A DNA stretch of 64,000 nt, taken from NCBI GenBank assembly GCA_902520885.1, contig CABYPW010000002.1:62001-126000 (forward strand), written 5' to 3'. Positions 1-64,000 of the stretch are shown here, piece after piece. A model generated the notes under the pieces. That model had not been told where the DNA came from. It was given only the letters and a program-made list of their open reading frames with translations, and did no database searches. The stretch is from an uncultured SAR116 cluster alpha proteobacterium (GTDB lineage Bacteria; Pseudomonadota; Alphaproteobacteria; Puniceispirillales; Puniceispirillaceae). The first letter of the stretch is position 1, and every line of letters starts with the position of its first letter. The translations under genes were made by a program, and so were the position numbers.

Positions 1-1071
1 ATAGGTTTCAAGGTCTTTAAAATACTTTTTATTTTTAAATTCTTTTGAATCTAGGTAATATTGAATTCTTGAATCCTCAAAATCTATGGAATAAACGCCA
101 TAAAATATCGTTTTAATAATTTCATTCAGTTTTAATTTATCGAGTTTACCTTTTGTAAAGATAATATCATTTTCTGTAAGCTTTTTTAACGGTGCTTCTC
201 TAACACGAACAAGATTAATTCCGTTTAATTTACAGAAATGATTTTTGGCTAAATCTTTTTTTTGTTTTTCTTTGTGCCAGTACGCGCCATCGTACTCTAT
301 CGCTAAAATTAAAGAGGGAACAAACACATCAAATTCAACTTTTTTATGTTTATACCTATGTTTAGTATCCTGAAATAAGTATCTCATTTCACTGAAAATT
401 CTTAACTCTGCTTGAGAGGTTTGATTTGTGCATTTAGGACACCCACTACCATTTGTTCTATCTGACAAATTGGCTTGATAGGAGTGAAAGAATTTGCATT
501 TAAACCAGTATTTTTTATGAGATTTTGGAGAAACAGCATCTGGTCTTATGTTAGCATTTTTTTCATAATCCCAATCTGAAGCAACTTCCGGAAATTTATC
601 TAAAAGACTATTTCCTTGACCAATTCGATAGCCTGAACAATATGGACATCTTATGTTTTTGGAGGTCATCTGATTTGGAGAATGTTGATAATAATGACCT
701 TCTTTACAGGACCACCAGACTTTTTTTGTTGAATTACTAGTAACATTTTGAGGAGACAGTTCTTCATTTTTGGTCGGATGCCACTTTTTTGCTACCTCTG
801 GATAATTCAACGCAAGATTATTAGTACTACTAGCCCTAGGCGATTTTGAACAAAAAGGACACCCATCTCCTCTTTTCGACCTACTATATGGTTGTGCTTG
901 CCATTCATGGTCAAAAGCAACATCGCACTTCCACCAAATTTTCCTTTTACTACCAGCTACAATATCAGTTGGTCTCAATTCACCATTTTTTGTTGGGTGC
1001 CACTGTTCAGCCAGTTCTGGAAATGTATTTGCTAAACTGTTTTTCAAAACGCCTCTGCAAAAATTTTGTGT
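1..1071 (-). pseudogene. Treble-clef zinc-finger / Vsr-like endonuclease protein, 3' end off window, 5' end decayed
   Basis: Reading from about 1071 down to base 1, the minus strand is open and runs off the window. It encodes at least two complete repeats of a zinc-finger unit: W-H-P-T-K-N, then W-W-x-C, then C-P-F-C or C-P-Y-C, followed by G-N-S-L and F-P-E-V-A. A third unit is less regular. After the fingers comes an endonuclease-like core with E-F-D-V-F and A-I-E-Y-D-G-A-Y-W-H, the acidic pair expected in PD-(D/E)XK / very-short-patch-repair-like folds. Such proteins (treble-clef fingers plus restriction-like nuclease) are usually accessory or defence genes. The 5' end looks broken: there is an in-frame stop at 1072-1074, and the first finger continues in another frame upstream (around 1080-1130). 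A TTG at 1047 could start a shortened protein. Function is inferred from motifs only. Confidence 0.6.
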
Positions 1072-1143
1072 TTATATCATATTGTCACCAAACTGAAATA
1101 GGAGAGTCAATGTGTAACCCACTTGGAAAATGAAGATTAAAAT

Positions 1144-1252
1144 AAAAAAGGACAGCACAAAGGCTGTCCAAGTTTAGGAAGAAAATATAAATGTCGCTAT
1201 CAACGACCATTTCTTCTTAAGTTTAGTTTTTGTCTTCTTGTTGTTCTGATTA
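1144..1252 (-). repeat. Dispersed repeat with terminator-like hairpin, copy 1
   Basis: A perfect 7-bp stem (1150-1156 with 1163-1169, 6-base loop) is followed on the minus strand by a run of T. It therefore has the form of a rho-independent terminator on the minus strand. The hairpin and about 80 flanking bases recur at 43992-44092. On the minus strand, both copies encode a lysine-rich peptide end (K-K-T-K-x-K) just before the hairpin. That suggests a duplicated 3' gene end plus terminator. No intact gene now ends here. Minus-strand frames from 1430 to 1252 show decayed coding-like sequence with an in-frame stop. Confidence 0.6.
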
Positions 1253-1499
1253 TGTTCAGATTGAGCTTTATCTGGATTCGCTTCCTATATTTTCATCAAC
1301 GCTTTGCACCTATTGGATAATTCCAATGTATCTGGTGGATACAAGGGTTCCATAACCATCCCAGCACCTCCAGATATTTTAATTTTTTTAAAATGCTTTA
1401 TTATTAACCAATCTTGAGGAAATTAATTATGGTTATATAAATTTCCATCTAGCTGAAATAAAGTTATAGCTAAGACCATAATTTTTCCAAGGGATAAAA

Positions 1500-2801
1500 T
1501 TGGATTACACACTGAAGAATAAAGACTTAAAACTCAATCGACACGTTATTGGTCTGAGGGTAGCATGTATACTTTTTATTTTGAGTTCTATGTTTCTTGG
1601 CGCTTGTTATGTGATTTTTCCTGAATTGAATCCCAGTGAAGATGCTTTCAAAATTAATATTTATAGACATATTTTCTCAATTATATTTCATCTTTTAATA
1701 TTTATCTTTTTAAATAGAAAAATATATTTGATACTTCTTCTGCTTACAATTTCCTGGTTCTTTATCGATACATTTTATTTTGCTGCAAATGCCTTTGAGT
1801 TAAATCACCAAGCATGGAATATTTATGCTATTTATGGGGCTAAGTTCCTAGATTACGTTTTTATGTTTATTGGTTTATGGTGTGTAATAGCACTGTGTTT
1901 TGCTAATTTTTATGCAACCCTGGCAATCGTAATAGTCGCTTTACTAAACATAGCAACACCTCTTTATTCAATTTTGTCAATTCCTTCTTTTTATTTTACT
2001 ACAGATCCTCAAACAATAGTCTCTGACGCATTGGCTTTGAATCAATATATTTTTATAGGGAATATTCAAGTATCCATAATAATTGTCATAGGTACTCTTT
2101 GGATTGCATGGCGATTAGAGAAAGTAACAGAGGATGCGGCTCGTCAAGAGAGATCTTCTGTTACATTAGGAAGATATTTTTCTCCAGATGTGAGGCAGGA
2201 AATACAGAACGAAAATTTCTTAGAAAATGATAATTCAAGTAACGAAAAAGAGGTGGTGATCCTTTTTACAGATATATCAGGTTTTACAAAACTATCAGAA
2301 AATATTGAGCCTAATGAGGTACTTAAACTATTGTCTGAATATCAAACATTAATGGTAGATTGTATTTTCTCTAATGGAGGAACAGTAGATAAATTCATTG
2401 GTGACTCCGTCATGGCAACTTTTGGAACTCCAATATCTAGAGGAAACGATGCCCAAAATGCTTTGAGTTGTGTAAAAAATATGCAGCAAGCGATGCGAAT
2501 ATGGGATAATGAAGCAAAAAATACTGGTAGTCTGAGTATAGCTCATCGAATTGGTATACACTTTGGAAAGTGTTTTGTTGGAAATGTTGGCAGTCCACAG
2601 AGAATTGAATATACAGTAATAGGTGATGCTGTAAATGTTGCTAGTAGAATCTGCGACGCATGTAAAGATGTTGGTTGTGATGTGCTGGTATCAGGTCAAT
2701 TTATGGGTAAATTAGATGATAAACCGTCAGCTAATTTAATAAAAGACTTTTCCATAAGAGGTCGCGAAGAAAAGGTAGACCTTTATCAGATTACTTTTTA
2801 A
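1500..2801 (+). CDS. Membrane-anchored class III adenylate/guanylate cyclase
   Basis: A 433-residue protein predicted to make a cyclic nucleotide second messenger from NTP. Residues 15-205 hold about six hydrophobic segments (membrane sensor), followed by a short linker and a C-terminal class III cyclase domain (about 250-430). Metal-binding aspartates D258 (in F-T-D-I-S-G-F-T) and D302 (in I-G-D-S-V) are present. So are the purine-specifying K298 and D376 and the transition-state pair N379/R383 (N-V-A-S-R). The set fits an active adenylate cyclase. The start is TTG, chosen because AAGGGA lies six bases upstream and no in-frame ATG is near. The gene stands alone, divergent from the integrase pair, in an accessory region. 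The signal it senses is unknown. Confidence 0.85.
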   Translation: MDYTLKNKDLKLNRHVIGLRVACILFILSSMFLGACYVIFPELNPSEDAFKINIYRHIFSIIFHLLIFIFLNRKIYLILLLLTISWFFIDTFYFAANAFELNHQAWNIYAIYGAKFLDYVFMFIGLWCVIALCFANFYATLAIVIVALLNIATPLYSILSIPSFYFTTDPQTIVSDALALNQYIFIGNIQVSIIIVIGTLWIAWRLEKVTEDAARQERSSVTLGRYFSPDVRQEIQNENFLENDNSSNEKEVVILFTDISGFTKLSENIEPNEVLKLLSEYQTLMVDCIFSNGGTVDKFIGDSVMATFGTPISRGNDAQNALSCVKNMQQAMRIWDNEAKNTGSLSIAHRIGIHFGKCFVGNVGSPQRIEYTVIGDAVNVASRICDACKDVGCDVLVSGQFMGKLDDKPSANLIKDFSIRGREEKVDLYQITF

Positions 2802-2865
2802 ACCACTCAAACGATAGTTAACAGAGCAAAAACGGATACAACTGCGATTTTTATGATAGTGTGCA

Positions 2866-3423
2866 TTAGTCCCAAGCCTCGCCTTTAAAATCTGACTCAA
2901 TAAAAAGTCGGTCATAGTGCTCCCAACTAGGAGAATCTTCAAAGATTTCCTCAAAAATTGCAATGCCGAATTCACCTAATTTATTCAGAGCATTAGTTCT
3001 TCCTACGCCCACATTTATACCGATTATTTTTGCCAATGCTCTTGTTGCCCATACGGCGGCAAGAGGTTGTCTATCTATTTTACTAAATTTATCAGGGAGT
3101 TGTTCTGCAAAATTCTCTAATGAATTTATGTATTCAGTTATCTTTTCAAGCCTGTCTACCTTTGCACTTTCATCTGTTCTATAATGAAATGGCAATGATG
3201 AAACTGATAACTTAGCTTTTTTTAGGTGCTTAATGGCATCTAGTAAATTAGCTTTATCAATCTTGAAATTACCAAGATATTTGCTTTTTTCAATACGGAG
3301 CGCTTTTACATTTAGCCAAAAAGCAGTTTCAAGAAATTCTAATTCCTCGTCTGAAACGTCATTATTATATTTTAAAATAATGCTTTTGATATTTATTTTG
3401 TCATGATGCTTGAGTTTAGCCAT
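2866..3423 (-). CDS. Unknown 185-residue protein coupled to integrase
   Basis: I do not recognise this family. The protein is soluble, rich in charged helices (residues 20-115), and has no signal peptide or membrane segment. A moderately conserved-looking patch lies at about 118-140 (A-V-W-A-T-R-A-L-A-K-I-I-G). Its ATG lies inside the end of the upstream integrase gene, an 8-base overlap, so the two are almost certainly co-transcribed and translationally coupled. Genes coupled to P4-type integrases may be directionality or regulatory factors or cargo; which applies here is not visible. Confidence 0.65.
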   Translation of the reverse strand: MAKLKHHDKINIKSIILKYNNDVSDEELEFLETAFWLNVKALRIEKSKYLGNFKIDKANLLDAIKHLKKAKLSVSSLPFHYRTDESAKVDRLEKITEYINSLENFAEQLPDKFSKIDRQPLAAVWATRALAKIIGINVGVGRTNALNKLGEFGIAIFEEIFEDSPSWEHYDRLFIESDFKGEAWD

Positions 3424-4696
3424 TCAAAAATTCATTCCATTTTTTCATCATATCATGCCGTGGCTTTGGATCTGTGGCATGGTCATAAATCTTAGACATA
3501 CCTTGTTTGCGATGCGCTAATTGTGCTTCAGAAATCTCATCTAGAAAGTTGTTTTCTGTTGCCCACGTTTTGAACGTATGACGAATTCCATGCGCAGTAG
3601 GGTTGTTTCGTGAATCTGGGTGACGATAACGAGGCATATTTTCTTTGCCAATCACGCGTTCTAGAGTGCGTTTAGGGCTGTTATGGTCAATATGCCCCCA
3701 TTTAGTATCTGCTGGAAATAATCTGCTAGAATTGGTTCTAAATTTCTTCAGACGTTCCAAAATATCATAGCTGGGCTGGAATAATTCTGAACGCCATCTG
3801 GAAGGGTTTCCTCCCTTCATTTTGTCAGCAGATATCTCAAATGCATTGGTATCCAAATTTTCTATTTCATGCCATTCCATCTCAACCGCATTTTCAGGGC
3901 GGCAGATATGAAGCAACTGCCATGCTAGACATAAGTCGTGTAGATTATCTTTATCTTTTAGCTTTTGAAATATTTCAGGCGCATATTTAGGATCTAAGAA
4001 ACCACGCGGCTTTTTTTGATAACTCGGTTTTAGCTGTTCATCTTCAAGACTAAAGTCAGCTGGATTATCTTTTCTAAGGCGGTGCGTTCTGGATTTAGCT
4101 AATGCAAAGATTTGCTGAAGATTGCGTTTTACTTTAAGCGCGGTTGTATATTTGGAAAAAACGAAATCATCGTAAGTAAGTAAACTGACAATATCATCTT
4201 CGGTTATATCTTCTATAAACATTTTGCCTAAGTGGGGCAGGGCATGATTTTCTAGATAACCCAGATTATTCTTTTCAGTTTTTGGATTTTTCCATTGGTT
4301 AGTTTTTAGTTTGTGTTCCACCCAAATTTTAACAAATCCACTAAATAGCGTTTTGTTTTCTTCTACGAATGATTCTTGTTCATCCAGCGTTTTTGTGGAT
4401 AGCTTTTCAAACAAGTTAGTTATTCCAACCAGCTTAAGTTCATGTTTAATTAAACTAATAGATTTAGTTTGCGCTAATGCTTTCAGCTGGCTGTTATACT
4501 TCTTTGCATCCGCCAGTTTAATATCTGGAAATTTTCCAAAGGTTATTGGATGTAACTTGTTGCCATCAAAAACCAAGCTTCTGAATGTTTTGGAACCAGT
4601 TTTAGAAATTCTCACTGATAATGAGTCACCAAGTTTAAAATCTTGATAATTTTTTGATGCTGGAACTTTGATAGAATTTAATTGTCGTTCATTCAT
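3416..4696 (-). CDS. P4-type tyrosine integrase
   Basis: A 426-residue tyrosine recombinase for site-specific integration and excision of a genomic island or prophage. The N-terminus (about 20-75) matches the arm-type DNA-binding domain (DUF4102-like; T-F-G-K-F-P at 52-57). A core-binding SAM-like region follows at 115-215. The catalytic domain keeps all expected residues: R266 (C-R-P-E), K292, H369-x-x-R372 (H-G-I-R-H-T-F), H395 (Q-L-A-H) and nucleophile Y404. Length is normal and nothing is missing, so it should be active. Two direct copies of TAGGTAAAA lie just upstream (about 4734-4753) and could be arm sites. It overlaps the next gene on the same strand. No attachment site pair for it was identified inside the window. 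Confidence 0.92.
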   Translation of the reverse strand: MNERQLNSIKVPASKNYQDFKLGDSLSVRISKTGSKTFRSLVFDGNKLHPITFGKFPDIKLADAKKYNSQLKALAQTKSISLIKHELKLVGITNLFEKLSTKTLDEQESFVEENKTLFSGFVKIWVEHKLKTNQWKNPKTEKNNLGYLENHALPHLGKMFIEDITEDDIVSLLTYDDFVFSKYTTALKVKRNLQQIFALAKSRTHRLRKDNPADFSLEDEQLKPSYQKKPRGFLDPKYAPEIFQKLKDKDNLHDLCLAWQLLHICRPENAVEMEWHEIENLDTNAFEISADKMKGGNPSRWRSELFQPSYDILERLKKFRTNSSRLFPADTKWGHIDHNSPKRTLERVIGKENMPRYRHPDSRNNPTAHGIRHTFKTWATENNFLDEISEAQLAHRKQGMSKIYDHATDPKPRHDMMKKWNEFLNG

Positions 4697-4972
4697 GATT
4701 TTACCTACCGAAGGTTCGGCATTCCTATCATTTTAGGTAAAATAGGTAAAATAATTACGTGTTTCAGTCAATAAAGCATTGTTAAGGAAAGTGTAGGATT
4801 ATATAATTAATTAATTCAAACTACTGAATTTTATACAAAAATATGTATAAAAAAATATAAATAAAAATAGGATAATATAGTAGTTCGGCATTTCTACGGG
4901 ATGCCACAGAAATTCAATTATCTCAATGGTTAATAGCGTTTTGTTACCAGTTGTGTTACCACTTTTAGGCAC
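4697..4972. other. Integrase upstream region, AT-rich, no gene
   Basis: There is no convincing coding frame. The region holds a short inverted repeat next to the integrase start (ACCGAAGGTTCGG-like, about 4706-4718), two direct TAGGTAAAA copies, two GTTACCA copies (about 4943-4960), and the beginning of a repeat shared with 6432-6560. Such features fit integrase arm sites or a former attachment region. This is inference. Confidence 0.3.
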
Positions 4973-5025
4973 TCACTGCGGTTTTAGGAAGTTCTGAAAC
5001 AGTTCACTGGAATGGTCACTCGCTT
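4893..5025 (-). repeat. Integrase-tail repeat, copy 1
   Basis: About 130 bases with clear similarity to 6432-6560. The shared blocks include ATGCCACAGAA, GGAAGTTCTG and TGGAATGGTC. On the minus strand both copies encode nearly the same peptide end (S-D-H-S-S, then L/F-Q-N-F-L). The repeat is therefore the 3' end of an integrase gene plus its downstream flank. The two copies bracket the frameshifted FkbM gene. Confidence 0.65.
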
Positions 5026-5164
5026 AGCCCATATAACCAGGGTGAAAGTGAGCGTAATGCTCCTCGATTATTCGTACTCTTGTATGAGCAAGCTGTCTTT
5101 ACATTTGAATCATGTCAACTCTGTTGCGAGCCTCCATTGTTTCTAAGGTTCTTCGAAAGTCATG
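4973..5164 (-). pseudogene. Decayed C-terminus of a second tyrosine integrase
   Basis: A single minus-strand frame reads H-D-F-R-R-T, then R-Q-L-A-H-T-R-V-R, then E-E-H-Y-A-H-F-H-P. These are the box II HxxR and nucleophile-tyrosine motifs of the catalytic domain. Two in-frame stops interrupt it (around 5100 and 5024), and the frame continues to S-D-H-S-S-E-L-F-Q-N-F-L-K-P-Q before a natural stop. Sequence before H-D is absent (stop immediately upstream). It differs from the intact integrase next door, so a different element once sat here. Coding origin is secure; activity is excluded. Confidence 0.75.
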
Positions 5165-5295
5165 ATATTATAAAAACTCTAGGTTGAATTTCTTTAACAA
5201 CATAAACTCAAAATTTCATCTATATGTAATATTGCCCAAAAAAGTTAACCATCAGATTTTTTATTCTTAAATATTAAATTTAAATTTTTTCGTTT

Positions 5296-6146
5296 TTAGA
5301 TATTAATTTCATTTGGAATGAACAGGTAGTCGCAACTAAAGTAATTTTCTTTCCAAAGGACGTTTTTAGGAAATTGGTTTATTAGCTCTAATCCGGTTAA
5401 AATCTGAAGAAATTTTTTATCTATGATACATTTAAAAATTTTATAATTAATTTTATGTAGTATTTTTTCAAGCTCGGTTTTTCTTCTGTTATTCAACTCT
5501 ATTTCTGAGTTTCTATGAGAATGTAAAACTTCACAGATTATTGCTGGTCGTTTTTGATTTATTATATCTAAACCTCCTGAGATAACCTCATTTTCAAAGC
5601 CTTCGACATCAATTTTCATTATGAAATTAGGTAATAATTCGTCACCTAGTGTTTGGGATAACGTATAAGAAGGGATAAATTCACCTTTTAAAGTTTGGTA
5701 GGTGTCCGGTCTTATTTCTGAAATAAGAGTAGCAGAACTGTCCAAATCAGATTTTTTAAAAATCTTTAAAGGCTGATTTTGATGACTGCATGCCCAAGGA
5801 AATATTACACTGTTAATATTGATTGATTTATTTATAGATTTAAGAATGTTAAATGCTTCAATATTTGGCTCAAAACCATAGTACTTTACCCTGGGGTTAT
5901 TTATAAAATTTCCATTAACGTCTGGCCATAGTTTGCACCTACGTCAACGAAAACATCCGAATTAAATGTTTTGGATAAGTAAGAAACCAAAGAAGATTTG
6001 AAACCGTTTTTTATAAAAGTTAATGAATTTGTTGTTTCTTCGGCTAACTTGCCCGGGAAATTATTATTGGGAATGCTCCATTTTAATTCTTTAACAACCG
6101 ATATGGCTTCAGGATGATTTGGCTTCAGATTAATGATTTGTGCCAT
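5296..6146 (-). pseudogene. FkbM-family methyltransferase, frameshifted
   Basis: Two minus-strand pieces together form one FkbM-type SAM-dependent methyltransferase of about 283 residues. The first piece (6146 to about 5905) has the SAM motif V-F-V-D-V-G-A-N-Y-G-Q-T. Its frame then ends at a stop, while the neighbouring frame continues directly with Y-Y-G-F-E-P-N-I-E-A-F and runs through F-I-M-K-I-D-V-E-G-F-E to the end at 5296. One small indel near 5910-5940 explains this. The start ATG at 6146 is preferred over a TTG one codon earlier. FkbM enzymes O-methylate sugars or similar groups on glycans and secondary metabolites. The gene lies between two copies of an integrase-tail repeat, so it was probably island cargo that has decayed. 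A sequencing error is the alternative. Confidence 0.75.
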
Positions 6147-6149
6147 CAA

Positions 6150-6431
6150 TTAAATGCCCTCAAATATAATTAAAATTTGTAAAAATCTTTTTTAAAGTTA
6201 ACTACTTCGTATTCATTTTCAAATGAAAATATTTTGAACGATAATTCAATCGGGACTGAAGCATTTTATTTTTTTAAAAATTTCATATTAAATTTCGGTT
6301 TTGATACCAAATTAAATCTTGAGTAGAGTAGTTAGGTATTCGAACAGACTTGCATTGCTTGCTATTCCTGTTTGGGGTAACACTGTTGGTTATAATACCT
6401 TTTAAGCTATTGATTTTAATTACTTTTAATC
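6150..6431. other. AT-rich gap, no gene seen
   Basis: There is no coding frame or RNA signature. It separates the FkbM remnant from the second integrase-tail repeat. Confidence 0.3.
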
Positions 6432-6560
6432 CCCTACGAGATGCCACAGAAATATGATAATTTCAATAAGTTTGAGCGCTTTTCCTCGGTTTTGCCTCCT
6501 ATGCTAGCTACTCACCACCGGTCAAGGAAGTTCTGCAACATTTGACTGGAATGGTCGCTT
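6432..6560 (-). repeat. Integrase-tail repeat, copy 2
   Basis: The counterpart of 4893-5025. The minus strand encodes S-D-H-S-S-Q-M-L-Q-N-F-L-D-R-W and a stop at 6512. This matches the tail of the decayed integrase of copy 1 in the same frame, although most of the catalytic domain is gone here. Same orientation as copy 1, so the pair forms direct repeats about 1.5 kb apart. Confidence 0.6.
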
Positions 6561-6729
6561 ATATTTACGTACTTATTAAGAGCTATATGCAAAAGGCTTG
6601 TGGGTAGAATTTAATCTAAAAGTTTTTGTTAAATGTTTAAAGTTAACAACTCCTTCCATATTTTATGGCATACTTTACTCTTATTGTATTCGGACTAAAT
6701 CAAATTTATGATATTAGAGGAGTTTGAAG

Positions 6730-6912
6730 ATGTTTATTACTAGTGCAATAAATTTGAAATTGGGTGTCATTACAGGTATGCTAATTGGTGGTGCATTAGC
6801 AGTTACAGCGATGCAGATAAGTGAAAACCGGAATTGTATGTCCAAATGTTTAAATAAGTCTGCAAATACAGATAAAGAATTTAAAGAAGCAGATGAACAA
6901 GCAAAAAATTAA
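6730..6912 (+). CDS. Small single-pass membrane protein, unknown
   Basis: 60 residues. ATG at 6730 is chosen because AGAGGAG sits seven bases upstream; a TTG two codons earlier would crowd the ribosome site. Residues 8-28 form one hydrophobic, glycine-rich segment. The rest is polar with two cysteines (M-S-K-C at about 38) and a charged tail, so it is an inner-membrane anchor with a small soluble tail. It sits 9 bases before the secreted protease-like gene, implying one operon. No family is recognised. Confidence 0.6.
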   Translation: MFITSAINLKLGVITGMLIGGALAVTAMQISENRNCMSKCLNKSANTDKEFKEADEQAKN

Positions 6913-6921
6913 TTGACGACT

Positions 6922-7545
6922 ATGCGCTTATTTTATCTTTTTATATTTATGGCTTTTCTTAGTCATAATTCTTTAGCAAATGTAAAACTATTTGTGGAAG
7001 GCAATACACTTTATTACAACACTGATTTAGCAGCCGATGAAACAAATGCAGAGATAAATTGGGATGATGCAGATTTAATACATTCAATATTGCTAGAAAA
7101 TCCAAATGTAACAATAATTCAGCTTAATTCATCTGGGGGCCTTATAGAAGCAAGCCGATACATATCAGATATCGTTATTGATTTCGAGTTAGACTCATAT
7201 GTGAGTGGTGAATGCAGCAGCGCTTGTGTGGACATATTCTTAGCCGGTCAGAGAAGAGTCCTAGAAAGAGGTTCTTGGCTTGGATTCCATACGGGGAGTT
7301 GGGCAGCCGCTGATATTGAGAGATATTATGAAGGCAATAAAAAAGTGGAAGGTTGGAAAAATGCTTTTGAATTTTCCTCTTGGTTATATGAAGATACACA
7401 AAGCGAAATTTTAAAACAAATGAGATATATGCTTGAACGAGGGGTGGAAGCAGAGTTTATTATACAAACGCTCCAGGCTGATAATGAAGGTATGTGGTAT
7501 CCTAGACGAAAGCAGCTTGAGGCTGCAGGGGTGTTAAAAGAATAA
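6922..7545 (+). CDS. Secreted ClpP/crotonase-fold serine protease-like protein
   Basis: 207 residues from ATG 6922 (an in-frame TTG lies 9 bases earlier). Residues 1-19 form a signal peptide ending N-S-L-A, so the product is periplasmic or exported. The mature part resembles periplasmic ClpP-like proteins. It has an S-S-G-G strand-turn at about 74-77, a serine-rich nucleophile region G-E-C-S-S-A-C at about 99-105, and a histidine in G-F-H-T-G-S-W at about 124-130. The Ser/His arrangement suggests a peptidase, but substrate and activity are unproven. It follows a 60-residue membrane protein in the same operon. Confidence 0.7.
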   Translation: MRLFYLFIFMAFLSHNSLANVKLFVEGNTLYYNTDLAADETNAEINWDDADLIHSILLENPNVTIIQLNSSGGLIEASRYISDIVIDFELDSYVSGECSSACVDIFLAGQRRVLERGSWLGFHTGSWAAADIERYYEGNKKVEGWKNAFEFSSWLYEDTQSEILKQMRYMLERGVEAEFIIQTLQADNEGMWYPRRKQLEAAGVLKE

Positions 7546-8155
7546 AGTATTCACCTATTTTTCGTTTCGTATCCAATTTGAACTAATATATCAGTATCAT
7601 AGCATCGACAATAATGACTAGATAAAATCTTATCAATTTAATTTTTTGCGTTTGCCAAAGCGACGCCGATTTTAATTGCATATTTTTTTCCGTCATCATT
7701 CAAGTTTCTTTGAGTATCACAATCAAAAAGCAAAAAACTTACAGGTTGCCAGTGCTTGGAGCTAGAGTATGACGCATGAATAAAATATTAACATCTACTA
7801 TTATGATAGATTTTTTAATAATTTTTTTTACTCATTGCGTTTTAAGAAAATAGCATCACTGTTACAAAATTGCATATAATTTTAGCATTTTTTATGCTCC
7901 AGCCATCAGATCAAAGCGCATGTTTGTAATTCACTTTTTAAAAGTTTAGCAAGAGCTTCTTTCTTTTCTTGATTTAGTTTATGAAGTTTAAGTATTTTTT
8001 AATATATAAATAGTTTTTTAAAACTTTTTAAAAAACTTAATAATTTTTATTCAGTGAAAAAACGTTTAAACATGCTTGCATTTATTTAATGTGTAATCTA
8101 TTCACTAATTATTTATTCAACTAAATTTATATGTTTTTTGGGGGTTAAAATTTAA
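7546..8155. other. 610-base gap before the nuo operon
   Basis: Very AT-rich, with no intact gene. A minus-strand open stretch (7638-7787) has coding-like composition but no start codon and no recognised family, so at best it is a remnant. The last 100 bases must carry the nuo promoter and leader. A TTGCAT at 8076 is the only -35-like element noticed, and it lacks a good -10 partner. GGGGG at 8140-8144 is the nuoA ribosome site region. Confidence 0.4.
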
Positions 8156-8521
8156 ATGGATATGTATTTATCCGAATACTTGCCAATTGCTATTTTTCTG
8201 ATTATAGCTGTTGGTTTGTCAGCTGCTTTTGTGCTTGGATCTGTGTTATTAGGTCGCAGCGAGCCAGACATAGAGAAGCTCACGGCTTATGAATGTGGGT
8301 TTGATGCATTCAATGATTCCCGAAAGCCTTTTGATGTAAGATTTTATCTCGTTGCCATACTATTTATAATATTTGATCTTGAGATAGCATTTCTTTTCCC
8401 ATGGGCGGTGGCATTAGGAGAAATTGGATTGCTTGGATTCTGGTCGATGATGATTTTTTTAGCCGTTTTAACTGTTGGATTTATTTATGAGTGGAAAAAA
8501 GGAGCATTAGAATGGGAGTAA
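8156..8521 (+). CDS. nuoA: NADH-quinone oxidoreductase subunit A
   Basis: 121 residues, three membrane helices (about 10-32, 62-84, 92-112). It carries the family signature Y-E-C-G-F-D-A-F and the stretch [10 protein letters not shown] before the second helix. NuoA is a small membrane subunit of proton-pumping complex I at the junction of the membrane arm and hydrophilic arm. It is first in a fourteen-gene operon, has ATG start, and overlaps nuoB by 10 bases. Length is typical. Confidence 0.97.
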
Positions 8522-9060
8522 TTCCGTCTGACTTGGATAAGCCTATACTTCCTGGCAAAGAGCAAGATAAGATTTTAAATGCAGTCAGTGATGAAATTGT
8601 TAATAGAGGGTTTGTTATTGCTAGTGCAGACAAACTCTTTAATTGGGCAAGGTCAGGCTCCTTATGGCCTATGACCTTTGGTTTAGCTTGTTGTGCAGTG
8701 GAAATGATGCATTCCGCAGCAAGTAGATATGATATGGACCGTTATGGGATGCTCTTTAGGCCTAGTCCTAGGCAGTCAGATGTGATGATTGTTGCTGGAA
8801 CTTTAACTAATAAAATGGCCCCTGCATTGCGACGAGTGTATGACCAAATGCCTGAGCCAAGATGGGTTTTATCAATGGGTTCGTGTGCCAATGGGGGCGG
8901 TTATTATCACTACTCTTATGCTGTAGTTCGCGGTTGTGACCGTGTGGTTCCAGTTGATGTTTATGTACCTGGCTGCCCTCCTACTGCTGAAGCGCTTATT
9001 TACGGACTTTTGCAGTTGCAGAAAAAAATAAGACGAACAGAAACTATTTCTCGAAAATAA
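8512..9060 (+). CDS. nuoB: NADH-quinone oxidoreductase subunit B
   Basis: 182 residues. ATG 8512 is chosen because GGAG (8501-8504) is correctly spaced and the sequence then starts M-G-V-I-P, as in relatives; a longer frame from 8491 lacks support. It binds the terminal cluster N2, with ligands C60/C61 (L-A-C-C-A-V-E-M), C125 (G-S-C-A) and C155 (V-P-G-C-P-P). This is the peripheral-arm subunit that passes electrons to quinone together with NuoD. Confidence 0.97.
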
Positions 9061-9097
9061 TTTTTAATTATAATTTGGCTTTTAAGGTTTTATTTCA

Positions 9098-9772
9098 GTG
9101 AACAAAGAAGACACTTTAGATGAAAATACATCAAATATAGATGAAGATTTCTCATTTGAGAGGTCTGTATCAAAGTTACTAGCTAATTTGGCCGAACGTG
9201 TTCAATCAATTAACGGACAGTTAGTATATAGGTGTGAATTAGATAAATTATTTGAAACATTAGTGTTGTTGAGAAATACTGAAACACTAAATTTTAGTCA
9301 GCTAACAGACCTTACCGCCGTAGATTACCCTGACAGACCAAAGCGTTTTGAGCTTGTATACCAACTTTTATCTATGGAGAATAATAAGCGAGTTCGAATA
9401 ATTTGCTCCATCGATGATGGTCAAATTGTGCCGTCTGTTACCAGCCTTTATAAATCTGCAGAATGGCCAGAGAGAGAGGTGTGGGACATGTATGGATTGT
9501 TTTTCTCAGACCATCCTGATCTTAGAAGATTGCTCACCGATTACGGATTTGAAGGTCACCCTCTTAGAAAAGATTTTCCTTTAACAGGATATGTCGAGGT
9601 AAGATATGACGACATAGAAAAGCGCGTAGCTTATCAGCCGGTTCAACTTACACAGGAATATAGGGATTTCGATTTTTTAAGTCCATGGGAGGGTGATCAA
9701 GAACTTGTTTATTCCTCTTTAAATAGAACAGGAGAAGTCAAAATAGGTTCTGATGAGGGGGGAGATAAATAG
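9098..9772 (+). CDS. nuoC: NADH-quinone oxidoreductase subunit C
   Basis: 224 residues from a GTG start at 9098 with AAGG upstream. The conserved 30-kDa subunit block [11 protein letters not shown] and [13 protein letters not shown] is present (about 125-170). It is a structural subunit of the hydrophilic arm, separate from NuoD (not fused as in E. coli). The acidic N-terminal 20 residues are probably lineage-specific. Confidence 0.96.
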
Positions 9773-9774
9773 TT

Positions 9775-10953
9775 ATGAGTGAAATGCAAATTAGGCCATT
9801 AACACTCAATTTCGGACCACAACATCCAGCTGCACATGGAGTGCTTAGGCTTGTTCTTGAAATGGATGGTGAGGTAATACAAAGAGCTGATCCACATGTA
9901 GGCCTTCTTCATCGTGGCACTGAAAAGTTAATTGAACAGAAAACATATTTACAGGCTCTTCCATACTTTGACCGATTGGATTATGTATCGCCAATGAATC
10001 AGGAACATGCTTGGGCTCTTTCTATAGAAAAATCGTTGCAAATTGAAGTTCCTAGAAGAGCCCAGCTTATTAGGGTAATGTTTTGTGAAATTGGTCGGAT
10101 TCTCAATCATATCTTGAACCTTACAGCATTTGCAATTGATGTGGGCGCCATGACCCCTTTGTTGTGGGGTTTTGAAGAAAGAGAAAAGCTAGTCGAATTT
10201 TGTGAACGTGCATCTGGAGCACGATTGCATGCCGCATATTTTCGTCCTGGAGGCGTTCATCAAGATATACCAGATGGACTAGCAGAGGATATTTTGATTT
10301 GGTGCGATAAATTTCCTCAATTTATCGCTGACTTGGAGACCTTATTAACAGACAATCGGATTTTCAAACAACGAACAGTCGATATTGGAATTTTAAAATC
10401 AGAACAGGCGCTTGATTTGGGAATGAGTGGTCCCGTTATACGTGCCTCTGGAATAGCTTGGGATTTGAGAAAATCAAATCCATATGATGCTTATGAGGAA
10501 ATGGAATTTGATATCCCTGTTGGAAAAACAGGAGATTGTTATGCGAGGTATTTAGTTCGCGTCGAGGAAATGAAGCAATCTTTATCAATCATCAAGCAGG
10601 CTATAAATAAGATGGAGCCAGGGCCAGTTCTTGCTCAAAATAATAAAATCACTCCTCCTCGTCGTAGTGATATGAAGATGTCTATGGAGTCTTTAATACA
10701 TCATTTTAAAATCTATACGGAAGGCTTTCATATTCCTGCATCAGAGAGTTATACGGCCGTGGAGGCACCAAAAGGAGAATTTGGAGTTTATTTAGTTTCT
10801 GATGGTAGTAATAAGCCGTATCGTTGCAAAATTAGGGCGCCAGGCTACTTTTTCATGGCTGCAGTAGATGAGATGTCAAGAGGACATATGTTAGCAGACT
10901 CTGTTGCAATCATTGGTTCTTTAGATGTTGTATTTGGTGAGATAGATAGATGA
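9775..10953 (+). CDS. nuoD: NADH-quinone oxidoreductase subunit D
   Basis: 392 residues, 49-kDa subunit. The N-terminus has [12 protein letters not shown], whose histidine lines the quinone pocket. [11 protein letters not shown] and D-Y-V-S-P-M-N follow, and the C-terminus ends in D-V-V-F-G-E-I-D-R as in complete family members. It forms the quinone-binding site with NuoB. Its stop overlaps the nuoE start by 4 bases (ATGA). Confidence 0.97.
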
Positions 10954-11600
10954 GCATTCATGATTTAGTTGCAGAAAAGCAGCCAGAAAAGTTTGAGTTT
11001 TCACCTGAGAATGAGGCTGTAATAAAGAAAATTATTGCAAAATACCCAAAAGGTAAGCAGGCCTCTGCAGTTATGCCATTGCTTGATTTAGCTCAGAGGC
11101 AAAATGGTAATTGGATTCCTATGAAAGCTATAGAGGTGATAGCAGAGCTGCTTGGAATGGCAAGAATTAGAGTGCTTGAGGTAGCCAGTTTTTATACAAT
11201 GTATAATTTAAAACCTGTTGGAAAATATTTTCTTCAACTGTGTGGAACAACACCTTGTATGTTAAGAGGATCAGACGATATTGCGCGTTGTATAAAAGAT
11301 AAATTGGGAATTGTTTCTGGCCAGAGCACAGAAGATGGCAAATTTAGTATTTTAGAAGTTGAGTGCCTTGGAGCATGTGTTAATGCACCTATCGTTCAAG
11401 TAAATGATGATTTCTATGAAGATCTTGATTATGATTCGATGGAAGTTTTAATTGATTCGCTTTATAATGATAAACCTTTACCGTTTGGTTCGGCAAAAGG
11501 CCGTTATGGCTCTCAGGCCGAAACAGGACCAACTTCATTAATTAAAATGAAGAGAAAATCAGCTACAATAAAAAAATCAAAAAAAGCGTCTGTTGTATAA
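10950..11600 (+). CDS. nuoE: NADH-quinone oxidoreductase subunit E
   Basis: 216 residues, thioredoxin-like 24-kDa subunit carrying [2Fe-2S] cluster N1a. Ligands are C98 and C103 (L-C-G-T-T-P-C) and C139 and C143 (E-C-L-G-A-C). Residues from about 181 form an extra basic tail (many K and R), consistent with a lineage-specific extension. It lies next to nuoF, its partner in the NADH dehydrogenase module. Confidence 0.96.
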
Positions 11601-11625
11601 GCTGAAAAAGCTGGGAGCCAATCTA

Positions 11626-12912
11626 GTGTTAAATGATAAAGATCGTATTTTTACAAATATTTATGGGTGGCAAGAGCCAAACTTGACAGCTGCGAAAAAA
11701 CGCGGCGATTGGGACGATACCAAGGGAATTCTTAGTCTTGGGCACGATGAAATTGTGGAGAGAATGAAACGGTCTGGTTTGCGTGGACGTGGTGGTGCTG
11801 GATTTCCAACAGGTATAAAATGGTCTTTTATGCCAAAAGAAGTTACTAATAGGCCACATTATTTGGTTGTTAATGCTGATGAATCCGAGCCTGGAACATG
11901 CAAAGATAGAGATATTTTAAGAAATGAGCCTCATAAATTAATCGAAGGTTGCCTGGTAGCTGGGTTTGCTATGAGGGCTCATATAGCTTATATCTACATT
12001 AGGGGCGAATTTGTAAATGAATATAAGGTTTTACAAAGGGCAATTAATGAGTGTTATGAAGAAGGATTGCTTGGCAGTAACGCAGTGAACTCAGGTTGGT
12101 CATTTGATATATTTCTCCACCGTGGCGCGGGGGCATATATATGTGGCGAAGAAACTGCATTATTAGAGTCTTTAGAAGGCAAAAAAGGTCAACCAAGGTT
12201 AAAGCCACCTTTTCCGGCAGGGGTAGGGCTTTATGGCTGCCCTACAACAGTAAATAATGTTGAGTCTATTGCTGTGGCGCCCACTATCCTCAGACGAGGA
12301 GCAGAATGGTTTTCTGCACTTGGTAAAGAAAATAATACTGGCACTAAATTATTTTGCATCTCTGGCCACGTAAATTCACCATGTAATGTAGAAGAAGAAA
12401 TGGGCATTCCGTTAAAAGAGCTCATAGAAAAACATGCTGGTGGTGTGCGCGGGGGATGGAAAAACTTGTTAGCTATCATCCCAGGAGGGTCATCTACTCC
12501 TCTAATTACCAAGGATGTTTGCGATAATATGACAATGGATTTTGATTCATTAAAAGCTGCTGGAACTGGCCTTGGAACAGCTGGTATAATTGTGATGGAT
12601 AAAAGTACAGATATCATTCGCGCAATTAGCAGGCTTTCATACTTTTACAAGCATGAAAGTTGTGGCCAGTGTACTCCATGTAGGGAAGGTACTGGTTGGA
12701 TGTGGCGTATGATGGATAGGTTGGTTAGAGGACAAGCAGAACCCCACGAAATTGATACTTTATACGAGGTAACAAAGCAGGTTGAGGGACATACTATTTG
12801 TGCTTTGGGGGATGCAGCTGCTTGGCCAATACAAGGATTAATTAAAAATTTTCGTCCTGAAATTGAGAGGCGAATACAAATTAATAAAACAGTTACAGAA
12901 GCAGCAGAATAG
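11626..12912 (+). CDS. nuoF: NADH-quinone oxidoreductase subunit F
   Basis: 428 residues from GTG 11626. This start gives the family-typical [10 protein letters not shown] and has GGGAG eight bases upstream. The longer frame from TTG 11593 overlaps nuoE and is less likely. The FMN/NADH site G-R-G-G-A-G-F-P lies at 54-61. The N3 [4Fe-4S] ligands are C346, C349, C352 and C392. It oxidises NADH and passes electrons via FMN to the cluster chain. Confidence 0.96.
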
Positions 12913-12923
12913 AGACTAAATTA

Positions 12924-14984
12924 ATGCCAAAACTTACGGTTAATTCAATTGAAGTTGAAGTTGAACAAGGAGCTAGTGTTTTGCAGGCCTGTGAAGAGGC
13001 AGGTTTTGAAATTCCACGTTTTTGTTACCATGAAAGACTCTCTATTGCGGGTAATTGCCGTATGTGCCTTGTTGATATGGAACGTTCACCTAAACCTATT
13101 GCAAGTTGTGCCATGCCTGCTTCAGATGGAATGGTTATTGATACTCAATCTGATAGGGTTAAAAAGGCTCGTGAGGGTGTTATGGAATTTTTATTATTAA
13201 ATCACCCGCTTGATTGTCCAATTTGTGACCAGGGTGGTGAATGTGATCTTCAAGACCAGGCAATGGGATATGGCCAAGATGGTTCTCGTTATAAAGAATC
13301 AAAAAGAGCTGTTGAAGAAAAACAAATGGGTCCATTAATAAAAACAATAATGACAAGGTGTATTCATTGTACTAGATGTGTCCGCTTTGCTACTGAAGTT
13401 GCGGGTGTTCCAGACTTAGGTGCTATAGGAAGGGGAGAACAGGTAGAAATAACAACTTACTTAGAAAAAACTATTGCATCTGAATTAAGTGCTAATGTTA
13501 TTGATTTGTGTCCTGTTGGGGCGCTTACCAGTAAACCATATGCCTTTATTTCTAGACCCTGGGAACTTAGCAAAACCGAATCTGTTGATGTGATGGATGC
13601 ACAAGGATGTAATATTCGAATTGACTCCAGAGGCAATCAGGTATTACGAGTGATGCCCCGTCTCAATGAAGACGTAAATGAAGAATGGATATCCGATAAA
13701 GCCCGATTTTCTATTGACGGTCTCAAGAATCAAAGGCTGGACAAGCCATACGTTAGGGGCGTAAATGGTAAACTTGAGCCTGCAAGCTGGGATATTGCCT
13801 TTGAAGTAATTGCAAAAAAAATTAAAAAAGTTAAACCAAGTAATTTTGGTGTTATTGCTGGTGATCAGGTAGATGCTGAAACAATGTTCGCCATGAAGCT
13901 ATTAATGGAAAAAATAGGTTCGCCTCACTTGGACTGTAGGCAAGATGGTGTTGATATCACTGGTAGTTCTCGAACAGAATATTTATTTAATTCTACAATA
14001 GCAGGAATTGATGAGGCAGATGCGTTATTAATTATTGGCAGCAATCCTAGATTCGAAGCGCCTGTGATGAATGCCCGCATTAGGAAACGTTATTTAGTTG
14101 CAGAAATTCCCATTGCTTATATCGGTGAGGAAATCGACTTAACATATCCTGCGGAATTTCTGGGAAGTCAGGCATCAATATTGAAAGAAATTGCTGAGGA
14201 ACAACACCCTTTTTGTAAAAATCTTAAAAAAGCCGAAAATCCTATGATAATAGTTGGTAACGGCCTTTTATCTCGTGATGATGCAAAATCTTTGCTGAAT
14301 TATATTTCAGAAATTATTAAAAAATTTGATGTTGTGCATAAAAGATGGAATGGGTTTAATGTTTTACATAGTGCAGCATCGCGTGTAGCTGGACTTGACA
14401 TTGGTTTTTTACCTGGAAAATCGGGAAAGTCTGCTAAGAAGATGCTTTCTGATGCGTCAAGTTTAAAGATGGGTATGATTTGGCTGCTGGGAGCTGATGA
14501 AATTGATACGAGTGCAATTAGGAATACCTTTATTGTGTATCAAGGTCATCATGGTGATGTAGGGGCGCATTGTGCAGATGTTATACTGCCAGGTGCGGCC
14601 TACACTGAAAAAAATGGGTTATATGTTAATTTTGAAGGCCGCGTGCAAGAAGCTAGGCGTGCTATATTTCCCCCTGGCGAGGCTAAGGATGATTGGTCAA
14701 TTATAAGGGCATTTTCTGGTTTTATTGGGCACCCTTTAGGTTTTGATAATCATGATGCGTGTCGCCAAATGCTTATAGCAAACTTTCCACATTTTGGTGA
14801 AATTGGTGAGATTTATAAGTCAAGGTGGAGAAAAATTGGAAGGCCAGGAAAAATTTCTGATGTTCCTATAAGTCCAGTCTTAAAAGAATATTATATGACT
14901 TGCCCAATTAGCAGGTCATCAGAAACGATGGCTGAAAGTAGAACATCTCGCGAAAATCTTGGAAAACCGATAGCCGCCGAATAG
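12924..14984 (+). CDS. nuoG: NADH-quinone oxidoreductase subunit G
   Basis: 686 residues, 75-kDa subunit. The N-terminal ferredoxin domain has C-Y-H-E-R-L and C-R-M-C. Next come C-P-I-C-D-Q-G-G-E-C for the N5-type cluster region, then C-I-H-C-T-R-C and L-C-P-V-G-A-L for [4Fe-4S] N4. The rest is a molybdopterin-oxidoreductase-like fold without cofactor, as usual for NuoG. Length matches mitochondrial-type subunits, and the extra N7 cluster motif is not seen. Confidence 0.96.
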   Translation: MPKLTVNSIEVEVEQGASVLQACEEAGFEIPRFCYHERLSIAGNCRMCLVDMERSPKPIASCAMPASDGMVIDTQSDRVKKAREGVMEFLLLNHPLDCPICDQGGECDLQDQAMGYGQDGSRYKESKRAVEEKQMGPLIKTIMTRCIHCTRCVRFATEVAGVPDLGAIGRGEQVEITTYLEKTIASELSANVIDLCPVGALTSKPYAFISRPWELSKTESVDVMDAQGCNIRIDSRGNQVLRVMPRLNEDVNEEWISDKARFSIDGLKNQRLDKPYVRGVNGKLEPASWDIAFEVIAKKIKKVKPSNFGVIAGDQVDAETMFAMKLLMEKIGSPHLDCRQDGVDITGSSRTEYLFNSTIAGIDEADALLIIGSNPRFEAPVMNARIRKRYLVAEIPIAYIGEEIDLTYPAEFLGSQASILKEIAEEQHPFCKNLKKAENPMIIVGNGLLSRDDAKSLLNYISEIIKKFDVVHKRWNGFNVLHSAASRVAGLDIGFLPGKSGKSAKKMLSDASSLKMGMIWLLGADEIDTSAIRNTFIVYQGHHGDVGAHCADVILPGAAYTEKNGLYVNFEGRVQEARRAIFPPGEAKDDWSIIRAFSGFIGHPLGFDNHDACRQMLIANFPHFGEIGEIYKSRWRKIGRPGKISDVPISPVLKEYYMTCPISRSSETMAESRTSRENLGKPIAAE

Positions 14985-14992
14985 GATAGTTA

Positions 14993-16024
14993 ATGACTGG
15001 TTTTGAATTTAAATTTTTTATGGAATTTGGCTGGATTGTGCTTCAGATTTTTGCGGTTATTATTCCTCTTTTGATTAGTGTAGCATATTTAACCCTCGCC
15101 GAAAGAAGAGTAATAGGCTCCATGCAATTACGAAAGGGGCCAAATGTTGTTGGGCCGTTTGGGTTGTTACAGCCTTTTGCTGATGCTTTAAAGTTGCTTT
15201 CAAAAGAAACTATTTTGCCAGCAGGCGCTGATAAAGTCACTTTTATTATCGCGCCTATGCTTACTTTCGTCTTAGCATTGGTAGCTTGGGCCGTGATACC
15301 CTTTGGAAAATCCCTTGTAATAGCTGATATAAATGTAGGCATTTTATATTTATTCGCAATTTCATCTCTCGGCGTTTATGGAGTTATTATGGCTGGATGG
15401 GCTAGTAACTCCAAATATGCGTTTTTAGGTGCCCTTCGTTCTGCTGCTCAAATGGTGTCGTATGAAGTTTCTATGGGTTTAGTAATCATAAATGTTTTAC
15501 TATGTGTAGGCTCTCTTAATTTATCTGACATTATTGAAGCACAAAAAACGGTCTGGTTTGCGCTGCCTCTTTTCCCAATGTTCATTATATTCTTTATATC
15601 AACATTGGCGGAAACTAATAGAGCTCCGTTTGACTTACCAGAGGGTGAGTCAGAATTAGTTGCTGGTTACTTTGTTGAATATAGCTCTATGAGCTTTGCT
15701 TTATTCTTTCTTGGCGAATATGCAAATATGATATTGATGAGTGCCATGACAACTATTTTGTTTTTAGGTGGGTGGTTACCTCCTTTTGACATTTATCCAT
15801 TAAATGTAATCCCTGGCCCAATATGGTTTATTTTTAAAATTTCCCTTGTTTTATTTGTTTTTCTTTGGATGAGAGCAACCACGCCTAGATACAGATACGA
15901 CCAATTAATGCGCCTTGGATGGAAAATTTTTCTTCCGTTTTCGCTTCTTTGGGTTGTTTTAACAGCTGGGTTTTTAATAAGTTTTGATATGTTGCCTGAT
16001 GCTTTGGGGCATGAACTACAATAG
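14993..16024 (+). CDS. nuoH: NADH-quinone oxidoreductase subunit H
   Basis: 343 residues with about eight membrane helices. Family blocks [18 protein letters not shown] and the acidic quinone-chamber loop [15 protein letters not shown] are present. It links quinone reduction to the proton-pumping arm. It follows nuoG by 8 bases. Confidence 0.97.
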
Positions 16025-16034
16025 GAGTTTATTT

Positions 16035-16523
16035 ATGCAAAGTGCGATAAACGCAATAAGATCTTTTCTATTGCTTGAAATACTTCAAGGTTTAGCTCTT
16101 ACATTGAAGTATTTTTTTAAGCCAAAAGTTACTTTGAATTATCCATTCGAGAAAGGTTTCTTGTCCCCCCGCTTTCGAGGTGAACATGCACTTAGGCGTT
16201 ACGCAAATGGTGAAGAGAGATGTATTGCGTGTAAACTATGTGAAGCAGTTTGCCCCGCGCAAGCTATTACCATAGAGGCTGAGCCTAGAGAAGACGGTTC
16301 AAGACGGACTACTAGATATGATATCGATATGACCAAATGTATTTATTGTGGATTTTGCCAAGAAGCATGTCCTGTGGATGCTATCGTAGAGGGGCCAAAC
16401 TTTGAATTTGCAACTGAAACTCGTGAAGAGCTTTTTTATGACAAAGAAAAACTTCTTTCTAATGGAGACCGGTGGGAGGGAGAAATTGCTCGTAATCTAG
16501 CATTAGATGCAAAGTGGAGATAA
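16035..16523 (+). CDS. nuoI: NADH-quinone oxidoreductase subunit I
   Basis: 162 residues from ATG 16035, preceded by TAGGAG. A longer frame from 15984 lies inside nuoH and is rejected. Two classic [4Fe-4S] motifs carry clusters N6a and N6b: C63/C66/C69/C73 and C102/C105/C108/C112. The short amphipathic N-terminus anchors it at the membrane arm. The following gap of 73 bases is the longest within the operon's second half. Confidence 0.97.
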
Positions 16524-16596
16524 TCTTTAAAATTCAATAATTAAAGCATGTGTTTTAATATTGATTCAAAGCAAATGTGGGTATAGAAACTAAAAA

Positions 16597-17196
16597 ATGA
16601 TTGAAAGCCTTTTCTTCTATATTTTTGCAGGAGTTACCTGTTTAGCTGGGTTGATGGTAATCTCCTCACGTAATCCCGTTCATTCAGTGCTTTTTTTGAT
16701 TTTAGCATTTTTTAATTCTGCAGGTTTATTTGTTTTATTAGGTGCTGAATTCTTAGCCATGTTGCTCGTAGTGGTATACGTAGGTGCAGTTGCAGTATTA
16801 TTCCTCTTTGTTGTTATGATGCTAGATATCAATTTTGCTGAATTAAGAGAGGGTTTTCAGAGATACATGCCTTTAGGGCTTGGTGTTGGTGGAATACTTT
16901 TAGCTGAAATTCTTTTCGTTTTTTTTAATCGAGAGGAAATGCCTGAAAATGTAAATTTAGTGAGTGAAGTGAGTAATACACGCGCCTTAGGAAGAGTTTT
17001 ATATACGGATTATATTTATCTGTTTCAGGTTGCCGGATTGATATTGCTCGTGGCAATGATAGGGGCAATTACGCTTACTCTTAGAAGGAGAGAGAACGTT
17101 CGTAAACAATCGATAAGTGCGCAAAATGATAGAACTCGAGAAGAAACTATTCAGGTTGTGAAGGTATCTAATAGAACTGGTGTTAGGAAATTATAA
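16597..17196 (+). CDS. nuoJ: NADH-quinone oxidoreductase subunit J
   Basis: 199 residues, five membrane helices. The conserved helix [21 protein letters not shown]-type segment (about 49-69), with its pi-bulge region, is intact. The C-terminal 30 residues are polar and cytoplasmic. ATG start; it runs to within 1 base of nuoK. Confidence 0.96.
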
Positions 17197-17197
17197 T

Positions 17198-17509
17198 ATG
17201 ATAGATATTTCTTTGTCCCACTACCTTTCCGTGTCCGCGATATTATTTGTGTTCGGTGTTTTTGGTATTTTCATCAACAGAAAAAATGTCATCACGATTT
17301 TAATGTCCATTGAATTAATTTTGCTTTCTGTGAATATTAATTTAGTGGCTTTTTCAGCCTTTACGGGAACATTGTCTGGTCAGATATTTTCTCTCTTTGT
17401 TCTTACTGTGGCAGCAGCAGAGGCAGCTATTGGGCTTGCTATCCTCGTAATTTATTTCCGAAATAGGGGTTCTATAGCGGTTGAAAATCTCAACGTGATG
17501 AAGGGATAA
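17198..17509 (+). CDS. nuoK: NADH-quinone oxidoreductase subunit K
   Basis: 103 residues from ATG 17198, the start that gives the normal family length. An upstream frame from 17180 overlaps nuoJ and is rejected. There are three membrane helices with the two conserved glutamates in helices 2 and 3 (S-I-E-L-I-L-L and A-A-E-A-A-I-G) needed for proton transfer. The antiporter-like chain continues with nuoL. Confidence 0.97.
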
Positions 17510-17513
17510 AACA

Positions 17514-19448
17514 GTGCTTTATCAAGCTATAGTATTTCTGCCATTAATTGGTGCGATTGTTGCTGGGATACTCTCAATTAGACAACAACATATGCCAGCT
17601 GAAATTATTACAGTGATTGGAGTCTGTACATCATTCTTATTATCTTGCTTTGCTTTTTATGATGTCGCGTTGATGCATAATTCAATTACTCTAGAGATTG
17701 CACGATGGATAGATTCTGGCGAATTTATTGCCAACTGGACATTGCGTTTCGATACTCTTACTGTTGTTATGTTGATCGTTGTTACTTCTGTCTCTTCTTG
17801 TGTCCATATTTATTCTATAGGTTACATGCACCACGATAAATCGCGTGCTCGTTTTATGGCTTATCTAAGCTTATTTACTTTTGCCATGTTGATGCTTGTT
17901 ACAGCTGATAACTTACTTCAACTATTCTTTGGATGGGAAGGTGTTGGGGTTGCATCTTATTTATTAATTGGTTTTTGGTACCATAAGCCTTCAGCTCATA
18001 AAGCAGCGATGAAAGCATTTATTGTTAACAGGGTAGGTGATTTTGGGTTTGCGCTTGGTATATTTGTTATCTTTTATTTATTTGGTAGTATACAATTTGA
18101 CCAAATTTTTGCAAATGCCTCAGAACTTACAAACATATCGATTTCATTTATAGAAATCGATATGCCTGCTTTAGAAGTTGCTTCGATTTTATTGTTTATT
18201 GGCGCAATGGGAAAATCAGCACAGCTTGGGTTGCATACATGGCTCCCAGACGCAATGGAGGGACCCACTCCCGTATCAGCGCTTATTCATGCAGCAACCA
18301 TGGTCACGGCTGGAGTTTTTCTCGTGTGCAGAATGTCTCCTGTTATCGAATATGCGCCACTTGCTCTAAATTTAATCACTGTTGTAGGAGGTCTTACTGC
18401 AATATTCGCTGCTACAATAGGAATGACTCAATTTGATATAAAACGTGTGATTGCTTATTCAACTTGTTCTCAATTAGGGTATATGTTCTTTGCTGCTGGA
18501 GTTTCTGCCTATCCTGCAGCTATGTTTCATTTAACTACACATGCGTTTTTTAAAGCACTCTTATTTTTGGGAGCAGGTTCGGTCATTCACGCCCTGTCAG
18601 ATGAACAAGACTTGCGTAATATGGGAGGTATCTGGCACAAAATTCCAATAACATATTGTTTAATGTGGATTGGCTCTCTAGCATTAGCTGGATTTCCTTT
18701 TTTTGCAGGGTATTACTCAAAGGATATGATTTTAGAGGCCGCTTGGGCATCTAATTCCTTTACAGGACAAATGGCATTCTGGTTCGGCTGTGCAGCGGCT
18801 CTCCTTACTGCTTTTTATAGCTGGAGATTGCTAATTTTGGCGTTTCATGGAAAACCTCGTTGTAGCTCTGAGGTATATGACCATGTTCATGAGTCACCGC
18901 CTGTAATGATTTTTCCATTAATACCACTTGCTTTAGGAGCAATTTTTGCTGGATGGTTTGGGTATCAAATGTTTGTTGGGTATGATATGAAATATTTTTG
19001 GGGAGACTCTTTATTTATTCTTCCTGAACACCACGCTATGGAAGAAGCGCATCATGTTGCAGAGTGGGTGAAACGTCTCCCAGTTATATTGGCTTCAATT
19101 GGATTTGGTTCTGCTATTTTTGCATATCTAATAATCCCATCTTTGCCCAAAATATTGGTTTCTTTTGTAAAACCAATTCATACTTTATTTTTTAACAAAT
19201 GGTTTTTTGATGAATTATATGATGCTTTATTTGTACGGTCATGTGTGTTATTTGGGAACTTTTTATGGTTAAGAGGTGACCAGCGGACCATCGATGCTTT
19301 TGGTCCGAATGGTTTGTCTGGACTGGTTCTTAAAAGTTCTAGCAGGTTATCAAAATTACAAACTGGATATGTGTATCACTATGCGTTTGCGATGATGATT
19401 GGTGTTGTTATTTTACTCTCTTGGTATTTCAGTGGGATAGGGAGATAA
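17514..19448 (+). CDS. nuoL: NADH-quinone oxidoreductase subunit L
   Basis: 644 residues from GTG 17514, about 15 membrane helices plus the long lateral C-terminal helix. Antiporter signature residues include the glutamate in F-G-W-E-G-V-G-V-A-S-Y and the lysine region in G-A-M-G-K-S-A-Q-L-G-L-H-T-W-L-P. It is the distal proton channel of complex I. Confidence 0.97.
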   Translation: MLYQAIVFLPLIGAIVAGILSIRQQHMPAEIITVIGVCTSFLLSCFAFYDVALMHNSITLEIARWIDSGEFIANWTLRFDTLTVVMLIVVTSVSSCVHIYSIGYMHHDKSRARFMAYLSLFTFAMLMLVTADNLLQLFFGWEGVGVASYLLIGFWYHKPSAHKAAMKAFIVNRVGDFGFALGIFVIFYLFGSIQFDQIFANASELTNISISFIEIDMPALEVASILLFIGAMGKSAQLGLHTWLPDAMEGPTPVSALIHAATMVTAGVFLVCRMSPVIEYAPLALNLITVVGGLTAIFAATIGMTQFDIKRVIAYSTCSQLGYMFFAAGVSAYPAAMFHLTTHAFFKALLFLGAGSVIHALSDEQDLRNMGGIWHKIPITYCLMWIGSLALAGFPFFAGYYSKDMILEAAWASNSFTGQMAFWFGCAAALLTAFYSWRLLILAFHGKPRCSSEVYDHVHESPPVMIFPLIPLALGAIFAGWFGYQMFVGYDMKYFWGDSLFILPEHHAMEEAHHVAEWVKRLPVILASIGFGSAIFAYLIIPSLPKILVSFVKPIHTLFFNKWFFDELYDALFVRSCVLFGNFLWLRGDQRTIDAFGPNGLSGLVLKSSSRLSKLQTGYVYHYAFAMMIGVVILLSWYFSGIGR

Positions 19449-19452
19449 AATA

Positions 19453-20958
19453 ATGTTATCATCATGGCCGATTTTATCCATAATTACATTCCTCCCTCTG
19501 TTAGGTGTACTCTTTATTCTGCTTGCAAGTGGAGACAGTAAGTCTTCAGAACATAATTGTAAGATGGTGACTATTTGGGTCTCCAGTTTTACTTTTGTTG
19601 TTTCGCTACTTCTTTATTTTGGTTTTGACCCAGCTGCAGTTGGTTATCAGTTTGAAGAGCAATTTGACTGGATTGAAGGAAGTGGAATCACATATCATCT
19701 GGGTGTTGATGGTATTTCAATGCCATTTATTTTGCTATCTACCTTCTTAACACCACTTTCTGTACTTGCTAGTTGGCATTCTATTAAACATCGGGTTCGT
19801 GAATTTATGATCTCTTTCCTTGTGTTAGAAACAATGATGGTGGGAATGTTTGCCTCATTAGATTTGATGATGTTTTATCTTTTTTTTGAAGGTGTCTTAA
19901 TACCAATGTTTTTAATTATTGGTATTTGGGGCGGGCCAAGACGTGTATATGCGGCATTTAAATTCTTTTTGTACACCCTTTTAGGTTCTGTGTTGATGCT
20001 TGTTTGCATTATGATAATGTATTTACAAGGAGGTACGACAGATATTCCAGCGCTTTCTAATTTTAGTTTTTCATCGGAATATCAATTTTGGTTATTTATT
20101 GGATTTTTTGCCTCATTTGCAGTAAAAGTACCAATGTGGCCTTTTCATACATGGCTCCCAGATGCACATGTGGAGGCGCCGACAGCAGGGTCAATGATTC
20201 TAGCAGGCATATTATTAAAAATGGGTGGTTATGGATTCATTCGTTTTTCATTACCAATGTTTCCTGACGCCTCTTTGTATTTTGCTCCATTCATTTTTGT
20301 ACTTTCCATTGTTGCAATTATCTATACATCACTCGTAGCATTGGCCCAAACTGATATGAAAAAACTTATAGCATATTCGTCTGTGGCTCATATGGGATTT
20401 GTTACCATTGGAATTTTCACCTTCAATGAACAAGGAATTACAGGGGCGATGTTTCAAATGATAAGTCATGGTCTTGTATCTGCCGCATTATTCTTCTGCG
20501 TGGGAGTTGTGTATGATAGGCTTCATACTAGAAAAATTACCGATTATGGTGGTGTTGCAGATGTAATGCCTAATTATGCTGTGTTTTTCATGATAATGAT
20601 GTTGGCATCAGTTGGACTGCCAGGTACATCAGGATTTATTGGTGAAATATTGGTTTTGGTTGGAGCTTATAAAACAAGTTCGTCACTCGCCTTTTTTGCA
20701 GCAACAGGTCTCGTTCTTGGAGCGACTTATATGTTATGGCTTTATCGTCGCGTTGTGTTTGGACGAGCTGAAAAAGGTGAGGTTATTCGAATGCCTGCGC
20801 TAACTAATAGAGAAATAGGTATTTTATTGCCATTGACTATATTTATTTTGTGGTTTGGGGTTTATCCCGCACCTCTTTTAGATATTTTGAATCCGGTTAT
20901 TTCAACGATTAGTGATACGGTGTCGCAAACTCAATTAGTGGTATCCAGTCTCCAATAA
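19453..20958 (+). CDS. nuoM: NADH-quinone oxidoreductase subunit M
   Basis: 501 residues, about 14 membrane helices. F-F-E-G-V-L-I-P-M-F has the proton-path glutamate, and V-K-V-P-M-W-P-F-H-T-W-L-P-D-A-H-V-E-A-P-T is the antiporter hallmark (read in parts). Normal length. Four bases separate it from nuoL. Confidence 0.97.
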   Translation: MLSSWPILSIITFLPLLGVLFILLASGDSKSSEHNCKMVTIWVSSFTFVVSLLLYFGFDPAAVGYQFEEQFDWIEGSGITYHLGVDGISMPFILLSTFLTPLSVLASWHSIKHRVREFMISFLVLETMMVGMFASLDLMMFYLFFEGVLIPMFLIIGIWGGPRRVYAAFKFFLYTLLGSVLMLVCIMIMYLQGGTTDIPALSNFSFSSEYQFWLFIGFFASFAVKVPMWPFHTWLPDAHVEAPTAGSMILAGILLKMGGYGFIRFSLPMFPDASLYFAPFIFVLSIVAIIYTSLVALAQTDMKKLIAYSSVAHMGFVTIGIFTFNEQGITGAMFQMISHGLVSAALFFCVGVVYDRLHTRKITDYGGVADVMPNYAVFFMIMMLASVGLPGTSGFIGEILVLVGAYKTSSSLAFFAATGLVLGATYMLWLYRRVVFGRAEKGEVIRMPALTNREIGILLPLTIFILWFGVYPAPLLDILNPVISTISDTVSQTQLVVSSLQ

Positions 20959-20976
20959 AAGGGAAACTTGTAAAAA

Positions 20977-22434
20977 ATGCTATTTACGCAAATGACATTT
21001 CAGGCGGCGTTACCAGAATATATCTTGGCTGTGATAGCGCTGACACTTGTTTTGTTCGCCGCCTTTTTTGATGATAACAATAGTTCGAAAAAGTTTGTAA
21101 AATTAACTGCATTGTCCGGTTATGGTCTGGCATTCCTTGCAATTTTTGCACTTCCTTCGGAAAGCCAATCTATTTATTTAGGATTATTCAAGGTAAATAA
21201 TTTTCTTATTTATATGAAAGGTTTGGTCCTTATTGGTGCTTTTTTTGCCTGTTGGATGGTAAGTGATAACTGGATGGGTGGTATTGAAAAACCTGAATAC
21301 CAAGTTCTTATAATGTTAGCTACACTGGGCATGCTATTAATGATTTCTGCTAATGATCTTATTTCACTATATATGGGGTTAGAACTGCAGTCGTTACCGC
21401 TTTATGTTATAGCAGCTATCAATACTCGGTCTCTAAAGTCATCCGAAGCAGGTTTAAAATATTTTCTCTTGGGTGCACTTTCGTCAGGCATGCTTCTCTA
21501 CGGCTCTTCATTAATATATGGCTTTACAGGGTTTACTAACTTTGACCAAATATCATCTTTCATTGAACAAAATGGTGCAACCCCTGGCATTATTGTTGGT
21601 GTCGTATTTTTAATTTCGGGGTTAGCATTTAAAATTTCTGCAGCACCATTCCACATGTGGACACCAGATGTATATGAGGGTGCTCCAACCCCGGTAACGG
21701 CTTTATTCGCTATTGTACCTAAAATTGCTGCAATTACTTTATTGTTGAATATAACCCACTTTTTATTTGCCGATATTAGGTTTGAATGGATGCAAGTTAT
21801 AATCGCAATTTCAGTTTCTTCTATGGTTATCGGAGCCTTTGGTGCAATTATGCAAAAGGACTTAAAAAGGATGATGGCCTATTCATCTATTGCTCACATG
21901 GGATATGCCCTTGCAGGAATTGCAGCTGGCTCACAGCAAGGTGCGGCAGGTGTTTTAATTTATATGACGACTTATATATTTATGGGGGCGGGTACCTTTT
22001 CTGTTATTTTGATGTTGAGGCGTGACGGATTGCCTGTTAACAAGTTATCTGATCTTTCAGGTCTTGCATCTACCCATCCTTTTTGGGCTTTTGGATTATT
22101 GATATTTATGTTTTCAATGGCGGGCATTCCACCATTAGCTGGATTTTTTGCAAAATGGTACGTTTTCTTAGCAGCGGTGAATGCTGGATTGATACCACTT
22201 GCTATAATTGGTGTTATAACGTCTGTTATCGGCGCATTTTATTATCTACGTATAATTAAGCTGATGTATTTTGATGATGTTGACCAGACACTAGATAATA
22301 GTGCACCAAAAGAAAATATTATTATTCTCTCACTGTCAATAATTGTGACAGTCTTATTTTTATTAATTATTGGTCCTCTGCGTGAATGGAGCCACATTGT
22401 TTCACAGAATTTTCCCGTTTCTGGACTGTTATAA
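20977..22434 (+). CDS. nuoN: NADH-quinone oxidoreductase subunit N
   Basis: 485 residues, about 14 membrane helices, third antiporter-like subunit. Key blocks are Y-M-G-L-E-L-Q-S-L-P-L-Y with its glutamate, and F-K-I-S-A-A-P-F-H-M-W-T-P-D-V-Y-E-G-A-P. It is the last nuo gene and is followed after 12 bases by birA, so the transcript probably continues. Confidence 0.97.
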   Translation: MLFTQMTFQAALPEYILAVIALTLVLFAAFFDDNNSSKKFVKLTALSGYGLAFLAIFALPSESQSIYLGLFKVNNFLIYMKGLVLIGAFFACWMVSDNWMGGIEKPEYQVLIMLATLGMLLMISANDLISLYMGLELQSLPLYVIAAINTRSLKSSEAGLKYFLLGALSSGMLLYGSSLIYGFTGFTNFDQISSFIEQNGATPGIIVGVVFLISGLAFKISAAPFHMWTPDVYEGAPTPVTALFAIVPKIAAITLLLNITHFLFADIRFEWMQVIIAISVSSMVIGAFGAIMQKDLKRMMAYSSIAHMGYALAGIAAGSQQGAAGVLIYMTTYIFMGAGTFSVILMLRRDGLPVNKLSDLSGLASTHPFWAFGLLIFMFSMAGIPPLAGFFAKWYVFLAAVNAGLIPLAIIGVITSVIGAFYYLRIIKLMYFDDVDQTLDNSAPKENIIILSLSIIVTVLFLLIIGPLREWSHIVSQNFPVSGLL

Positions 22435-22446
22435 TTAGAGGCATTC

Positions 22447-23214
22447 ATGATTGATAGCAAATTGAAAAAATGGGAGTTACATACCAGGGAATCGTGTACT
22501 TCTGCTTTGGACGTAGCGAGGGAATTTATTGAAAAGACAGAATTACTCCCGGAGGGTAATGCATTCTTAGTATCTGAACAGACAGAAGGCCGTGGTCGAA
22601 TGGACCGAGTTTGGATTTCGCATAAAAATGATGGGATGTATTTATCTGTGATTTTATCTCCGAAACGGCTTCATTCCGAATGGCCAACCTTATCATTTGT
22701 TGCTTCTCTTGCTGCATTACAAACGATAAATTCTATTTGTCCAAATGTTCCTGCAAGTCTAAAATGGCCTAATGATTTAATGGCAAATGACAGAAAAATG
22801 GGTGGAATTCTTCTTGAATCAGATGGTCCTCATGCAATATTAGGTTGTGGTATTAATATAAGAAATGCACCAAAATTATTGGATTCTTCAGTGTTATCAA
22901 CAGATATAGCGGAATATCAATCTGCTTTGCCCGACGCAAAACAACTTGCTGATTGTTATCTTCTAAATTTAGAAAATTTGTATCAAATCTGGCAGGAATG
23001 TGGGCCAGCACCATTATTAGCAAGGTGGCAAGATAAATCAAATATAATTGGTAGGAACTTAACTGTGCAACTATGCGATAGGTCAATCACGGGTATATGC
23101 GATGCTTTAGAACCGGATGGTCGTTTAAATTTAGTCGATATTGACGGTAATGTTCATCTTATCACAGTAGGAGATGTGGTGCTGATGGGAGAGGTCAATG
23201 CTACTAACAATTGA
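22447..23214 (+). CDS. birA: Biotin--[acetyl-CoA carboxylase] ligase
   Basis: 255 residues. It activates biotin to biotinyl-AMP and attaches it to the biotin carrier protein. The nucleotide/biotin loop G-R-G-R-M-D-R (48-54) and catalytic K106 in L-K-W-P-N-D-L are present. A short C-terminal domain (about 205-250) follows. The N-terminal DNA-binding domain of bifunctional BirA is absent, so it is a ligase only. It ends overlapping coaX by 17 bases; nuo-birA-coaX-rnj is a usual alphaproteobacterial order. Confidence 0.94.
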   Translation: MIDSKLKKWELHTRESCTSALDVAREFIEKTELLPEGNAFLVSEQTEGRGRMDRVWISHKNDGMYLSVILSPKRLHSEWPTLSFVASLAALQTINSICPNVPASLKWPNDLMANDRKMGGILLESDGPHAILGCGINIRNAPKLLDSSVLSTDIAEYQSALPDAKQLADCYLLNLENLYQIWQECGPAPLLARWQDKSNIIGRNLTVQLCDRSITGICDALEPDGRLNLVDIDGNVHLITVGDVVLMGEVNATNN

Positions 23215-23986
23215 TTGTGGAAACACGCATATTGTTTTTGGTATCTTTGACCATTCTGATTTAACTTATAGTTGGCGAATAGATACATCAGTTACTAATA
23301 ATAAAGAGCATTTTCTTGAGATTTTCATAGAAAAGTTAAAAAATCTAAATCTTACGATAAAGCACATTGGGTATGTAATACTTGCATCTGTTGTCAACGA
23401 AGCTGAGACTTGTTTTGATTTTTTTGAAAAGTCACTTTCAATACCATTCATATCCATTTCAAGTTCTTTAGTGAAGTTACCCATTAAAATAGATTTGCCA
23501 GAGCCTTCTCAAGTGGGTGCTGATAGATTGGTTAATGCTGTTGCCGGGTCATCTTTAACACAATCTGATGTAATCATTGTAGATTTTGGAACCGCCACCA
23601 CATTTGATATTGTAACAATGGTCTCTGGTATGCCTTTTTATAAAGGTGGAATAATTGCGCCTGGCGTTAACTTATCATTGGATGCCCTGAGCAGAGCAGC
23701 TTCAAAAATTCCAAAAATAGATCTTTCTGTCCACCCTAGCGAAGTGTCAGTAATAGGCAAAAATACTACAGATGCTATGTGGTCTGGCATTATATGGGGG
23801 TATGTTGGATTGATTGAAGGTATTATTCACAGGATTGAAGTTGAAACAGGAAATAGCTTCAGAATTATTGCGACGGGAGGACTTGCATCATTGTATTTAC
23901 CATACTGCGAACTAATTAGATGGCAAGAACCTAATTTAACTTTATTAGGTCTAAAACAGATTGCGGAGATTAATGGTTATAGATAG
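23198..23986 (+). CDS. coaX: Type III pantothenate kinase
   Basis: 262 residues, first step of coenzyme A synthesis. The ASKHA-fold motifs are complete: D-C-G-N-T-H at 6-11 (phosphate binding), G-A-D-R-L-V-N at about 107-113, D-F-G-T-A-T-T-F-D at about 129-137, and G-G-I-I-A-P-G near 153. ATG 23198 lies inside birA, and the stop is immediately followed by the rnj ATG. Confidence 0.95.
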   Translation: MLLTIDCGNTHIVFGIFDHSDLTYSWRIDTSVTNNKEHFLEIFIEKLKNLNLTIKHIGYVILASVVNEAETCFDFFEKSLSIPFISISSSLVKLPIKIDLPEPSQVGADRLVNAVAGSSLTQSDVIIVDFGTATTFDIVTMVSGMPFYKGGIIAPGVNLSLDALSRAASKIPKIDLSVHPSEVSVIGKNTTDAMWSGIIWGYVGLIEGIIHRIEVETGNSFRIIATGGLASLYLPYCELIRWQEPNLTLLGLKQIAEINGYR

Positions 23987-25648
23987 ATGAATTTTTTAGA
24001 TAGTGAACTTATTTTTATCCCTTTAGGTGGTTCTGGTGAAATCGGAATGAATGCAAATTTATATCATTATCAATCCGATTGGTTAATGATTGATCTTGGA
24101 ATTAGCTTTAGTGACGAAACAACACCAGGTGTTGATATTATTCTACCTGATATCAGGTTTGCTGAAGAGCAAAAAGCAAACATTAAGGCAATTATTTTAA
24201 CGCATGCTCATGAAGACCATTTTGGAGCGATACCGTATTTATGGGAAAAACTAAATGTGCCAATTTATGGTACTGCATTTACCATAGCTTTATTAAAGCG
24301 AAAATTGGAAGAGGCAAAAATATCAGAAAATATTCCCTTAAATGTAATTGATTATAACGTTGATTATAAATTTGGTGCATTCACGGTTGAGTTTGTGACT
24401 TTATCTCATTCAATACCTGACCCCGCAGCGATAGTATTAAAGACAGATAAAGGTCAAATATTGCATACAGGAGACTGGAAGTTTGATGAAACACCTATGG
24501 TAGGAAATAAAACAGATATCGAAAAGCTCAAGCTAATTGGTGACGAAGGAGTGATAGCTCTTATAGGTGACTCAACTAATGCATTAGTAAATGGGAGAAC
24601 TCCATCAGAGTGTGTTGCTCGTGAGGGATTAACTAAAGTAATTGCAAAATCGAGATTTACTGTGGCGGTAACGTGTTTTGCAAGTAATATAGCAAGGTTA
24701 AGTTCAATTATTTCAGCCGCAAATGAAAATAATAGACATGTTTGCGTAGTTGGACGTGCACTTCATCGCTCCATAGCTGCGGCAAGAGAAACTGGATATC
24801 TAGAAAATGCTCCTGATTTTGTATCTGAAGTCGATGCTGGTTTGTTGCCAAGACAAAATCTAGTAATAATATGTACCGGTTCGCAGGGGGAACCAAGGGC
24901 TGCACTCGCAAAAATTTCTAACGGAATGCATGAAAATATTAAACTCCAAGCTGAAGACACAGTGATTTTTTCTTCTCGTCAAATTCCAGGCAACGAAAAT
25001 GCAATAGCGAGAGTACAAAACCAATTCTTGCGCCAGAAAATAAATATTATTACGGATGAAGATGCTATGGTGCATGTATCAGGACACCCTGCAAGAGATG
25101 AGTTGATAGATTTATATAATATTATTCGACCAAAAATTGCTATACCAGTCCATGGAACTGCAAGGCATCTTGACGCTCATGCAAAATTAGCTGCTTCTTG
25201 TCAGGTCCCCGAAATCCTTATTCCTGAAAACGGAAATATAATTAGTTTAAAAAATAATACTATAAAAGTTGTTGATAATATTACAGTTTCTCAATTTACT
25301 CAGGGTTCTGGAAGTATCATAGATTTGCAGTCTGATATGCTACGATCAAGAAGGCAGATGCTATGGAACGGTTCTGTCAGTGTTTCTGTATTATTAGATC
25401 AAATGGGTTCTTTAATGCAGGCGCCAACAGTAACTCAGGATGGTGTTTGCATGGGTGAAGAAGAGAGTGATTACTTAGCTGATATTAGTCTATTGGTGGA
25501 TACCCAATTGGAAAACACAAATAAAAATCTCCTCAATGATGATAACGCCGTTCAAACTCTGATTATTGGCAAAGTAAAAAGTGCTACAAAATCTCGGTTC
25601 CGCATCAGGCCCAAGGTTCATGCTCATATAATACGCATTGCTGGGTAG
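23987..25648 (+). CDS. rnj: Ribonuclease J
   Basis: 553 residues, beta-CASP metallo-beta-lactamase RNase (endo/5' exonuclease) for RNA maturation and decay. The metal site is H73-x-H75-x-D77-H78. G-D-S-T-N-A, S-G-H-P-A-R-D-E and P-V-H-G-T complete the metallo-beta-lactamase and beta-CASP motifs. Full length, with the short C-terminal domain. Zero-base junction with coaX. Confidence 0.95.
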   Translation: MNFLDSELIFIPLGGSGEIGMNANLYHYQSDWLMIDLGISFSDETTPGVDIILPDIRFAEEQKANIKAIILTHAHEDHFGAIPYLWEKLNVPIYGTAFTIALLKRKLEEAKISENIPLNVIDYNVDYKFGAFTVEFVTLSHSIPDPAAIVLKTDKGQILHTGDWKFDETPMVGNKTDIEKLKLIGDEGVIALIGDSTNALVNGRTPSECVAREGLTKVIAKSRFTVAVTCFASNIARLSSIISAANENNRHVCVVGRALHRSIAAARETGYLENAPDFVSEVDAGLLPRQNLVIICTGSQGEPRAALAKISNGMHENIKLQAEDTVIFSSRQIPGNENAIARVQNQFLRQKINIITDEDAMVHVSGHPARDELIDLYNIIRPKIAIPVHGTARHLDAHAKLAASCQVPEILIPENGNIISLKNNTIKVVDNITVSQFTQGSGSIIDLQSDMLRSRRQMLWNGSVSVSVLLDQMGSLMQAPTVTQDGVCMGEEESDYLADISLLVDTQLENTNKNLLNDDNAVQTLIIGKVKSATKSRFRIRPKVHAHIIRIAG

Positions 25649-25665
25649 CTTGGAAGGTAATTAAC

Positions 25666-25896
25666 GTGGACTTTGTATCATCAGCGGTTGTGTATATATT
25701 ACTTTGGTGGTGGATATTCTTAATGGCTCTGCCATTTGGGAGTGCGCCGCCAGAAAACCCAGTATTTGGTCATGCGAGTTCAGCCCCAGACAATCCAAGT
25801 ATTTTAAAAAAAATTATAGCAACAACTTTAATTTCTGTATTCGCCTTCATTATTGTTAAATTAGTCATCGAATCAGGAATTATGACCTTAAACTAA
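25666..25896 (+). CDS. DUF1467 family membrane protein
   Basis: 76 residues from GTG 25666, with GGAAGG 8 bases upstream. There are two membrane helices (about 5-25 and 47-68) with a loop rich in proline. W-W-W-I-F-L-M-A-L-P-F-G and P-E-N-P-V-F-G-H-A are typical of DUF1467, a family that in alphaproteobacteria follows rnj. Function unknown. It is the last gene before a strong terminator. Confidence 0.85.
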   Translation: MDFVSSAVVYILLWWWIFLMALPFGSAPPENPVFGHASSAPDNPSILKKIIATTLISVFAFIIVKLVIESGIMTLN

Positions 25897-25897
25897 A

Positions 25898-25927
25898 AAA
25901 AAACAAGGCATTGTGCCTTGTTTTTTC
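25898..25927 (+). terminator. Rho-independent terminator of the nuo-rnj operon
   Basis: An 8-bp perfect stem ACAAGGCA/TGCCTTGT (25903-25910 and 25914-25921) with a 3-base loop and a following T run, two bases after the DUF1467 stop. The preceding A run makes it possibly bidirectional. Confidence 0.9.
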
Positions 25928-26154
25928 TATACCACTAAATGTAGTATTTTTTCTCCCTAAACTCGGACCCACTTTTCAAAAAGTTCCGTTATTAAAACTT
26001 TAAAATATTGTGCAGATGCTGTCACTACAAAAATGATCTATTATTGTATGGTGGAATAGAATTTTATTAAAATCTAGTTTAATGTTTTTGAAACATGTTT
26101 ATAACTAAAAAAGAGATAAGTTTATTTTTTCATTTTCGTAATTGAGGACAAAAG

Positions 26155-26604
26155 GTGGCATTGGACATACTAATCTCAAGTGACCATGGTGGTATAAAAC
26201 TTAAATCCATATTGGTTTCCCATCTAAAGACTAACGGTTTTAATGTTGGAGATCTTGGGCCTTATGAAGCAGGTGCTTCTGTTGATTATCCAGATTATGC
26301 AGCAAAATTAGCGGATGAGATGCAACAAAATAATTTTAAAGGTATTCTTATATGCGGTTCTGGTATAGGAATGTCTATTGCAGTAAATCGCTATGAATGG
26401 GTTAGAGGAGCATTAGTTCATGATGAAACAACTGCAAGACTTTGCCGAGAGCATAATGACGCCAATGTTATTATTCTAGGAGAGCGGATAATAGGGGAAT
26501 TAACGGCAATTTCTTGTGTTAATATATTCTTAAATACTAGTTTTTTAGGGGGTCACCACCAAAAACGTATAAATAAACTGAGAAACTCAAAAATACTTAT
26601 GTAG
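26155..26604 (+). CDS. rpiB: Ribose 5-phosphate isomerase B
   Basis: 149 residues from GTG 26155. It interconverts ribose 5-phosphate and ribulose 5-phosphate in the cytosol. S-S-D-H-G-G at 8-13 binds phosphate, and [11 protein letters not shown] at about 63-73 holds the catalytic cysteine. H-D-E-T-T-A-R and E-H-N-D-A-N are also present. It begins a new operon 16 bases ahead of glyA. The 230 bases upstream are AT-rich with no clear promoter assigned. Confidence 0.94.
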
Positions 26605-26620
26605 CCACAGGAGAATTATA

Positions 26621-27895
26621 ATGCGTCAGGATAAAAAAATGTTTGTTGATAATTTGATGAGTGGTGATCCAGAAATTGCCGAGGCAATTCAACATGAGTT
26701 GTACCGACAGCAGGATCAATTAGAAATGATCGCATCAGAAAATATTGTTTCCTCATCGGTACTTGAGGCGCAAGGTTCTGTTTTGACTAATAAATATGCG
26801 GAAGGGTATTCTGGTAAACGCTATTATGGTGGATGTGAATACATAGATGTAGTTGAAACGCTTGCAATTGAAAGAGCAAAAAAATTATTCGATTGTGAGT
26901 TTGTCAATGTTCAACCTCATTCTGGAGCACAGGCAAACCAAGCGGTTTTTTTGGCTCTGTTATCACCAAATGATACTGTTTTAGGAATGTCTTTAGCCTC
27001 TGGTGGTCATCTCACACATGGTAGTGCTCCTAATCTCTCAGGAAAGTGGTTTAATGCTATTCAATATGGTGTGAGCCGTCAAACTGGTTTGATAGATTTC
27101 GAACAATTAAGGGAACTTGCGTTAAGCCACAAGCCAAAAATGATTTTAGCAGGTGCCTCAGCCTATCCACGGCAAATTGATTTTTCAAAATTTAGAGAAA
27201 TAGCTGATGAAGCTGGAGCTCTTTTAATGGTGGATATGGCTCACATTTCTGGTTTGGTGGCCGCAGGTCTTCATCCAAACCCAGTGCCATATGCTGACAT
27301 CGTAACATCTACTACTCATAAAACTTTAAGGGCAGGTAGGGGAGGAATAATTCTTTCAAATAATATTGAACTTGGAAAAAAAATTAATTCTGCAGTTTTT
27401 CCAGGATTGCAAGGTGGACCATTAATGCATGCAATAGCAGGTAAAGCTGTTGGTTTTAAAGAAGCGTTACAACCGGAATTCAAATCCTACATTCAGTCTG
27501 TAATTAATAATGCAGTAAAATTGGGAGAAGTGTTAAAGGAGCGTGGGCTTGACCTGGTATCAGATGGAACAGATACACATTTATTATTGGTTGACTTGAG
27601 ACCCAAGGGACTTACTGGAAATATTGCCGAAATTAGCCTTGAGGCTGCAGGTATAACCTGTAATAAAAATGGTGTTCCCTTTGACCCAGAAAAGCCCATG
27701 ATAACATCAGGAATAAGATTAGGCACTCCAGCGGGTACAACAAGAGGTTTAGGTTTAGAGGAATTTGAAAAGGTTGGAAATATCATTGGTGACGTGCTAG
27801 ATAGTCTGGCATCAAATAAGTCTGATAATTCGGCAGCAGAGAGACACGCTAGAAATCAAATTGTGGAAATTTGTAAGCGTTTTCCCATTTATTGA
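26621..27895 (+). CDS. glyA: Serine hydroxymethyltransferase
   Basis: 424 residues, PLP enzyme converting serine and tetrahydrofolate to glycine and 5,10-methylene-THF. PLP lysine K234 sits in [10 protein letters not shown]. The substrate segment [14 protein letters not shown] is intact at 57-70. The normal 420-residue length is complete. Confidence 0.97.
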
Positions 27896-27943
27896 TAGGT
27901 TTTAAAACCGAAAAGTAAAAATAGGAAAAACAGGGTATGTTAG

Positions 27944-28393
27944 ATGTTATGTCCATTTTGTAAATCAGAAGATACACAAGTAAAAGACTCTCGACCTTCG
28001 GAAGATGGTACAGCTATAAGAAGAAGAAGGCAATGTAATAGATGTGATGCACGGTTTACAACATTTGAAAGAGTTCAATTAAGAGAGGTCTCTGTCATAA
28101 AGAGAGATGGAATCAAGGTACTTTTCGACAGAGACAAGTTATCTAAATCCTTTAATGTCGCCCTAAGAAAGAGAAATATTGTTCAAGATAAAATTGAAAT
28201 GGAAATTAATGAGATAGTTAAAAAACTTGAATCAACGGGTGAACCAGATGTCACTTCAGAATATATTGGTTCACTTGTTATGAAGGCACTATCGCAGCTC
28301 GATAAAGTTGGTTATGTGAGATATGCCTCAGTTTACAGAAACTTTGCAGATCCAAAAGAATTTGAGGAATTCGTTAATGAGCTAAAAAAGTGA
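27944..28393 (+). CDS. nrdR: Transcriptional repressor NrdR
   Basis: 149 residues. The N-terminal zinc ribbon C3/C6 (C-P-F-C) with C31/C34 (C-N-R-C) is followed by an ATP-cone domain (about 48-138) with V-I-K-R-D-G. It represses ribonucleotide reductase genes in response to dATP/ATP. It overlaps the ribD start by 4 bases (GTGA), the usual nrdR-ribD pairing. Confidence 0.96.
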
Positions 28394-29526
28394 GAAGTTC
28401 AAATTCTTCAAAGGAATGTGATAAAAGGTGGATGAAATTTGCTTTGGCGCTTAGTGAGAAATCACAGGGGCTTTCCTCTGAAAATCCTAATGTTGGTTGT
28501 GTTGTAGTTGACACTGGTGGAAACCTATGTGGAAGTGGTTTTACCCAGCCAGGAGGCCGTCCTCATGCAGAAATTGAAGCTTTAAGAGATGCAGGTCAAA
28601 AGGCGAAGGGCGGAACACTGTATGTCACTTTAGAGCCTTGTTCCCATTATGGTCAAACCCCCCCTTGTGTGAAAGCTATAATACAGTCTGGGATAAAAAG
28701 AGTGTTAATCGCAATAATGGACCCTGATAAAAGGGTCAATGGGGCTGGGATAAAGCAACTAAAACAGGCAGGCCTTGAAGTAGAGGTTGGATTTATGAGA
28801 GGAGAAGCAATAAGGTATATACCTTCTTTTTTAGCAAGAAATAGTTTTTTCTTTGAAGATATAACCTCAAATAAAAAAAAAAGGCCGTTTATTACAGTAA
28901 AAGTGGCCCGTACTCTGGATGGATTTGTTAGTAAAGGTATTGGATTGGGAGGTAAAATATCCAATCAAGTTTCAGATGCATTTACACATGATCTAAGGAG
29001 TAGGGTGGATGCCACCCTAATAAGTTATCAGACGGCACAAATCGATAATCCACTTTTAAATGCAAGGATTAATGGGTTAGAACAGCCTACAAAAAGAATA
29101 GTTTTAGATAAAAATTTAGCACTTGATCAGCAGAGTAATCTTGTTAAAACGAGTGATATTCATCCGTTAATAATAGTAACGAAAGATAAACCAAAAGATA
29201 AAAATTGGATTCATGATAAAATAGTAAACAATCAAATTCGTTTACTCGTAATGGGAAAAGATTATAACTTAGAAGCCATATTTATTGCCTTACTTGAACA
29301 AGGATTTGGACATATTTTGGTAGAGCCTGGTCCACGATTGCTTAGATCACTATTCTCTGAGAATGTAGTTGACGAATTTTTCGAAGTAATCAGCAAAAAG
29401 AAATTTATTAAAGGTTACTCTATTGGCGTTTCGGAAAAGGCAGTAAATTTTACTCCTCCATCGTCTTTTGTATTGGTAAAACAATTTAATTTAGCGAATG
29501 ATATTATAAAGTTTTGGAAGGTATAA
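28390..29526 (+). CDS. ribD: Bifunctional riboflavin deaminase/reductase RibD
   Basis: 378 residues from GTG 28390. The N-terminal deaminase (about 12-155) has zinc ligands H59, C84, C93 and catalytic E61 in H-A-E-I-E. The C-terminal reductase (about 165-378) has [10 protein letters not shown]. It performs the second and third steps of the pyrimidine branch of riboflavin synthesis. It heads ribD-ribE-ribB-ribH-nusB. Confidence 0.95.
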
Positions 29527-29533
29527 AGTATAT

Positions 29534-30124
29534 ATGTTTACGGGTATAATTACAGATATTGGTGAGCTAATATCATTGGACAAACAAGGTGATTGGCAAT
29601 TAAGAATCAAAACACATTGGAATACAAAAGATATTGAAATTGGTGCATCAATTGCTTGCTCGGGCATATGCCTTACAGTATTAGACCGAGAAGATGATTA
29701 CTTTGATGTGTCAGCTTCAATGGAAACAGTTTCTATTACCACTTTAAAAACTTGGAAGCTTGGAAAAAAAATAAATTTAGAAAGAGCACTAAGAGTGGGA
29801 GACGAGTTGGGAGGACACATAGTTTCGGGACATGTAGATGGAATTATTACGCTTTCTGATATTAAGCCGGATAATGACTCCTATCGTCTAAAATTTTTAA
29901 TAGATGACAAGTTCAAGGGGCTGATTGCTAGTAAGGGATCTGTCTGTATAGATGGAATATCTTTGACAGTAAACTCAGCAACTGACAGCAGCTTTGATGT
30001 TAATATTATTTCTCATACTTGGAATGAAACCACTATTGGGAATTGTGTAGTTGGAGATGCTGCGAATCTCGAAATAGATATGTTAGCACGCTACGTTGCT
30101 AGGTTATTGGAGACAAAAAAATAA
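29534..30124 (+). CDS. ribE: Riboflavin synthase alpha chain
   Basis: 196 residues, two internal lumazine-binding repeats. M-F-T-G-I-I start motif and A-C-S-G-I-C-L-T-V in repeat 1; G-S-V-C-I-D-G-I-S-L-T-V-N in repeat 2. G-G-H-I-V-S-G-H-V-D-G connects them. It dismutates two lumazines to riboflavin, the final step with RibH. Confidence 0.95.
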   Translation: MFTGIITDIGELISLDKQGDWQLRIKTHWNTKDIEIGASIACSGICLTVLDREDDYFDVSASMETVSITTLKTWKLGKKINLERALRVGDELGGHIVSGHVDGIITLSDIKPDNDSYRLKFLIDDKFKGLIASKGSVCIDGISLTVNSATDSSFDVNIISHTWNETTIGNCVVGDAANLEIDMLARYVARLLETKK

Positions 30125-30160
30125 CCATTTAAATGTATAAAAAATAGAGGAATTTATATT

Positions 30161-31288
30161 TTGTCAGTTTCAAAACTATTAAAAATAGACCCAATTGAAG
30201 AGGTAATCTTGGATGCTAAGGCCGGTAAACTTTTTATCCTAGTAGATGACCAGGATAGAGAAAACGAGGGTGACTTATGTATAATAGCAGAGCATGCGAC
30301 TCCAGATGCAATTAATTTTATGGCTACGCATGGAAGAGGTTTGATTTGCCTTGCGCTTACGCGTGAAAAAGCAGATGAACTTAGCTTAAGCCTTATGGAG
30401 AGACGTAATGAATCACGTCATTCAACAGCTTTTACCACCTCAATAGAAGCAAGGGAGGGGGTAACTACTGGTATATCAGCTCATGACAGGGCACATACGA
30501 TTAAGGTAGCGATAAACTCGAATGCGACCATAAATGATATTACAACTCCAGGTCATATATTTCCATTAGTTGCAAGAGCTGGGGGAACGCTTGTGAGGGC
30601 AGGGCATACAGAGGCAATAATCGACATTGCGAAGGCTGCGAACATGAACCCTAGTGGTGTAATATGTGAAATAATGAATGATGATGGTAGAATGGCAAGA
30701 TTACCAGACTTAATTACATTTGCAAAAAAACATGATTTGAAAATAGGAGCTATTGCAGACTTAATTGCATGGCGAAGAGGTAACGAAACTTTAGTTTCCA
30801 GAATATCTGAGACTATTATAAATTCTAGTTTTGGAGGAGATTGGAGAATGATGGTTTACAAAAATGACATAACAGGTGTGGAGCATATTGCACTTTTGAA
30901 AGGAGATTTGATAACAAACGAACCTGTTTTAGTGAGGATGCATGCCCTTGATATGATGGTAGATATTTTAGGAGAAACAAAACAACATAGAACCTTTGGA
31001 GAGTTGCATAAGGCAATGGAGATTATTGCCAAAAAAGGTAGAGGACTTGTAGTTTTATTGAGAGAGGCTAATTCGAGTAGTATATCTCAAATTATTGCCT
31101 CCAGAAATTTAGTAGAACATGATAAAATAAACAGTCCAGAACTTCGTGATTATGGCGTAGGCGCTCAAATTTTAGGGGATTTAGATGTTAGTAATATGAT
31201 TTTGTTAACTAATTCGAGGCCTAATGTAATAGCCCTAGAAGGTTATGGTTTAACTATATCTGGGTGGGAACCAATTTTTATCGATTGA
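30161..31288 (+). CDS. ribB: 3,4-dihydroxy-2-butanone 4-phosphate synthase with degenerate GCHII domain
   Basis: 375 residues from TTG 30161 with TAGAGGA upstream. The N-terminal domain (about 1-210) is a complete DHBP synthase: D-D-Q-D-R-E-N-E-G-D, H-G-R-G-L-I and T-P-G-H-I-F-P-L. The C-terminal domain (about 215-375) has the GTP cyclohydrolase II fold but lacks the zinc-binding cysteines expected after V-R-M-H, so it should not hydrolyse GTP. This hybrid form is common in alphaproteobacteria, and a separate RibA is expected elsewhere. Confidence 0.9.
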   Translation: MSVSKLLKIDPIEEVILDAKAGKLFILVDDQDRENEGDLCIIAEHATPDAINFMATHGRGLICLALTREKADELSLSLMERRNESRHSTAFTTSIEAREGVTTGISAHDRAHTIKVAINSNATINDITTPGHIFPLVARAGGTLVRAGHTEAIIDIAKAANMNPSGVICEIMNDDGRMARLPDLITFAKKHDLKIGAIADLIAWRRGNETLVSRISETIINSSFGGDWRMMVYKNDITGVEHIALLKGDLITNEPVLVRMHALDMMVDILGETKQHRTFGELHKAMEIIAKKGRGLVVLLREANSSSISQIIASRNLVEHDKINSPELRDYGVGAQILGDLDVSNMILLTNSRPNVIALEGYGLTISGWEPIFID

Positions 31289-31313
31289 AATATTGAAATG
31301 AAAAAGGACTAAA

Positions 31314-31739
31314 ATGGTAAATAAATTTCTTATTATTGAAGCCAGATTTTATGATGATATATCGGACAGTCTTGCAGAGGGAGCTATTGAAAAACTTGAA
31401 CTCAGCGGTTTTGAATATGATCGTCTGCAGGTTCCTGGGGCGCTAGAAATACCAGCAGCTATTGCGATGGCTGCAGACACAAGCTCTTTTCTTGGTTTTG
31501 TTGCCCTCGGTTGCATAATAAGAGGTCAAACATCGCATTATGATATTGTAAGTAATGAGTCAGCACGCGGCTTAATGTATCTTTCAATCGAAAAAAAACT
31601 TGCTATCGGAAACGGAATTGTAACTGTGGAAAATATAGAACAAGCCTGGGATCGTGCAAGAGCTTCTAGAAAAAACAAAGGAGGAGACGCCGCTTTAGCT
31701 GCAATAAAAATGCACTCAATTAAAGCACTTTATTCTTAA
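31314..31739 (+). CDS. ribH: 6,7-dimethyl-8-ribityllumazine synthase
   Basis: 141 residues. It condenses DHBP with the pyrimidine from RibD. V-P-G-A-L-E-I-P-A-A and G-C-I-I-R-G-Q-T-S-H-Y-D-I-V form the active site, with the general base histidine in S-H-Y. The N-terminal aromatic substrate motif is A-R-F-Y. The stop overlaps the nusB ATG by one base. Confidence 0.95.
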   Translation: MVNKFLIIEARFYDDISDSLAEGAIEKLELSGFEYDRLQVPGALEIPAAIAMAADTSSFLGFVALGCIIRGQTSHYDIVSNESARGLMYLSIEKKLAIGNGIVTVENIEQAWDRARASRKNKGGDAALAAIKMHSIKALYS

Positions 31740-32218
31740 TGAAATATAGGGAACTTAAAATAAAAAAACTTCCAGTTGCTATGAGACAAAGAAGTGCCTC
31801 CAGAATAGCAGCGGTGCAACTAAATTTTCAGAATTTATTTGTTGAGGGTGATTTGGAATCCTCATTAGCTGAATATCTAAAACACTATTCTTCCAATGTT
31901 GCAAAAGAAATGAACGTTGGAAATATTGATGTCCCCTATTTTAAAAAACTAGTTTTTGATTGCAAAATAGACGAGTTTTTAATCAGAGAGTTAATATCTA
32001 GTTCGTTGGCTGGGGGGTGGAATATTGATAGGTTGTCTAAAGCAGACCTAACAATACTTTTAGTAGCTATTTGCGAGTTGAAAAATATGGCCAAAACACC
32101 AGTTAAGGTTATTATTAAAGAATATACAGCTATAGCGGATGCTTATAACAGTGATGTTTCATTTATTAATGCAATTTTAGATAAGGTAGCTAGAAAGTTA
32201 AGAACAATGGAAATATAA
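31739..32218 (+). CDS. nusB: Transcription antitermination factor NusB
   Basis: 159 residues, all-helical RNA-binding protein acting with NusE at boxA in rRNA operons. The N-terminal S-A-S-R-I-A-A-V-Q-L and the C-terminal V-I-I-K-E-Y-T-A-I-A-D-A-Y are the recognised NusB blocks. Overlap with ribH places it at the end of the riboflavin operon, the standard alphaproteobacterial arrangement. Confidence 0.94.
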   Translation: MKYRELKIKKLPVAMRQRSASRIAAVQLNFQNLFVEGDLESSLAEYLKHYSSNVAKEMNVGNIDVPYFKKLVFDCKIDEFLIRELISSSLAGGWNIDRLSKADLTILLVAICELKNMAKTPVKVIIKEYTAIADAYNSDVSFINAILDKVARKLRTMEI

Positions 32219-32245
32219 AATAATATAATATCAATTTATATAATT

Positions 32246-32761
32246 TTACTCAGTGTTTTGCCTACGTTGGAGGTTAAAAAATATCTGTTCTAATATCCCT
32301 AAACTAACTCCCGGTGCTTCTGTTTTTTCCTTATCATAGGTAATTGAGCTCGGCAAACTCTCAACTTTTTTCATTTCTAAAAGAATATCATTTTCGTCAA
32401 ATAAAAATACGTATAATTCACTCGAATTGATTACAGCCTTTCGCCCTAGCGGAGTTTGTCTCTTTATATTTGAATAATATATCTTTCCCGAGTCAAAACT
32501 ACCTTGGAAACTTGGAGGTCCTAAAATAAATTTAATATCATTTTTCGTTGTTTTATTTAACTGAATTTTATGTATATCTATTTTATCAATTTTATTTCCA
32601 TGAGTTGTTTCTTGAGCTGAGCAAGATAGTAGATAAATCAATGAAATGCCCAGGAAAATCAAATTAAATAGTCTTTTAAAACCTATTTTAAGAAGATTAA
32701 AGAGGTTGAGACTATTATGGTGTTCATCAAAAAAGTTTGAGAAAAGTCTATAAATAGCCAT
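32246..32761 (-). CDS. bamE: BamE-like outer membrane lipoprotein
   Basis: 171 residues on the opposite strand. A hydrophobic segment (about 33-46) ends in L-L-S-C at about 47, a lipobox; the mature lipoprotein is therefore attached to the outer membrane. The following domain has the SmpA/OmlA pattern T-K-N-D-I-K-F-I-L-G-P-P-S-F and a Y-Y-S strand. BamE supports the beta-barrel assembly machine. The 30-residue stretch before the signal is unusually long, so the true start could be internal. It is divergent from the bc1-chaperone gene, as in other alphaproteobacteria. Confidence 0.8.
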   Translation of the reverse strand: MAIYRLFSNFFDEHHNSLNLFNLLKIGFKRLFNLIFLGISLIYLLSCSAQETTHGNKIDKIDIHKIQLNKTTKNDIKFILGPPSFQGSFDSGKIYYSNIKRQTPLGRKAVINSSELYVFLFDENDILLEMKKVESLPSSITYDKEKTEAPGVSLGILEQIFFNLQRRQNTE

Positions 32762-32850
32762 TTGTGAACTCCTACATTAATTTACTATTACCGTTGTTAA
32801 TGAATGCTGTTTCTGTTAGCTAAGTTTAGATATAAAAAGGATGATTAGTA

Positions 32851-33435
32851 ATGGAAAAAGCGTTTTTTAAGAGAATATCTAGCGTTATTTTTAGCTCCGA
32901 CAAAACTGAATTAGATATATGTCAACAAATATATTATAAATGTCTTTTGGCAAGCCGAAAACCAGAATTTTACACCAAATTTAAAGTGGCAGACACATTT
33001 GATGGACGTTTCGATATGTTATGCCTAATTATTAGTGTTTATATGCATAAACTTACTAAAGAACCAGAAAAAACAAAAGAATTTAGTCAAATTTTATTTG
33101 ACGTGATGTTTAAAGACATAGATCTAACTCTTCGCGAGATGGGTGCTGGTGATTTAGGTGTGGGTAAGCGGGTCAAAATTATGTCGGAGAACTTTATGGG
33201 AAGGTTAATAAAATATTCACAAAGTTTAGAAAATAATAATACATCTTTACTCGCAAAAGCTCTTTCTAGAAATTTATACCGGCAAGACGGCATGGTTAAC
33301 TCAGATGATGAGGTCACCGCGTTTGTACTAAAGTTGAGTTTGGAAATTGCGAGTTTGAAAATGGATTATGTAATGTCAGAAGAATTTGATATGAATGACC
33401 TAGTTGCATCTTGTTTAAAATTGGATAACGAATAA
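32851..33435 (+). CDS. Ubiquinol-cytochrome c chaperone family protein
   Basis: 194 residues, soluble, no signal peptide. The block F-D-G-R-F-D-M-L-C-L (about 50-60) and D-L-T-L-R-E-M-G-A-G-D-L-G-V-G-K-R-V (about 90-107) match the CBP3-type family. That family in mitochondria assists assembly of cytochrome b; the bacterial role is inferred. Followed by yceD after 13 bases. Confidence 0.85.
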   Translation: MEKAFFKRISSVIFSSDKTELDICQQIYYKCLLASRKPEFYTKFKVADTFDGRFDMLCLIISVYMHKLTKEPEKTKEFSQILFDVMFKDIDLTLREMGAGDLGVGKRVKIMSENFMGRLIKYSQSLENNNTSLLAKALSRNLYRQDGMVNSDDEVTAFVLKLSLEIASLKMDYVMSEEFDMNDLVASCLKLDNE

Positions 33436-33448
33436 AAAGAGATGAATC

Positions 33449-33961
33449 ATGCAATCAATAAATTTTTGTAGAAACATAGATTTGTTATCAATAAATAGAG
33501 ATATGCCTCCTTTTTCTCTAGAACTTTTGCTTGATACTGATAGTTGTTTATTTCTGCAGAAAAGGTTTGATTTTATCGAGGTATCAAATGTAAATTTGTC
33601 TGCTAATATAAAAAAGATTTCTGAAGATTGTTGGGAATTAAAAGGAAACTTAGTTGCACAGATTACCCAAAAGTGTGTTGTTACTTGCAAACCTGTGAAA
33701 GAAAAACTAGAAATCAAATTAGAAGAGAGATATGTTCTCCAAACTGATTGTGCATCGATAATTGCAGAAATTGATATCGACGCGCCGAATGTAGAGGTGC
33801 TTGAGACAAATATATTGAATATAAACGAATTTATTGCACAAGTTATTGGAGTAGAAGCGGAACCTTTTCCAAAACTACACTCTACCTCTGAAGCTCACTT
33901 TTTTGAGAGTAATGATAAAAAAGAAAATCCGTTTGCCAAGCTTGCTAGTTTGAAAAAGTGA
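33449..33961 (+). CDS. yceD: DUF177 / YceD family protein
   Basis: 170 residues. The C-T-like strand Q-K-C-V-V-T-C-K-P-V-K-E-K-L near the middle and the acidic C-terminal half (V-E-A-E-P-F-P) fit DUF177. Such proteins are linked to ribosomal RNA metabolism and often sit before rpmF and plsX; rpmF is absent here. Evidence for function is family-level only. Confidence 0.8.
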   Translation: MQSINFCRNIDLLSINRDMPPFSLELLLDTDSCLFLQKRFDFIEVSNVNLSANIKKISEDCWELKGNLVAQITQKCVVTCKPVKEKLEIKLEERYVLQTDCASIIAEIDIDAPNVEVLETNILNINEFIAQVIGVEAEPFPKLHSTSEAHFFESNDKKENPFAKLASLKK

Positions 33962-34004
33962 AGTAACAGGTTCATTGTCCAAGAAAAATTGGGAGTTTTA
34001 TAAG

Positions 34005-35036
34005 GTGTCATCGAATATAAAAATTGCTCTAGATGCAATGGGTGGAGATAATGCTCCAGATATTGTAGTAGCCGGCGCTAGTATTGCACGCAAAAGACAT
34101 CCCAATCTAAATCTATGTTTTATAGGAAATAGTGATAAAATCAAATTACTGATTAAAAAGTACAAAAATCTGAGTAATGCAAAAATTATACATGCAGATG
34201 AGGTGGTGGGATCCGAGACAAAACCTGCACAAGCACTTCGGCATGGAAAAAAGACTTCAATGTGGCTTGCGGTTAATGAAGTGGCGTTAAAAAACGCAGA
34301 TGCGATTGTTTCAGCAGGAAATACTGGCGCCTTGATGGCTATTTCCAAATTGCAATTACGAATGATAAATGGTGTTACAAGGCCCGCAATAGCTGGCTTT
34401 ATCCCCACTTTGAAGGGTTTGTCCTGCATGCTAGACCTTGGTGCAAATATTGAAGTTGATGAGCGAAATTTAGTTCAATTTGGAATAATGGGTGCTTCAT
34501 TTTGTTCAGCAATTACAGGTAAAAATAATGCAACAGTTGGAATTCTTAATGTGGGTGAAGAAGATCAAAAAGGTTTTGACTACCTAAGGCGAGCTGGTTC
34601 AAGTTTATCAGATGAAACATTGAACTTAAATTATGTTGGGTTTATCGAGGGTTCAGATATTATAACTGGAGATACAGATGTTATTGTAACAGACGGTTTT
34701 ACTGGTAATGTAGCCTTAAAAACAGCAGAAGGGACCGCAAAGTTCTTCATGTATCATCTAAGACGGGCCTTCAGGAGTTCTATATTAAGCCGAATTGGAT
34801 TTTTGTTGTCTAGGTCTGCATTTACAAAAATGAAAAGAACAGTAGACCCCCGATATTATAATGGAGCAATATTATTGGGTCTAAATGGTATTTGTGTTAA
34901 ATCTCATGGTGGAGCCGATTCTGTTGGATTTTCTAATGCAATTGAAGTGGCTTGTGACTTAGTCGAACATGAATTCATTCCAAAGGTAAATGACTCTATT
35001 TCTGCAGCAGAAAAAATTATTCAAAGTAAAGTATAA
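34005..35036 (+). CDS. plsX: Phosphate acyltransferase PlsX
   Basis: 343 residues from GTG 34005, which has GGGAG at proper spacing and yields the family start before I-A-L-D-A-M-G-G-D-N-A-P. A TTG at 33975 would add ten residues. It makes acyl-phosphate from acyl-ACP for phospholipid synthesis. S-A-G-N-T-G-A-L and D-G-F-T-G-N-V-A-L-K are intact. It precedes fabH as in most bacteria. Confidence 0.95.
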   Translation: MSSNIKIALDAMGGDNAPDIVVAGASIARKRHPNLNLCFIGNSDKIKLLIKKYKNLSNAKIIHADEVVGSETKPAQALRHGKKTSMWLAVNEVALKNADAIVSAGNTGALMAISKLQLRMINGVTRPAIAGFIPTLKGLSCMLDLGANIEVDERNLVQFGIMGASFCSAITGKNNATVGILNVGEEDQKGFDYLRRAGSSLSDETLNLNYVGFIEGSDIITGDTDVIVTDGFTGNVALKTAEGTAKFFMYHLRRAFRSSILSRIGFLLSRSAFTKMKRTVDPRYYNGAILLGLNGICVKSHGGADSVGFSNAIEVACDLVEHEFIPKVNDSISAAEKIIQSKV

Positions 35037-35050
35037 TAGAAAATATATTA

Positions 35051-36025
35051 ATGAAACAGATACTTATGACAGGTGTAGGAGCTTATCTTCCTAAAAAAAT
35101 TCTTACGAACGAAGAATTAAGTACTTTTTTGGAAACAGATGATAATTGGATCAGGCAAAGAACTGGCATTATTTCCAGACGAAAAGCGGAACAAGAAGAA
35201 CTAACATCTGATTTAGCCGTGAATGCTGCCAATAAGGCCCTTAAATGTGCTGGTGTGTCGGTTGCGGAGATTGACTGTATAATTTTAGCAACTACAACTC
35301 CAGATTACACTTTTCCATCGACTGCTACAATAGTTCAGCAAAAACTTGGCGCCAATAATGCTTTTGCATTTGATGTTCAGGCTGTGTGTGCGGGATTTGT
35401 TTATGCTCTTTCAATAGCTAATGGCTTGATGTCTGCGGGTCAAGGTAAGAACACATTAGTTATCGGAGCTGAAACTTTTACAAAACTATTAGATTGGAAT
35501 GATAGAACAACATGTGTTTTGTTCGGCGATGGTGCTGGAGCAGTAGTGTTGCAAACGGAAGATAGTGAAAATGGGTACGGAATAATAGCGAATACACTAC
35601 ATTCTGACGGACGCTATAAAGATATTTTATATGTTGATGGTGGTGTATCTACAACAGGAACTATTGGGTATGTGAAAATGCGAGGCAGAGATGTATTTAG
35701 ACATGCCGTCGAAAAACTTGCATCTGCAATGGACGAGGTGTTAAAGCTAGCAAATTTAACATCAGATGATATCGACTGGCTTGTCCCTCACCAGGCAAAT
35801 ATTAGAATCATTAATGCCATGCAAAAAAAACTTAATCTACCAGATAATAAAGTTATTAAAACAGTTTCTGCGCATGCAAATACCTCAGCAGCCTCAATCC
35901 CTCTAGCACTTGCCTTTGGAGTAGAAAGTGGGAAAATCAAGCCAGGACATTTATTGGCTTTAGAAGCTATAGGAGGCGGTTTAACCTGGGGTGCTAGTCT
36001 AGTAAGATATGGCAGACCAGACTAA
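35051..36025 (+). CDS. fabH: 3-oxoacyl-ACP synthase III
   Basis: 324 residues. It condenses acetyl-CoA with malonyl-ACP to start fatty-acid synthesis. Catalytic triad: C113 in V-C-A-G-F, His in P-H-Q-A-N-I-R (about 249), Asn in H-A-N-T-S-A (about 279). G-G-G-L-T-W-G-A-S at the end completes the thiolase fold. ATG start 14 bases after plsX. Confidence 0.97.
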   Translation: MKQILMTGVGAYLPKKILTNEELSTFLETDDNWIRQRTGIISRRKAEQEELTSDLAVNAANKALKCAGVSVAEIDCIILATTTPDYTFPSTATIVQQKLGANNAFAFDVQAVCAGFVYALSIANGLMSAGQGKNTLVIGAETFTKLLDWNDRTTCVLFGDGAGAVVLQTEDSENGYGIIANTLHSDGRYKDILYVDGGVSTTGTIGYVKMRGRDVFRHAVEKLASAMDEVLKLANLTSDDIDWLVPHQANIRIINAMQKKLNLPDNKVIKTVSAHANTSAASIPLALAFGVESGKIKPGHLLALEAIGGGLTWGASLVRYGRPD

Positions 36026-36054
36026 AATGTAGTTAATAGAACTTTTTCAGAGAG

Positions 36055-36083
36055 TTGACTTGCTTTCTCGACGATGATAACTT
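36055..36083 (+). promoter_or_regulatory. Candidate promoter for ihfA
   Basis: TTGACT (36055-36060), 17-base spacer, TAACTT (36078-36083). The ATG at 36090 lies about seven bases after the -10 element and no ribosome site is visible before it. If real, the ihfA message would be leaderless or nearly so. Inference from consensus match only. Confidence 0.4.
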
Positions 36084-36089
36084 TTTTTT

Positions 36090-36377
36090 ATGAGAAATAC
36101 TTTAACACGCTCTGAAATAGCCCATGCCGTTCATTTAGAGATCGGTCTTTCGAGGAATGAGTCTTCTAAACTCGTGGAAGATGTAATTGAAAAGATGACA
36201 GAATGTTTTGTTAAAGGGGAAAATGTAAAGTTATCTTCATTTGGTACATTTAGTGTCCGCTCAAAAAAAGAAAGAATTGGAAGAAATCCAAAAACAGGCA
36301 TAGAAGCTAGGATTTCACCAAGACGTGTATTATCTTTTCATCCATCTATTTCACTTAGGAAAAGAGTTAACAAATGA
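36090..36377 (+). CDS. ihfA: Integration host factor alpha subunit
   Basis: 95 residues, HU/IHF-fold DNA-bending protein. The beta-arm R-I-G-R-N-P-K-T-G and adjacent R-V-L-S-F-H-P-S are intact, and G-T-F matches the core. IHF-alpha rather than HU is inferred from the long arm sequence and the usual fabH-ihfA-merR context. It overlaps the MerR gene by 4 bases (ATGA). IHF also serves tyrosine integrases, which are frequent in this window. Confidence 0.93.
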   Translation: MRNTLTRSEIAHAVHLEIGLSRNESSKLVEDVIEKMTECFVKGENVKLSSFGTFSVRSKKERIGRNPKTGIEARISPRRVLSFHPSISLRKRVNK

Positions 36378-36802
36378 TAACTGAGAAATCAGTTAGTGCT
36401 TATAAAACTATTTCTGAAGTGTCAAAACAAATCGATGTGCCATCTCATGTTCTGAGGTTTTGGGAAACTAAGTTTGGTCAAGTAAAGCCTATAAAACGAA
36501 GTGGAGGTAGACGATATTATCGTTCTGAAGATATTGATGTACTGATTCAAATTAGAACGCTTCTTTATAAAGAGGGTTACACTATAAAAGGAGCCAAAAA
36601 AGCATTAAAATCATATTTAAAAACTGAAATAAACCTATCAAATATCAAAGATTTAACAAAACAGGCAGACGAAAATAGTTTAGAAAATTTAGAAAGCTTG
36701 AGTGTGTCGGAAAAAAAGATGGATAGCTACATAAAAGCACTTGATATTTTAAAGGATAGTGAAATGCGCTTAGACAAACTTATTTTAAGTATCTCAAAGT
36801 AA
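36374..36802 (+). CDS. MerR family transcriptional regulator
   Basis: 142 residues. The winged-helix domain (about 10-80) is typical: Y-K-T-I-S-E-V-S, V-L-R-F-W-E, and G-G-R-R-Y-Y-R-S-E-D. A helical dimerisation tail with charged residues follows and there are no cysteines for metal sensing. The ihfA-coupled MerR is conserved in alphaproteobacteria; its targets are not known from sequence. Confidence 0.9.
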   Translation: MITEKSVSAYKTISEVSKQIDVPSHVLRFWETKFGQVKPIKRSGGRRYYRSEDIDVLIQIRTLLYKEGYTIKGAKKALKSYLKTEINLSNIKDLTKQADENSLENLESLSVSEKKMDSYIKALDILKDSEMRLDKLILSISK

Positions 36803-36847
36803 AAAGATATAATTCATTTAATTCAACTTTAAGAATTAAATTAATAA

Positions 36848-36924
36848 CGGAGCGTAGCGCAGCCTGGTAGCGCACTACACTGGGGGTGTAGGGGTCGCAG
36901 GTTCAAATCCTGCCGTTCCGACCA
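36848..36924 (+). tRNA. tRNA-Pro(GGG)
   Basis: 77 bases with a complete cloverleaf. Acceptor CGGAGCG pairs with CGTTCCG (one G-T). The anticodon stem CTACA/TGTAG encloses a loop with anticodon GGG, the T-arm is GCAGG-TTCAAAT-CCTGC, and CCA is encoded. Its 3' half is duplicated at 38592-38650, marking it as an integration site. Confidence 0.95.
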
Positions 36925-37185
36925 ACCCCTAACGTATTGATTACGATAGTCTTTCAGGGAAAATAAAACAACCTCGGCCTCAGTAGTCATAGAGTCTTTT
37001 GGCGTAACTATGGCGTAGAAGGAGTTAGTATTATGTCATCTATTTACAAGCGTAGTGGGAGTTTTGAAGAACAGTTCCTGAATTCAAATAAAAAAAGCAT
37101 AAACAGTATTTATGGAAATTAAAAATTATTGGCATATGAGTTGCATTTACAAAGTAACCCTAATTTCTATAAAAATTAAATAACC
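36925..37185. other. Left end of tRNA-Pro island remnant
   Basis: After the tRNA comes sequence with two close TGGCGTA copies (around 36999-37017). These resemble integrase arm sites and also occur at the other end of the island (38455-38487). The remaining bases hold only the integrase start fragment described separately. Confidence 0.4.
37033..37122 (+). pseudogene. N-terminal stub of a phage-type integrase
   Basis: A 29-codon frame starts [11 protein letters not shown] after GGAG (37021-37024), the common opening of phage tyrosine integrases. It loses similarity after about ten residues and soon stops. Position directly behind a tRNA, oriented away from it, is where an integrase gene belongs. 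The rest appears deleted. Confidence 0.5.
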
Positions 37186-38211
37186 ATGAATAACTTAGCT
37201 TCTATTACAACAAAAAAAAATTGGCTTAATCAAGAGATGTTTCGATTTTCAAATAGATTTGAAAACACAAATTTTGATTTTTTAGCAAGTGAAGATTCAA
37301 CGCAAAATGAAATATATTATTTAGAGAGAATAGGAGATTTCGACAACGCACTCGCTAAGAGTTATTTGGCAGCTATTTTACAAGGAAATCAATTATGGCA
37401 AGTGGAAGCTATGTGTATTTTGATAGCACACGGGCGCTTTGATCAAGCCAGGCAGATTGGTATGAATTTAATTAAAGAAAAAAGCGATGTTGTAAATAAG
37501 ATTATTAAAATTATTGATTATATTCAAAATTATGGTATGGAAAAATCATTTAAATTCAGAAATATAAATTATACATTTAATGTTTCTGGTCAAAATTGGG
37601 AGATTGATAATGTTTTTATTGACGGCCGATTTTATGAGTTAAAAGAAATTGAATTAATTAGAAAGTTTATCCCAGACAATGGTGTTTTTTTAGATATAGG
37701 AGCTAACGTAGGAAATCATTCAATTTTTATAAATAAAAACAGACCAGATGTAAAAATAATTCCAATTGAGCCAGAGCCAAGAGCTGTAAGTATATTAAAA
37801 TCCAACATTAGACTAAACAAATGTAACAATATTAACACTAATTTTCTCGGGTATGCTATGTCATGCAGGCCTGGCTTTTCTTATCTTCAATGGAGGAGTT
37901 CTATTACAAGCACCCATATATCTTTAAGAAACGGCGAACTCATAGAAGAGGGTATAAAAGTTCCTTGCATATTGTTGCAAGAAATTATTTGTAAAAATGC
38001 TTTTCTAAAGCTTGATATAGAGGGTATGGAACGATTTATTTTAAACGATGCAAAAGATATCCTAATTAAGAACAAACCGACTTTAATGATTGAATGTTTA
38101 AAATCACACAAACATAATAATTTAAATGAAATGCTGGACGGAATAAATTTCGAAGTCAGGGCAAGTATAGACTTGCCTGATGGACACAATCACTTAATTC
38201 AAATACTATGA
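37186..38211 (+). CDS. FkbM-family SAM-dependent methyltransferase
   Basis: 341 residues. Residues 40-115 are helical and TPR-like. The methyltransferase domain (about 150-335) has F-L-D-I-G-A-N-V-G-N (168-177) for SAM, then I-P-I-E-P-E-P-R-A and the F-L-K-L-D-I-E-G-M-E block. Predicted role is O-methylation of a glycan or similar polymer. It is the only intact cargo gene of the 1.7 kb island between tRNA-Pro and the duplicated tRNA end. The other FkbM gene in this window (5296-6146) is also next to integrase remnants but is frameshifted. Confidence 0.82.
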   Translation: MNNLASITTKKNWLNQEMFRFSNRFENTNFDFLASEDSTQNEIYYLERIGDFDNALAKSYLAAILQGNQLWQVEAMCILIAHGRFDQARQIGMNLIKEKSDVVNKIIKIIDYIQNYGMEKSFKFRNINYTFNVSGQNWEIDNVFIDGRFYELKEIELIRKFIPDNGVFLDIGANVGNHSIFINKNRPDVKIIPIEPEPRAVSILKSNIRLNKCNNINTNFLGYAMSCRPGFSYLQWRSSITSTHISLRNGELIEEGIKVPCILLQEIICKNAFLKLDIEGMERFILNDAKDILIKNKPTLMIECLKSHKHNNLNEMLDGINFEVRASIDLPDGHNHLIQIL

Positions 38212-38300
38212 ATTGTTAAGTAATTTCCGAAATTTAGACGATAACGCCATTGTTTTGGAAGCTTTTTTATCAAATTTTAAAGAGCCATTTCCGAATATAA

Positions 38301-38485
38301 CCAATCATTTGTCGTCCTAATAGTTGTGGGTAGGTAGGGGACAGTATTTGGAGTGGGACACTATTACAGACCCCTACGTGGGCTATGTAGTGGTCTTTCT
38401 GTAATCTCTTCGTTAGGCAAATAAATATCCATTTCTGTTCGCTACGTTTTTATAGTGGCGCGTAGTTGTGGCGTAAATTTGGCGT
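38301..38485 (+). repeat. Dispersed intergenic repeat, copy A
   Basis: Similar to 43209-43375 and 43873-43970. Shared blocks include AGTTGTG-GTAGG, CCCCTACGTG, TAATCTCT-CGT-AGGC and ATTTCTGTTCG. It ends in three GGCGTA-type copies near the duplicated tRNA end. No coding capacity. Probably remnants of a family of element ends. Confidence 0.6.
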
Positions 38486-38591
38486 AATAAAATCAGAAAG
38501 TAGATTCACATAAGTGTTTGTATGTGGCACACTTTCTTGAGCCATTTGGTATGGCTACAGAGTACACGCAGTTGTTCTCTGAAAGACCTGT

Positions 38592-38650
38592 TAGCGCACT
38601 ACACTGGGGGTGTAGGGGTCGTGTGGGTTCGAATCCCGCCGCTCCGACCA
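38592..38650 (+). repeat. Duplicated 3' half of tRNA-Pro (attachment-site remnant)
   Basis: A 30-base perfect match to tRNA-Pro positions 36868-36897, followed by a diverged T-arm (two extra bases) and CCGCTCCGACCA. The acceptor 5' strand and D-arm are missing, so it is not a functional tRNA. It forms the distal boundary (att) of a tRNA-Pro island of about 1.7 kb. Confidence 0.8.
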
Positions 38651-39075
38651 TTTAAATTAAATTCATAATAAAAGCATTTTAATATGTGCCTAATATTAAT
38701 CATTGTTTAATTTAACTTTCTTTAATATCATTTAAACATAAAGAAGATGTAAACTCATTATCGACATGATATTTTTATCTCCCCTTTATTTTCGGACCAT
38801 TTCTGGATCAACTATGTTTTTCGCCCACTTTAGTAATAGAAATTGTTTTTATTTTTAAACCTTTTGTCATTTCAATTACGTACCTTAGTAAGATCAACTA
38901 TTTTTCCTTTATACGATGATGATTATTCAAAAAAAATATAAATCGTTGCTAAAGTCTTAAGCATTTTTAGGAAAGATATTTAAATGATCCTCAACAATTC
39001 CACTCCTTTAAAATATATGTTATGAACAAGATACATTTTTAAATTCATTCTTCTAATCTTCTATGCTTAATATCT
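38651..39075. other. AT-rich gap, no gene seen
   Basis: Both strands were read and show no coding frame with a start signal. Two AGTTGATC copies occur on the minus strand (about 38810-38900) without other structure. The region ends at the GAF-domain gene. Confidence 0.3.
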
Positions 39076-39906
39076 ATGCAAATTGCTAAATTACCAAAAA
39101 ATGAAAAAGCTCGAGTTAATAAACTAATAGCCACCGGGGTTCTTAATGCAGATAGGCATAAGCAGTTCACAATTTTTAATGAAGTTGCAAAAGTCATCAC
39201 TAATTGTACTTCCAGTTTTGTAAACATAATTGACCAAGATACACAACATTCATTAAGCAGTTCTGGGTTGGAGACAGATTTTTCAAAACCGTTGCCACGG
39301 AAAGAATCAATATGCCAATTTGCATTGCTTGATCCTGAACCTACTATTGTTCCAGACTTAACTAAAGATGAACGTTTCTCTTCAATGTCTATTGTTAAAG
39401 GATATCCAAATTTAATGTTTTATGCTGGCTTTCCTCTCATCACAAATGAAGGATTAATACTTGGGACCTTATGTGTCATGGACTTTCAACCCAGACAATT
39501 AAGTAAAGAGCAAATAAGATTAATGAAGAACCTTACAATAAATATTTGCCATCAAATAATTAATCTGCAGGCTCAAAAATCTTTAATTCTTGAAAAAACA
39601 AAAAAAATTCTCATCCTTATAAAAGAAATCGCGCCTGAATGTACTATTGAAAACATCACAGCATTTGTTAATTTTGCAGATACTGGAGTTTTTGACGTAA
39701 ATACTACCACAGAATTAGTAAAGTTGGGTTTAGTTGAGCGTTCATCTACTAAAACCTCAAGCGGTTATCAGATATCAAAAGTAGCTCAAAAGATTGCTTT
39801 AGAGTTAGGTGAATTTGAAAAGCCATATAGCGGTACGATTTTAAGCGAAGTTGACTCACGAATTAATGTAGATGAATTGCTCAAGCAGATTGATGGAGAT
39901 TTTTAA
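39076..39906 (+). CDS. GAF-domain sensor protein
   Basis: 276 residues, soluble. Residues 20-165 form a GAF domain of the short type found with cyclases and histidine kinases: S-F-V-N-I-I-D, E-S-I-C-Q-F-A-L, Y-A-G-F-P-L-I and G-T-L-C-V-M-D. Residues 165-276 are a helical domain with no recognised enzyme motif; T-T-E-L-V-K-L-G-L-V-E-R-S could be a winged helix. It may bind a small ligand and act through a partner. It overlaps the next gene by one base. Confidence 0.75.
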   Translation: MQIAKLPKNEKARVNKLIATGVLNADRHKQFTIFNEVAKVITNCTSSFVNIIDQDTQHSLSSSGLETDFSKPLPRKESICQFALLDPEPTIVPDLTKDERFSSMSIVKGYPNLMFYAGFPLITNEGLILGTLCVMDFQPRQLSKEQIRLMKNLTINICHQIINLQAQKSLILEKTKKILILIKEIAPECTIENITAFVNFADTGVFDVNTTTELVKLGLVERSSTKTSSGYQISKVAQKIALELGEFEKPYSGTILSEVDSRINVDELLKQIDGDF

Positions 39907-40244
39907 TGTTTTCCTCAATCATAAATTTAAAATTTCCAAGTACTGCGGAGGCAAAAATAGCGGCCAGTCATTTCTCTGAAATATTAGGCTCTAAAATTTC
40001 TCATTATGACTATCTCGGCATCCAGATAACGATAGGAAAATCTGGAGAGTTATCAGTTTGTGTTAGGTTCGACGAGGCAATACGGCTCAAAAAATTTGAA
40101 AACGATGTTTCTGGTTTGCTTTCAGATATTAAAAAATCCTTTATTTATAAAGAAGAAAAATACACAGGTGTGTGCATCTATAGCTTTGAACGGGAAGCAC
40201 AAAATTCAGCAGTGAATATATCAACAGGTAAAACAGTTAATTGA
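39906..40244 (+). CDS. Unknown 112-residue protein coupled to GAF gene
   Basis: Soluble, mixed alpha/beta, no signal peptide or known motif. ATG overlaps the GAF gene stop (TAATG), so the two are translated together and may work together. Family not recognised. Confidence 0.6.
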   Translation: MFSSIINLKFPSTAEAKIAASHFSEILGSKISHYDYLGIQITIGKSGELSVCVRFDEAIRLKKFENDVSGLLSDIKKSFIYKEEKYTGVCIYSFEREAQNSAVNISTGKTVN

Positions 40245-40370
40245 CATAAGCGACATTTAAAACAAAGTCAGTATAAAAAAGTTTAACTTAAAAGCAAAGC
40301 TCGTATCTCCACTCATAATATATTTTTAAATAATCTCCGTTCCCTCATATTTCATCAAACAAACCCCCTA

Positions 40371-40538
40371 TCAGGCAATCGATTTATATCCTGTGTTACC
40401 AGTAATTAGGTAGATAGTCGTTTCAAATAACAAACCAAGTGTTAAAGCCACAAAAAAACGTAAACGATCTCCAAGACCAAAATTAATAAATAACGGTCTA
40501 CTTAAATAATAAAAAAGAATAAAAACAAAACCTGTCAT
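40371..40538 (-). CDS. Small two-helix membrane protein
   Basis: 55 residues. The ATG at 40538 is preceded at six bases by AAAAAGGAG, a near-ideal ribosome site. The peptide has two hydrophobic segments (about 4-20 and 29-47) split by a short basic loop (G-D-R-L-R-F-F). It lies alone, convergent with the GAF pair and divergent from the cyclase gene. No family is recognised. The combination of strong site, clean frame and helix pattern makes it a likely real gene. Confidence 0.6.
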   Translation of the reverse strand: MTGFVFILFYYLSRPLFINFGLGDRLRFFVALTLGLLFETTIYLITGNTGYKSIA

Positions 40539-40726
40539 GGCACTCCTTTTTAACTCACTGCATGTATAAGTGGATTTTGAGCATTAGCTTATACCGTACG
40601 TAATTCATATAGCAGACAAAATATCGTTCATAATTTTTATAAATGCTTGCTTGTTATAAAATTACGGAATATTTTTATCTTGGTTTGTAAATAAGATATT
40701 TTTATTTTAAATCAAATAAAAAATAA

Positions 40727-40749
40727 TATAATCTTATAGTAAGATTATA
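40727..40749. promoter_or_regulatory. Inverted repeat upstream of cyclase gene (candidate operator)
   Basis: A perfect 10-bp inverted repeat TATAATCTTA-TAG-TAAGATTATA about 55 bases before the cyclase ATG. It has the size and symmetry of a dimeric repressor or activator site. It is not followed by a T run, so a terminator is unlikely. Confidence 0.45.
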
Positions 40750-40804
40750 TTTATTACAGCTGCGCTAATAAAATTTTAAATTTAATAAAAGTCTCCAAGT
40801 TTCT

Positions 40805-42634
40805 ATGAATGAAAATGTCGTTAAATTAGAAAATAATTTTAATCAAGTTATAGAACGCAAAATTGCAGTCATATTCGTTACTGACGTAGTTGGTTTCAGT
40901 AAATTAATGGAAATTAACGAGGATGAGACATTAAAGAGCTTTAGAGCCTGCAGAGATATATTAGACAATTTATTTTCAGAGTATGGTGGAAGAATTTTCA
41001 ATACTGCTGGAGATTCTGTTTTAGCGGAATTTCAGAGTGCTGTTTCAGCAGTCGTTTGTGCGAGTGAATTTCAGAAACTTATTAAAGAAAGAAATGCAAT
41101 ATTATCCAATGATTCTAAAATAGAATTTAGAGTTGGAATTAATATGGGAGATGTCATTGTGGAGGGAGAAAATCTTTATGGTGACGGTGTTAATGTTGCT
41201 GCGAGATTAGAGGCTCTTTCCCAGTCCGGTGGAGTTTGTTTATCTAAAAGTATAATGGACTTTGTAAATAAAAAAACTGAGTTTCTTTTTAATGATTTGG
41301 GAGAACAAAAAGTAAAAAATACTATTGTTCATGCTTTTGATCTTAATGATCCTGATTTAGAAAAGCGTTCTAATATTGATGAAACTGTTGCTGCTGCTGC
41401 ATCTGCAAAAATAAAAGAAGGTAGTGTGCCACCAACCATTGCTGTTCTGCCTTTCACGAACCTGAGCACAGATCCAGAACAAGAGTTCTTTGCGGATGGG
41501 ATAACAGAAGACACAATCTCTTATTTTTCAAAATCAAAGACTTTTCCAGTTGTTTCATTAAATTCAGTTCTGAAATATAAGGATAATAAAGAAGCAACTA
41601 AAGATATAGCAAATGATTTGAATGCGGATTATTTAGTTCAGGGAAGCATTCGAAAAAGTGGAAATAAAGTAAGAATATCTGTGAAACTCACAGATACATT
41701 AGAAGATATTCAAATTTGGTCTCAAACCTGGGATAGAATTTTAGATGATGTGTTTGAAGTGCAGGATGAAGTATCACAGAAAGTTTCTGCTCTAGCCCAG
41801 CCGGCAATAATTATAAATGAACAAAATACGTTACATAATAAGAAACCAGAAATTTTAAGTGCATGGGACGAATATCTTCATGCATTAAACTCTTATGACA
41901 AAAATAGCGAGGCTAAAATTGTTGACGAAAAAATCAAATATATTTATGAGGCAATAGAGCATGCAGAAAAATCGATTGTACTCGATAAAAAATTAACCGA
42001 TGCGTATAATGTTCTTGCGTCGAGCTTATTTTTTCTTAGGTTAGAATCTTCTCTTCAACATGACCGAGAGAAAAATGAAACTAGGTTCAAGAAGGTTGCT
42101 GAAATAAGTTATAGCCTTGACCCTAACAATCCTGATTCTGTAATGAACATGGCATATTTGTATCGAATATCAGATGATGAGGTGAAATATCGGGAATTTG
42201 TTTATAAAGCAGTGGAAATAAACCCCCATCATCCAAGGTCATTATCAGCAAAAGGGATGCTTTATTTAAATGAGTGTGATTATGATAATTCAATTGAGTT
42301 ATTGACTAGGGCTTATGAAACCAATCCAAAAACGGTGCCTTTCTTAGAAATTATGCTTTTATTCTGTCATTTGGGAAAAAATGATTGGATTAGTGCTCAT
42401 CAATCAGTAGATAGAAGTATGCGAGAAAACGATCATAGCAGATTTCATGCTTTTAAAGCTATCATACTAGCACATGAAGGTAAGATCGATGAGAGTAAAC
42501 TATGGCTTGCCAAATATCAGAAAAACAGACCAGAAATTAAAACATTAGAGGATTACGAGAAAGTGGTTCCAGCTGTGAATCAAGATGTCAAAAATATTTT
42601 ATTGGATGGAGTGCGAAAAGCAGGCCTCAAGTAA
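40805..42634 (+). CDS. Class III cyclase with TolB-like and TPR domains
   Basis: 609 residues, soluble. The cyclase domain (about 15-180) has metal aspartates D27 and D70 and N-V-A-A-R (N130, R134). The purine-specifying lysine is replaced by N66 in F-N-T-A-G-D, so nucleotide specificity is uncertain. A TolB/FlgO-like region with I-A-V-L-P-F (about 215-345) follows, then TPR-type helices (350-600). This architecture is widespread in alphaproteobacteria. Expression may be controlled by the inverted repeat 55 bases upstream. No neighbour on the strand. Confidence 0.85.
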   Translation: MNENVVKLENNFNQVIERKIAVIFVTDVVGFSKLMEINEDETLKSFRACRDILDNLFSEYGGRIFNTAGDSVLAEFQSAVSAVVCASEFQKLIKERNAILSNDSKIEFRVGINMGDVIVEGENLYGDGVNVAARLEALSQSGGVCLSKSIMDFVNKKTEFLFNDLGEQKVKNTIVHAFDLNDPDLEKRSNIDETVAAAASAKIKEGSVPPTIAVLPFTNLSTDPEQEFFADGITEDTISYFSKSKTFPVVSLNSVLKYKDNKEATKDIANDLNADYLVQGSIRKSGNKVRISVKLTDTLEDIQIWSQTWDRILDDVFEVQDEVSQKVSALAQPAIIINEQNTLHNKKPEILSAWDEYLHALNSYDKNSEAKIVDEKIKYIYEAIEHAEKSIVLDKKLTDAYNVLASSLFFLRLESSLQHDREKNETRFKKVAEISYSLDPNNPDSVMNMAYLYRISDDEVKYREFVYKAVEINPHHPRSLSAKGMLYLNECDYDNSIELLTRAYETNPKTVPFLEIMLLFCHLGKNDWISAHQSVDRSMRENDHSRFHAFKAIILAHEGKIDESKLWLAKYQKNRPEIKTLEDYEKVVPAVNQDVKNILLDGVRKAGLK

Positions 42635-42787
42635 TTGAAATATTAAAAAAATAAAGTAAGACTTGGCTATTAACTTTATTAAGTTTAAGTGTGCTACAGA
42701 ACGCCAAGTACGATGTGTTTTTTTATCGCACTTACATTTAAATACTTAATACCAATTTCCGCCACATCCAGAGCATTTTTTTTGGGG

Positions 42788-43123
42788 TTAGCTTTCTGCA
42801 GATACCGGGGTTGCTCTGGTTTCTGTAAGCCACATTAATCCATCCTTTAACTGATGTACCGGCATAAGCGCTTCTCTATCACCTGAATCATAATTTAGTA
42901 TTTGATGCTCCACAATTATGTCATCATTTTCATAAATAAAGCCATGTTTTTCTACATTAGCAGCAACCATCCATTCCATCATATGATCCCAGTCAATATC
43001 CTCCATCTTTTTGGCTTCTCCCGTTGAGTGAATAACTAACTCATAATCATCATGATGACATTTCACGAAGGCAGTAATATCTTTTTCATTTTTCGCTTTT
43101 GTATATTTTTCGAAAAGGCTCAT
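42788..43123 (-). CDS. NTF2-like / SnoaL-like small protein
   Basis: 111 residues with the start L-F-E-K-Y-T-K-A-K-N-E-K-D and a D-D-Y-E-L-V-I-H strand, as in NTF2-like folds. These proteins are small cone-shaped enzymes or binding proteins of varied roles; no catalytic set is visible. Weak ribosome site. It lies in a stretch of small accessory genes separated by repeats. Confidence 0.65.
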   Translation of the reverse strand: MSLFEKYTKAKNEKDITAFVKCHHDDYELVIHSTGEAKKMEDIDWDHMMEWMVAANVEKHGFIYENDDIIVEHQILNYDSGDREALMPVHQLKDGLMWLTETRATPVSAES

Positions 43124-43208
43124 TTTTTGTCACTTTGATGATTCTAGATTAAATTAATATAAGGAATTGCCAGTCCTTAGTCTATTTGATTGCGAATTGA
43201 AGTAATTG

Positions 43209-43375
43209 TTTGAATTCCAAAAAGTTGTGAGTAGGGGAACGTGTTTGGAGAAGGTAGCTAAAACAGCCCCCTACGTGTGCGATGAAATGATTTTTCTATA
43301 ATCTCTACGTAAGGCCAATAAAAACCTATTTCTGTTCGTTACCTTTTTTAGTTACGCGTTATTAGTGGTATTCGG
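43209..43375 (+). repeat. Dispersed intergenic repeat, copy B
   Basis: Closest copy to 38301-38485: shares CCCCTACGTG, TAATCTCTACGTAAGGC, ATTTCTGTTCG and the trailing GCGT-TAGTGG segment. It lies between two minus-strand small genes. Confidence 0.6.
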
Positions 43376-43405
43376 CATACTAGTGTGCAAACTCTTGCTT
43401 GGTAT

Positions 43406-43708
43406 TTAGTTAGAATTTTCCTGATGAATTATTGTTCCAGAGTATGCTTTACAAACGTTTTCTTCATCTAAACGAACACATAGATCTTCAATAAGCTCAA
43501 TCATGTTGTGAGGGCCATTTACGTAGTCCATGAATGCGTCTATTGAGTTCCATTCATTTATTACTAGCAGCTGCTCCTCTCTGGTATGGACAATGCTATA
43601 AACGTTTAAACCATTTACACCATCTGCGCGACTTTGTACTATTAAATTAGTAATTTCATCAACTGCACCTTCTTTTGGGGTCACAGCTATTACGCTCATC
43701 ATTTTCAT
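43406..43708 (-). CDS. Antibiotic biosynthesis monooxygenase (ABM) domain protein
   Basis: 100 residues, ferredoxin-like fold of the ABM/YgiN type: V-I-A-V-T-P-K-E-G at the start, N-V-Y-S-I-V-H and L-V-I-N-E-W in the middle. Family members include quinol monooxygenases and heme-degrading enzymes; many act on small aromatics. ATG 43708 with TGGAG upstream. No reaction can be assigned. Confidence 0.75.
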   Translation of the reverse strand: MKMMSVIAVTPKEGAVDEITNLIVQSRADGVNGLNVYSIVHTREEQLLVINEWNSIDAFMDYVNGPHNMIELIEDLCVRLDEENVCKAYSGTIIHQENSN

Positions 43709-43872
43709 AATTTATACTCCAATATTGCGTCTTTGATTTAATAATTGGAGCCTCTCTCTCGTTGGGAGGTCCTGTATTTCTAAATGGGGTAATATTGCAA
43801 GTTTATTTGCTAAATTGAAAGATATTTTAGTCTTTTTCAGCAAGAAACGCGAAGACTGTTTTTTGAATTGAA

Positions 43873-43970
43873 CGAATCATTTATCTTCCTAAAATTTGTA
43901 AGTAGGAGAAAGTATTTGAAATAGGTAGCTTGCACATAGTCCTACTTGCGCTATGTAATTGTTTTCCTGT
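43873..43970 (+). repeat. Dispersed intergenic repeat, copy C
   Basis: A shorter, more diverged version of copies A and B (AATCATTT, GTAAGTAGG, TCCTACTTGCGCTATGTA). It ends about 20 bases before the terminator-like hairpin. Confidence 0.5.
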
Positions 43971-43991
43971 TTGAATATTTATTTTGGCATT

Positions 43992-44092
43992 AAAAAAAAG
44001 GACAGCACAAAGGCTGTCCAAGTTTAGGGAGGAAATATGCGTTAATGTATTTACGACTATTTCAAATTAATTTTAGCTTTTGTCTTTTTGCA
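43992..44092 (-). repeat. Dispersed repeat with terminator-like hairpin, copy 2
   Basis: Identical 7-bp stem and loop to copy 1 (44000-44006 with 44013-44019), with T run on the minus strand, and similar flank to about 44092. The minus strand before it reads K-K-T-K-A-K-I. Not attached to a present gene. Confidence 0.6.
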
Positions 44093-44259
44093 GGGCTGAT
44101 TTATTTCTTTTAGAATCAAAAAAATATAGAGACAAATTTGGTTACAATCTTATAATAGTCTCGTATTTTGTAAAATAAATCAAAAAATAGATTATTGCTA
44201 AATGAAAAGAAGTTAAAGTTGTATTTTAAATATAACAGTTGAAGTTATGGAGAAGTTAC

Positions 44260-44709
44260 TTGAGTAAAAATATTGGAGGTTGTCATTGTGGGGCTGTAAA
44301 ATTGGAAACTGACCTTAATCCAATGATAGTAAATCTATGCAATTGCAATAGGTGTAGAGTATTAACGGGTTCAATTGCTATTGCAGCTTTATACGCAGAT
44401 GAAGAGATTTCTATGGCGGGTGAGACTAAGACCTACAATTATCTAGGTGGTAGTGGGATGGAGGTAGTTAACCATTTTTGTCCCAATTGTGGTTGCAGGA
44501 TAGTTTCTTTCGCAGAAGCCTTTCCTGGAATGGGCGCTTATCCTATTGGTATATTTGAAAAGTCTATTGAATTTATTCCTAAAAGCGAAATATTTACAAA
44601 TTATAAGTTACCTTGGTTGCAAAACGACGGTTGTATAGAGGAAAGCTTCGAAGAAGCTGCTGTTGGTGAACGTTTAATGCTCCTTTTAGAAGAACTAGAG
44701 AATAGGTGA
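44260..44709 (+). CDS. GFA / CENP-V domain protein
   Basis: 150 residues from TTG 44260 with GGAG seven bases upstream. A TTG at 44239 would add seven residues without a site. Zinc-binding cysteines follow the glutathione-dependent formaldehyde-activating pattern: G-G-C-H-C-G-A-V, C-N-C-N-R-C, and C-P-N-C-G-C. The family binds thiol adducts or small aldehydes; a detoxification role is plausible but not shown. The neighbouring aldehyde dehydrogenase is convergent, a possible link. Confidence 0.82.
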   Translation: MSKNIGGCHCGAVKLETDLNPMIVNLCNCNRCRVLTGSIAIAALYADEEISMAGETKTYNYLGGSGMEVVNHFCPNCGCRIVSFAEAFPGMGAYPIGIFEKSIEFIPKSEIFTNYKLPWLQNDGCIEESFEEAAVGERLMLLLEELENR

Positions 44710-44807
44710 GCAACTACTTTAATTTAAACACAGTCAAGGTCAATCGTTAAAAAAATTAAACACCAAATTCAATTGGTTAAACATAATATTTCATGTTATA
44801 AACTGAT

Positions 44808-46232
44808 TTATTTTTGGTTTCCTAAAATTGCTTTAACCTCAAGAAACTCTTCTAAACCCCATTTTTCTTTTTCACGTCCATTTCCTGATTGCTTGTATCC
44901 ACCAAATGGGGCGTAAGCTCCCCCCGAACTGTAATTTATATGAATCTGCCCAGCGCGCAGTTTTCTAGCAATAAAGTTGAGTTTCTCTCTGTCTTTTCCA
45001 GAAATGTAAGCTGCCAACCCATATTCTGTGTCATTGGCAATAAATATTGCATCCTCGATATTTTTATAAGGTATAATAGATAGAACTGGTCCAAATATTT
45101 CTTCTTTTGCAATTTTCATATTATTGTTAACTTCACCAAAAATGGTAGGTTTTATGTAATAACCCTCCTTTAATCCATTTGGCTTCCCAATACCGCCTGA
45201 AAGTAACTTTGCTCCTTCATCAATACCAATCTGGATTAGTTTTTGTACTTTCTCAAATTGAATGTTACTTACTACAGGGCCAATTATTGTAGGATCTTCG
45301 TTAGGGTCTCCGACAATAATATTTTCAGCCTCTGATACTGCGATTTCATAAGCATCTTTTTTTCTAGAAATCGGGACAAGCATCCGTGTTGGTGAATTAC
45401 ATGATTGCCCTGTATTTTCCATACACTCTTGAACACCTTTTCTGATTGAAGTTTCGAATAATTCATCATCTAGTATAATATTTGCTGACTTCCCTCCTAA
45501 CTCTTGACTAACTCTTTTAACGCTATCAGCGGATGCTTTAGCTACTGAAATGCCAGCTCTTGTTGAGCCTGTAAATGACATCATATCGATCCCAGGATGT
45601 GAAGACATTGCTTCTCCAACGATTTGACCGGTGCCATTTATAAGATTAAAGGCACCTGCTGGAACTTTTGCCTCATCAAGTATCTCGCAAATTACAAGTG
45701 CAGAAAGAGGTGCAATTTCAGATGGTTTTAAAATAGCCGTACAACCTGACGCAAGGCAGGGGGCAAGTTTAGATAAAATCTGATTAATCGGCCAGTTCCA
45801 CGGAGTAATTAATCCACACACTCCTATGGGTTCATGTCTTATTATAAAATCTCTATATTCATATTCTGTTTTATGAGAATTGAGAGCTTCTATAGCTGCT
45901 TTAAGATGTGCTAAACCAACTTTTGCTTGGGAATTGAGAGCAAGATGTTTAGGAGCGCCCATCTCAATTTGAATAGCATAAGCAACGTCTTCTAACCTTC
46001 GTTTATAAATTTCTCTTATTGTGGTCAATAAATCTATCTTATGTTTAACAGAGAGTTGTGAATAACTATGGAATGAATGGCGAGCGGCTATCACTGCCTT
46101 ATCAACATCTTTTTCATTCCCAAGCTTAATTGTCCCAAGGCTTTTTTCTGTAGCTGGATTAATAATATGAAGTTCGTCAGGACTATCTGATTTTACCCAT
46201 TTGCCATTTATATAAAAATCATGTTTTTGCAT
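44808..46232 (-). CDS. NAD(P)-dependent aldehyde dehydrogenase
   Basis: 474 residues from ATG 46232 (a TTG two codons upstream is possible). Catalytic C278 in G-Q-S-C and general base E244 in Q-E-L-G-G-K are present, with the N-W-P dinucleotide segment T-P-W-N-W-P at about 143-148. It oxidises aldehydes to acids; the substrate is not determinable. Full length; stands alone on the minus strand. Confidence 0.9.
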   Translation of the reverse strand: MQKHDFYINGKWVKSDSPDELHIINPATEKSLGTIKLGNEKDVDKAVIAARHSFHSYSQLSVKHKIDLLTTIREIYKRRLEDVAYAIQIEMGAPKHLALNSQAKVGLAHLKAAIEALNSHKTEYEYRDFIIRHEPIGVCGLITPWNWPINQILSKLAPCLASGCTAILKPSEIAPLSALVICEILDEAKVPAGAFNLINGTGQIVGEAMSSHPGIDMMSFTGSTRAGISVAKASADSVKRVSQELGGKSANIILDDELFETSIRKGVQECMENTGQSCNSPTRMLVPISRKKDAYEIAVSEAENIIVGDPNEDPTIIGPVVSNIQFEKVQKLIQIGIDEGAKLLSGGIGKPNGLKEGYYIKPTIFGEVNNNMKIAKEEIFGPVLSIIPYKNIEDAIFIANDTEYGLAAYISGKDREKLNFIARKLRAGQIHINYSSGGAYAPFGGYKQSGNGREKEKWGLEEFLEVKAILGNQK

Positions 46233-46238
46233 TAGCAA

Positions 46239-46559
46239 TCTCTCTAAAAATTAAAAAAGAAAATCTTATATTTACGTTTAAACATCAGGAAAGTATTTAA
46301 AAAATATAAACAACTTTTTTTTAAAAAGCCTAGACTAATAATTTTTAGAAAATAAATATTTATTTTAAAAATACTTAATTATTTTTAATGCTTCGAGATA
46401 ATTTATCAGTTTATTTCGGATTTTGAGGCATATCAAAATCAGTTCCAAATATTTTTTCTTTTTTCTTTTTTCTTTTTCTTAAAAAACTATTTTGATATTA
46501 GATATTGAAATAGTTCAATTCTAAGAGGATAGACAGTATCTTTATAGGTTAAACTTAAG
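46239..46559. other. AT-rich gap with TTTTTTC microsatellite-like tract
   Basis: A pyrimidine tract at about 46452-46480 repeats a T5-6-C unit four times. There is no gene. The tract lies 80 bases before a membrane-protein gene and could be a length-variable upstream element. Confidence 0.4.
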
Positions 46560-46979
46560 ATGGATGCTTTAATAATAACAAAATTCGGGATTTTGTTACT
46601 GATACATTTTGGCTTAATATTTGGCTTATCATCAATTGCATCTTATTATCAAGAGCCACTATTCTTATTCAAACGGCTTAATGTAAACGTATATAAAATA
46701 CCATTAGTTGTAAATTTTTTGATTGTTTCAATAGTGATAGTTCTAAGTGTGTTAGCATTCATTCAAAGTAAGATCAGCTTCTTTATTTTAAATGCAGCAT
46801 TTTTATCCATCTGGTTTTTAGAGCTTGGAGTAATATCCGGCAAACATTTCTTTTCATCACTATTTGAAAATGATTTACCAAAAGAAATTTGTATCTTTAT
46901 TGGCTTTATTTTGGCTATTAATGGTGGTTATTTTACTTTAATGTTTATAGTGAGATTATTTAGCTCATCCTCATTTTGA
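46560..46979 (+). CDS. Unknown four-helix membrane protein
   Basis: 139 residues with hydrophobic segments at about 8-28, 47-67, 72-92 and 110-132. No charged catalytic motif and no family recognised. Ten bases before the next small gene, implying a two-gene unit. Confidence 0.6.
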   Translation: MDALIITKFGILLLIHFGLIFGLSSIASYYQEPLFLFKRLNVNVYKIPLVVNFLIVSIVIVLSVLAFIQSKISFFILNAAFLSIWFLELGVISGKHFFSSLFENDLPKEICIFIGFILAINGGYFTLMFIVRLFSSSSF

Positions 46980-46989
46980 AGGTATGTAA

Positions 46990-47199
46990 ATGGATAATAA
47001 GACCATTTGTGAATTATTTGAAAGTTCGGTTGAAGCGTCCGATTTTAAAAAATCGTTTATGTGTGCACAAGAATCTTTGAGAGAAGGCTTAATGAGTAGT
47101 CCATGGCCGGTATTAGTCTATGCTCTGAGCGTCATTTTTGTTGCATTTTTAATTCAGCGCGTGGCAACTAGTAATTCAAATAAAAGCAAGAAAAATTAA
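46990..47199 (+). CDS. Small tail-anchored membrane protein
   Basis: 69 residues: a soluble N-terminal part with two cysteines, one hydrophobic helix at about 37-56 and a basic S-N-K-S-K-K end. Co-directional with the four-helix protein. Function unknown. Confidence 0.55.
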   Translation: MDNKTICELFESSVEASDFKKSFMCAQESLREGLMSSPWPVLVYALSVIFVAFLIQRVATSNSNKSKKN

Positions 47200-47313
47200 T
47201 TATTGATTTTTGAAGATACTCTCTAAACTATTTCCTTTGGTAATATATTTGCAGTCGGTATTAAGGGAAGGGCTCTAGTCAGTGCAGAGAAATTCAAAGT
47301 ATGAAATAGGACA

Positions 47314-49104
47314 TCAAAAAGCAGGTATTTCTGAAATATAATTTAAATTATCTAATATTTTAACCGCCTGTTTTTCAGGAGAGGAACCATTTAGCTTTAG
47401 ATAACCAGCCTCGTATTTAAAAAAACCATCTTTGTCTGTATACACTCCTATATTAGATAGACCTGAATCTTGAAAATTTTCTAACTGTTCGTTTTCGAAA
47501 AATATAAAGTCTATTATTTCTTGCATAGCTCTATTTTCATGGACAAAATCAGGAAAAAATTCTAGTGTATTTTTGTTAATTGGCTTAGATAATTGGTCTA
47601 TATTTTCTGAAGAAAGAATATTTAGAATTTGATTTAATTTCTCAGTAGTTTCCTGCATAATTATATCCAAATCCTGATAAGGAAGTGTTTCCTGAACTTC
47701 TTTCAGCTCTGCATTTAGAATAGAAATCTTAGGAAGAGACTGGTCAAATAATTTGATGCCCTCTCTACTATTTAAAATATTGTCTGTTAAAGCTATTCCA
47801 TTTTGTCTGGAATTCCTTATTTGGGTTTGTAACTCTGAGACTAAAGTAAGATTATTTTCTGATACTTCATCACTCAAAATTGGTAACCCATTTATTTGTT
47901 CAAGTAGTTTTGTATAATTTTGATACCATGAAAGAGTTTTTTTCTCTAAAGCTTGGCCAATTTGAAGGTCTTTAAAATCATTTTCAACGTAATAACTCAA
48001 TAAGTTAAATAGAGAAGTTGTAATGGATGCCTCTTGTTCTAGGTGATCTAATATCTGAGTGGTAGTTGGTGTGTCATTTTTATCTGCGACTATAATTTGA
48101 TTTTTGACCACTATTTTTTTTTGTTCTAAAAAATTTATAAACTCATTGATCTGTTTCATTGCTTGTTTTGCAGTGTCTGCAGTAAGATTACTTTCCTTTT
48201 TCTGTGAGTTCGGTTTTATATCAATTAAAGAAAACCCTGTATCAGACTGACTATTTGCAGAAAGTTCTGTTTCTAATTTTCTGATTTTTTTGATAAATCC
48301 GTTACCAGGATTTGTAAAAAATTCCTCTTTATTTTTAAGGATATTTCGAATTGAATATGAGAAGTCCTCAGGTTTAATTTCATACTTATTATTTTTATTT
48401 TCTGACTCTTCTGAAGAGGTAAATGCAAAATTAATATCAGATTCGGTTAAGTAAAAAGGAGATAAAAAACTAATGTCTGGAGTATAAACTGGTGTTCCCA
48501 ATGCTTGCTGGCTCAATTTTATAAATTCGATATTTTTTAACCTTTCCGAAAGGGAAGAGATTAGTAGGCTATTGCAAATATTGAGTTTAGTTTGGCAAGC
48601 AGGTTGTTCTTCAACATCCACAATCTTTGACATTCCCTCGTATAAGCTATTTTCTGTATTTGTGACTACAACATCTAGTGCAGATAAAATTAAAAAATCG
48701 TTTTCTGGCACAGATGGAATGAATTGATAACTAGCTTTTTCTTTGATTATATTTTCGAGAGATTCAACTACTTCAGAAAATAAAATTTTAGGTTCTTCCA
48801 CTGGGACTATTTCTTTTTCTATACTTTTTGCTGTAATAGTAATCTCTGTTTTGATATCTTTTTGTTTAACCTGTTTTTCTTTTATACCTTCCGTTTGGTT
48901 ACGTGATTTTTTTTCTTCTGGCATCTGAACTGGAGCTTTAGTTTTGGGGGATACTGGTTTAGAGATATTTTTTTCGTCATAGATTGGGGTTATTTGGTTA
49001 TCTTTGGGGGTATTTTCACTAAGGATGCTGTTGGCAGGTTCGTTGTATAAGCCAAATAATAAGATAAACATAAAAGGTAATTTAACTTTTGTAAGCTTAT
49101 GCAC
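47314..49104 (-). CDS. Large secreted protein, unknown
   Basis: 596 residues from GTG 49104 with GGGAG eight bases upstream; ATG 49106 is out of frame. A signal peptide (about 1-26) is followed by a low-complexity, lysine- and glutamate-rich linker (30-85) and long helical, probably coiled-coil stretches rich in N, Q, E and S. Few cysteines. No domain is recognised. Predicted periplasmic or surface. It is divergent from the NDUFS4-like gene. Confidence 0.6.
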   Translation of the reverse strand: MHKLTKVKLPFMFILLFGLYNEPANSILSENTPKDNQITPIYDEKNISKPVSPKTKAPVQMPEEKKSRNQTEGIKEKQVKQKDIKTEITITAKSIEKEIVPVEEPKILFSEVVESLENIIKEKASYQFIPSVPENDFLILSALDVVVTNTENSLYEGMSKIVDVEEQPACQTKLNICNSLLISSLSERLKNIEFIKLSQQALGTPVYTPDISFLSPFYLTESDINFAFTSSEESENKNNKYEIKPEDFSYSIRNILKNKEEFFTNPGNGFIKKIRKLETELSANSQSDTGFSLIDIKPNSQKKESNLTADTAKQAMKQINEFINFLEQKKIVVKNQIIVADKNDTPTTTQILDHLEQEASITTSLFNLLSYYVENDFKDLQIGQALEKKTLSWYQNYTKLLEQINGLPILSDEVSENNLTLVSELQTQIRNSRQNGIALTDNILNSREGIKLFDQSLPKISILNAELKEVQETLPYQDLDIIMQETTEKLNQILNILSSENIDQLSKPINKNTLEFFPDFVHENRAMQEIIDFIFFENEQLENFQDSGLSNIGVYTDKDGFFKYEAGYLKLNGSSPEKQAVKILDNLNYISEIPAF

Positions 49105-49158
49105 ATCAAAACTCCCAATGAATTTCTAACGACAAAGTAAGAATATTTTTAATTTTCA

Positions 49159-49186
49159 TTGAAAAAACTATACTTTATAGTAAAAT
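49159..49186 (+). promoter_or_regulatory. Candidate promoter for NDUFS4-like gene
   Basis: TTGAAA (49159-49164), 16-base spacer, TAAAAT (49181-49186); start codon at 49248 leaves a leader of about 55 bases. Consensus match only. Confidence 0.35.
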
Positions 49187-49247
49187 TATTAAAAATAAAC
49201 ATTAGATAATCTCTTATGAAATTTAAGTTTAATTATTTGGTATCTTC

Positions 49248-49556
49248 ATGACTATTGCAAAAATATATAGACCATCAAAAACTTCTATGCAGTCAGGACG
49301 AGCGAAGTCTAAATCCTGGATATTAGAATTTGTGCGAAAAACCCCGGCAATACCGGATCCATTAATGGGTTGGCAATCAAGTGGGGATACTCAAAAACAA
49401 GTGAAAATAGAATTTTCGAGCAAAGAAGCCGCGATGCTTTATGCAGAAAAGCAAGGTTTTGTTTATAATGTTATAAATCCCCAACCTCGCAGGTTAATTA
49501 TAAAATCTTACGCTGATAATTTTTCATCAGAACGTAAAATTTCTTGGACACACTAA
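49248..49556 (+). CDS. ETC complex I NDUFS4-like subunit
   Basis: 102 residues. It matches the accessory subunit family of alphaproteobacterial and mitochondrial complex I: A-K-I-Y-R-P-S-K-T, then P-L-M-G-W-Q-S-S-G-D-T, then V-K-I-E-F-S-S-K-E-A-A. These subunits stabilise the NADH-oxidising module. It is 27 kb from the nuo operon, as is usual for this gene. Single gene unit. Confidence 0.9.
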   Translation: MTIAKIYRPSKTSMQSGRAKSKSWILEFVRKTPAIPDPLMGWQSSGDTQKQVKIEFSSKEAAMLYAEKQGFVYNVINPQPRRLIIKSYADNFSSERKISWTH

Positions 49557-49740
49557 ATTTAATTGTAAAAACATTGTCTTTTTGAATTTATTTAAAAATT
49601 TTGAATGAGTTTGGTGTATCAATTCATTTTTATTACTGTTCTTTTGTAATAGTATTAAAACTTAATTTATAGATTATTTATTTGTTCTATATATAGTTAT
49701 AATAGGTCGTTTGGGTTTTTATTAAGAGATAAAAAAAAAT

Positions 49741-50739
49741 ATGAAATTTGGGTTGTTTGGAAGCGCAAAAGCTGTTCGGGGTGATGTAGATATTGATAGC
49801 TTGTCTGGCTATAAGGAATGGTTAAATTATAATGTAGAGGCTGAGTCTCTTGGGTTTTATAGTAGTTTTACAGTTGAGCATCACTTTACTGGATTTGGTC
49901 AGGTTTCAGCATCCCTAAATTTACTTACTTATCTCTCAGCATTAACAACTAGCATGCGTCTTGGTACTGCTGTTATGACACTTCCATGGCATAATCCTGT
50001 TTTATTGGCTGAACAAGCTGCAACACTTGATTTACTGTCAGAAGGACGACTTGATTTTGGGGTAGGTAAAGGATATCGATTTAATGAGTTTAATAGCTTT
50101 GGTATTTCTATGGATGAGGCAGAGCCAAGATTCCTTGAATCCATTGAAATAATGAAAAAATCTTGGTTAAACGATGAAAGATGGTCTTATGAAGGAAAGT
50201 TTTGGCAATTCAACGATATTATTGTAGAGCCTCCATGCGCTCAAAAGCCTCATCCTCCACTTTGGCTTGCAGCAGGTCATACCGCTTCAATTGTTACAGT
50301 AGCAAATATGGGGGCTAATCTTTTGCTTGACCAATTTTCTCCAACTAAATCTGTACTTCAACGTGTTCAAACTTTTAGAGAGGCTCAACAGAATACTAAT
50401 TCTAATAAAGTAGATGGAGAGATTGCTCTGGCTCGAGCACTTTATATTGCTAAAAACGAAGAAGATAAAATGAACGCCATAGAAAAAAGGATGAATGCAA
50501 GAGCAAGAGTTGATTCCTTATCACAACGTCCGGATGGAAAAAATAAGGCGAGTATAATGATACATAAAGGGGCTGACGAGGCCTTGCTAGGGGCTTTAAT
50601 AGGAACTGTAGATGAAATAGTAGAGCGGTTGCATCAGCTCAAGGAGGGTGGGATAAACTATATTTTGTTAGTAGATGCTGGTGGTGGCGTAGAAGGACTT
50701 CGAAAGTTTGCTAGAGATATTGAGCCCCAAATAAATTGA
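49741..50739 (+). CDS. LLM-class flavin-dependent oxidoreductase
   Basis: 332 residues, bacterial luciferase-like TIM barrel: S-F-T-V-E-H-H-F, L-G-T-A-V-M-T-L-P-W-H-N-P, and G-R-L-D-F-G-V-G-K-G-Y. These use reduced flavin to oxidise small molecules. Substrate unknown. A plain ATG start with an A-run upstream and no convincing ribosome site. Confidence 0.88.
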   Translation: MKFGLFGSAKAVRGDVDIDSLSGYKEWLNYNVEAESLGFYSSFTVEHHFTGFGQVSASLNLLTYLSALTTSMRLGTAVMTLPWHNPVLLAEQAATLDLLSEGRLDFGVGKGYRFNEFNSFGISMDEAEPRFLESIEIMKKSWLNDERWSYEGKFWQFNDIIVEPPCAQKPHPPLWLAAGHTASIVTVANMGANLLLDQFSPTKSVLQRVQTFREAQQNTNSNKVDGEIALARALYIAKNEEDKMNAIEKRMNARARVDSLSQRPDGKNKASIMIHKGADEALLGALIGTVDEIVERLHQLKEGGINYILLVDAGGGVEGLRKFARDIEPQIN

Positions 50740-50790
50740 ACAAAGTTTTGGTTTTAAATTTAAAAATTTTTTAAACTTTCTTTTTTTTAA

Positions 50791-51432
50791 TCAGATATTT
50801 GAAAACATATTTTCAAGCGATTTTATATTATTAATATTGTATTGAGTTGCAGCATATTCACCAGCAAAAAGGTAGCATATTAGTCCCGCTTGCATAGCAG
50901 CAGATTGATTTACCTCTGTGTCTTCTACCGCTATTACCTCACTAGCTTGAATCCCCAATTTATCCAGAGCAAGGTTATAAACTTCTTGGTCTGGTTTTTC
51001 ATTAATAACATTTTCTTTCGTGGTAATTAAATCAAAAGAATCAAAATTAATATGATCCTTTAGAGAATTAGAAATAGAATTTAACATATTTGACGTGGTG
51101 GTTGTAATTAGACCAATTTTAATATTATTCTGTTTACAAAAATTAATACAATTTTCAATACCATTCCTGGGTTGAAGACCATGTTCAATTTTGGAGTCAA
51201 AAATAGTTTGCCTAGTTTTGTGGATTCTCATTAAGGTTTCAGAGTCAATCAAGTGACCTCCAAATACATTCAATCTTTTTAATCCCCCAGGTTTTTTTAG
51301 TAATTCACAATAATTGGCTACATTCCAATACCAATCTAAACCATGATATTTGAAAGCCTCATTATAAGATTGACGTTGCAGTTCGGATGTTTCTACAATC
51401 ACACCAATTGAACCAAGTAGAATCGCTTTCAT
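50791..51432 (-). CDS. HAD-like protein lacking the catalytic aspartates
   Basis: 213 residues with the HAD phosphatase fold and cap domain: I-T-T-T-T-S-N (motif II), then K-P-D-Q-E-V-Y (motif III lysine) and V-E-D-T-E-V-N-Q (motif IV). Motif I, usually D-x-D-G-T, reads G-S-I-G-V, so both catalytic aspartates are replaced. The protein resembles CbbY/phosphoglycolate-phosphatase-like members but is probably not a normal phosphatase. It follows the unknown gene at 51445 by 12 bases in a minus-strand operon with a quinone reductase. Confidence 0.75.
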   Translation of the reverse strand: MKAILLGSIGVIVETSELQRQSYNEAFKYHGLDWYWNVANYCELLKKPGGLKRLNVFGGHLIDSETLMRIHKTRQTIFDSKIEHGLQPRNGIENCINFCKQNNIKIGLITTTTSNMLNSISNSLKDHINFDSFDLITTKENVINEKPDQEVYNLALDKLGIQASEVIAVEDTEVNQSAAMQAGLICYLFAGEYAATQYNINNIKSLENMFSNI

Positions 51433-51444
51433 TTTATTTATCGC

Positions 51445-51888
51445 TTATAACTTATTATCTTTAAGTAGAAAAATAAGATGCTCTTTGGCAAGAGCTTCCA
51501 AGTTTTCTATTTTTTCCAAATTACATAATTTTTTACTATTTCGCCATTTCATTGCAAGTGTTTCTCTGTTAATTGTTAACCCTTCAGGTCTATTAAAAAG
51601 TTCCTTGGGTGTAATCTGTAGCTCAATAGCAGGCAACGAAAAATTAACCATATCATTATTAAATTGTGCATATCGAATAAAGCGTAACTTTTCTTCTATT
51701 ATAAAAAAGCTATCCAGTCTTTGGTCAGGTAGATTTCCTTTACAATACAATCCAATATTCCATTTAAGTGTTTCTGTTTCCCCCAAACTAATTTGTTGGA
51801 AAAAAGCTAATACAATAATTAGTAAAAAAGGACTCCAATTTTTAAGTTGTTTATCAACATAATTTTTTAAAATTGAAAAAAAAATCAT
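51445..51888 (-). CDS. Unknown exported or membrane-anchored protein
   Basis: 147 residues. An uncleaved-type signal or anchor (about 18-36) follows a 17-residue N-terminus. The outer part has one cysteine pair (C-K-G and K-L-C). No family recognised. It starts three bases after the quinone reductase gene, so it is co-transcribed. Confidence 0.55.
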   Translation of the reverse strand: MIFFSILKNYVDKQLKNWSPFLLIIVLAFFQQISLGETETLKWNIGLYCKGNLPDQRLDSFFIIEEKLRFIRYAQFNNDMVNFSLPAIELQITPKELFNRPEGLTINRETLAMKWRNSKKLCNLEKIENLEALAKEHLIFLLKDNKL

Positions 51889-51891
51889 ATC

Positions 51892-52881
51892 TTAATCCCT
51901 ACAGTCAATTATTATGTTTCCAATTGTTTTTCCGGACTCTAGAGCTAGATGAGCTGCAGCTGTCTCTTCTAACGGATATATCTTGGTAATAAAAGGTTTG
52001 ATATCTGAATTAATCTGCCAATCTTTTATAAACTCTAGGGCATTTTGCATCATTTTATCTGGTAGCAGATACATAAAAACACTATATACTGTGAGATTCA
52101 TTAATAAAAATTTCTGAAACGGTATTTCGGTTATTGCTTTTTTATCAGAAGCATAGGTAGATATAATGCCGTGGTCTTTAATAATGTCTAAATTAGTTTC
52201 TAAGTTAGTCCCTAAAGCCACATCGAATATAAGATCCACTTTCTCTCCATTGGTTATTTTCATAATATCGTCAGCAAAGTTACTAGTGTCATATCTTAAT
52301 GCATAATCTGCTCCCGCAGTGAGAGCTGCTTCCATTTTTTTATCTCCACTGACTGAAGAAATCACTGTGGCACCGGCGTATTTAGCCATTTGTATTGCAC
52401 AATTTCCGACACTTCCAGCGCCGCCAGTAATTAGGATAATTTTATTTTTAGGGTTGGTATATTTGAACATTCCTGCATAAGCGGTTAATGCAGGAATCCC
52501 AATGGTAGCACCAATTTCAAGAGATATTGAATCTTCAAGTTTTATAGCAAGGTTAGATGGAACGCAAACAAAATTCGCTGCTGTTCCAAAAGGTCGTTGC
52601 CATTGCGCTGAATACACCCAAACTCGCTCTCCTATCCTTTTGGAATCAATGTTACTACCTACAGCTTCAATTATCCCTGATCCATCACTATGAGGAATAA
52701 TAGAATGAAAAGCGTGTTTCTGTCCCCTGAAACCGACTCTCCGTTTTGTATCAGAGGGGTTCAAACCGGAATAATGAACTTTAATAAGCACCTCATCATT
52801 TTGAGGGGTTGGCTTTTCCATTTCGCCATATATTAGAACTTCTGATGCATCACCCTGTTTTTCGTACCAAACTGCTTTCAT
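51892..52881 (-). CDS. NADPH:quinone reductase / zinc-independent alcohol dehydrogenase
   Basis: 329 residues, MDR superfamily. N-terminal K-A-V-W-Y-E-K-Q-G and Y-S-G-L-N-P-S-D-T; Rossmann G-G-A-G-S-V-G-N-C-A (about 149-158). No zinc-binding cysteine set, so it is quinone-reductase-like. Uses NADPH. First gene of a three-gene run (quinone reductase, unknown, HAD-like). Confidence 0.88.
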   Translation of the reverse strand: MKAVWYEKQGDASEVLIYGEMEKPTPQNDEVLIKVHYSGLNPSDTKRRVGFRGQKHAFHSIIPHSDGSGIIEAVGSNIDSKRIGERVWVYSAQWQRPFGTAANFVCVPSNLAIKLEDSISLEIGATIGIPALTAYAGMFKYTNPKNKIILITGGAGSVGNCAIQMAKYAGATVISSVSGDKKMEAALTAGADYALRYDTSNFADDIMKITNGEKVDLIFDVALGTNLETNLDIIKDHGIISTYASDKKAITEIPFQKFLLMNLTVYSVFMYLLPDKMMQNALEFIKDWQINSDIKPFITKIYPLEETAAAHLALESGKTIGNIIIDCRD

Positions 52882-52926
52882 ATGTGATCCTTTAATGATA
52901 GAATTGTTAATAAATTTATGTTGGTA

Positions 52927-53325
52927 TTATAATACATGACTACATATAGCTTCAAAACCGATAGTTTGGTTTATTCTTATAACGATATATTTAAATAGCC
53001 ATTTTTTTTTATTTTCTGTAGAAAAAATATCTTTTTGAAGAAGAGCAATCTTTGAAGTAAGATTCTTATATTCACTGGCGTATATATTATTCATATAATT
53101 ATTAAAGTTTTCCTTAAGGACGACAGAACCCTCTGGAGGTATTTTAATAATAAGAACAGAGCTATTATCAGTTTCTATTTTAAACCTTGAATGAGTTTCA
53201 AAAAAACCAGTGCGCGTGATTTCATTTTTTATTTCACATTCAAAATTTAAGGTTTCTGCCCTAACATTTGTGAATGCTACTAGAAAGGAAACTAAAACAA
53301 AAAAACTCTTTTTCAAATTTAACAT
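52927..53325 (-). CDS. Unknown secreted protein
   Basis: 132 residues with a clear signal peptide (about 1-23, ends V-R-A). The remainder is beta-rich and basic, with two cysteines (F-E-C-E and E-A-I-C-S). No family recognised. 45 bases upstream of the quinone reductase gene, possibly same transcript. Confidence 0.6.
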   Translation of the reverse strand: MLNLKKSFFVLVSFLVAFTNVRAETLNFECEIKNEITRTGFFETHSRFKIETDNSSVLIIKIPPEGSVVLKENFNNYMNNIYASEYKNLTSKIALLQKDIFSTENKKKWLFKYIVIRINQTIGFEAICSHVL

Positions 53326-53385
53326 TTATTAATTTTTAAACAGATGAAGATTAAAATAAATTTTACTATAACATATAATTTAGCC

Positions 53386-53559
53386 TTACCCTCTAAATAA
53401 TAGAAGCCTTATTATTCGCCAGATTCCACTTATTAGGAAAGACCTAAAAAAGGGATTATTCAAAATTCTTCTGGCAACTGTCACAATAGAAGGAAAAAAT
53501 TGTTTCATCAGCAAAAATAAAAAAAATATTAATAGTAAAATGATAATAATTTTAAACAT
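53386..53559 (-). CDS. Small membrane protein downstream of sodium channel
   Basis: 57 residues: a strongly hydrophobic helix (1-18), then a basic amphipathic stretch with R-R-I-L-N-N-P-F-F-R and a second segment (41-54). It starts 10 bases after the channel gene stop, so it may be translated by coupling; its own ribosome site is weak. No family recognised. Confidence 0.45.
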   Translation of the reverse strand: MFKIIIILLLIFFLFLLMKQFFPSIVTVARRILNNPFFRSFLISGIWRIIRLLLFRG

Positions 53560-53569
53560 AAATAATAGA

Positions 53570-54409
53570 TCATTTCTCTAATTTGTCACGAAGTAGATTA
53601 ATTTCGGTGACCAATTCGTCTAGCTGTTTTTTTAGCAACTTATATTCTTTCATAGTAACGTGGGAGTTTTCATGTTCTTTATAATCTTGGTCATCCTTTT
53701 GAGCAATTTGCATTGAATCAACGATGATCCCAATAAAAAAATTAAGAACAGCAAAACTTGTGATTATTATAAATGGAATAAAAAATGCCCAAGCCCACGG
53801 AAAAAGCTCCATCGTGGGTCGAACAACTCCCATAGACCAACTTTCTAAAGTCATTATTTGAAACAAGGTATAGGCTGATGCACCAATACTTCCAAACCAC
53901 TCTTGCATGAATGGATCAGGGTGTATTCCAAATAATTTTGTTGCCAAGACCGAAGCCACATAAAAAATCAGTCCTAAAACACCTACAACTGAGACCATAC
54001 CAGGGATGGAGTAACCTATAGCAGATACAACACGTCGCAGTTGTGGGACAACCGAAATTAGTCTTAAAACACGAAGAATTCTAAGAGCGCGTAAAACTGT
54101 AAGTGCACCGCTAGTGGGTAACCAAGCAATGATTACAATTAAAAGATCGAAGATATTCCAACCTGTGTGAAAGAATTTACTACGATAAACATAAAATTTT
54201 ATTAATAATTCAAATGAAAATAGTATAAGAATAGATTTATCAGCCCAATTTAAAATAGCACCAAATTTATTAGAAAAGTAAGCGTCTGTTTCTAATCCCA
54301 ATATTACTGCATTTAAAAGAATTAAAATTGTTATCACAGTTGTAGTGATATTGCTCTCTATGATAATTTTAATTTTATTTTTAAGCGGGTTTTGTATTGT
54401 TTGGTCCAT
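53570..54409 (-). CDS. Bacterial voltage-gated sodium channel (NavBac type)
   Basis: 279 residues from ATG 54409; a GTG nine bases upstream is the alternative. Six membrane helices: S1-S4 voltage sensor with regularly spaced arginines at 107-126 (R-A-L-R-I-L-R-V-L-R), pore helix with selectivity filter T-L-E-S-W-S-M-G at 187-194, and S6 at about 207-231. A C-terminal coiled coil (252-278) fits tetramer assembly. The filter sequence marks sodium rather than potassium selectivity. Such channels tie membrane voltage to motility or pH responses in marine bacteria. Isolated gene, with a small membrane protein following. Confidence 0.9.
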   Translation of the reverse strand: MDQTIQNPLKNKIKIIIESNITTTVITILILLNAVILGLETDAYFSNKFGAILNWADKSILILFSFELLIKFYVYRSKFFHTGWNIFDLLIVIIAWLPTSGALTVLRALRILRVLRLISVVPQLRRVVSAIGYSIPGMVSVVGVLGLIFYVASVLATKLFGIHPDPFMQEWFGSIGASAYTLFQIMTLESWSMGVVRPTMELFPWAWAFFIPFIIITSFAVLNFFIGIIVDSMQIAQKDDQDYKEHENSHVTMKEYKLLKKQLDELVTEINLLRDKLEK

Positions 54410-54418
54410 TTCTCTCAC

Positions 54419-54802
54419 ATAGTAATTTTATTTAAATGAATAGTTGATGTTTATTTTTTTATACTGATTTTTGCAATTAATTTATTCTTACGTTTTTGGT
54501 TTTAAATTTTTAATATTCAAATGGCTCAGATAATTTTAATCCTGAAACGATTTTCATGACCTAAAAGTTTCAAGATTTTTGAGATTAAATACCTTCTATT
54601 TGAATTTTGGCAGAAAGTACGGCGAGAGAGAAAAATGAATAATAAATAAGAAATAAAAAATATTCATCATAATTAACATCTCTTTTTATAAATCTAAAAC
54701 TTCGCTAAGATTAAATAAAGAGTGTAAAAATTTAAAATTTTAATTATGTGGTTTTACATAATTTGTTGAACCATTTATCAAATCAAGTTAAAAAGCAATC
54801 AC
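54419..54802. other. Gap between sodium channel and tRNA-Arg, no gene seen
   Basis: AT-rich; no convincing coding frame or hairpin was found. Confidence 0.3.
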
Positions 54803-54879
54803 GGTCCTGTAGCTCAACTGGATAGAGCAGCTGACTTCTAATCAGCAGGTTGGGGGTTCGAGTCCTCCCGGGATCGCCA
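54803..54879 (+). tRNA. tRNA-Arg(TCT)
   Basis: 77 bases. Acceptor GGTCCTG pairs with CGGGATC with two wobble pairs. The anticodon stem GCTGA/TCAGC encloses CTTCTAA (anticodon TCT), T-arm with GGTTCGAGTCC is present, and CCA is encoded. Confidence 0.95.
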
Positions 54880-54947
54880 TTCATTTAAGCATCCAGACTT
54901 TAACGTTAGGACTCAAGTTTTCTCCAAAAAACCAAATACTTTCTATC

Positions 54948-55442
54948 TTAATCTAAAATTAATTTCATTAAATTAATAGCTAAGTTTAGACTCTCGGAAT
55001 TAGAAGATGGATTTAGGTCCGTATATCTAATTATTTCTGTACAATTAGAATCTGAAAATATTCCTGCAATTTCCAGGCTATGTGGTATTTTTATCGAGGA
55101 TGTAAAAACTAGTGTAAATAATCGTTTATGAATTTTAAGGTTAGCATCATTATTGATCGTTTTGATTTTTGGATTTTGAGCGACTTTTACTAATTGTTTA
55201 GATAATGAATTAGCAAGAATTTTTAACTGAGAATTGCTATTAGAAGGGAAATCAAATTGAAGAAGGCTAATAACCTTTTGATTATTTTTCCATATTACTT
55301 GCACGCTTCTGTCCGGCAATAACTTCGCTGATAAAAGCTTGAATTCGTCAAGGTTATTAGAAATTCTATTTGGACATTTAGCTGTAGCCTGATTTGGGTT
55401 GAATAATAGTATCGCTAATAAGATGAAATAAAGGATCTTCAT
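54948..55442 (-). CDS. Unknown secreted protein coupled to flagellin-like protease
   Basis: 164 residues: signal peptide (1-21, ends A-T-A), then a soluble alpha/beta part with one likely disulfide pair (C at about 23 and C at about 134). No family recognised. The ATG overlaps the stop of the upstream protease gene by 4 bases (ATGA), so both are translated together. Serralysin genes in other bacteria may sit beside small secreted inhibitors; similarity to those is not visible here, and that role is only a possibility. Confidence 0.6.
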   Translation of the reverse strand: MKILYFILLAILLFNPNQATAKCPNRISNNLDEFKLLSAKLLPDRSVQVIWKNNQKVISLLQFDFPSNSNSQLKILANSLSKQLVKVAQNPKIKTINNDANLKIHKRLFTLVFTSSIKIPHSLEIAGIFSDSNCTEIIRYTDLNPSSNSESLNLAINLMKLILD

Positions 55443-58282
55443 TGTAGGAGACCTAATACAGCATTTTTGTTTCTGAATGCGGCGCTTAAAACAAAATTTC
55501 CTGCTTGGCTTAATATTTGTTTTTTGACTAGTTCTGCGGATTCCACTGCCATATTTGCATCTATAATTCTAGATCTAGCAGCAGAAACATTTACAGATTG
55601 GTTTAATAATGAATCAATAGTATAACCTAAACGGTTCTCTAACGCGCCGAGAGTTGCTCGCATCGAACCTATATACTCGAGTGCTGAAGTAATGTTCTCT
55701 ATTGCTAAGTTAGCACCTTCTACAGAAGTGATGTTTATAGGAGTGAAATTCTTGTTCAAGTCATTATTACTAATTGATAGAAATTCGCTACCAGATTTAT
55801 TTGCTGTTCCTCCAACACCAAAACCTCTACCAACTGAAACCGTGCTACTTGAGGATGAGCTACTGCCAGAAGATGTGACTGCACTAGCTCCAGATGATAC
55901 ATTATAGGATGTAGAACCTCCTGAGTTGACTCCATTCACTATCGATATACCGCCGCCCGCGCTTGAACTTGCATTTAGTGCCGTTTGTGCTCCAGCAGAT
56001 AAATTAGAGAAAGCAATTGAACTTGAAGAACCTGAGCTATTAGACGTGATTGCTAGAGGACTATTTACTGTTACTGTAACTGAAGCTGACTGACCTGCAT
56101 TAGATAGAGCAGTGTTGATTTGATTTTGAACATCCTGCGCAAAATCTGAAAGTGTTAATCCTCCCGATGTATAATCGGTCTGAGATAAAGTTACATTTAC
56201 AACACTTCCACCATCGACTGAGATTTCAAATGTTGCATCGACGGATGATAAATCTTGAAGTGATATAACACTAGTAGTAGCAACTGCAGCTGTATCTGAA
56301 GTTGCAACGAAACTAAGGTCTTCAACGTTGGATAAAGTATCAGCATCACCACTTGAATCATGAGTTACAGTCAATGTTCCATTTGCATTATTAGTTAATG
56401 TATAATCAGTTTGTGCCCCAGAATATATGGCAGTGTCGTCTCCAGCACCACCATCGATCGTATCATCGCCAGCACCACCAGTAATCTCATTATCTGCACT
56501 ATTTCCTGTAATCGTGTCGTTCGCTGAGCCACCCTTGGCGTGCTCAATTACTGCTCCATAGGCAATTGCTAGATTATCCGCTCCAGTATAAACGGATTTA
56601 GAGGCATAAAAGGCGTCTATTGAGGCAGTAGAATATCCTGCGGCAGTTAAGCGAGCCTTTAAATCAGTGATTTGGTCTGCTTCCGTGTAAATACCTATTG
56701 AAGAGAATTGACCTTCTCTAAGGTCAATAACTGAGGTTCTTGTTTGATTTGAAGCATCAATTGTATCTGTTCCTCCAGTGTCCCAAATTGTTTTTAACAT
56801 TTTAGGATCCACATCATAAGTATATGTAGTGTTTCCACTTGAAGTACCAGTTGTTTCTGCCCCATACACATATTGCATCATTGCAACATCTAATAACATC
56901 GGTGTAGAAGAGTAAATCGTATAACTTGGTGATGAACTTCCAGTGCTTAAATCATAATCGATCCAATAACTCCGGTCGTCTCTTGTATATGACATCACAG
57001 AATATCTCTGAGTATCATAGGCAGTGGCAAGTGTTGCACCAGTTCCCCCGGAGGCACTGCTATCAAAGGGGTGAGATAAACCGATAGCATGCCCAATTTC
57101 ATGCAGAGCTGCATAATAATTTCCTCCGGCCGCATCTATGCCGGTAGTAGCAAAATCGGATGTTCCGGAAATATCAGTATCAGCTATTTCAAACCACACA
57201 TCTCCAGAGGCCACACTACCGTATGGACCATAAGCAAATGCTGCTCTCCCATATTGAACACCAGCTGTAGTGTATGCAACTCTCATTTCTCCAACGGTGG
57301 TTCCAGTCTCTTCAACTTCCTCGAAATCAAATTCAACAATTTCATCCCATAAATCAAATGCAGAAGATATAAGAGTTTCGTTGTCTGAGCCATAATCATT
57401 AACTGCTCTTGGATCGCCGCCGGTGGCGGAGTTTACATTACTTCCATTATAATTTGGATCATATGCAACGTCCCCATCATAATAGGAGTAAGTTACATTT
57501 TCACCTGCCTCAAGATCCCAGGCAACTCCCATTCTGATTGTTTCAATTAAATTGTAAATATCAGAGTCTGAGGAAGTTGGGGCAGAAACAGCCTTACTTC
57601 CTGTTACAGTCGATGTATTGGTTGGATATGTTTGACTATAAGAGTAGGGTTCAAGTATGTCTGGATTTTCATTACTTTGATTAGAGTTGCCGCTTGCAGC
57701 AAGTTCTTTACAGTGGGAACAGGTCTCTGGATTATGATTTGCCTCAAGCAAGCTTGCAAAATCAACTTCTATTGCTGCAATCGTGCCAAGAAGAGTTTCT
57801 CGTGTTTCTGGGTTTTCATAAATATTTACGAATTCAATTAACGAATCCTGATTAATAGTGGTTCCTTCCTTAGCGAGTTGATGTTGAATGTCAAATGCTC
57901 CAGAATGAAAAAGCTCACCAATAAACGCAGACATTTCATTTTCTATTGTTTGATGTTCAATCAATAAAGCTGAGTATTCATCTGTATCAAGTTCAAGTGA
58001 TTGACGTTGCTGAACATTTTCCTTCATTTTGGCTAAATAATCGCCAATTTTAGATAAATTATCAGTCGTCACTGATACAGAACTAAATAGATAACCAGCT
58101 TCGTTGATGTTATCTTTTAACATTAAAAAATGGTTTGTTTCAGCATCAACGGAGATTTCTGTTTGTTGAGAGGTAGTTGAAAGCGTCTTTGTTGATGTTG
58201 AATTTGAGACAGCAGAGTCTGTTGATAAATTAAGTTTATCAAATAAAACAGATATTGTTGGATTAATACTTAAATCACTCAT
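55439..58282 (-). CDS. Flagellin-like serralysin (M10 zinc metalloprotease) with RTX repeats
   Basis: 947 residues from ATG 58282 (GAGG upstream; a longer frame to 58375 lacks a site). Domain order: (a) about 1-135, helical region resembling flagellin D1 (T-T-D-N-L-S-K-I-G-D-Y-L); (b) about 240-510, M10 serralysin catalytic domain with zinc motif H394-E395-x-x-H398-x-x-G-x-x-H404 and Met-turn S-V-M-S-Y near 430; (c) about 584-622, RTX calcium-binding repeats (G-G-A-G-D-D-T twice); (d) about 670-770, domain like a flagellin hypervariable insert; (e) Ser/Gly linker to about 830; (f) about 850-947, clear flagellin C-terminal domain (A-N-L-A-I-E-N-I, L-G-A-L-E-N-R-L, S-A-A-R-S-R-I-I-D-A-N). No signal peptide. 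Positions are approximate. Activity and export route are inferred. Confidence 0.85.
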   Translation of the reverse strand: MSDLSINPTISVLFDKLNLSTDSAVSNSTSTKTLSTTSQQTEISVDAETNHFLMLKDNINEAGYLFSSVSVTTDNLSKIGDYLAKMKENVQQRQSLELDTDEYSALLIEHQTIENEMSAFIGELFHSGAFDIQHQLAKEGTTINQDSLIEFVNIYENPETRETLLGTIAAIEVDFASLLEANHNPETCSHCKELAASGNSNQSNENPDILEPYSYSQTYPTNTSTVTGSKAVSAPTSSDSDIYNLIETIRMGVAWDLEAGENVTYSYYDGDVAYDPNYNGSNVNSATGGDPRAVNDYGSDNETLISSAFDLWDEIVEFDFEEVEETGTTVGEMRVAYTTAGVQYGRAAFAYGPYGSVASGDVWFEIADTDISGTSDFATTGIDAAGGNYYAALHEIGHAIGLSHPFDSSASGGTGATLATAYDTQRYSVMSYTRDDRSYWIDYDLSTGSSSPSYTIYSSTPMLLDVAMMQYVYGAETTGTSSGNTTYTYDVDPKMLKTIWDTGGTDTIDASNQTRTSVIDLREGQFSSIGIYTEADQITDLKARLTAAGYSTASIDAFYASKSVYTGADNLAIAYGAVIEHAKGGSANDTITGNSADNEITGGAGDDTIDGGAGDDTAIYSGAQTDYTLTNNANGTLTVTHDSSGDADTLSNVEDLSFVATSDTAAVATTSVISLQDLSSVDATFEISVDGGSVVNVTLSQTDYTSGGLTLSDFAQDVQNQINTALSNAGQSASVTVTVNSPLAITSNSSGSSSSIAFSNLSAGAQTALNASSSAGGGISIVNGVNSGGSTSYNVSSGASAVTSSGSSSSSSSTVSVGRGFGVGGTANKSGSEFLSISNNDLNKNFTPINITSVEGANLAIENITSALEYIGSMRATLGALENRLGYTIDSLLNQSVNVSAARSRIIDANMAVESAELVKKQILSQAGNFVLSAAFRNKNAVLGLLQ

Positions 58283-58474
58283 TACTACCTCGCATGCGCG
58301 AACGACACGATTTAGCATATGTTTAGACGAATAAAAAAAGATTTTTTCTAAACTCAGTACACGAATATTTATCAATATTTTTGATAATCACTTAATTCTC
58401 GTAATCTTATATTCAATTGTTGTTAATTCAGTGGTTTAGATGTATATTTTCGTTAGCTTACAAGGAACGTTTTA

Positions 58475-58864
58475 TTAACATTTGATATTGAATTGTATTA
58501 GGTTCGAACTGGAAAAATCACCAGATTTATATTTTTTACAAATGAGAGAAGTTGATGTCTCTAAAGCGTAGTTAAACATTTCTACAGTTTCACTATCTTC
58601 CATATCATTACTTATTAAATCTTGCTTTAATTTTTCCAGCATTTTTTTAATGTTTAATAAATTATTTAATAATTTTTCATTCTCTATACTAAGGACAAAA
58701 TCATCTTCAGTTATTATTTGGATTTCGTCTTTTAACTCAATGATTTTCTTTGTTATTTCTTGAGACTTTCCATCAAGTATCTCAGTTAAATTTACTTCAG
58801 AATTTACATCTGCGGGGATAAAAAATAAGAAAAAAAATAATAAGAGCTTACTATAATTGTACAT
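58475..58864 (-). CDS. Unknown secreted coiled-coil protein
   Basis: 129 residues from ATG 58864 (TTG two codons upstream possible). Signal peptide about 1-22 (ends V-N-S), then helical, charged, probably coiled-coil part with two late cysteines. Same strand as the flagellin-like protease, about 190 bases upstream. No family recognised. Confidence 0.55.
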   Translation of the reverse strand: MYNYSKLLLFFFLFFIPADVNSEVNLTEILDGKSQEITKKIIELKDEIQIITEDDFVLSIENEKLLNNLLNIKKMLEKLKQDLISNDMEDSETVEMFNYALETSTSLICKKYKSGDFSSSNLIQFNIKC

Positions 58865-59002
58865 AATCAATATTTTATTAAATTTTTAAATGTTAGAAAT
58901 CTAGCTGGCTATAAATCAATCATTTTTGAAAAAATTTTTAAAAAATGTTTTTTAGCCAACATAGGATTATTGTGTAGAATTTATTGCTTTTTAAATTTTA
59001 AC

Positions 59003-59857
59003 TTAAGATGTTTCTATTGGAGCACTTGAGCTACCCCATTCCGCCCAACTTCCATCATAGACTAAGTTTCCTGTTACACCAATCAAACTCAAAGCTAGCG
59101 CAATACCAGTGGCCGTAACTCCTGAGCCGCAGGTAGTGATGATGGGCTCATCTAAATTTACGCCAGCTTTAGCTATTATATCTTTAATTTCTTCATTAGA
59201 TACAATTTCACCCGTTTTGGCATTGAGAAATGATGTTAAAGGCACGTTACAGGATTTTGGAATATGACCAGACCGAAGTCCTGGCCGTGGTTCTGGCTCA
59301 TTTCCAGTAAAGCGTGCATAAGACCTAGCATCCAAAATTTGCATTTTTTCAGTAGACATGACTTTTTTAAATAATTTATCAAAATAAATAACTGCGGTAT
59401 CGATAGATTTTGATGACTTAAAATCAGATTTTGAAAAGCTTTTTCCTTTCCCGTTCTCCGTCTTTCCACCTAATGATTTATATTTTTTTAACCCACCATC
59501 AAGGACAAATACTTTTTCATGTCCAAACATTCTTAATAACCACCACGCTCTTGCAGACGATAAAAACGGAGAATTATCATATACAACAATTGTATCTTTA
59601 TTTCTTAATCCAAGTTGTTGCATGTGTTTTTCGAATTGTTTAGGTGTTGGAAGCATATGAGGTAAATCAGAATCAGGGTCTTTTATTGCGTCAATATCAA
59701 AACGAATGGCATTGACTATATGTTCTTTTACATATTCTTCTTCTGCATCGCGGTTATGTGTGGGCAAGAAATAGGTTGCGTCGCATATTTTTAGATTATC
59801 AAGTTCTATATTACTCATCAACCATTTTGCTGTTACAAGATTTTTTATACGTGACAT
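59003..59857 (-). CDS. sseA: 3-mercaptopyruvate sulfurtransferase
   Basis: 284 residues, two rhodanese domains (about 8-130 and 155-280). Catalytic C243 in T-T-C-G-S-G-V-T-A marks mercaptopyruvate rather than thiosulfate preference. D-N-S-P and D-G-G-L are conserved in domain 1. It starts three bases after the cysteine synthase gene, so the two form a cysteine-metabolism pair. Confidence 0.92.
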   Translation of the reverse strand: MSRIKNLVTAKWLMSNIELDNLKICDATYFLPTHNRDAEEEYVKEHIVNAIRFDIDAIKDPDSDLPHMLPTPKQFEKHMQQLGLRNKDTIVVYDNSPFLSSARAWWLLRMFGHEKVFVLDGGLKKYKSLGGKTENGKGKSFSKSDFKSSKSIDTAVIYFDKLFKKVMSTEKMQILDARSYARFTGNEPEPRPGLRSGHIPKSCNVPLTSFLNAKTGEIVSNEEIKDIIAKAGVNLDEPIITTCGSGVTATGIALALSLIGVTGNLVYDGSWAEWGSSSAPIETS

Positions 59858-59860
59858 TTC

Positions 59861-60859
59861 TCAAATCCAGTTAGGTGAGGGTAGGTTTTTTGATTTTAAA
59901 AATTCTGGGTTCCAAACTTTTGACTGATAACGTTGCCCTGAATCACATAAAATAGTAATTATTGTATGACCTTTTCCTAGCTTTCTTGCAAGTTCAATTG
60001 CACCTGCAACATTTATAGCGCTTGAACCACCTAAATACAGTCCTTCCTGCGACATAAGATCGTATAATATTGGCAACGCAACTTCATCAGAAATCTGGAA
60101 GCAATAATCTGGCTTAAAACCTTTAAGATTCTCTGTGATTCTTCCTTGACCTATACCTTCGGAAATAGAATTGCCAACAGATTTAAACTCACCCTTTTGA
60201 TAATAATTGAATAATGCGCTGCCAAGCGGATCAGCTAAACCAATTGCTATATTTTCATTGCAGGTTTTTAAATATGAACCAACACCTGCAATAGTTCCTC
60301 CAGAACCTACTGCGCAAATAAAACCATCAATTTTACCTTTGGTCTGCTTCCATATTTCAGGGCCAGTTGAAGAAAAATGTCCATTTTTGTTTGCTATATT
60401 GTCAAATTGATTTGCCCAAACTACATTTGAATTGGGTTTTTTTTGCATTTCTAGCGCCATAGATTGTGAAACGCGTATATAATTTCCAGGATCACGATAT
60501 GGTAATGCTGGCACAAGCTTTAAATCTGCCTTTGCAACTCTCAGAGCATCTTTCTTTTCCTGACTTTGAGTTTCTGGCATAACAATAATTGTTTTATAAC
60601 CGCGTGAATTGGCAGCAAGAGCAAGACTAATGCCAGTATTGCCCGCAGTGCCCTCAATGATTGTTCCACCTTGAGATAATGTCCCATCTGCCTCTGCTGC
60701 CTCTATAATAGCTTTTGCAGCCCTATCTTTAACAGAGCCTCCGGGATTCAGAAATTCTGCTTTGCCATAGATTTCGCATCCAGTGATCTCAGATGCAGCA
60801 CGAAGTTTTACTAGCGGTGTATTTCCAACTAAATCCAGAAAGCTTTCTGCAGGTGTCAT
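59861..60859 (-). CDS. cysK: Cysteine synthase A
   Basis: 332 residues, PLP enzyme making cysteine from O-acetylserine and sulfide. PLP lysine K44 in G-S-V-K-D-R, substrate loop G-T-A-G-N-T-G (about 94-100) and phosphate loop G-S-G-G-T-I-A. Slightly longer C-terminus than E. coli CysK. First gene of the pair with sseA; divergent from the acyl-CoA synthetase. Confidence 0.92.
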   Translation of the reverse strand: MTPAESFLDLVGNTPLVKLRAASEITGCEIYGKAEFLNPGGSVKDRAAKAIIEAAEADGTLSQGGTIIEGTAGNTGISLALAANSRGYKTIIVMPETQSQEKKDALRVAKADLKLVPALPYRDPGNYIRVSQSMALEMQKKPNSNVVWANQFDNIANKNGHFSSTGPEIWKQTKGKIDGFICAVGSGGTIAGVGSYLKTCNENIAIGLADPLGSALFNYYQKGEFKSVGNSISEGIGQGRITENLKGFKPDYCFQISDEVALPILYDLMSQEGLYLGGSSAINVAGAIELARKLGKGHTIITILCDSGQRYQSKVWNPEFLKSKNLPSPNWI

Positions 60860-60994
60860 GATTAAAACTCATATTTCCAATTTAACTATTAAAATGTTAG
60901 ATATGTTGTAACACTTGAATTTTATAAAGAAAATTAATTATATTTAATTCTAAAAAATTTATGCTTTTTGACTACATACAACTGGGGAGGTGTT

Positions 60995-62743
60995 ATGGTT
61001 TATCAACAAGCAAAAAACCTTCCATTTACTCTTTTCAAGAATATGGAAGTGGCGCCTTCGAATTCGTTGTTCTTTGATAAAAGGTCAGATGGATGGGTTG
61101 GGCAAAGTTGGGAAGAAGTTGCGCATAAAACTCATGATTTAGCCAAATTTCTTATTTCGATTGGCATAGAGGCAGATGATAAAGTAATGATATCGTCTGA
61201 AAATCGATCAGAGTGGGCTATCGCAAATATCGCTATAATGTCAATTGGCGCTGTTGCTGTTCCTGCATATACCACTCTCACCCAGTCTGATTATGAGTTT
61301 CTTATACAACATAGTGAAACGCGTTGTATTTTTACATCATCAGGCAAACTTGCAGAAACATTACACCTAGCTGCAGAAAAAGTAGGGAATGTAGAGGCCA
61401 TAATTTATTTTGATGAATTTCCAAAACTCAAAAAAAATAATAAAATACAGAAATTTATGCTTTCTAATATACCATCTAATCAAAATTTAGACAAAAATTT
61501 TCTTGCTTCCATTAAAAAAATACCCCCTGAAAATGTTTGCTGTATTATTTATACATCAGGTACGGCCGGCACACCAAAGGGTGTTATGCTTACTCACAAA
61601 TCTATCCAGGCAAATATCATGGCAGCTTCTGAATTGCTAGATGAAGGCAATTCTCTCAATAATGCAAGGTTCTTATCTCTTCTACCATTATCACATTCTT
61701 ACGAGCATACAGTGGGGTTGCACCTGCCGCTATCTATTGGCGCAAATGTATGGTTCTGTAGCAATCCCGAAAGATTTGCTCAAGACCTGCAGGAAGTACA
61801 ACCCACTATTATGACGGCAGTCCCTAGGTTGTATGAAGTTTTATTTAATAGAATAAATACTGGAGTTTCTGCAAAAGGGGGACTTTCTGAAATTCTTTTT
61901 AAGAAAGCAGTTCAGATTGGAACTGCAAAAATTTTTGAGAGGCATATAAGTTTTTCTGATTACTTATTGGATAAATTATTAGATTCTCTCATTCGCAAAA
62001 AAATTTCTAAACGATTGGGTGGAAGATTAAAATTTTTTGTTTCGGGAGGCGCAGCTCTAAACCCAGATATTGGTAGATTTTTTTTAAGCTTAGGAGTGCA
62101 AATATTACAAGGTTATGGGCAAACTGAAGCGTCACCACTGATTGCAGCTAACCGGCCAAATTCGATAAGAATAGAAACTGTTGGTCCACCTGTTAAAGGA
62201 GTAAATGTTAAGTTATCAAAAAATTCAGAATTGCTTGTCAGGGGTAATTGCCTGATGAAAGGTTACTGGAAGGATGCAAAGGCTACTAAGGAAACATTAA
62301 AAGACGGATGGTTGCATACAGGAGACATTGCTAGTATTCATGACGATGGATTTATAGAAATAACAGGTAGAGTTAAAGAAATAATAGTCAATTCAGGTGG
62401 TGACAACATTTCACCTGCTCGGGTTGAGTCTATACTTTGTTTTCAGCCTGAAATTGAAGCAGCTGTTGTGATTGGAGATAAAAGGCCGTGGCTATGCGGA
62501 ATCATCACTACTACAGAACAGTTTAATGAAAAGTATGTCTCAAAAGCTGAAAAACAACAACGTATTAGTGAAATCATAAAAACTGTAAATAGTGCTTTAT
62601 CTCAAGCAGAAAAAATCAGAAAGTTTATTATAGCTGACGAGCCTTTTACAGTGTCAAACAAGATGTTAACACCCACGTTAAAAGTGAGGCGACATGAGAT
62701 TTACAAAATTTACGAAAAACTAATCGATGAACTATATAAATAA
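60995..62743 (+). CDS. Long-chain acyl-CoA synthetase (AMP-dependent)
   Basis: 582 residues from ATG 60995, preceded by GGGGAGG; a TTG at 60968 is rejected. Adenylation motifs: Y-T-S-G-T-A-G-T-P-K-G-V (A3), G-Y-G-Q-T-E (A5), H-T-G-D-I-A (A7), G-R-V-K-E-I-I-V-N-S-G-G (A8). It activates fatty acids with CoA. Chain-length preference cannot be told. The GntR gene lies convergent downstream. Confidence 0.92.
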   Translation: MVYQQAKNLPFTLFKNMEVAPSNSLFFDKRSDGWVGQSWEEVAHKTHDLAKFLISIGIEADDKVMISSENRSEWAIANIAIMSIGAVAVPAYTTLTQSDYEFLIQHSETRCIFTSSGKLAETLHLAAEKVGNVEAIIYFDEFPKLKKNNKIQKFMLSNIPSNQNLDKNFLASIKKIPPENVCCIIYTSGTAGTPKGVMLTHKSIQANIMAASELLDEGNSLNNARFLSLLPLSHSYEHTVGLHLPLSIGANVWFCSNPERFAQDLQEVQPTIMTAVPRLYEVLFNRINTGVSAKGGLSEILFKKAVQIGTAKIFERHISFSDYLLDKLLDSLIRKKISKRLGGRLKFFVSGGAALNPDIGRFFLSLGVQILQGYGQTEASPLIAANRPNSIRIETVGPPVKGVNVKLSKNSELLVRGNCLMKGYWKDAKATKETLKDGWLHTGDIASIHDDGFIEITGRVKEIIVNSGGDNISPARVESILCFQPEIEAAVVIGDKRPWLCGIITTTEQFNEKYVSKAEKQQRISEIIKTVNSALSQAEKIRKFIIADEPFTVSNKMLTPTLKVRRHEIYKIYEKLIDELYK

Positions 62744-62770
62744 TTTTCAAGTTAACATTGCAAATGATTT

Positions 62771-63406
62771 TTAAATTACTGGTCTATTATGGTGAATATG
62801 ATTTATAATTTCATTTCTGGCTCTAGGGGCATCAAAAACTTTAAATGCCTCAATAATCTGATAATGAGAGTTTGCCATCTCTAATAAGTTTTTTTCTTGT
62901 CTATCTACAATTAAAAAAGTTTTAATTTGAATATGTAAAGTTTGCCAAGTCTTTAATAATATTTCATTGCCAGCGTTCTTGATAATTATTGAATGAAATT
63001 CATGATTTATAGAAGAAAATGACATGAGCGCCTCTCTTTTAGCGGCTTCAATCATTCTCTCCGCTGCTTCAGTTAACTCATTCGAAATTGATATTTTTTT
63101 TTCGCAAACTATTTGAGCTGCATAGCCTTCAAGTTGTGCGCGAACATCGTAGATATCAAATAGTTCCTGATTGCTAACTTTTCGAACCCTAGATCCACGG
63201 TTAGGAAGCGTTTCTAACAGGCCAGTGGCTTCGAGCTCTCTAATTGCCTCTCTTACTGGAGCTTGGCTTGTCCTCATTTGGTGAGCAATTTTCATTTCAA
63301 TTAGGCGTTCACCGGGTTCAAACTCACCATTTAGTATTTTTGTAAGTATGTATTCTCTGACCTGACCAGATAGCGTGCCAACATTTTTTTTAGCAGTTGC
63401 TTCCAT
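62771..63406 (-). CDS. GntR-family regulator (FadR/FCD type)
   Basis: 211 residues. N-terminal winged helix (about 10-75: V-R-E-Y-I-L-T, R-L-I-E-M, S-Q-A-P-V-R-E-A-I-R-E-L) and C-terminal all-helical FCD domain (80-205) with a metal-binding set (D, H, H: I-N-H-E-F-H-S and H-Y-Q-I-I-E-A). It probably controls metabolism of a small acid. Its neighbours are acyl-CoA synthetase and a hydrolase; targets not shown. Confidence 0.88.
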   Translation of the reverse strand: MEATAKKNVGTLSGQVREYILTKILNGEFEPGERLIEMKIAHQMRTSQAPVREAIRELEATGLLETLPNRGSRVRKVSNQELFDIYDVRAQLEGYAAQIVCEKKISISNELTEAAERMIEAAKREALMSFSSINHEFHSIIIKNAGNEILLKTWQTLHIQIKTFLIVDRQEKNLLEMANSHYQIIEAFKVFDAPRARNEIINHIHHNRPVI

Positions 63407-63526
63407 TGCGTTTAATTTTTTACCTTAATAATTAATTTAAATGGTTATTTTTTACTCCCACATTAGTCAGTATGACTTAATCGGGCTAAATATCAAGTGG
63501 GTTAACTGATAAGGCTTAATTTTAAA

Positions 63527-63538
63527 CTAAATGTTTAG
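63527..63538. promoter_or_regulatory. Short palindrome in GntR/hydrolase intergenic region
   Basis: CTAAATGTTTAG, a 5-bp perfect palindrome with 2-base centre, in the 160-base gap between the hydrolase stop and the GntR gene. Possible operator, but short palindromes occur by chance in AT-rich DNA. Confidence 0.2.
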
Positions 63539-63569
63539 ACTAAATATCTGAAATAACTATGTTTAAAAT

Positions 63570-64000
63570 TTAATCATCTGGTGTCCATAAAATATTTGAG
63601 GTTATTGAACGCTTATCCCTTATTTCCCATCTTCCAACATCTACGCGCGCTAAAAAATCTCCTAACATCTGATTAAAAAGAGCAGGTTCTTCAAGATTGA
63701 TTAAATGACCGGACCTTGGAAGAAGAACAAGAGCAGATGAATGAATGTTACGCTTCATGAAAAGTGCTACATCAAGGCACGGATCATCCTCGTCCCCATT
63801 AATTATAAACGTAGGTACAGTAAGATTTTGCATCTGATTAGCAAAATTATACAAAGATGGTCTTTTTCCTTGTACAGATCGCATTGTGTTTGCTGAGCCA
63901 ATAGTCGAATGTTCTTTTAATTGATTTGCAAATATTTTCCAGCCATAAGGGTCTTTGTTTGCAAATTGAACTCGTGTGGGTCCTATGGCATAAATCTCAG
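63570..64000 (-). CDS. Alpha/beta hydrolase, C-terminal part (5' end off window)
   Basis: The frame is open to the window edge, so the gene begins beyond base 64000. The last 143 residues show the hydrolase C-terminus: V-P-T-F-I-I-N-G-D-E-D-D (catalytic aspartate strand) and P-R-S-G-H-L-I-N-L-E-E-P (catalytic histidine). Typical of small esterases or C-C hydrolases; reaction unknown. An internal ATG at 63884 is not the real start. Confidence 0.8.
   Translation of the reverse strand, partial: EIYAIGPTRVQFANKDPYGWKIFANQLKEHSTIGSANTMRSVQGKRPSLYNFANQMQNLTVPTFIINGDEDDPCLDVALFMKRNIHSSALVLLPRSGHLINLEEPALFNQMLGDFLARVDVGRWEIRDKRSITSNILWTPDD

Follow-up and report, generated by a model that had tools for sequence, protein, structure and literature searches.

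How did a single methyltransferase gene come to lie between a tRNA-Pro(GGG) gene and a second, partial copy of the same tRNA? The locus that raises this question lies in a window of 64,000 nucleotides, the whole stretch of DNA analysed here (positions are those of the window, and features are on the forward strand unless stated otherwise). The window belongs to a 2.17-Mb genome assembly (G000; 39 contigs, 95% complete), whose nearest relatives in the compared set are alphaproteobacteria of the SAR116 cluster; its genus mates include G001, G004, G008 and G009. The gene order fabH-ihfA-merR-tRNA-Pro(GGG) is conserved among the relatives, and the tRNA gene itself, at 36848-36924, is called by ARAGORN and scores 62.3 bits with the Rfam tRNA model.

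A 30-nt block, TAGCGCACTACACTGGGGGTGTAGGGGTCG, which spans the tRNA from the D-loop to the variable loop, occurs in identical form at 36868-36897 and at 38592-38621, 1.7 kb apart. The number of matches expected by chance is 0.00 (100 shuffles), and the window contains no further match to the block with up to three mismatches; the repeat search and the shuffles agree in confirming the observation, made in the initial annotation, that the 3' part of the tRNA is duplicated 1.7 kb downstream. The proximal block is the identical att core. The distal copy runs past its own core through a diverged but complete T-arm and the 3' strand of the acceptor stem, up to 38650, and resembles the 3' part of the tRNA over 64 bp at 88-95%, depending on the reference allele. 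Within the segment bounded by the two copies, near each end, lies a pair of arm-like sites of the form TGGCGTA-4 nt-TGGCGTA, on the left at 37000-37017 (starts 37000 and 37011) and on the right at 38469-38486 (starts 38469 and 38480; conserved in G009), both with the same 11-bp period. The motif occurs 9 times in the window, against 3.3 expected, and close pairs of it are found in the whole 2.17-Mb genome only at the two ends of this segment, which bears out the earlier report of arm-like repeats at both ends. Over 81 bp, the left end of the element (36925-37032) matches its counterpart in G009 at 95% identity. An additional 13-nt inverted repeat, formed by GTCTTTCAGGGAA at 36949-36961 and TTCTCTGAAAGAC at 38575-38587 (12 of 13 positions complementary; both halves conserved in G009), would bracket the core in the inferred attP; this is suggestive only, and the pair may have arisen by chance.

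The two copies of the tRNA end differ in their alleles. Within the family, the 3' half of tRNA-Pro(GGG) exists as a T-type (GTGGGTTCGAATCCCGC...CGCTCCG), which is the norm, with A in the loop as a minor variant, and as a C-type (GCAGGTTCAAATCCTGC..CGTTCCG), which is found in six genomes of the genus, that of the window included, and in G059 and G034. In the window, the intact tRNA-Pro is C-type, with the 3' half GCAGGTTCAAATCCTGCCGTTCCGACCA, and the distal copy, with a 2-nt insertion, is T-type. When the two flanks are joined inside the identical block, ARAGORN recovers a whole tRNA-Pro(GGG), 79 bases long, in which seven acceptor positions are paired; the opposite junction, that of the circle, gives no tRNA in the same test. 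Moreover, the 3' strand of the distal copy pairs perfectly with the 5' acceptor strand of tRNA-Pro. The distal copy is therefore the displaced 3' half of the resident tRNA and, together with its core, forms attR (38592-38650), and the intact tRNA-Pro now holds the 3' half that was brought by the incoming element, so that 36848-36924 is attL with a 5' part from the host. The direction of descent proposed in the initial annotation, in which the second copy owes its diverged T-arm to another host, is thus reversed: it is this copy that pairs with the host's 5' acceptor strand and carries the allele that is the family norm. We also considered the C-type end as a constant marker of the element carrying the methyltransferase gene, and rejected it, as G034 has a C-type tRNA and no island, and G059 a C-type tRNA without these ends.

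Behind the left arm-like sites, a frame of 29 codons (37033-37122, ATG at 37033) appears in the list of open reading frames, directly after the tandem repeats. The layout is that of several integrase starts, intact integrases among them, in islands of these genomes, in which tandem arm repeats immediately before an integrase start are common, and in G008 a related decayed integrase start follows a TGGCGTA. By its position and this counterpart only, the frame is a putative integrase start and all that is found of an integrase gene next to attL; taken alone, it has no homologue by tblastn in plasmids and phages or in Pfam. The earlier reading of an integrase start stub is retained as a putative one, for its placement and its decayed relative in G008, with the qualification that the stub itself has no database match. 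The gene and open reading frame lists contain no recombinase gene in the 1.7-kb unit. The combination of a double TGGCGTA and an integrase start occurs among 136 genomes of the order only in the window; among 61 genomes of the family, other matches to the TGGCGTA pair precede neither an integrase nor a tRNA, and no integrase with matching TGGCGTA arms is present. One match to the arm and integrase-start pattern in a viral contig was dismissed as chance, the phage-like contig having no integrase at that place. The order genomes, the family genomes and the viral contigs yielded no intact form of the element that still has its integrase.

The interval between the tRNA and the genes GFA and ALDH differs in every readable genus mate. 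In G004, a 12.8-kb segment with soxZ, soxC-like (sulfite-oxidase-type) and soxB-like genes precedes the GAF and cyclase genes seen in the window; these sulfur-oxidation genes (L066, G004:C6, 4936-9374) ride on an integrase-less tRNA-Pro island. G008 holds an AEC-type permease between related ends, with the decayed integrase start, and G001 and G003 contain other gene sets. G007, a candidate for an empty site, was ruled out as such, since an integrase fragment and sugar-transport genes are present. G009 carries the same methyltransferase unit beside another island: a T-type copy follows the unit, and then comes the left end of a G004-type island, of which a 600-bp left-end stretch aligns closely in G001, G004 and G009. 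No genome of the genus has the exact junction empty; a site without an island is seen outside the genus, in G034 of another family, in which the tRNA is directly followed by the gene that follows it in G031. The comparison of this locus in relatives that the initial annotation had proposed thus finds it differently filled in G001, G003, G004, G007 and G008, and the outcome named there as contrary to an island, the same content everywhere and no empty site, is not what is found.

In the family as a whole, about 20 of 61 genomes have partial 3' copies of tRNA-Pro(GGG). G062 has five tandem copies of the tRNA end that bound modules of 2 to 13 kb (L159, L166; G062:C1:61264-83950), and tRNA-Pro islands with an intact integrase are present in G022 and G062. 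Integrase-less units of similar size (1.4-2 kb) occur in G052, G046, G062 and G047: that of G052 (1.8 kb) has one DUF4379 zinc-finger gene, that of G046 (1.6 kb) a probable integrase start, MASVTKCRGRWATRVS, and that of G062 (2.0 kb) a GAF gene and a 106-aa gene, relatives of 39076-40244 in the window. The tRNA-Pro(GGG) gene is a family-wide hot spot with tandem units in this SAR116 group. These observations bear on the simplest alternative, a plain duplication of the tRNA or a chance repeat with no mobile element involved. A decayed duplicate would be expected to look like the second copy, in which the 5' half is missing and ARAGORN calls no tRNA; on the other side stand the absence of chance matches in the shuffles, the matching arm pairs at both ends, and the family genomes with 3' copies, some of which enclose intact integrases. 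Because differently filled sites with intact integrases lie between the same repeats, this alternative is largely refuted, and we regard it as extremely improbable.

The alleles also record a history of more than one step. The order in G004 is T-type, 12.8 kb, C-type, which indicates the insertion of a T-type element into a C-type site. To the left of the GAF gene that the two genomes share, the allele is T-type in the window (38651) and C-type in G004 (L066 2174-2123). The history of the two alleles needs an extra step, as one simple insertion does not account for the window and G004 together. If recombination inside the shared tRNA end had removed a G004-type island, the T-type copy before the GAF gene in the window would be accounted for.

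The single cargo gene (37186-38211, 341 aa) encodes a methyltransferase of the FkbM family, which scores above the curated cut-offs of both FkbM models (PF05050, 44.9 bits over a cut-off of 22.7, E 1.9e-11; TIGR01444, 83.4 bits over a cut-off of 37.7), as the description of an intact FkbM gene between the repeats had anticipated. The predicted enzyme probably acts on a surface glycan. It has no match among solved structures and no relatives in viral contigs, and in phages only relatives of 26-30% identity are found. Its only close counterpart lies in G009, which is another species; the next relatives in 385 genomes of the class are no closer than 29-31%, and this only along a part of the sequence (E<=1e-20). 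Between G000 and G009, the gene is 99.2% identical, with a dS of 0.020 and a dN of 0.0047 (263 codons), compared with a dS of 0.18-0.45 in twelve other genes, of which four lie upstream of the island and eight downstream. The low dN indicates a gene that is intact in both species, with too few changes for a strong test of selection. In the alignment, only 6 substitutions are spread over the 878 bp of a low-divergence tract at 37413-38290. A contig break of G009 inside the unit, located between its left end and codon 77 of the FkbM gene, hides where this tract begins and also makes the size of the unit in G009 uncertain. The following 38291-38622 has about 22 substitutions in 332 bp (Fisher p=1.8e-8 for the contrast), and the ends of the unit are 93% (right) and 95% (left) identical. 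Since the dS of the FkbM gene is far below that of the core and the ends are core-like, the exchange of the cargo between species is recent and the ends are old. By these alignments, the age of the ends is close to that of the species split, and in one of the species or in both the cargo is much younger.

Two mobile routes to this pattern have to be weighed. One is that the unit is a mini-island that has no integrase of its own and was moved in trans, and carried between species, by integrases of the same arm and core specificity. Both cores (30 of 30 bases identical) and both arm pairs are retained, the right neighbour of the unit differs (the GAF gene in the window, another island in G009), and the FkbM gene moved recently, all of which is consistent with such mobility; transfer of the whole unit, however, would make it uniformly young, whereas the ends are core-like and the gene is not, and none of the 61 family genomes has an integrase with TGGCGTA arms. 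We consider this route quite unlikely. The other is a cassette exchange, in which the cargo is regularly swapped between fixed ends and a right-end block (38289-38463) serves as the recombination boundary. Divergence changes abruptly at about 38290, close to where this block starts, the block recurs twice further in, and related ends hold the FkbM gene in two species and the AEC-type permease in G008. A cassette-like exchange of the cargo is possible; the ends of G008, however, are only 77-86% identical over short stretches, the contig break in G009 hides the left boundary, single copies of the block have no common fold and no Rfam match above cut-off, and ordinary homologous recombination yields the same pattern. 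We hold regular swapping of this kind to be unlikely, and it is equally doubtful that the integrase-less one-gene tRNA-Pro units of the SAR116 group are, in general, fixed ends that act as a docking frame for cassette-like swaps of cargo between species. The pattern most likely reflects homologous recombination across the ends that the two units have in common, or gene conversion within the FkbM gene, neither of which needs an integrase.

Further to the right, the variable region continues with an older inner part (38651-44200) that, from profile searches and comparison with relatives, encodes GAF, 112-aa, cyclase-TPR, SnoaL-like and ABM-like proteins, and the conserved flank starts near GFA (44239) and ALDH (44808). 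Two older, decayed copies of the right-end block, at 43190-43359 (74%) and 43865-43970 (71%), flank the small ABM-like gene, and the third copy of the block is orthologous in G004 and G009. We read the inner copies as traces of older layers; as single copies without a common fold, they give no indication of a structured RNA. The variable region as a whole is composite and extends to about 44.2 kb, with the 1.7-kb unit as its outermost layer. The cyclase-TPR gene (40805-42634) has a dS of 0.43-0.70 to G003 and G001, compared with about 1.3-2.6 for most core genes, and was therefore also exchanged between species. On the minus strand, 43985-44055 is a likely mmgR (alpha-r8) small RNA, which scores 35 bits with RF00519 (E 4.7e-5), a model with a gathering score of 41.

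Taken together, we think it highly probable that 36868-38650 is a decayed integrated element that swapped the 3' half of the tRNA, lost its integrase, had its cargo exchanged later and now forms the outermost layer of an accretion. A tyrosine integrase would have recombined an attP containing a tRNA 3' half with the tRNA-Pro(GGG) gene; the tRNA would have been kept whole by the C-type half of the element, and the resident T-type half pushed to the far end. The integrase would then have been lost except for its start, with both ends and one cargo gene retained, and the FkbM gene would have been exchanged between at least two species well after the ends had been established, with homologous recombination as the most likely route. 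Repeated events of this kind at a tRNA hot spot would have left the unit as the outermost of several layers. The description of a reduced genomic island with a single cargo gene is thus correct in that the unit is bounded by tRNA sequence and holds one gene, but is incomplete, in that it covers only the outer layer and the cargo is younger than the ends.

A second tRNA island lies nearby. The tRNA-Glu(TTC) gene (G000:C2:58142-58217) is located 3.8 kb to the left of the window, and 19 bp of its 3' end recur at 6428-6446; the island contains an intact integrase (3416-4696, minus strand) and a broken FkbM gene (5296-6149, minus strand). Its zinc-finger-type protein (window start to 1047) has an 88% relative in the tRNA-Pro island of G004.

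The locus illustrates, at base resolution, the gain and exchange of single genes at a tRNA in a streamlined bacterium of the ocean: upon entry the tRNA end would be replaced, decay of the mobility gene would follow, and exchange of the cargo between species would go on. The tRNA-Pro(GGG) hot spot could also be used to find recently exchanged genes for surface modification and metabolism. Among the open-access papers covered by a search on SAR116 genomic islands and tRNA, no title or abstract describes the tRNA-Pro locus. Of the features of tRNA-associated islands of the tyrosine-integrase type, a direct repeat of the tRNA 3' part, a tRNA that stays whole and is rebuilt when the flanks are joined, and differently filled relatives are found here, and an integrase gene next to attL is represented by the putative start at most. 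CIMEs are remnants of ICEs or IMEs that have attL and attR and no recombinase. The unit resembles them in that both att sites are retained, the integrase is lost and accretion is in tandem, a parallel drawn here from sequence, with no conjugative relative found and no matching integrase in the family. Both PMC3146451 and PMC5704250 use the term.

Tycheposons of marine picocyanobacteria, as given in PMC10872708, are elements of 4-200 kb with tyrosine recombinases as a feature; the present unit is similar in having cargo at a tRNA gene in streamlined marine plankton and, unlike them, has no recombinase or other core gene and measures 1.7 kb, which places it outside tycheposons as described there. 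In the ssrA islands of Dehalococcoides, the cargo is 99.4% alike and the integration module 75.0% (PMC3146451). Both systems lie in tandem behind an RNA gene, have 3'-end repeats and show cargo that is more alike than the integration part, whereas the ssrA islands use serine recombinases and many have an integration module, and only a putative tyrosine-integrase start and ends of 93-95% identity are present here. In "Ca. Actinomarinales", small cassettes sit at tRNA genes, where a repeat of tRNA sequence betrays their insertion (PMC7771536), and the additive island fGI-2 of Methylophilaceae repeats the last 20 bp of tRNA-Lys (PMC10872708). The SAR116 unit has in common with these islands the accretion beside a tRNA and cargo common across species, and differs in its SAR116-type tRNA-Pro(GGG), its single 341-aa gene, and the visible arm sites and putative integrase start. 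The 1.7-kb unit is an integrase-less tRNA island, of the known kind of additive flexible genomic islands, and adds a well-resolved example to them.
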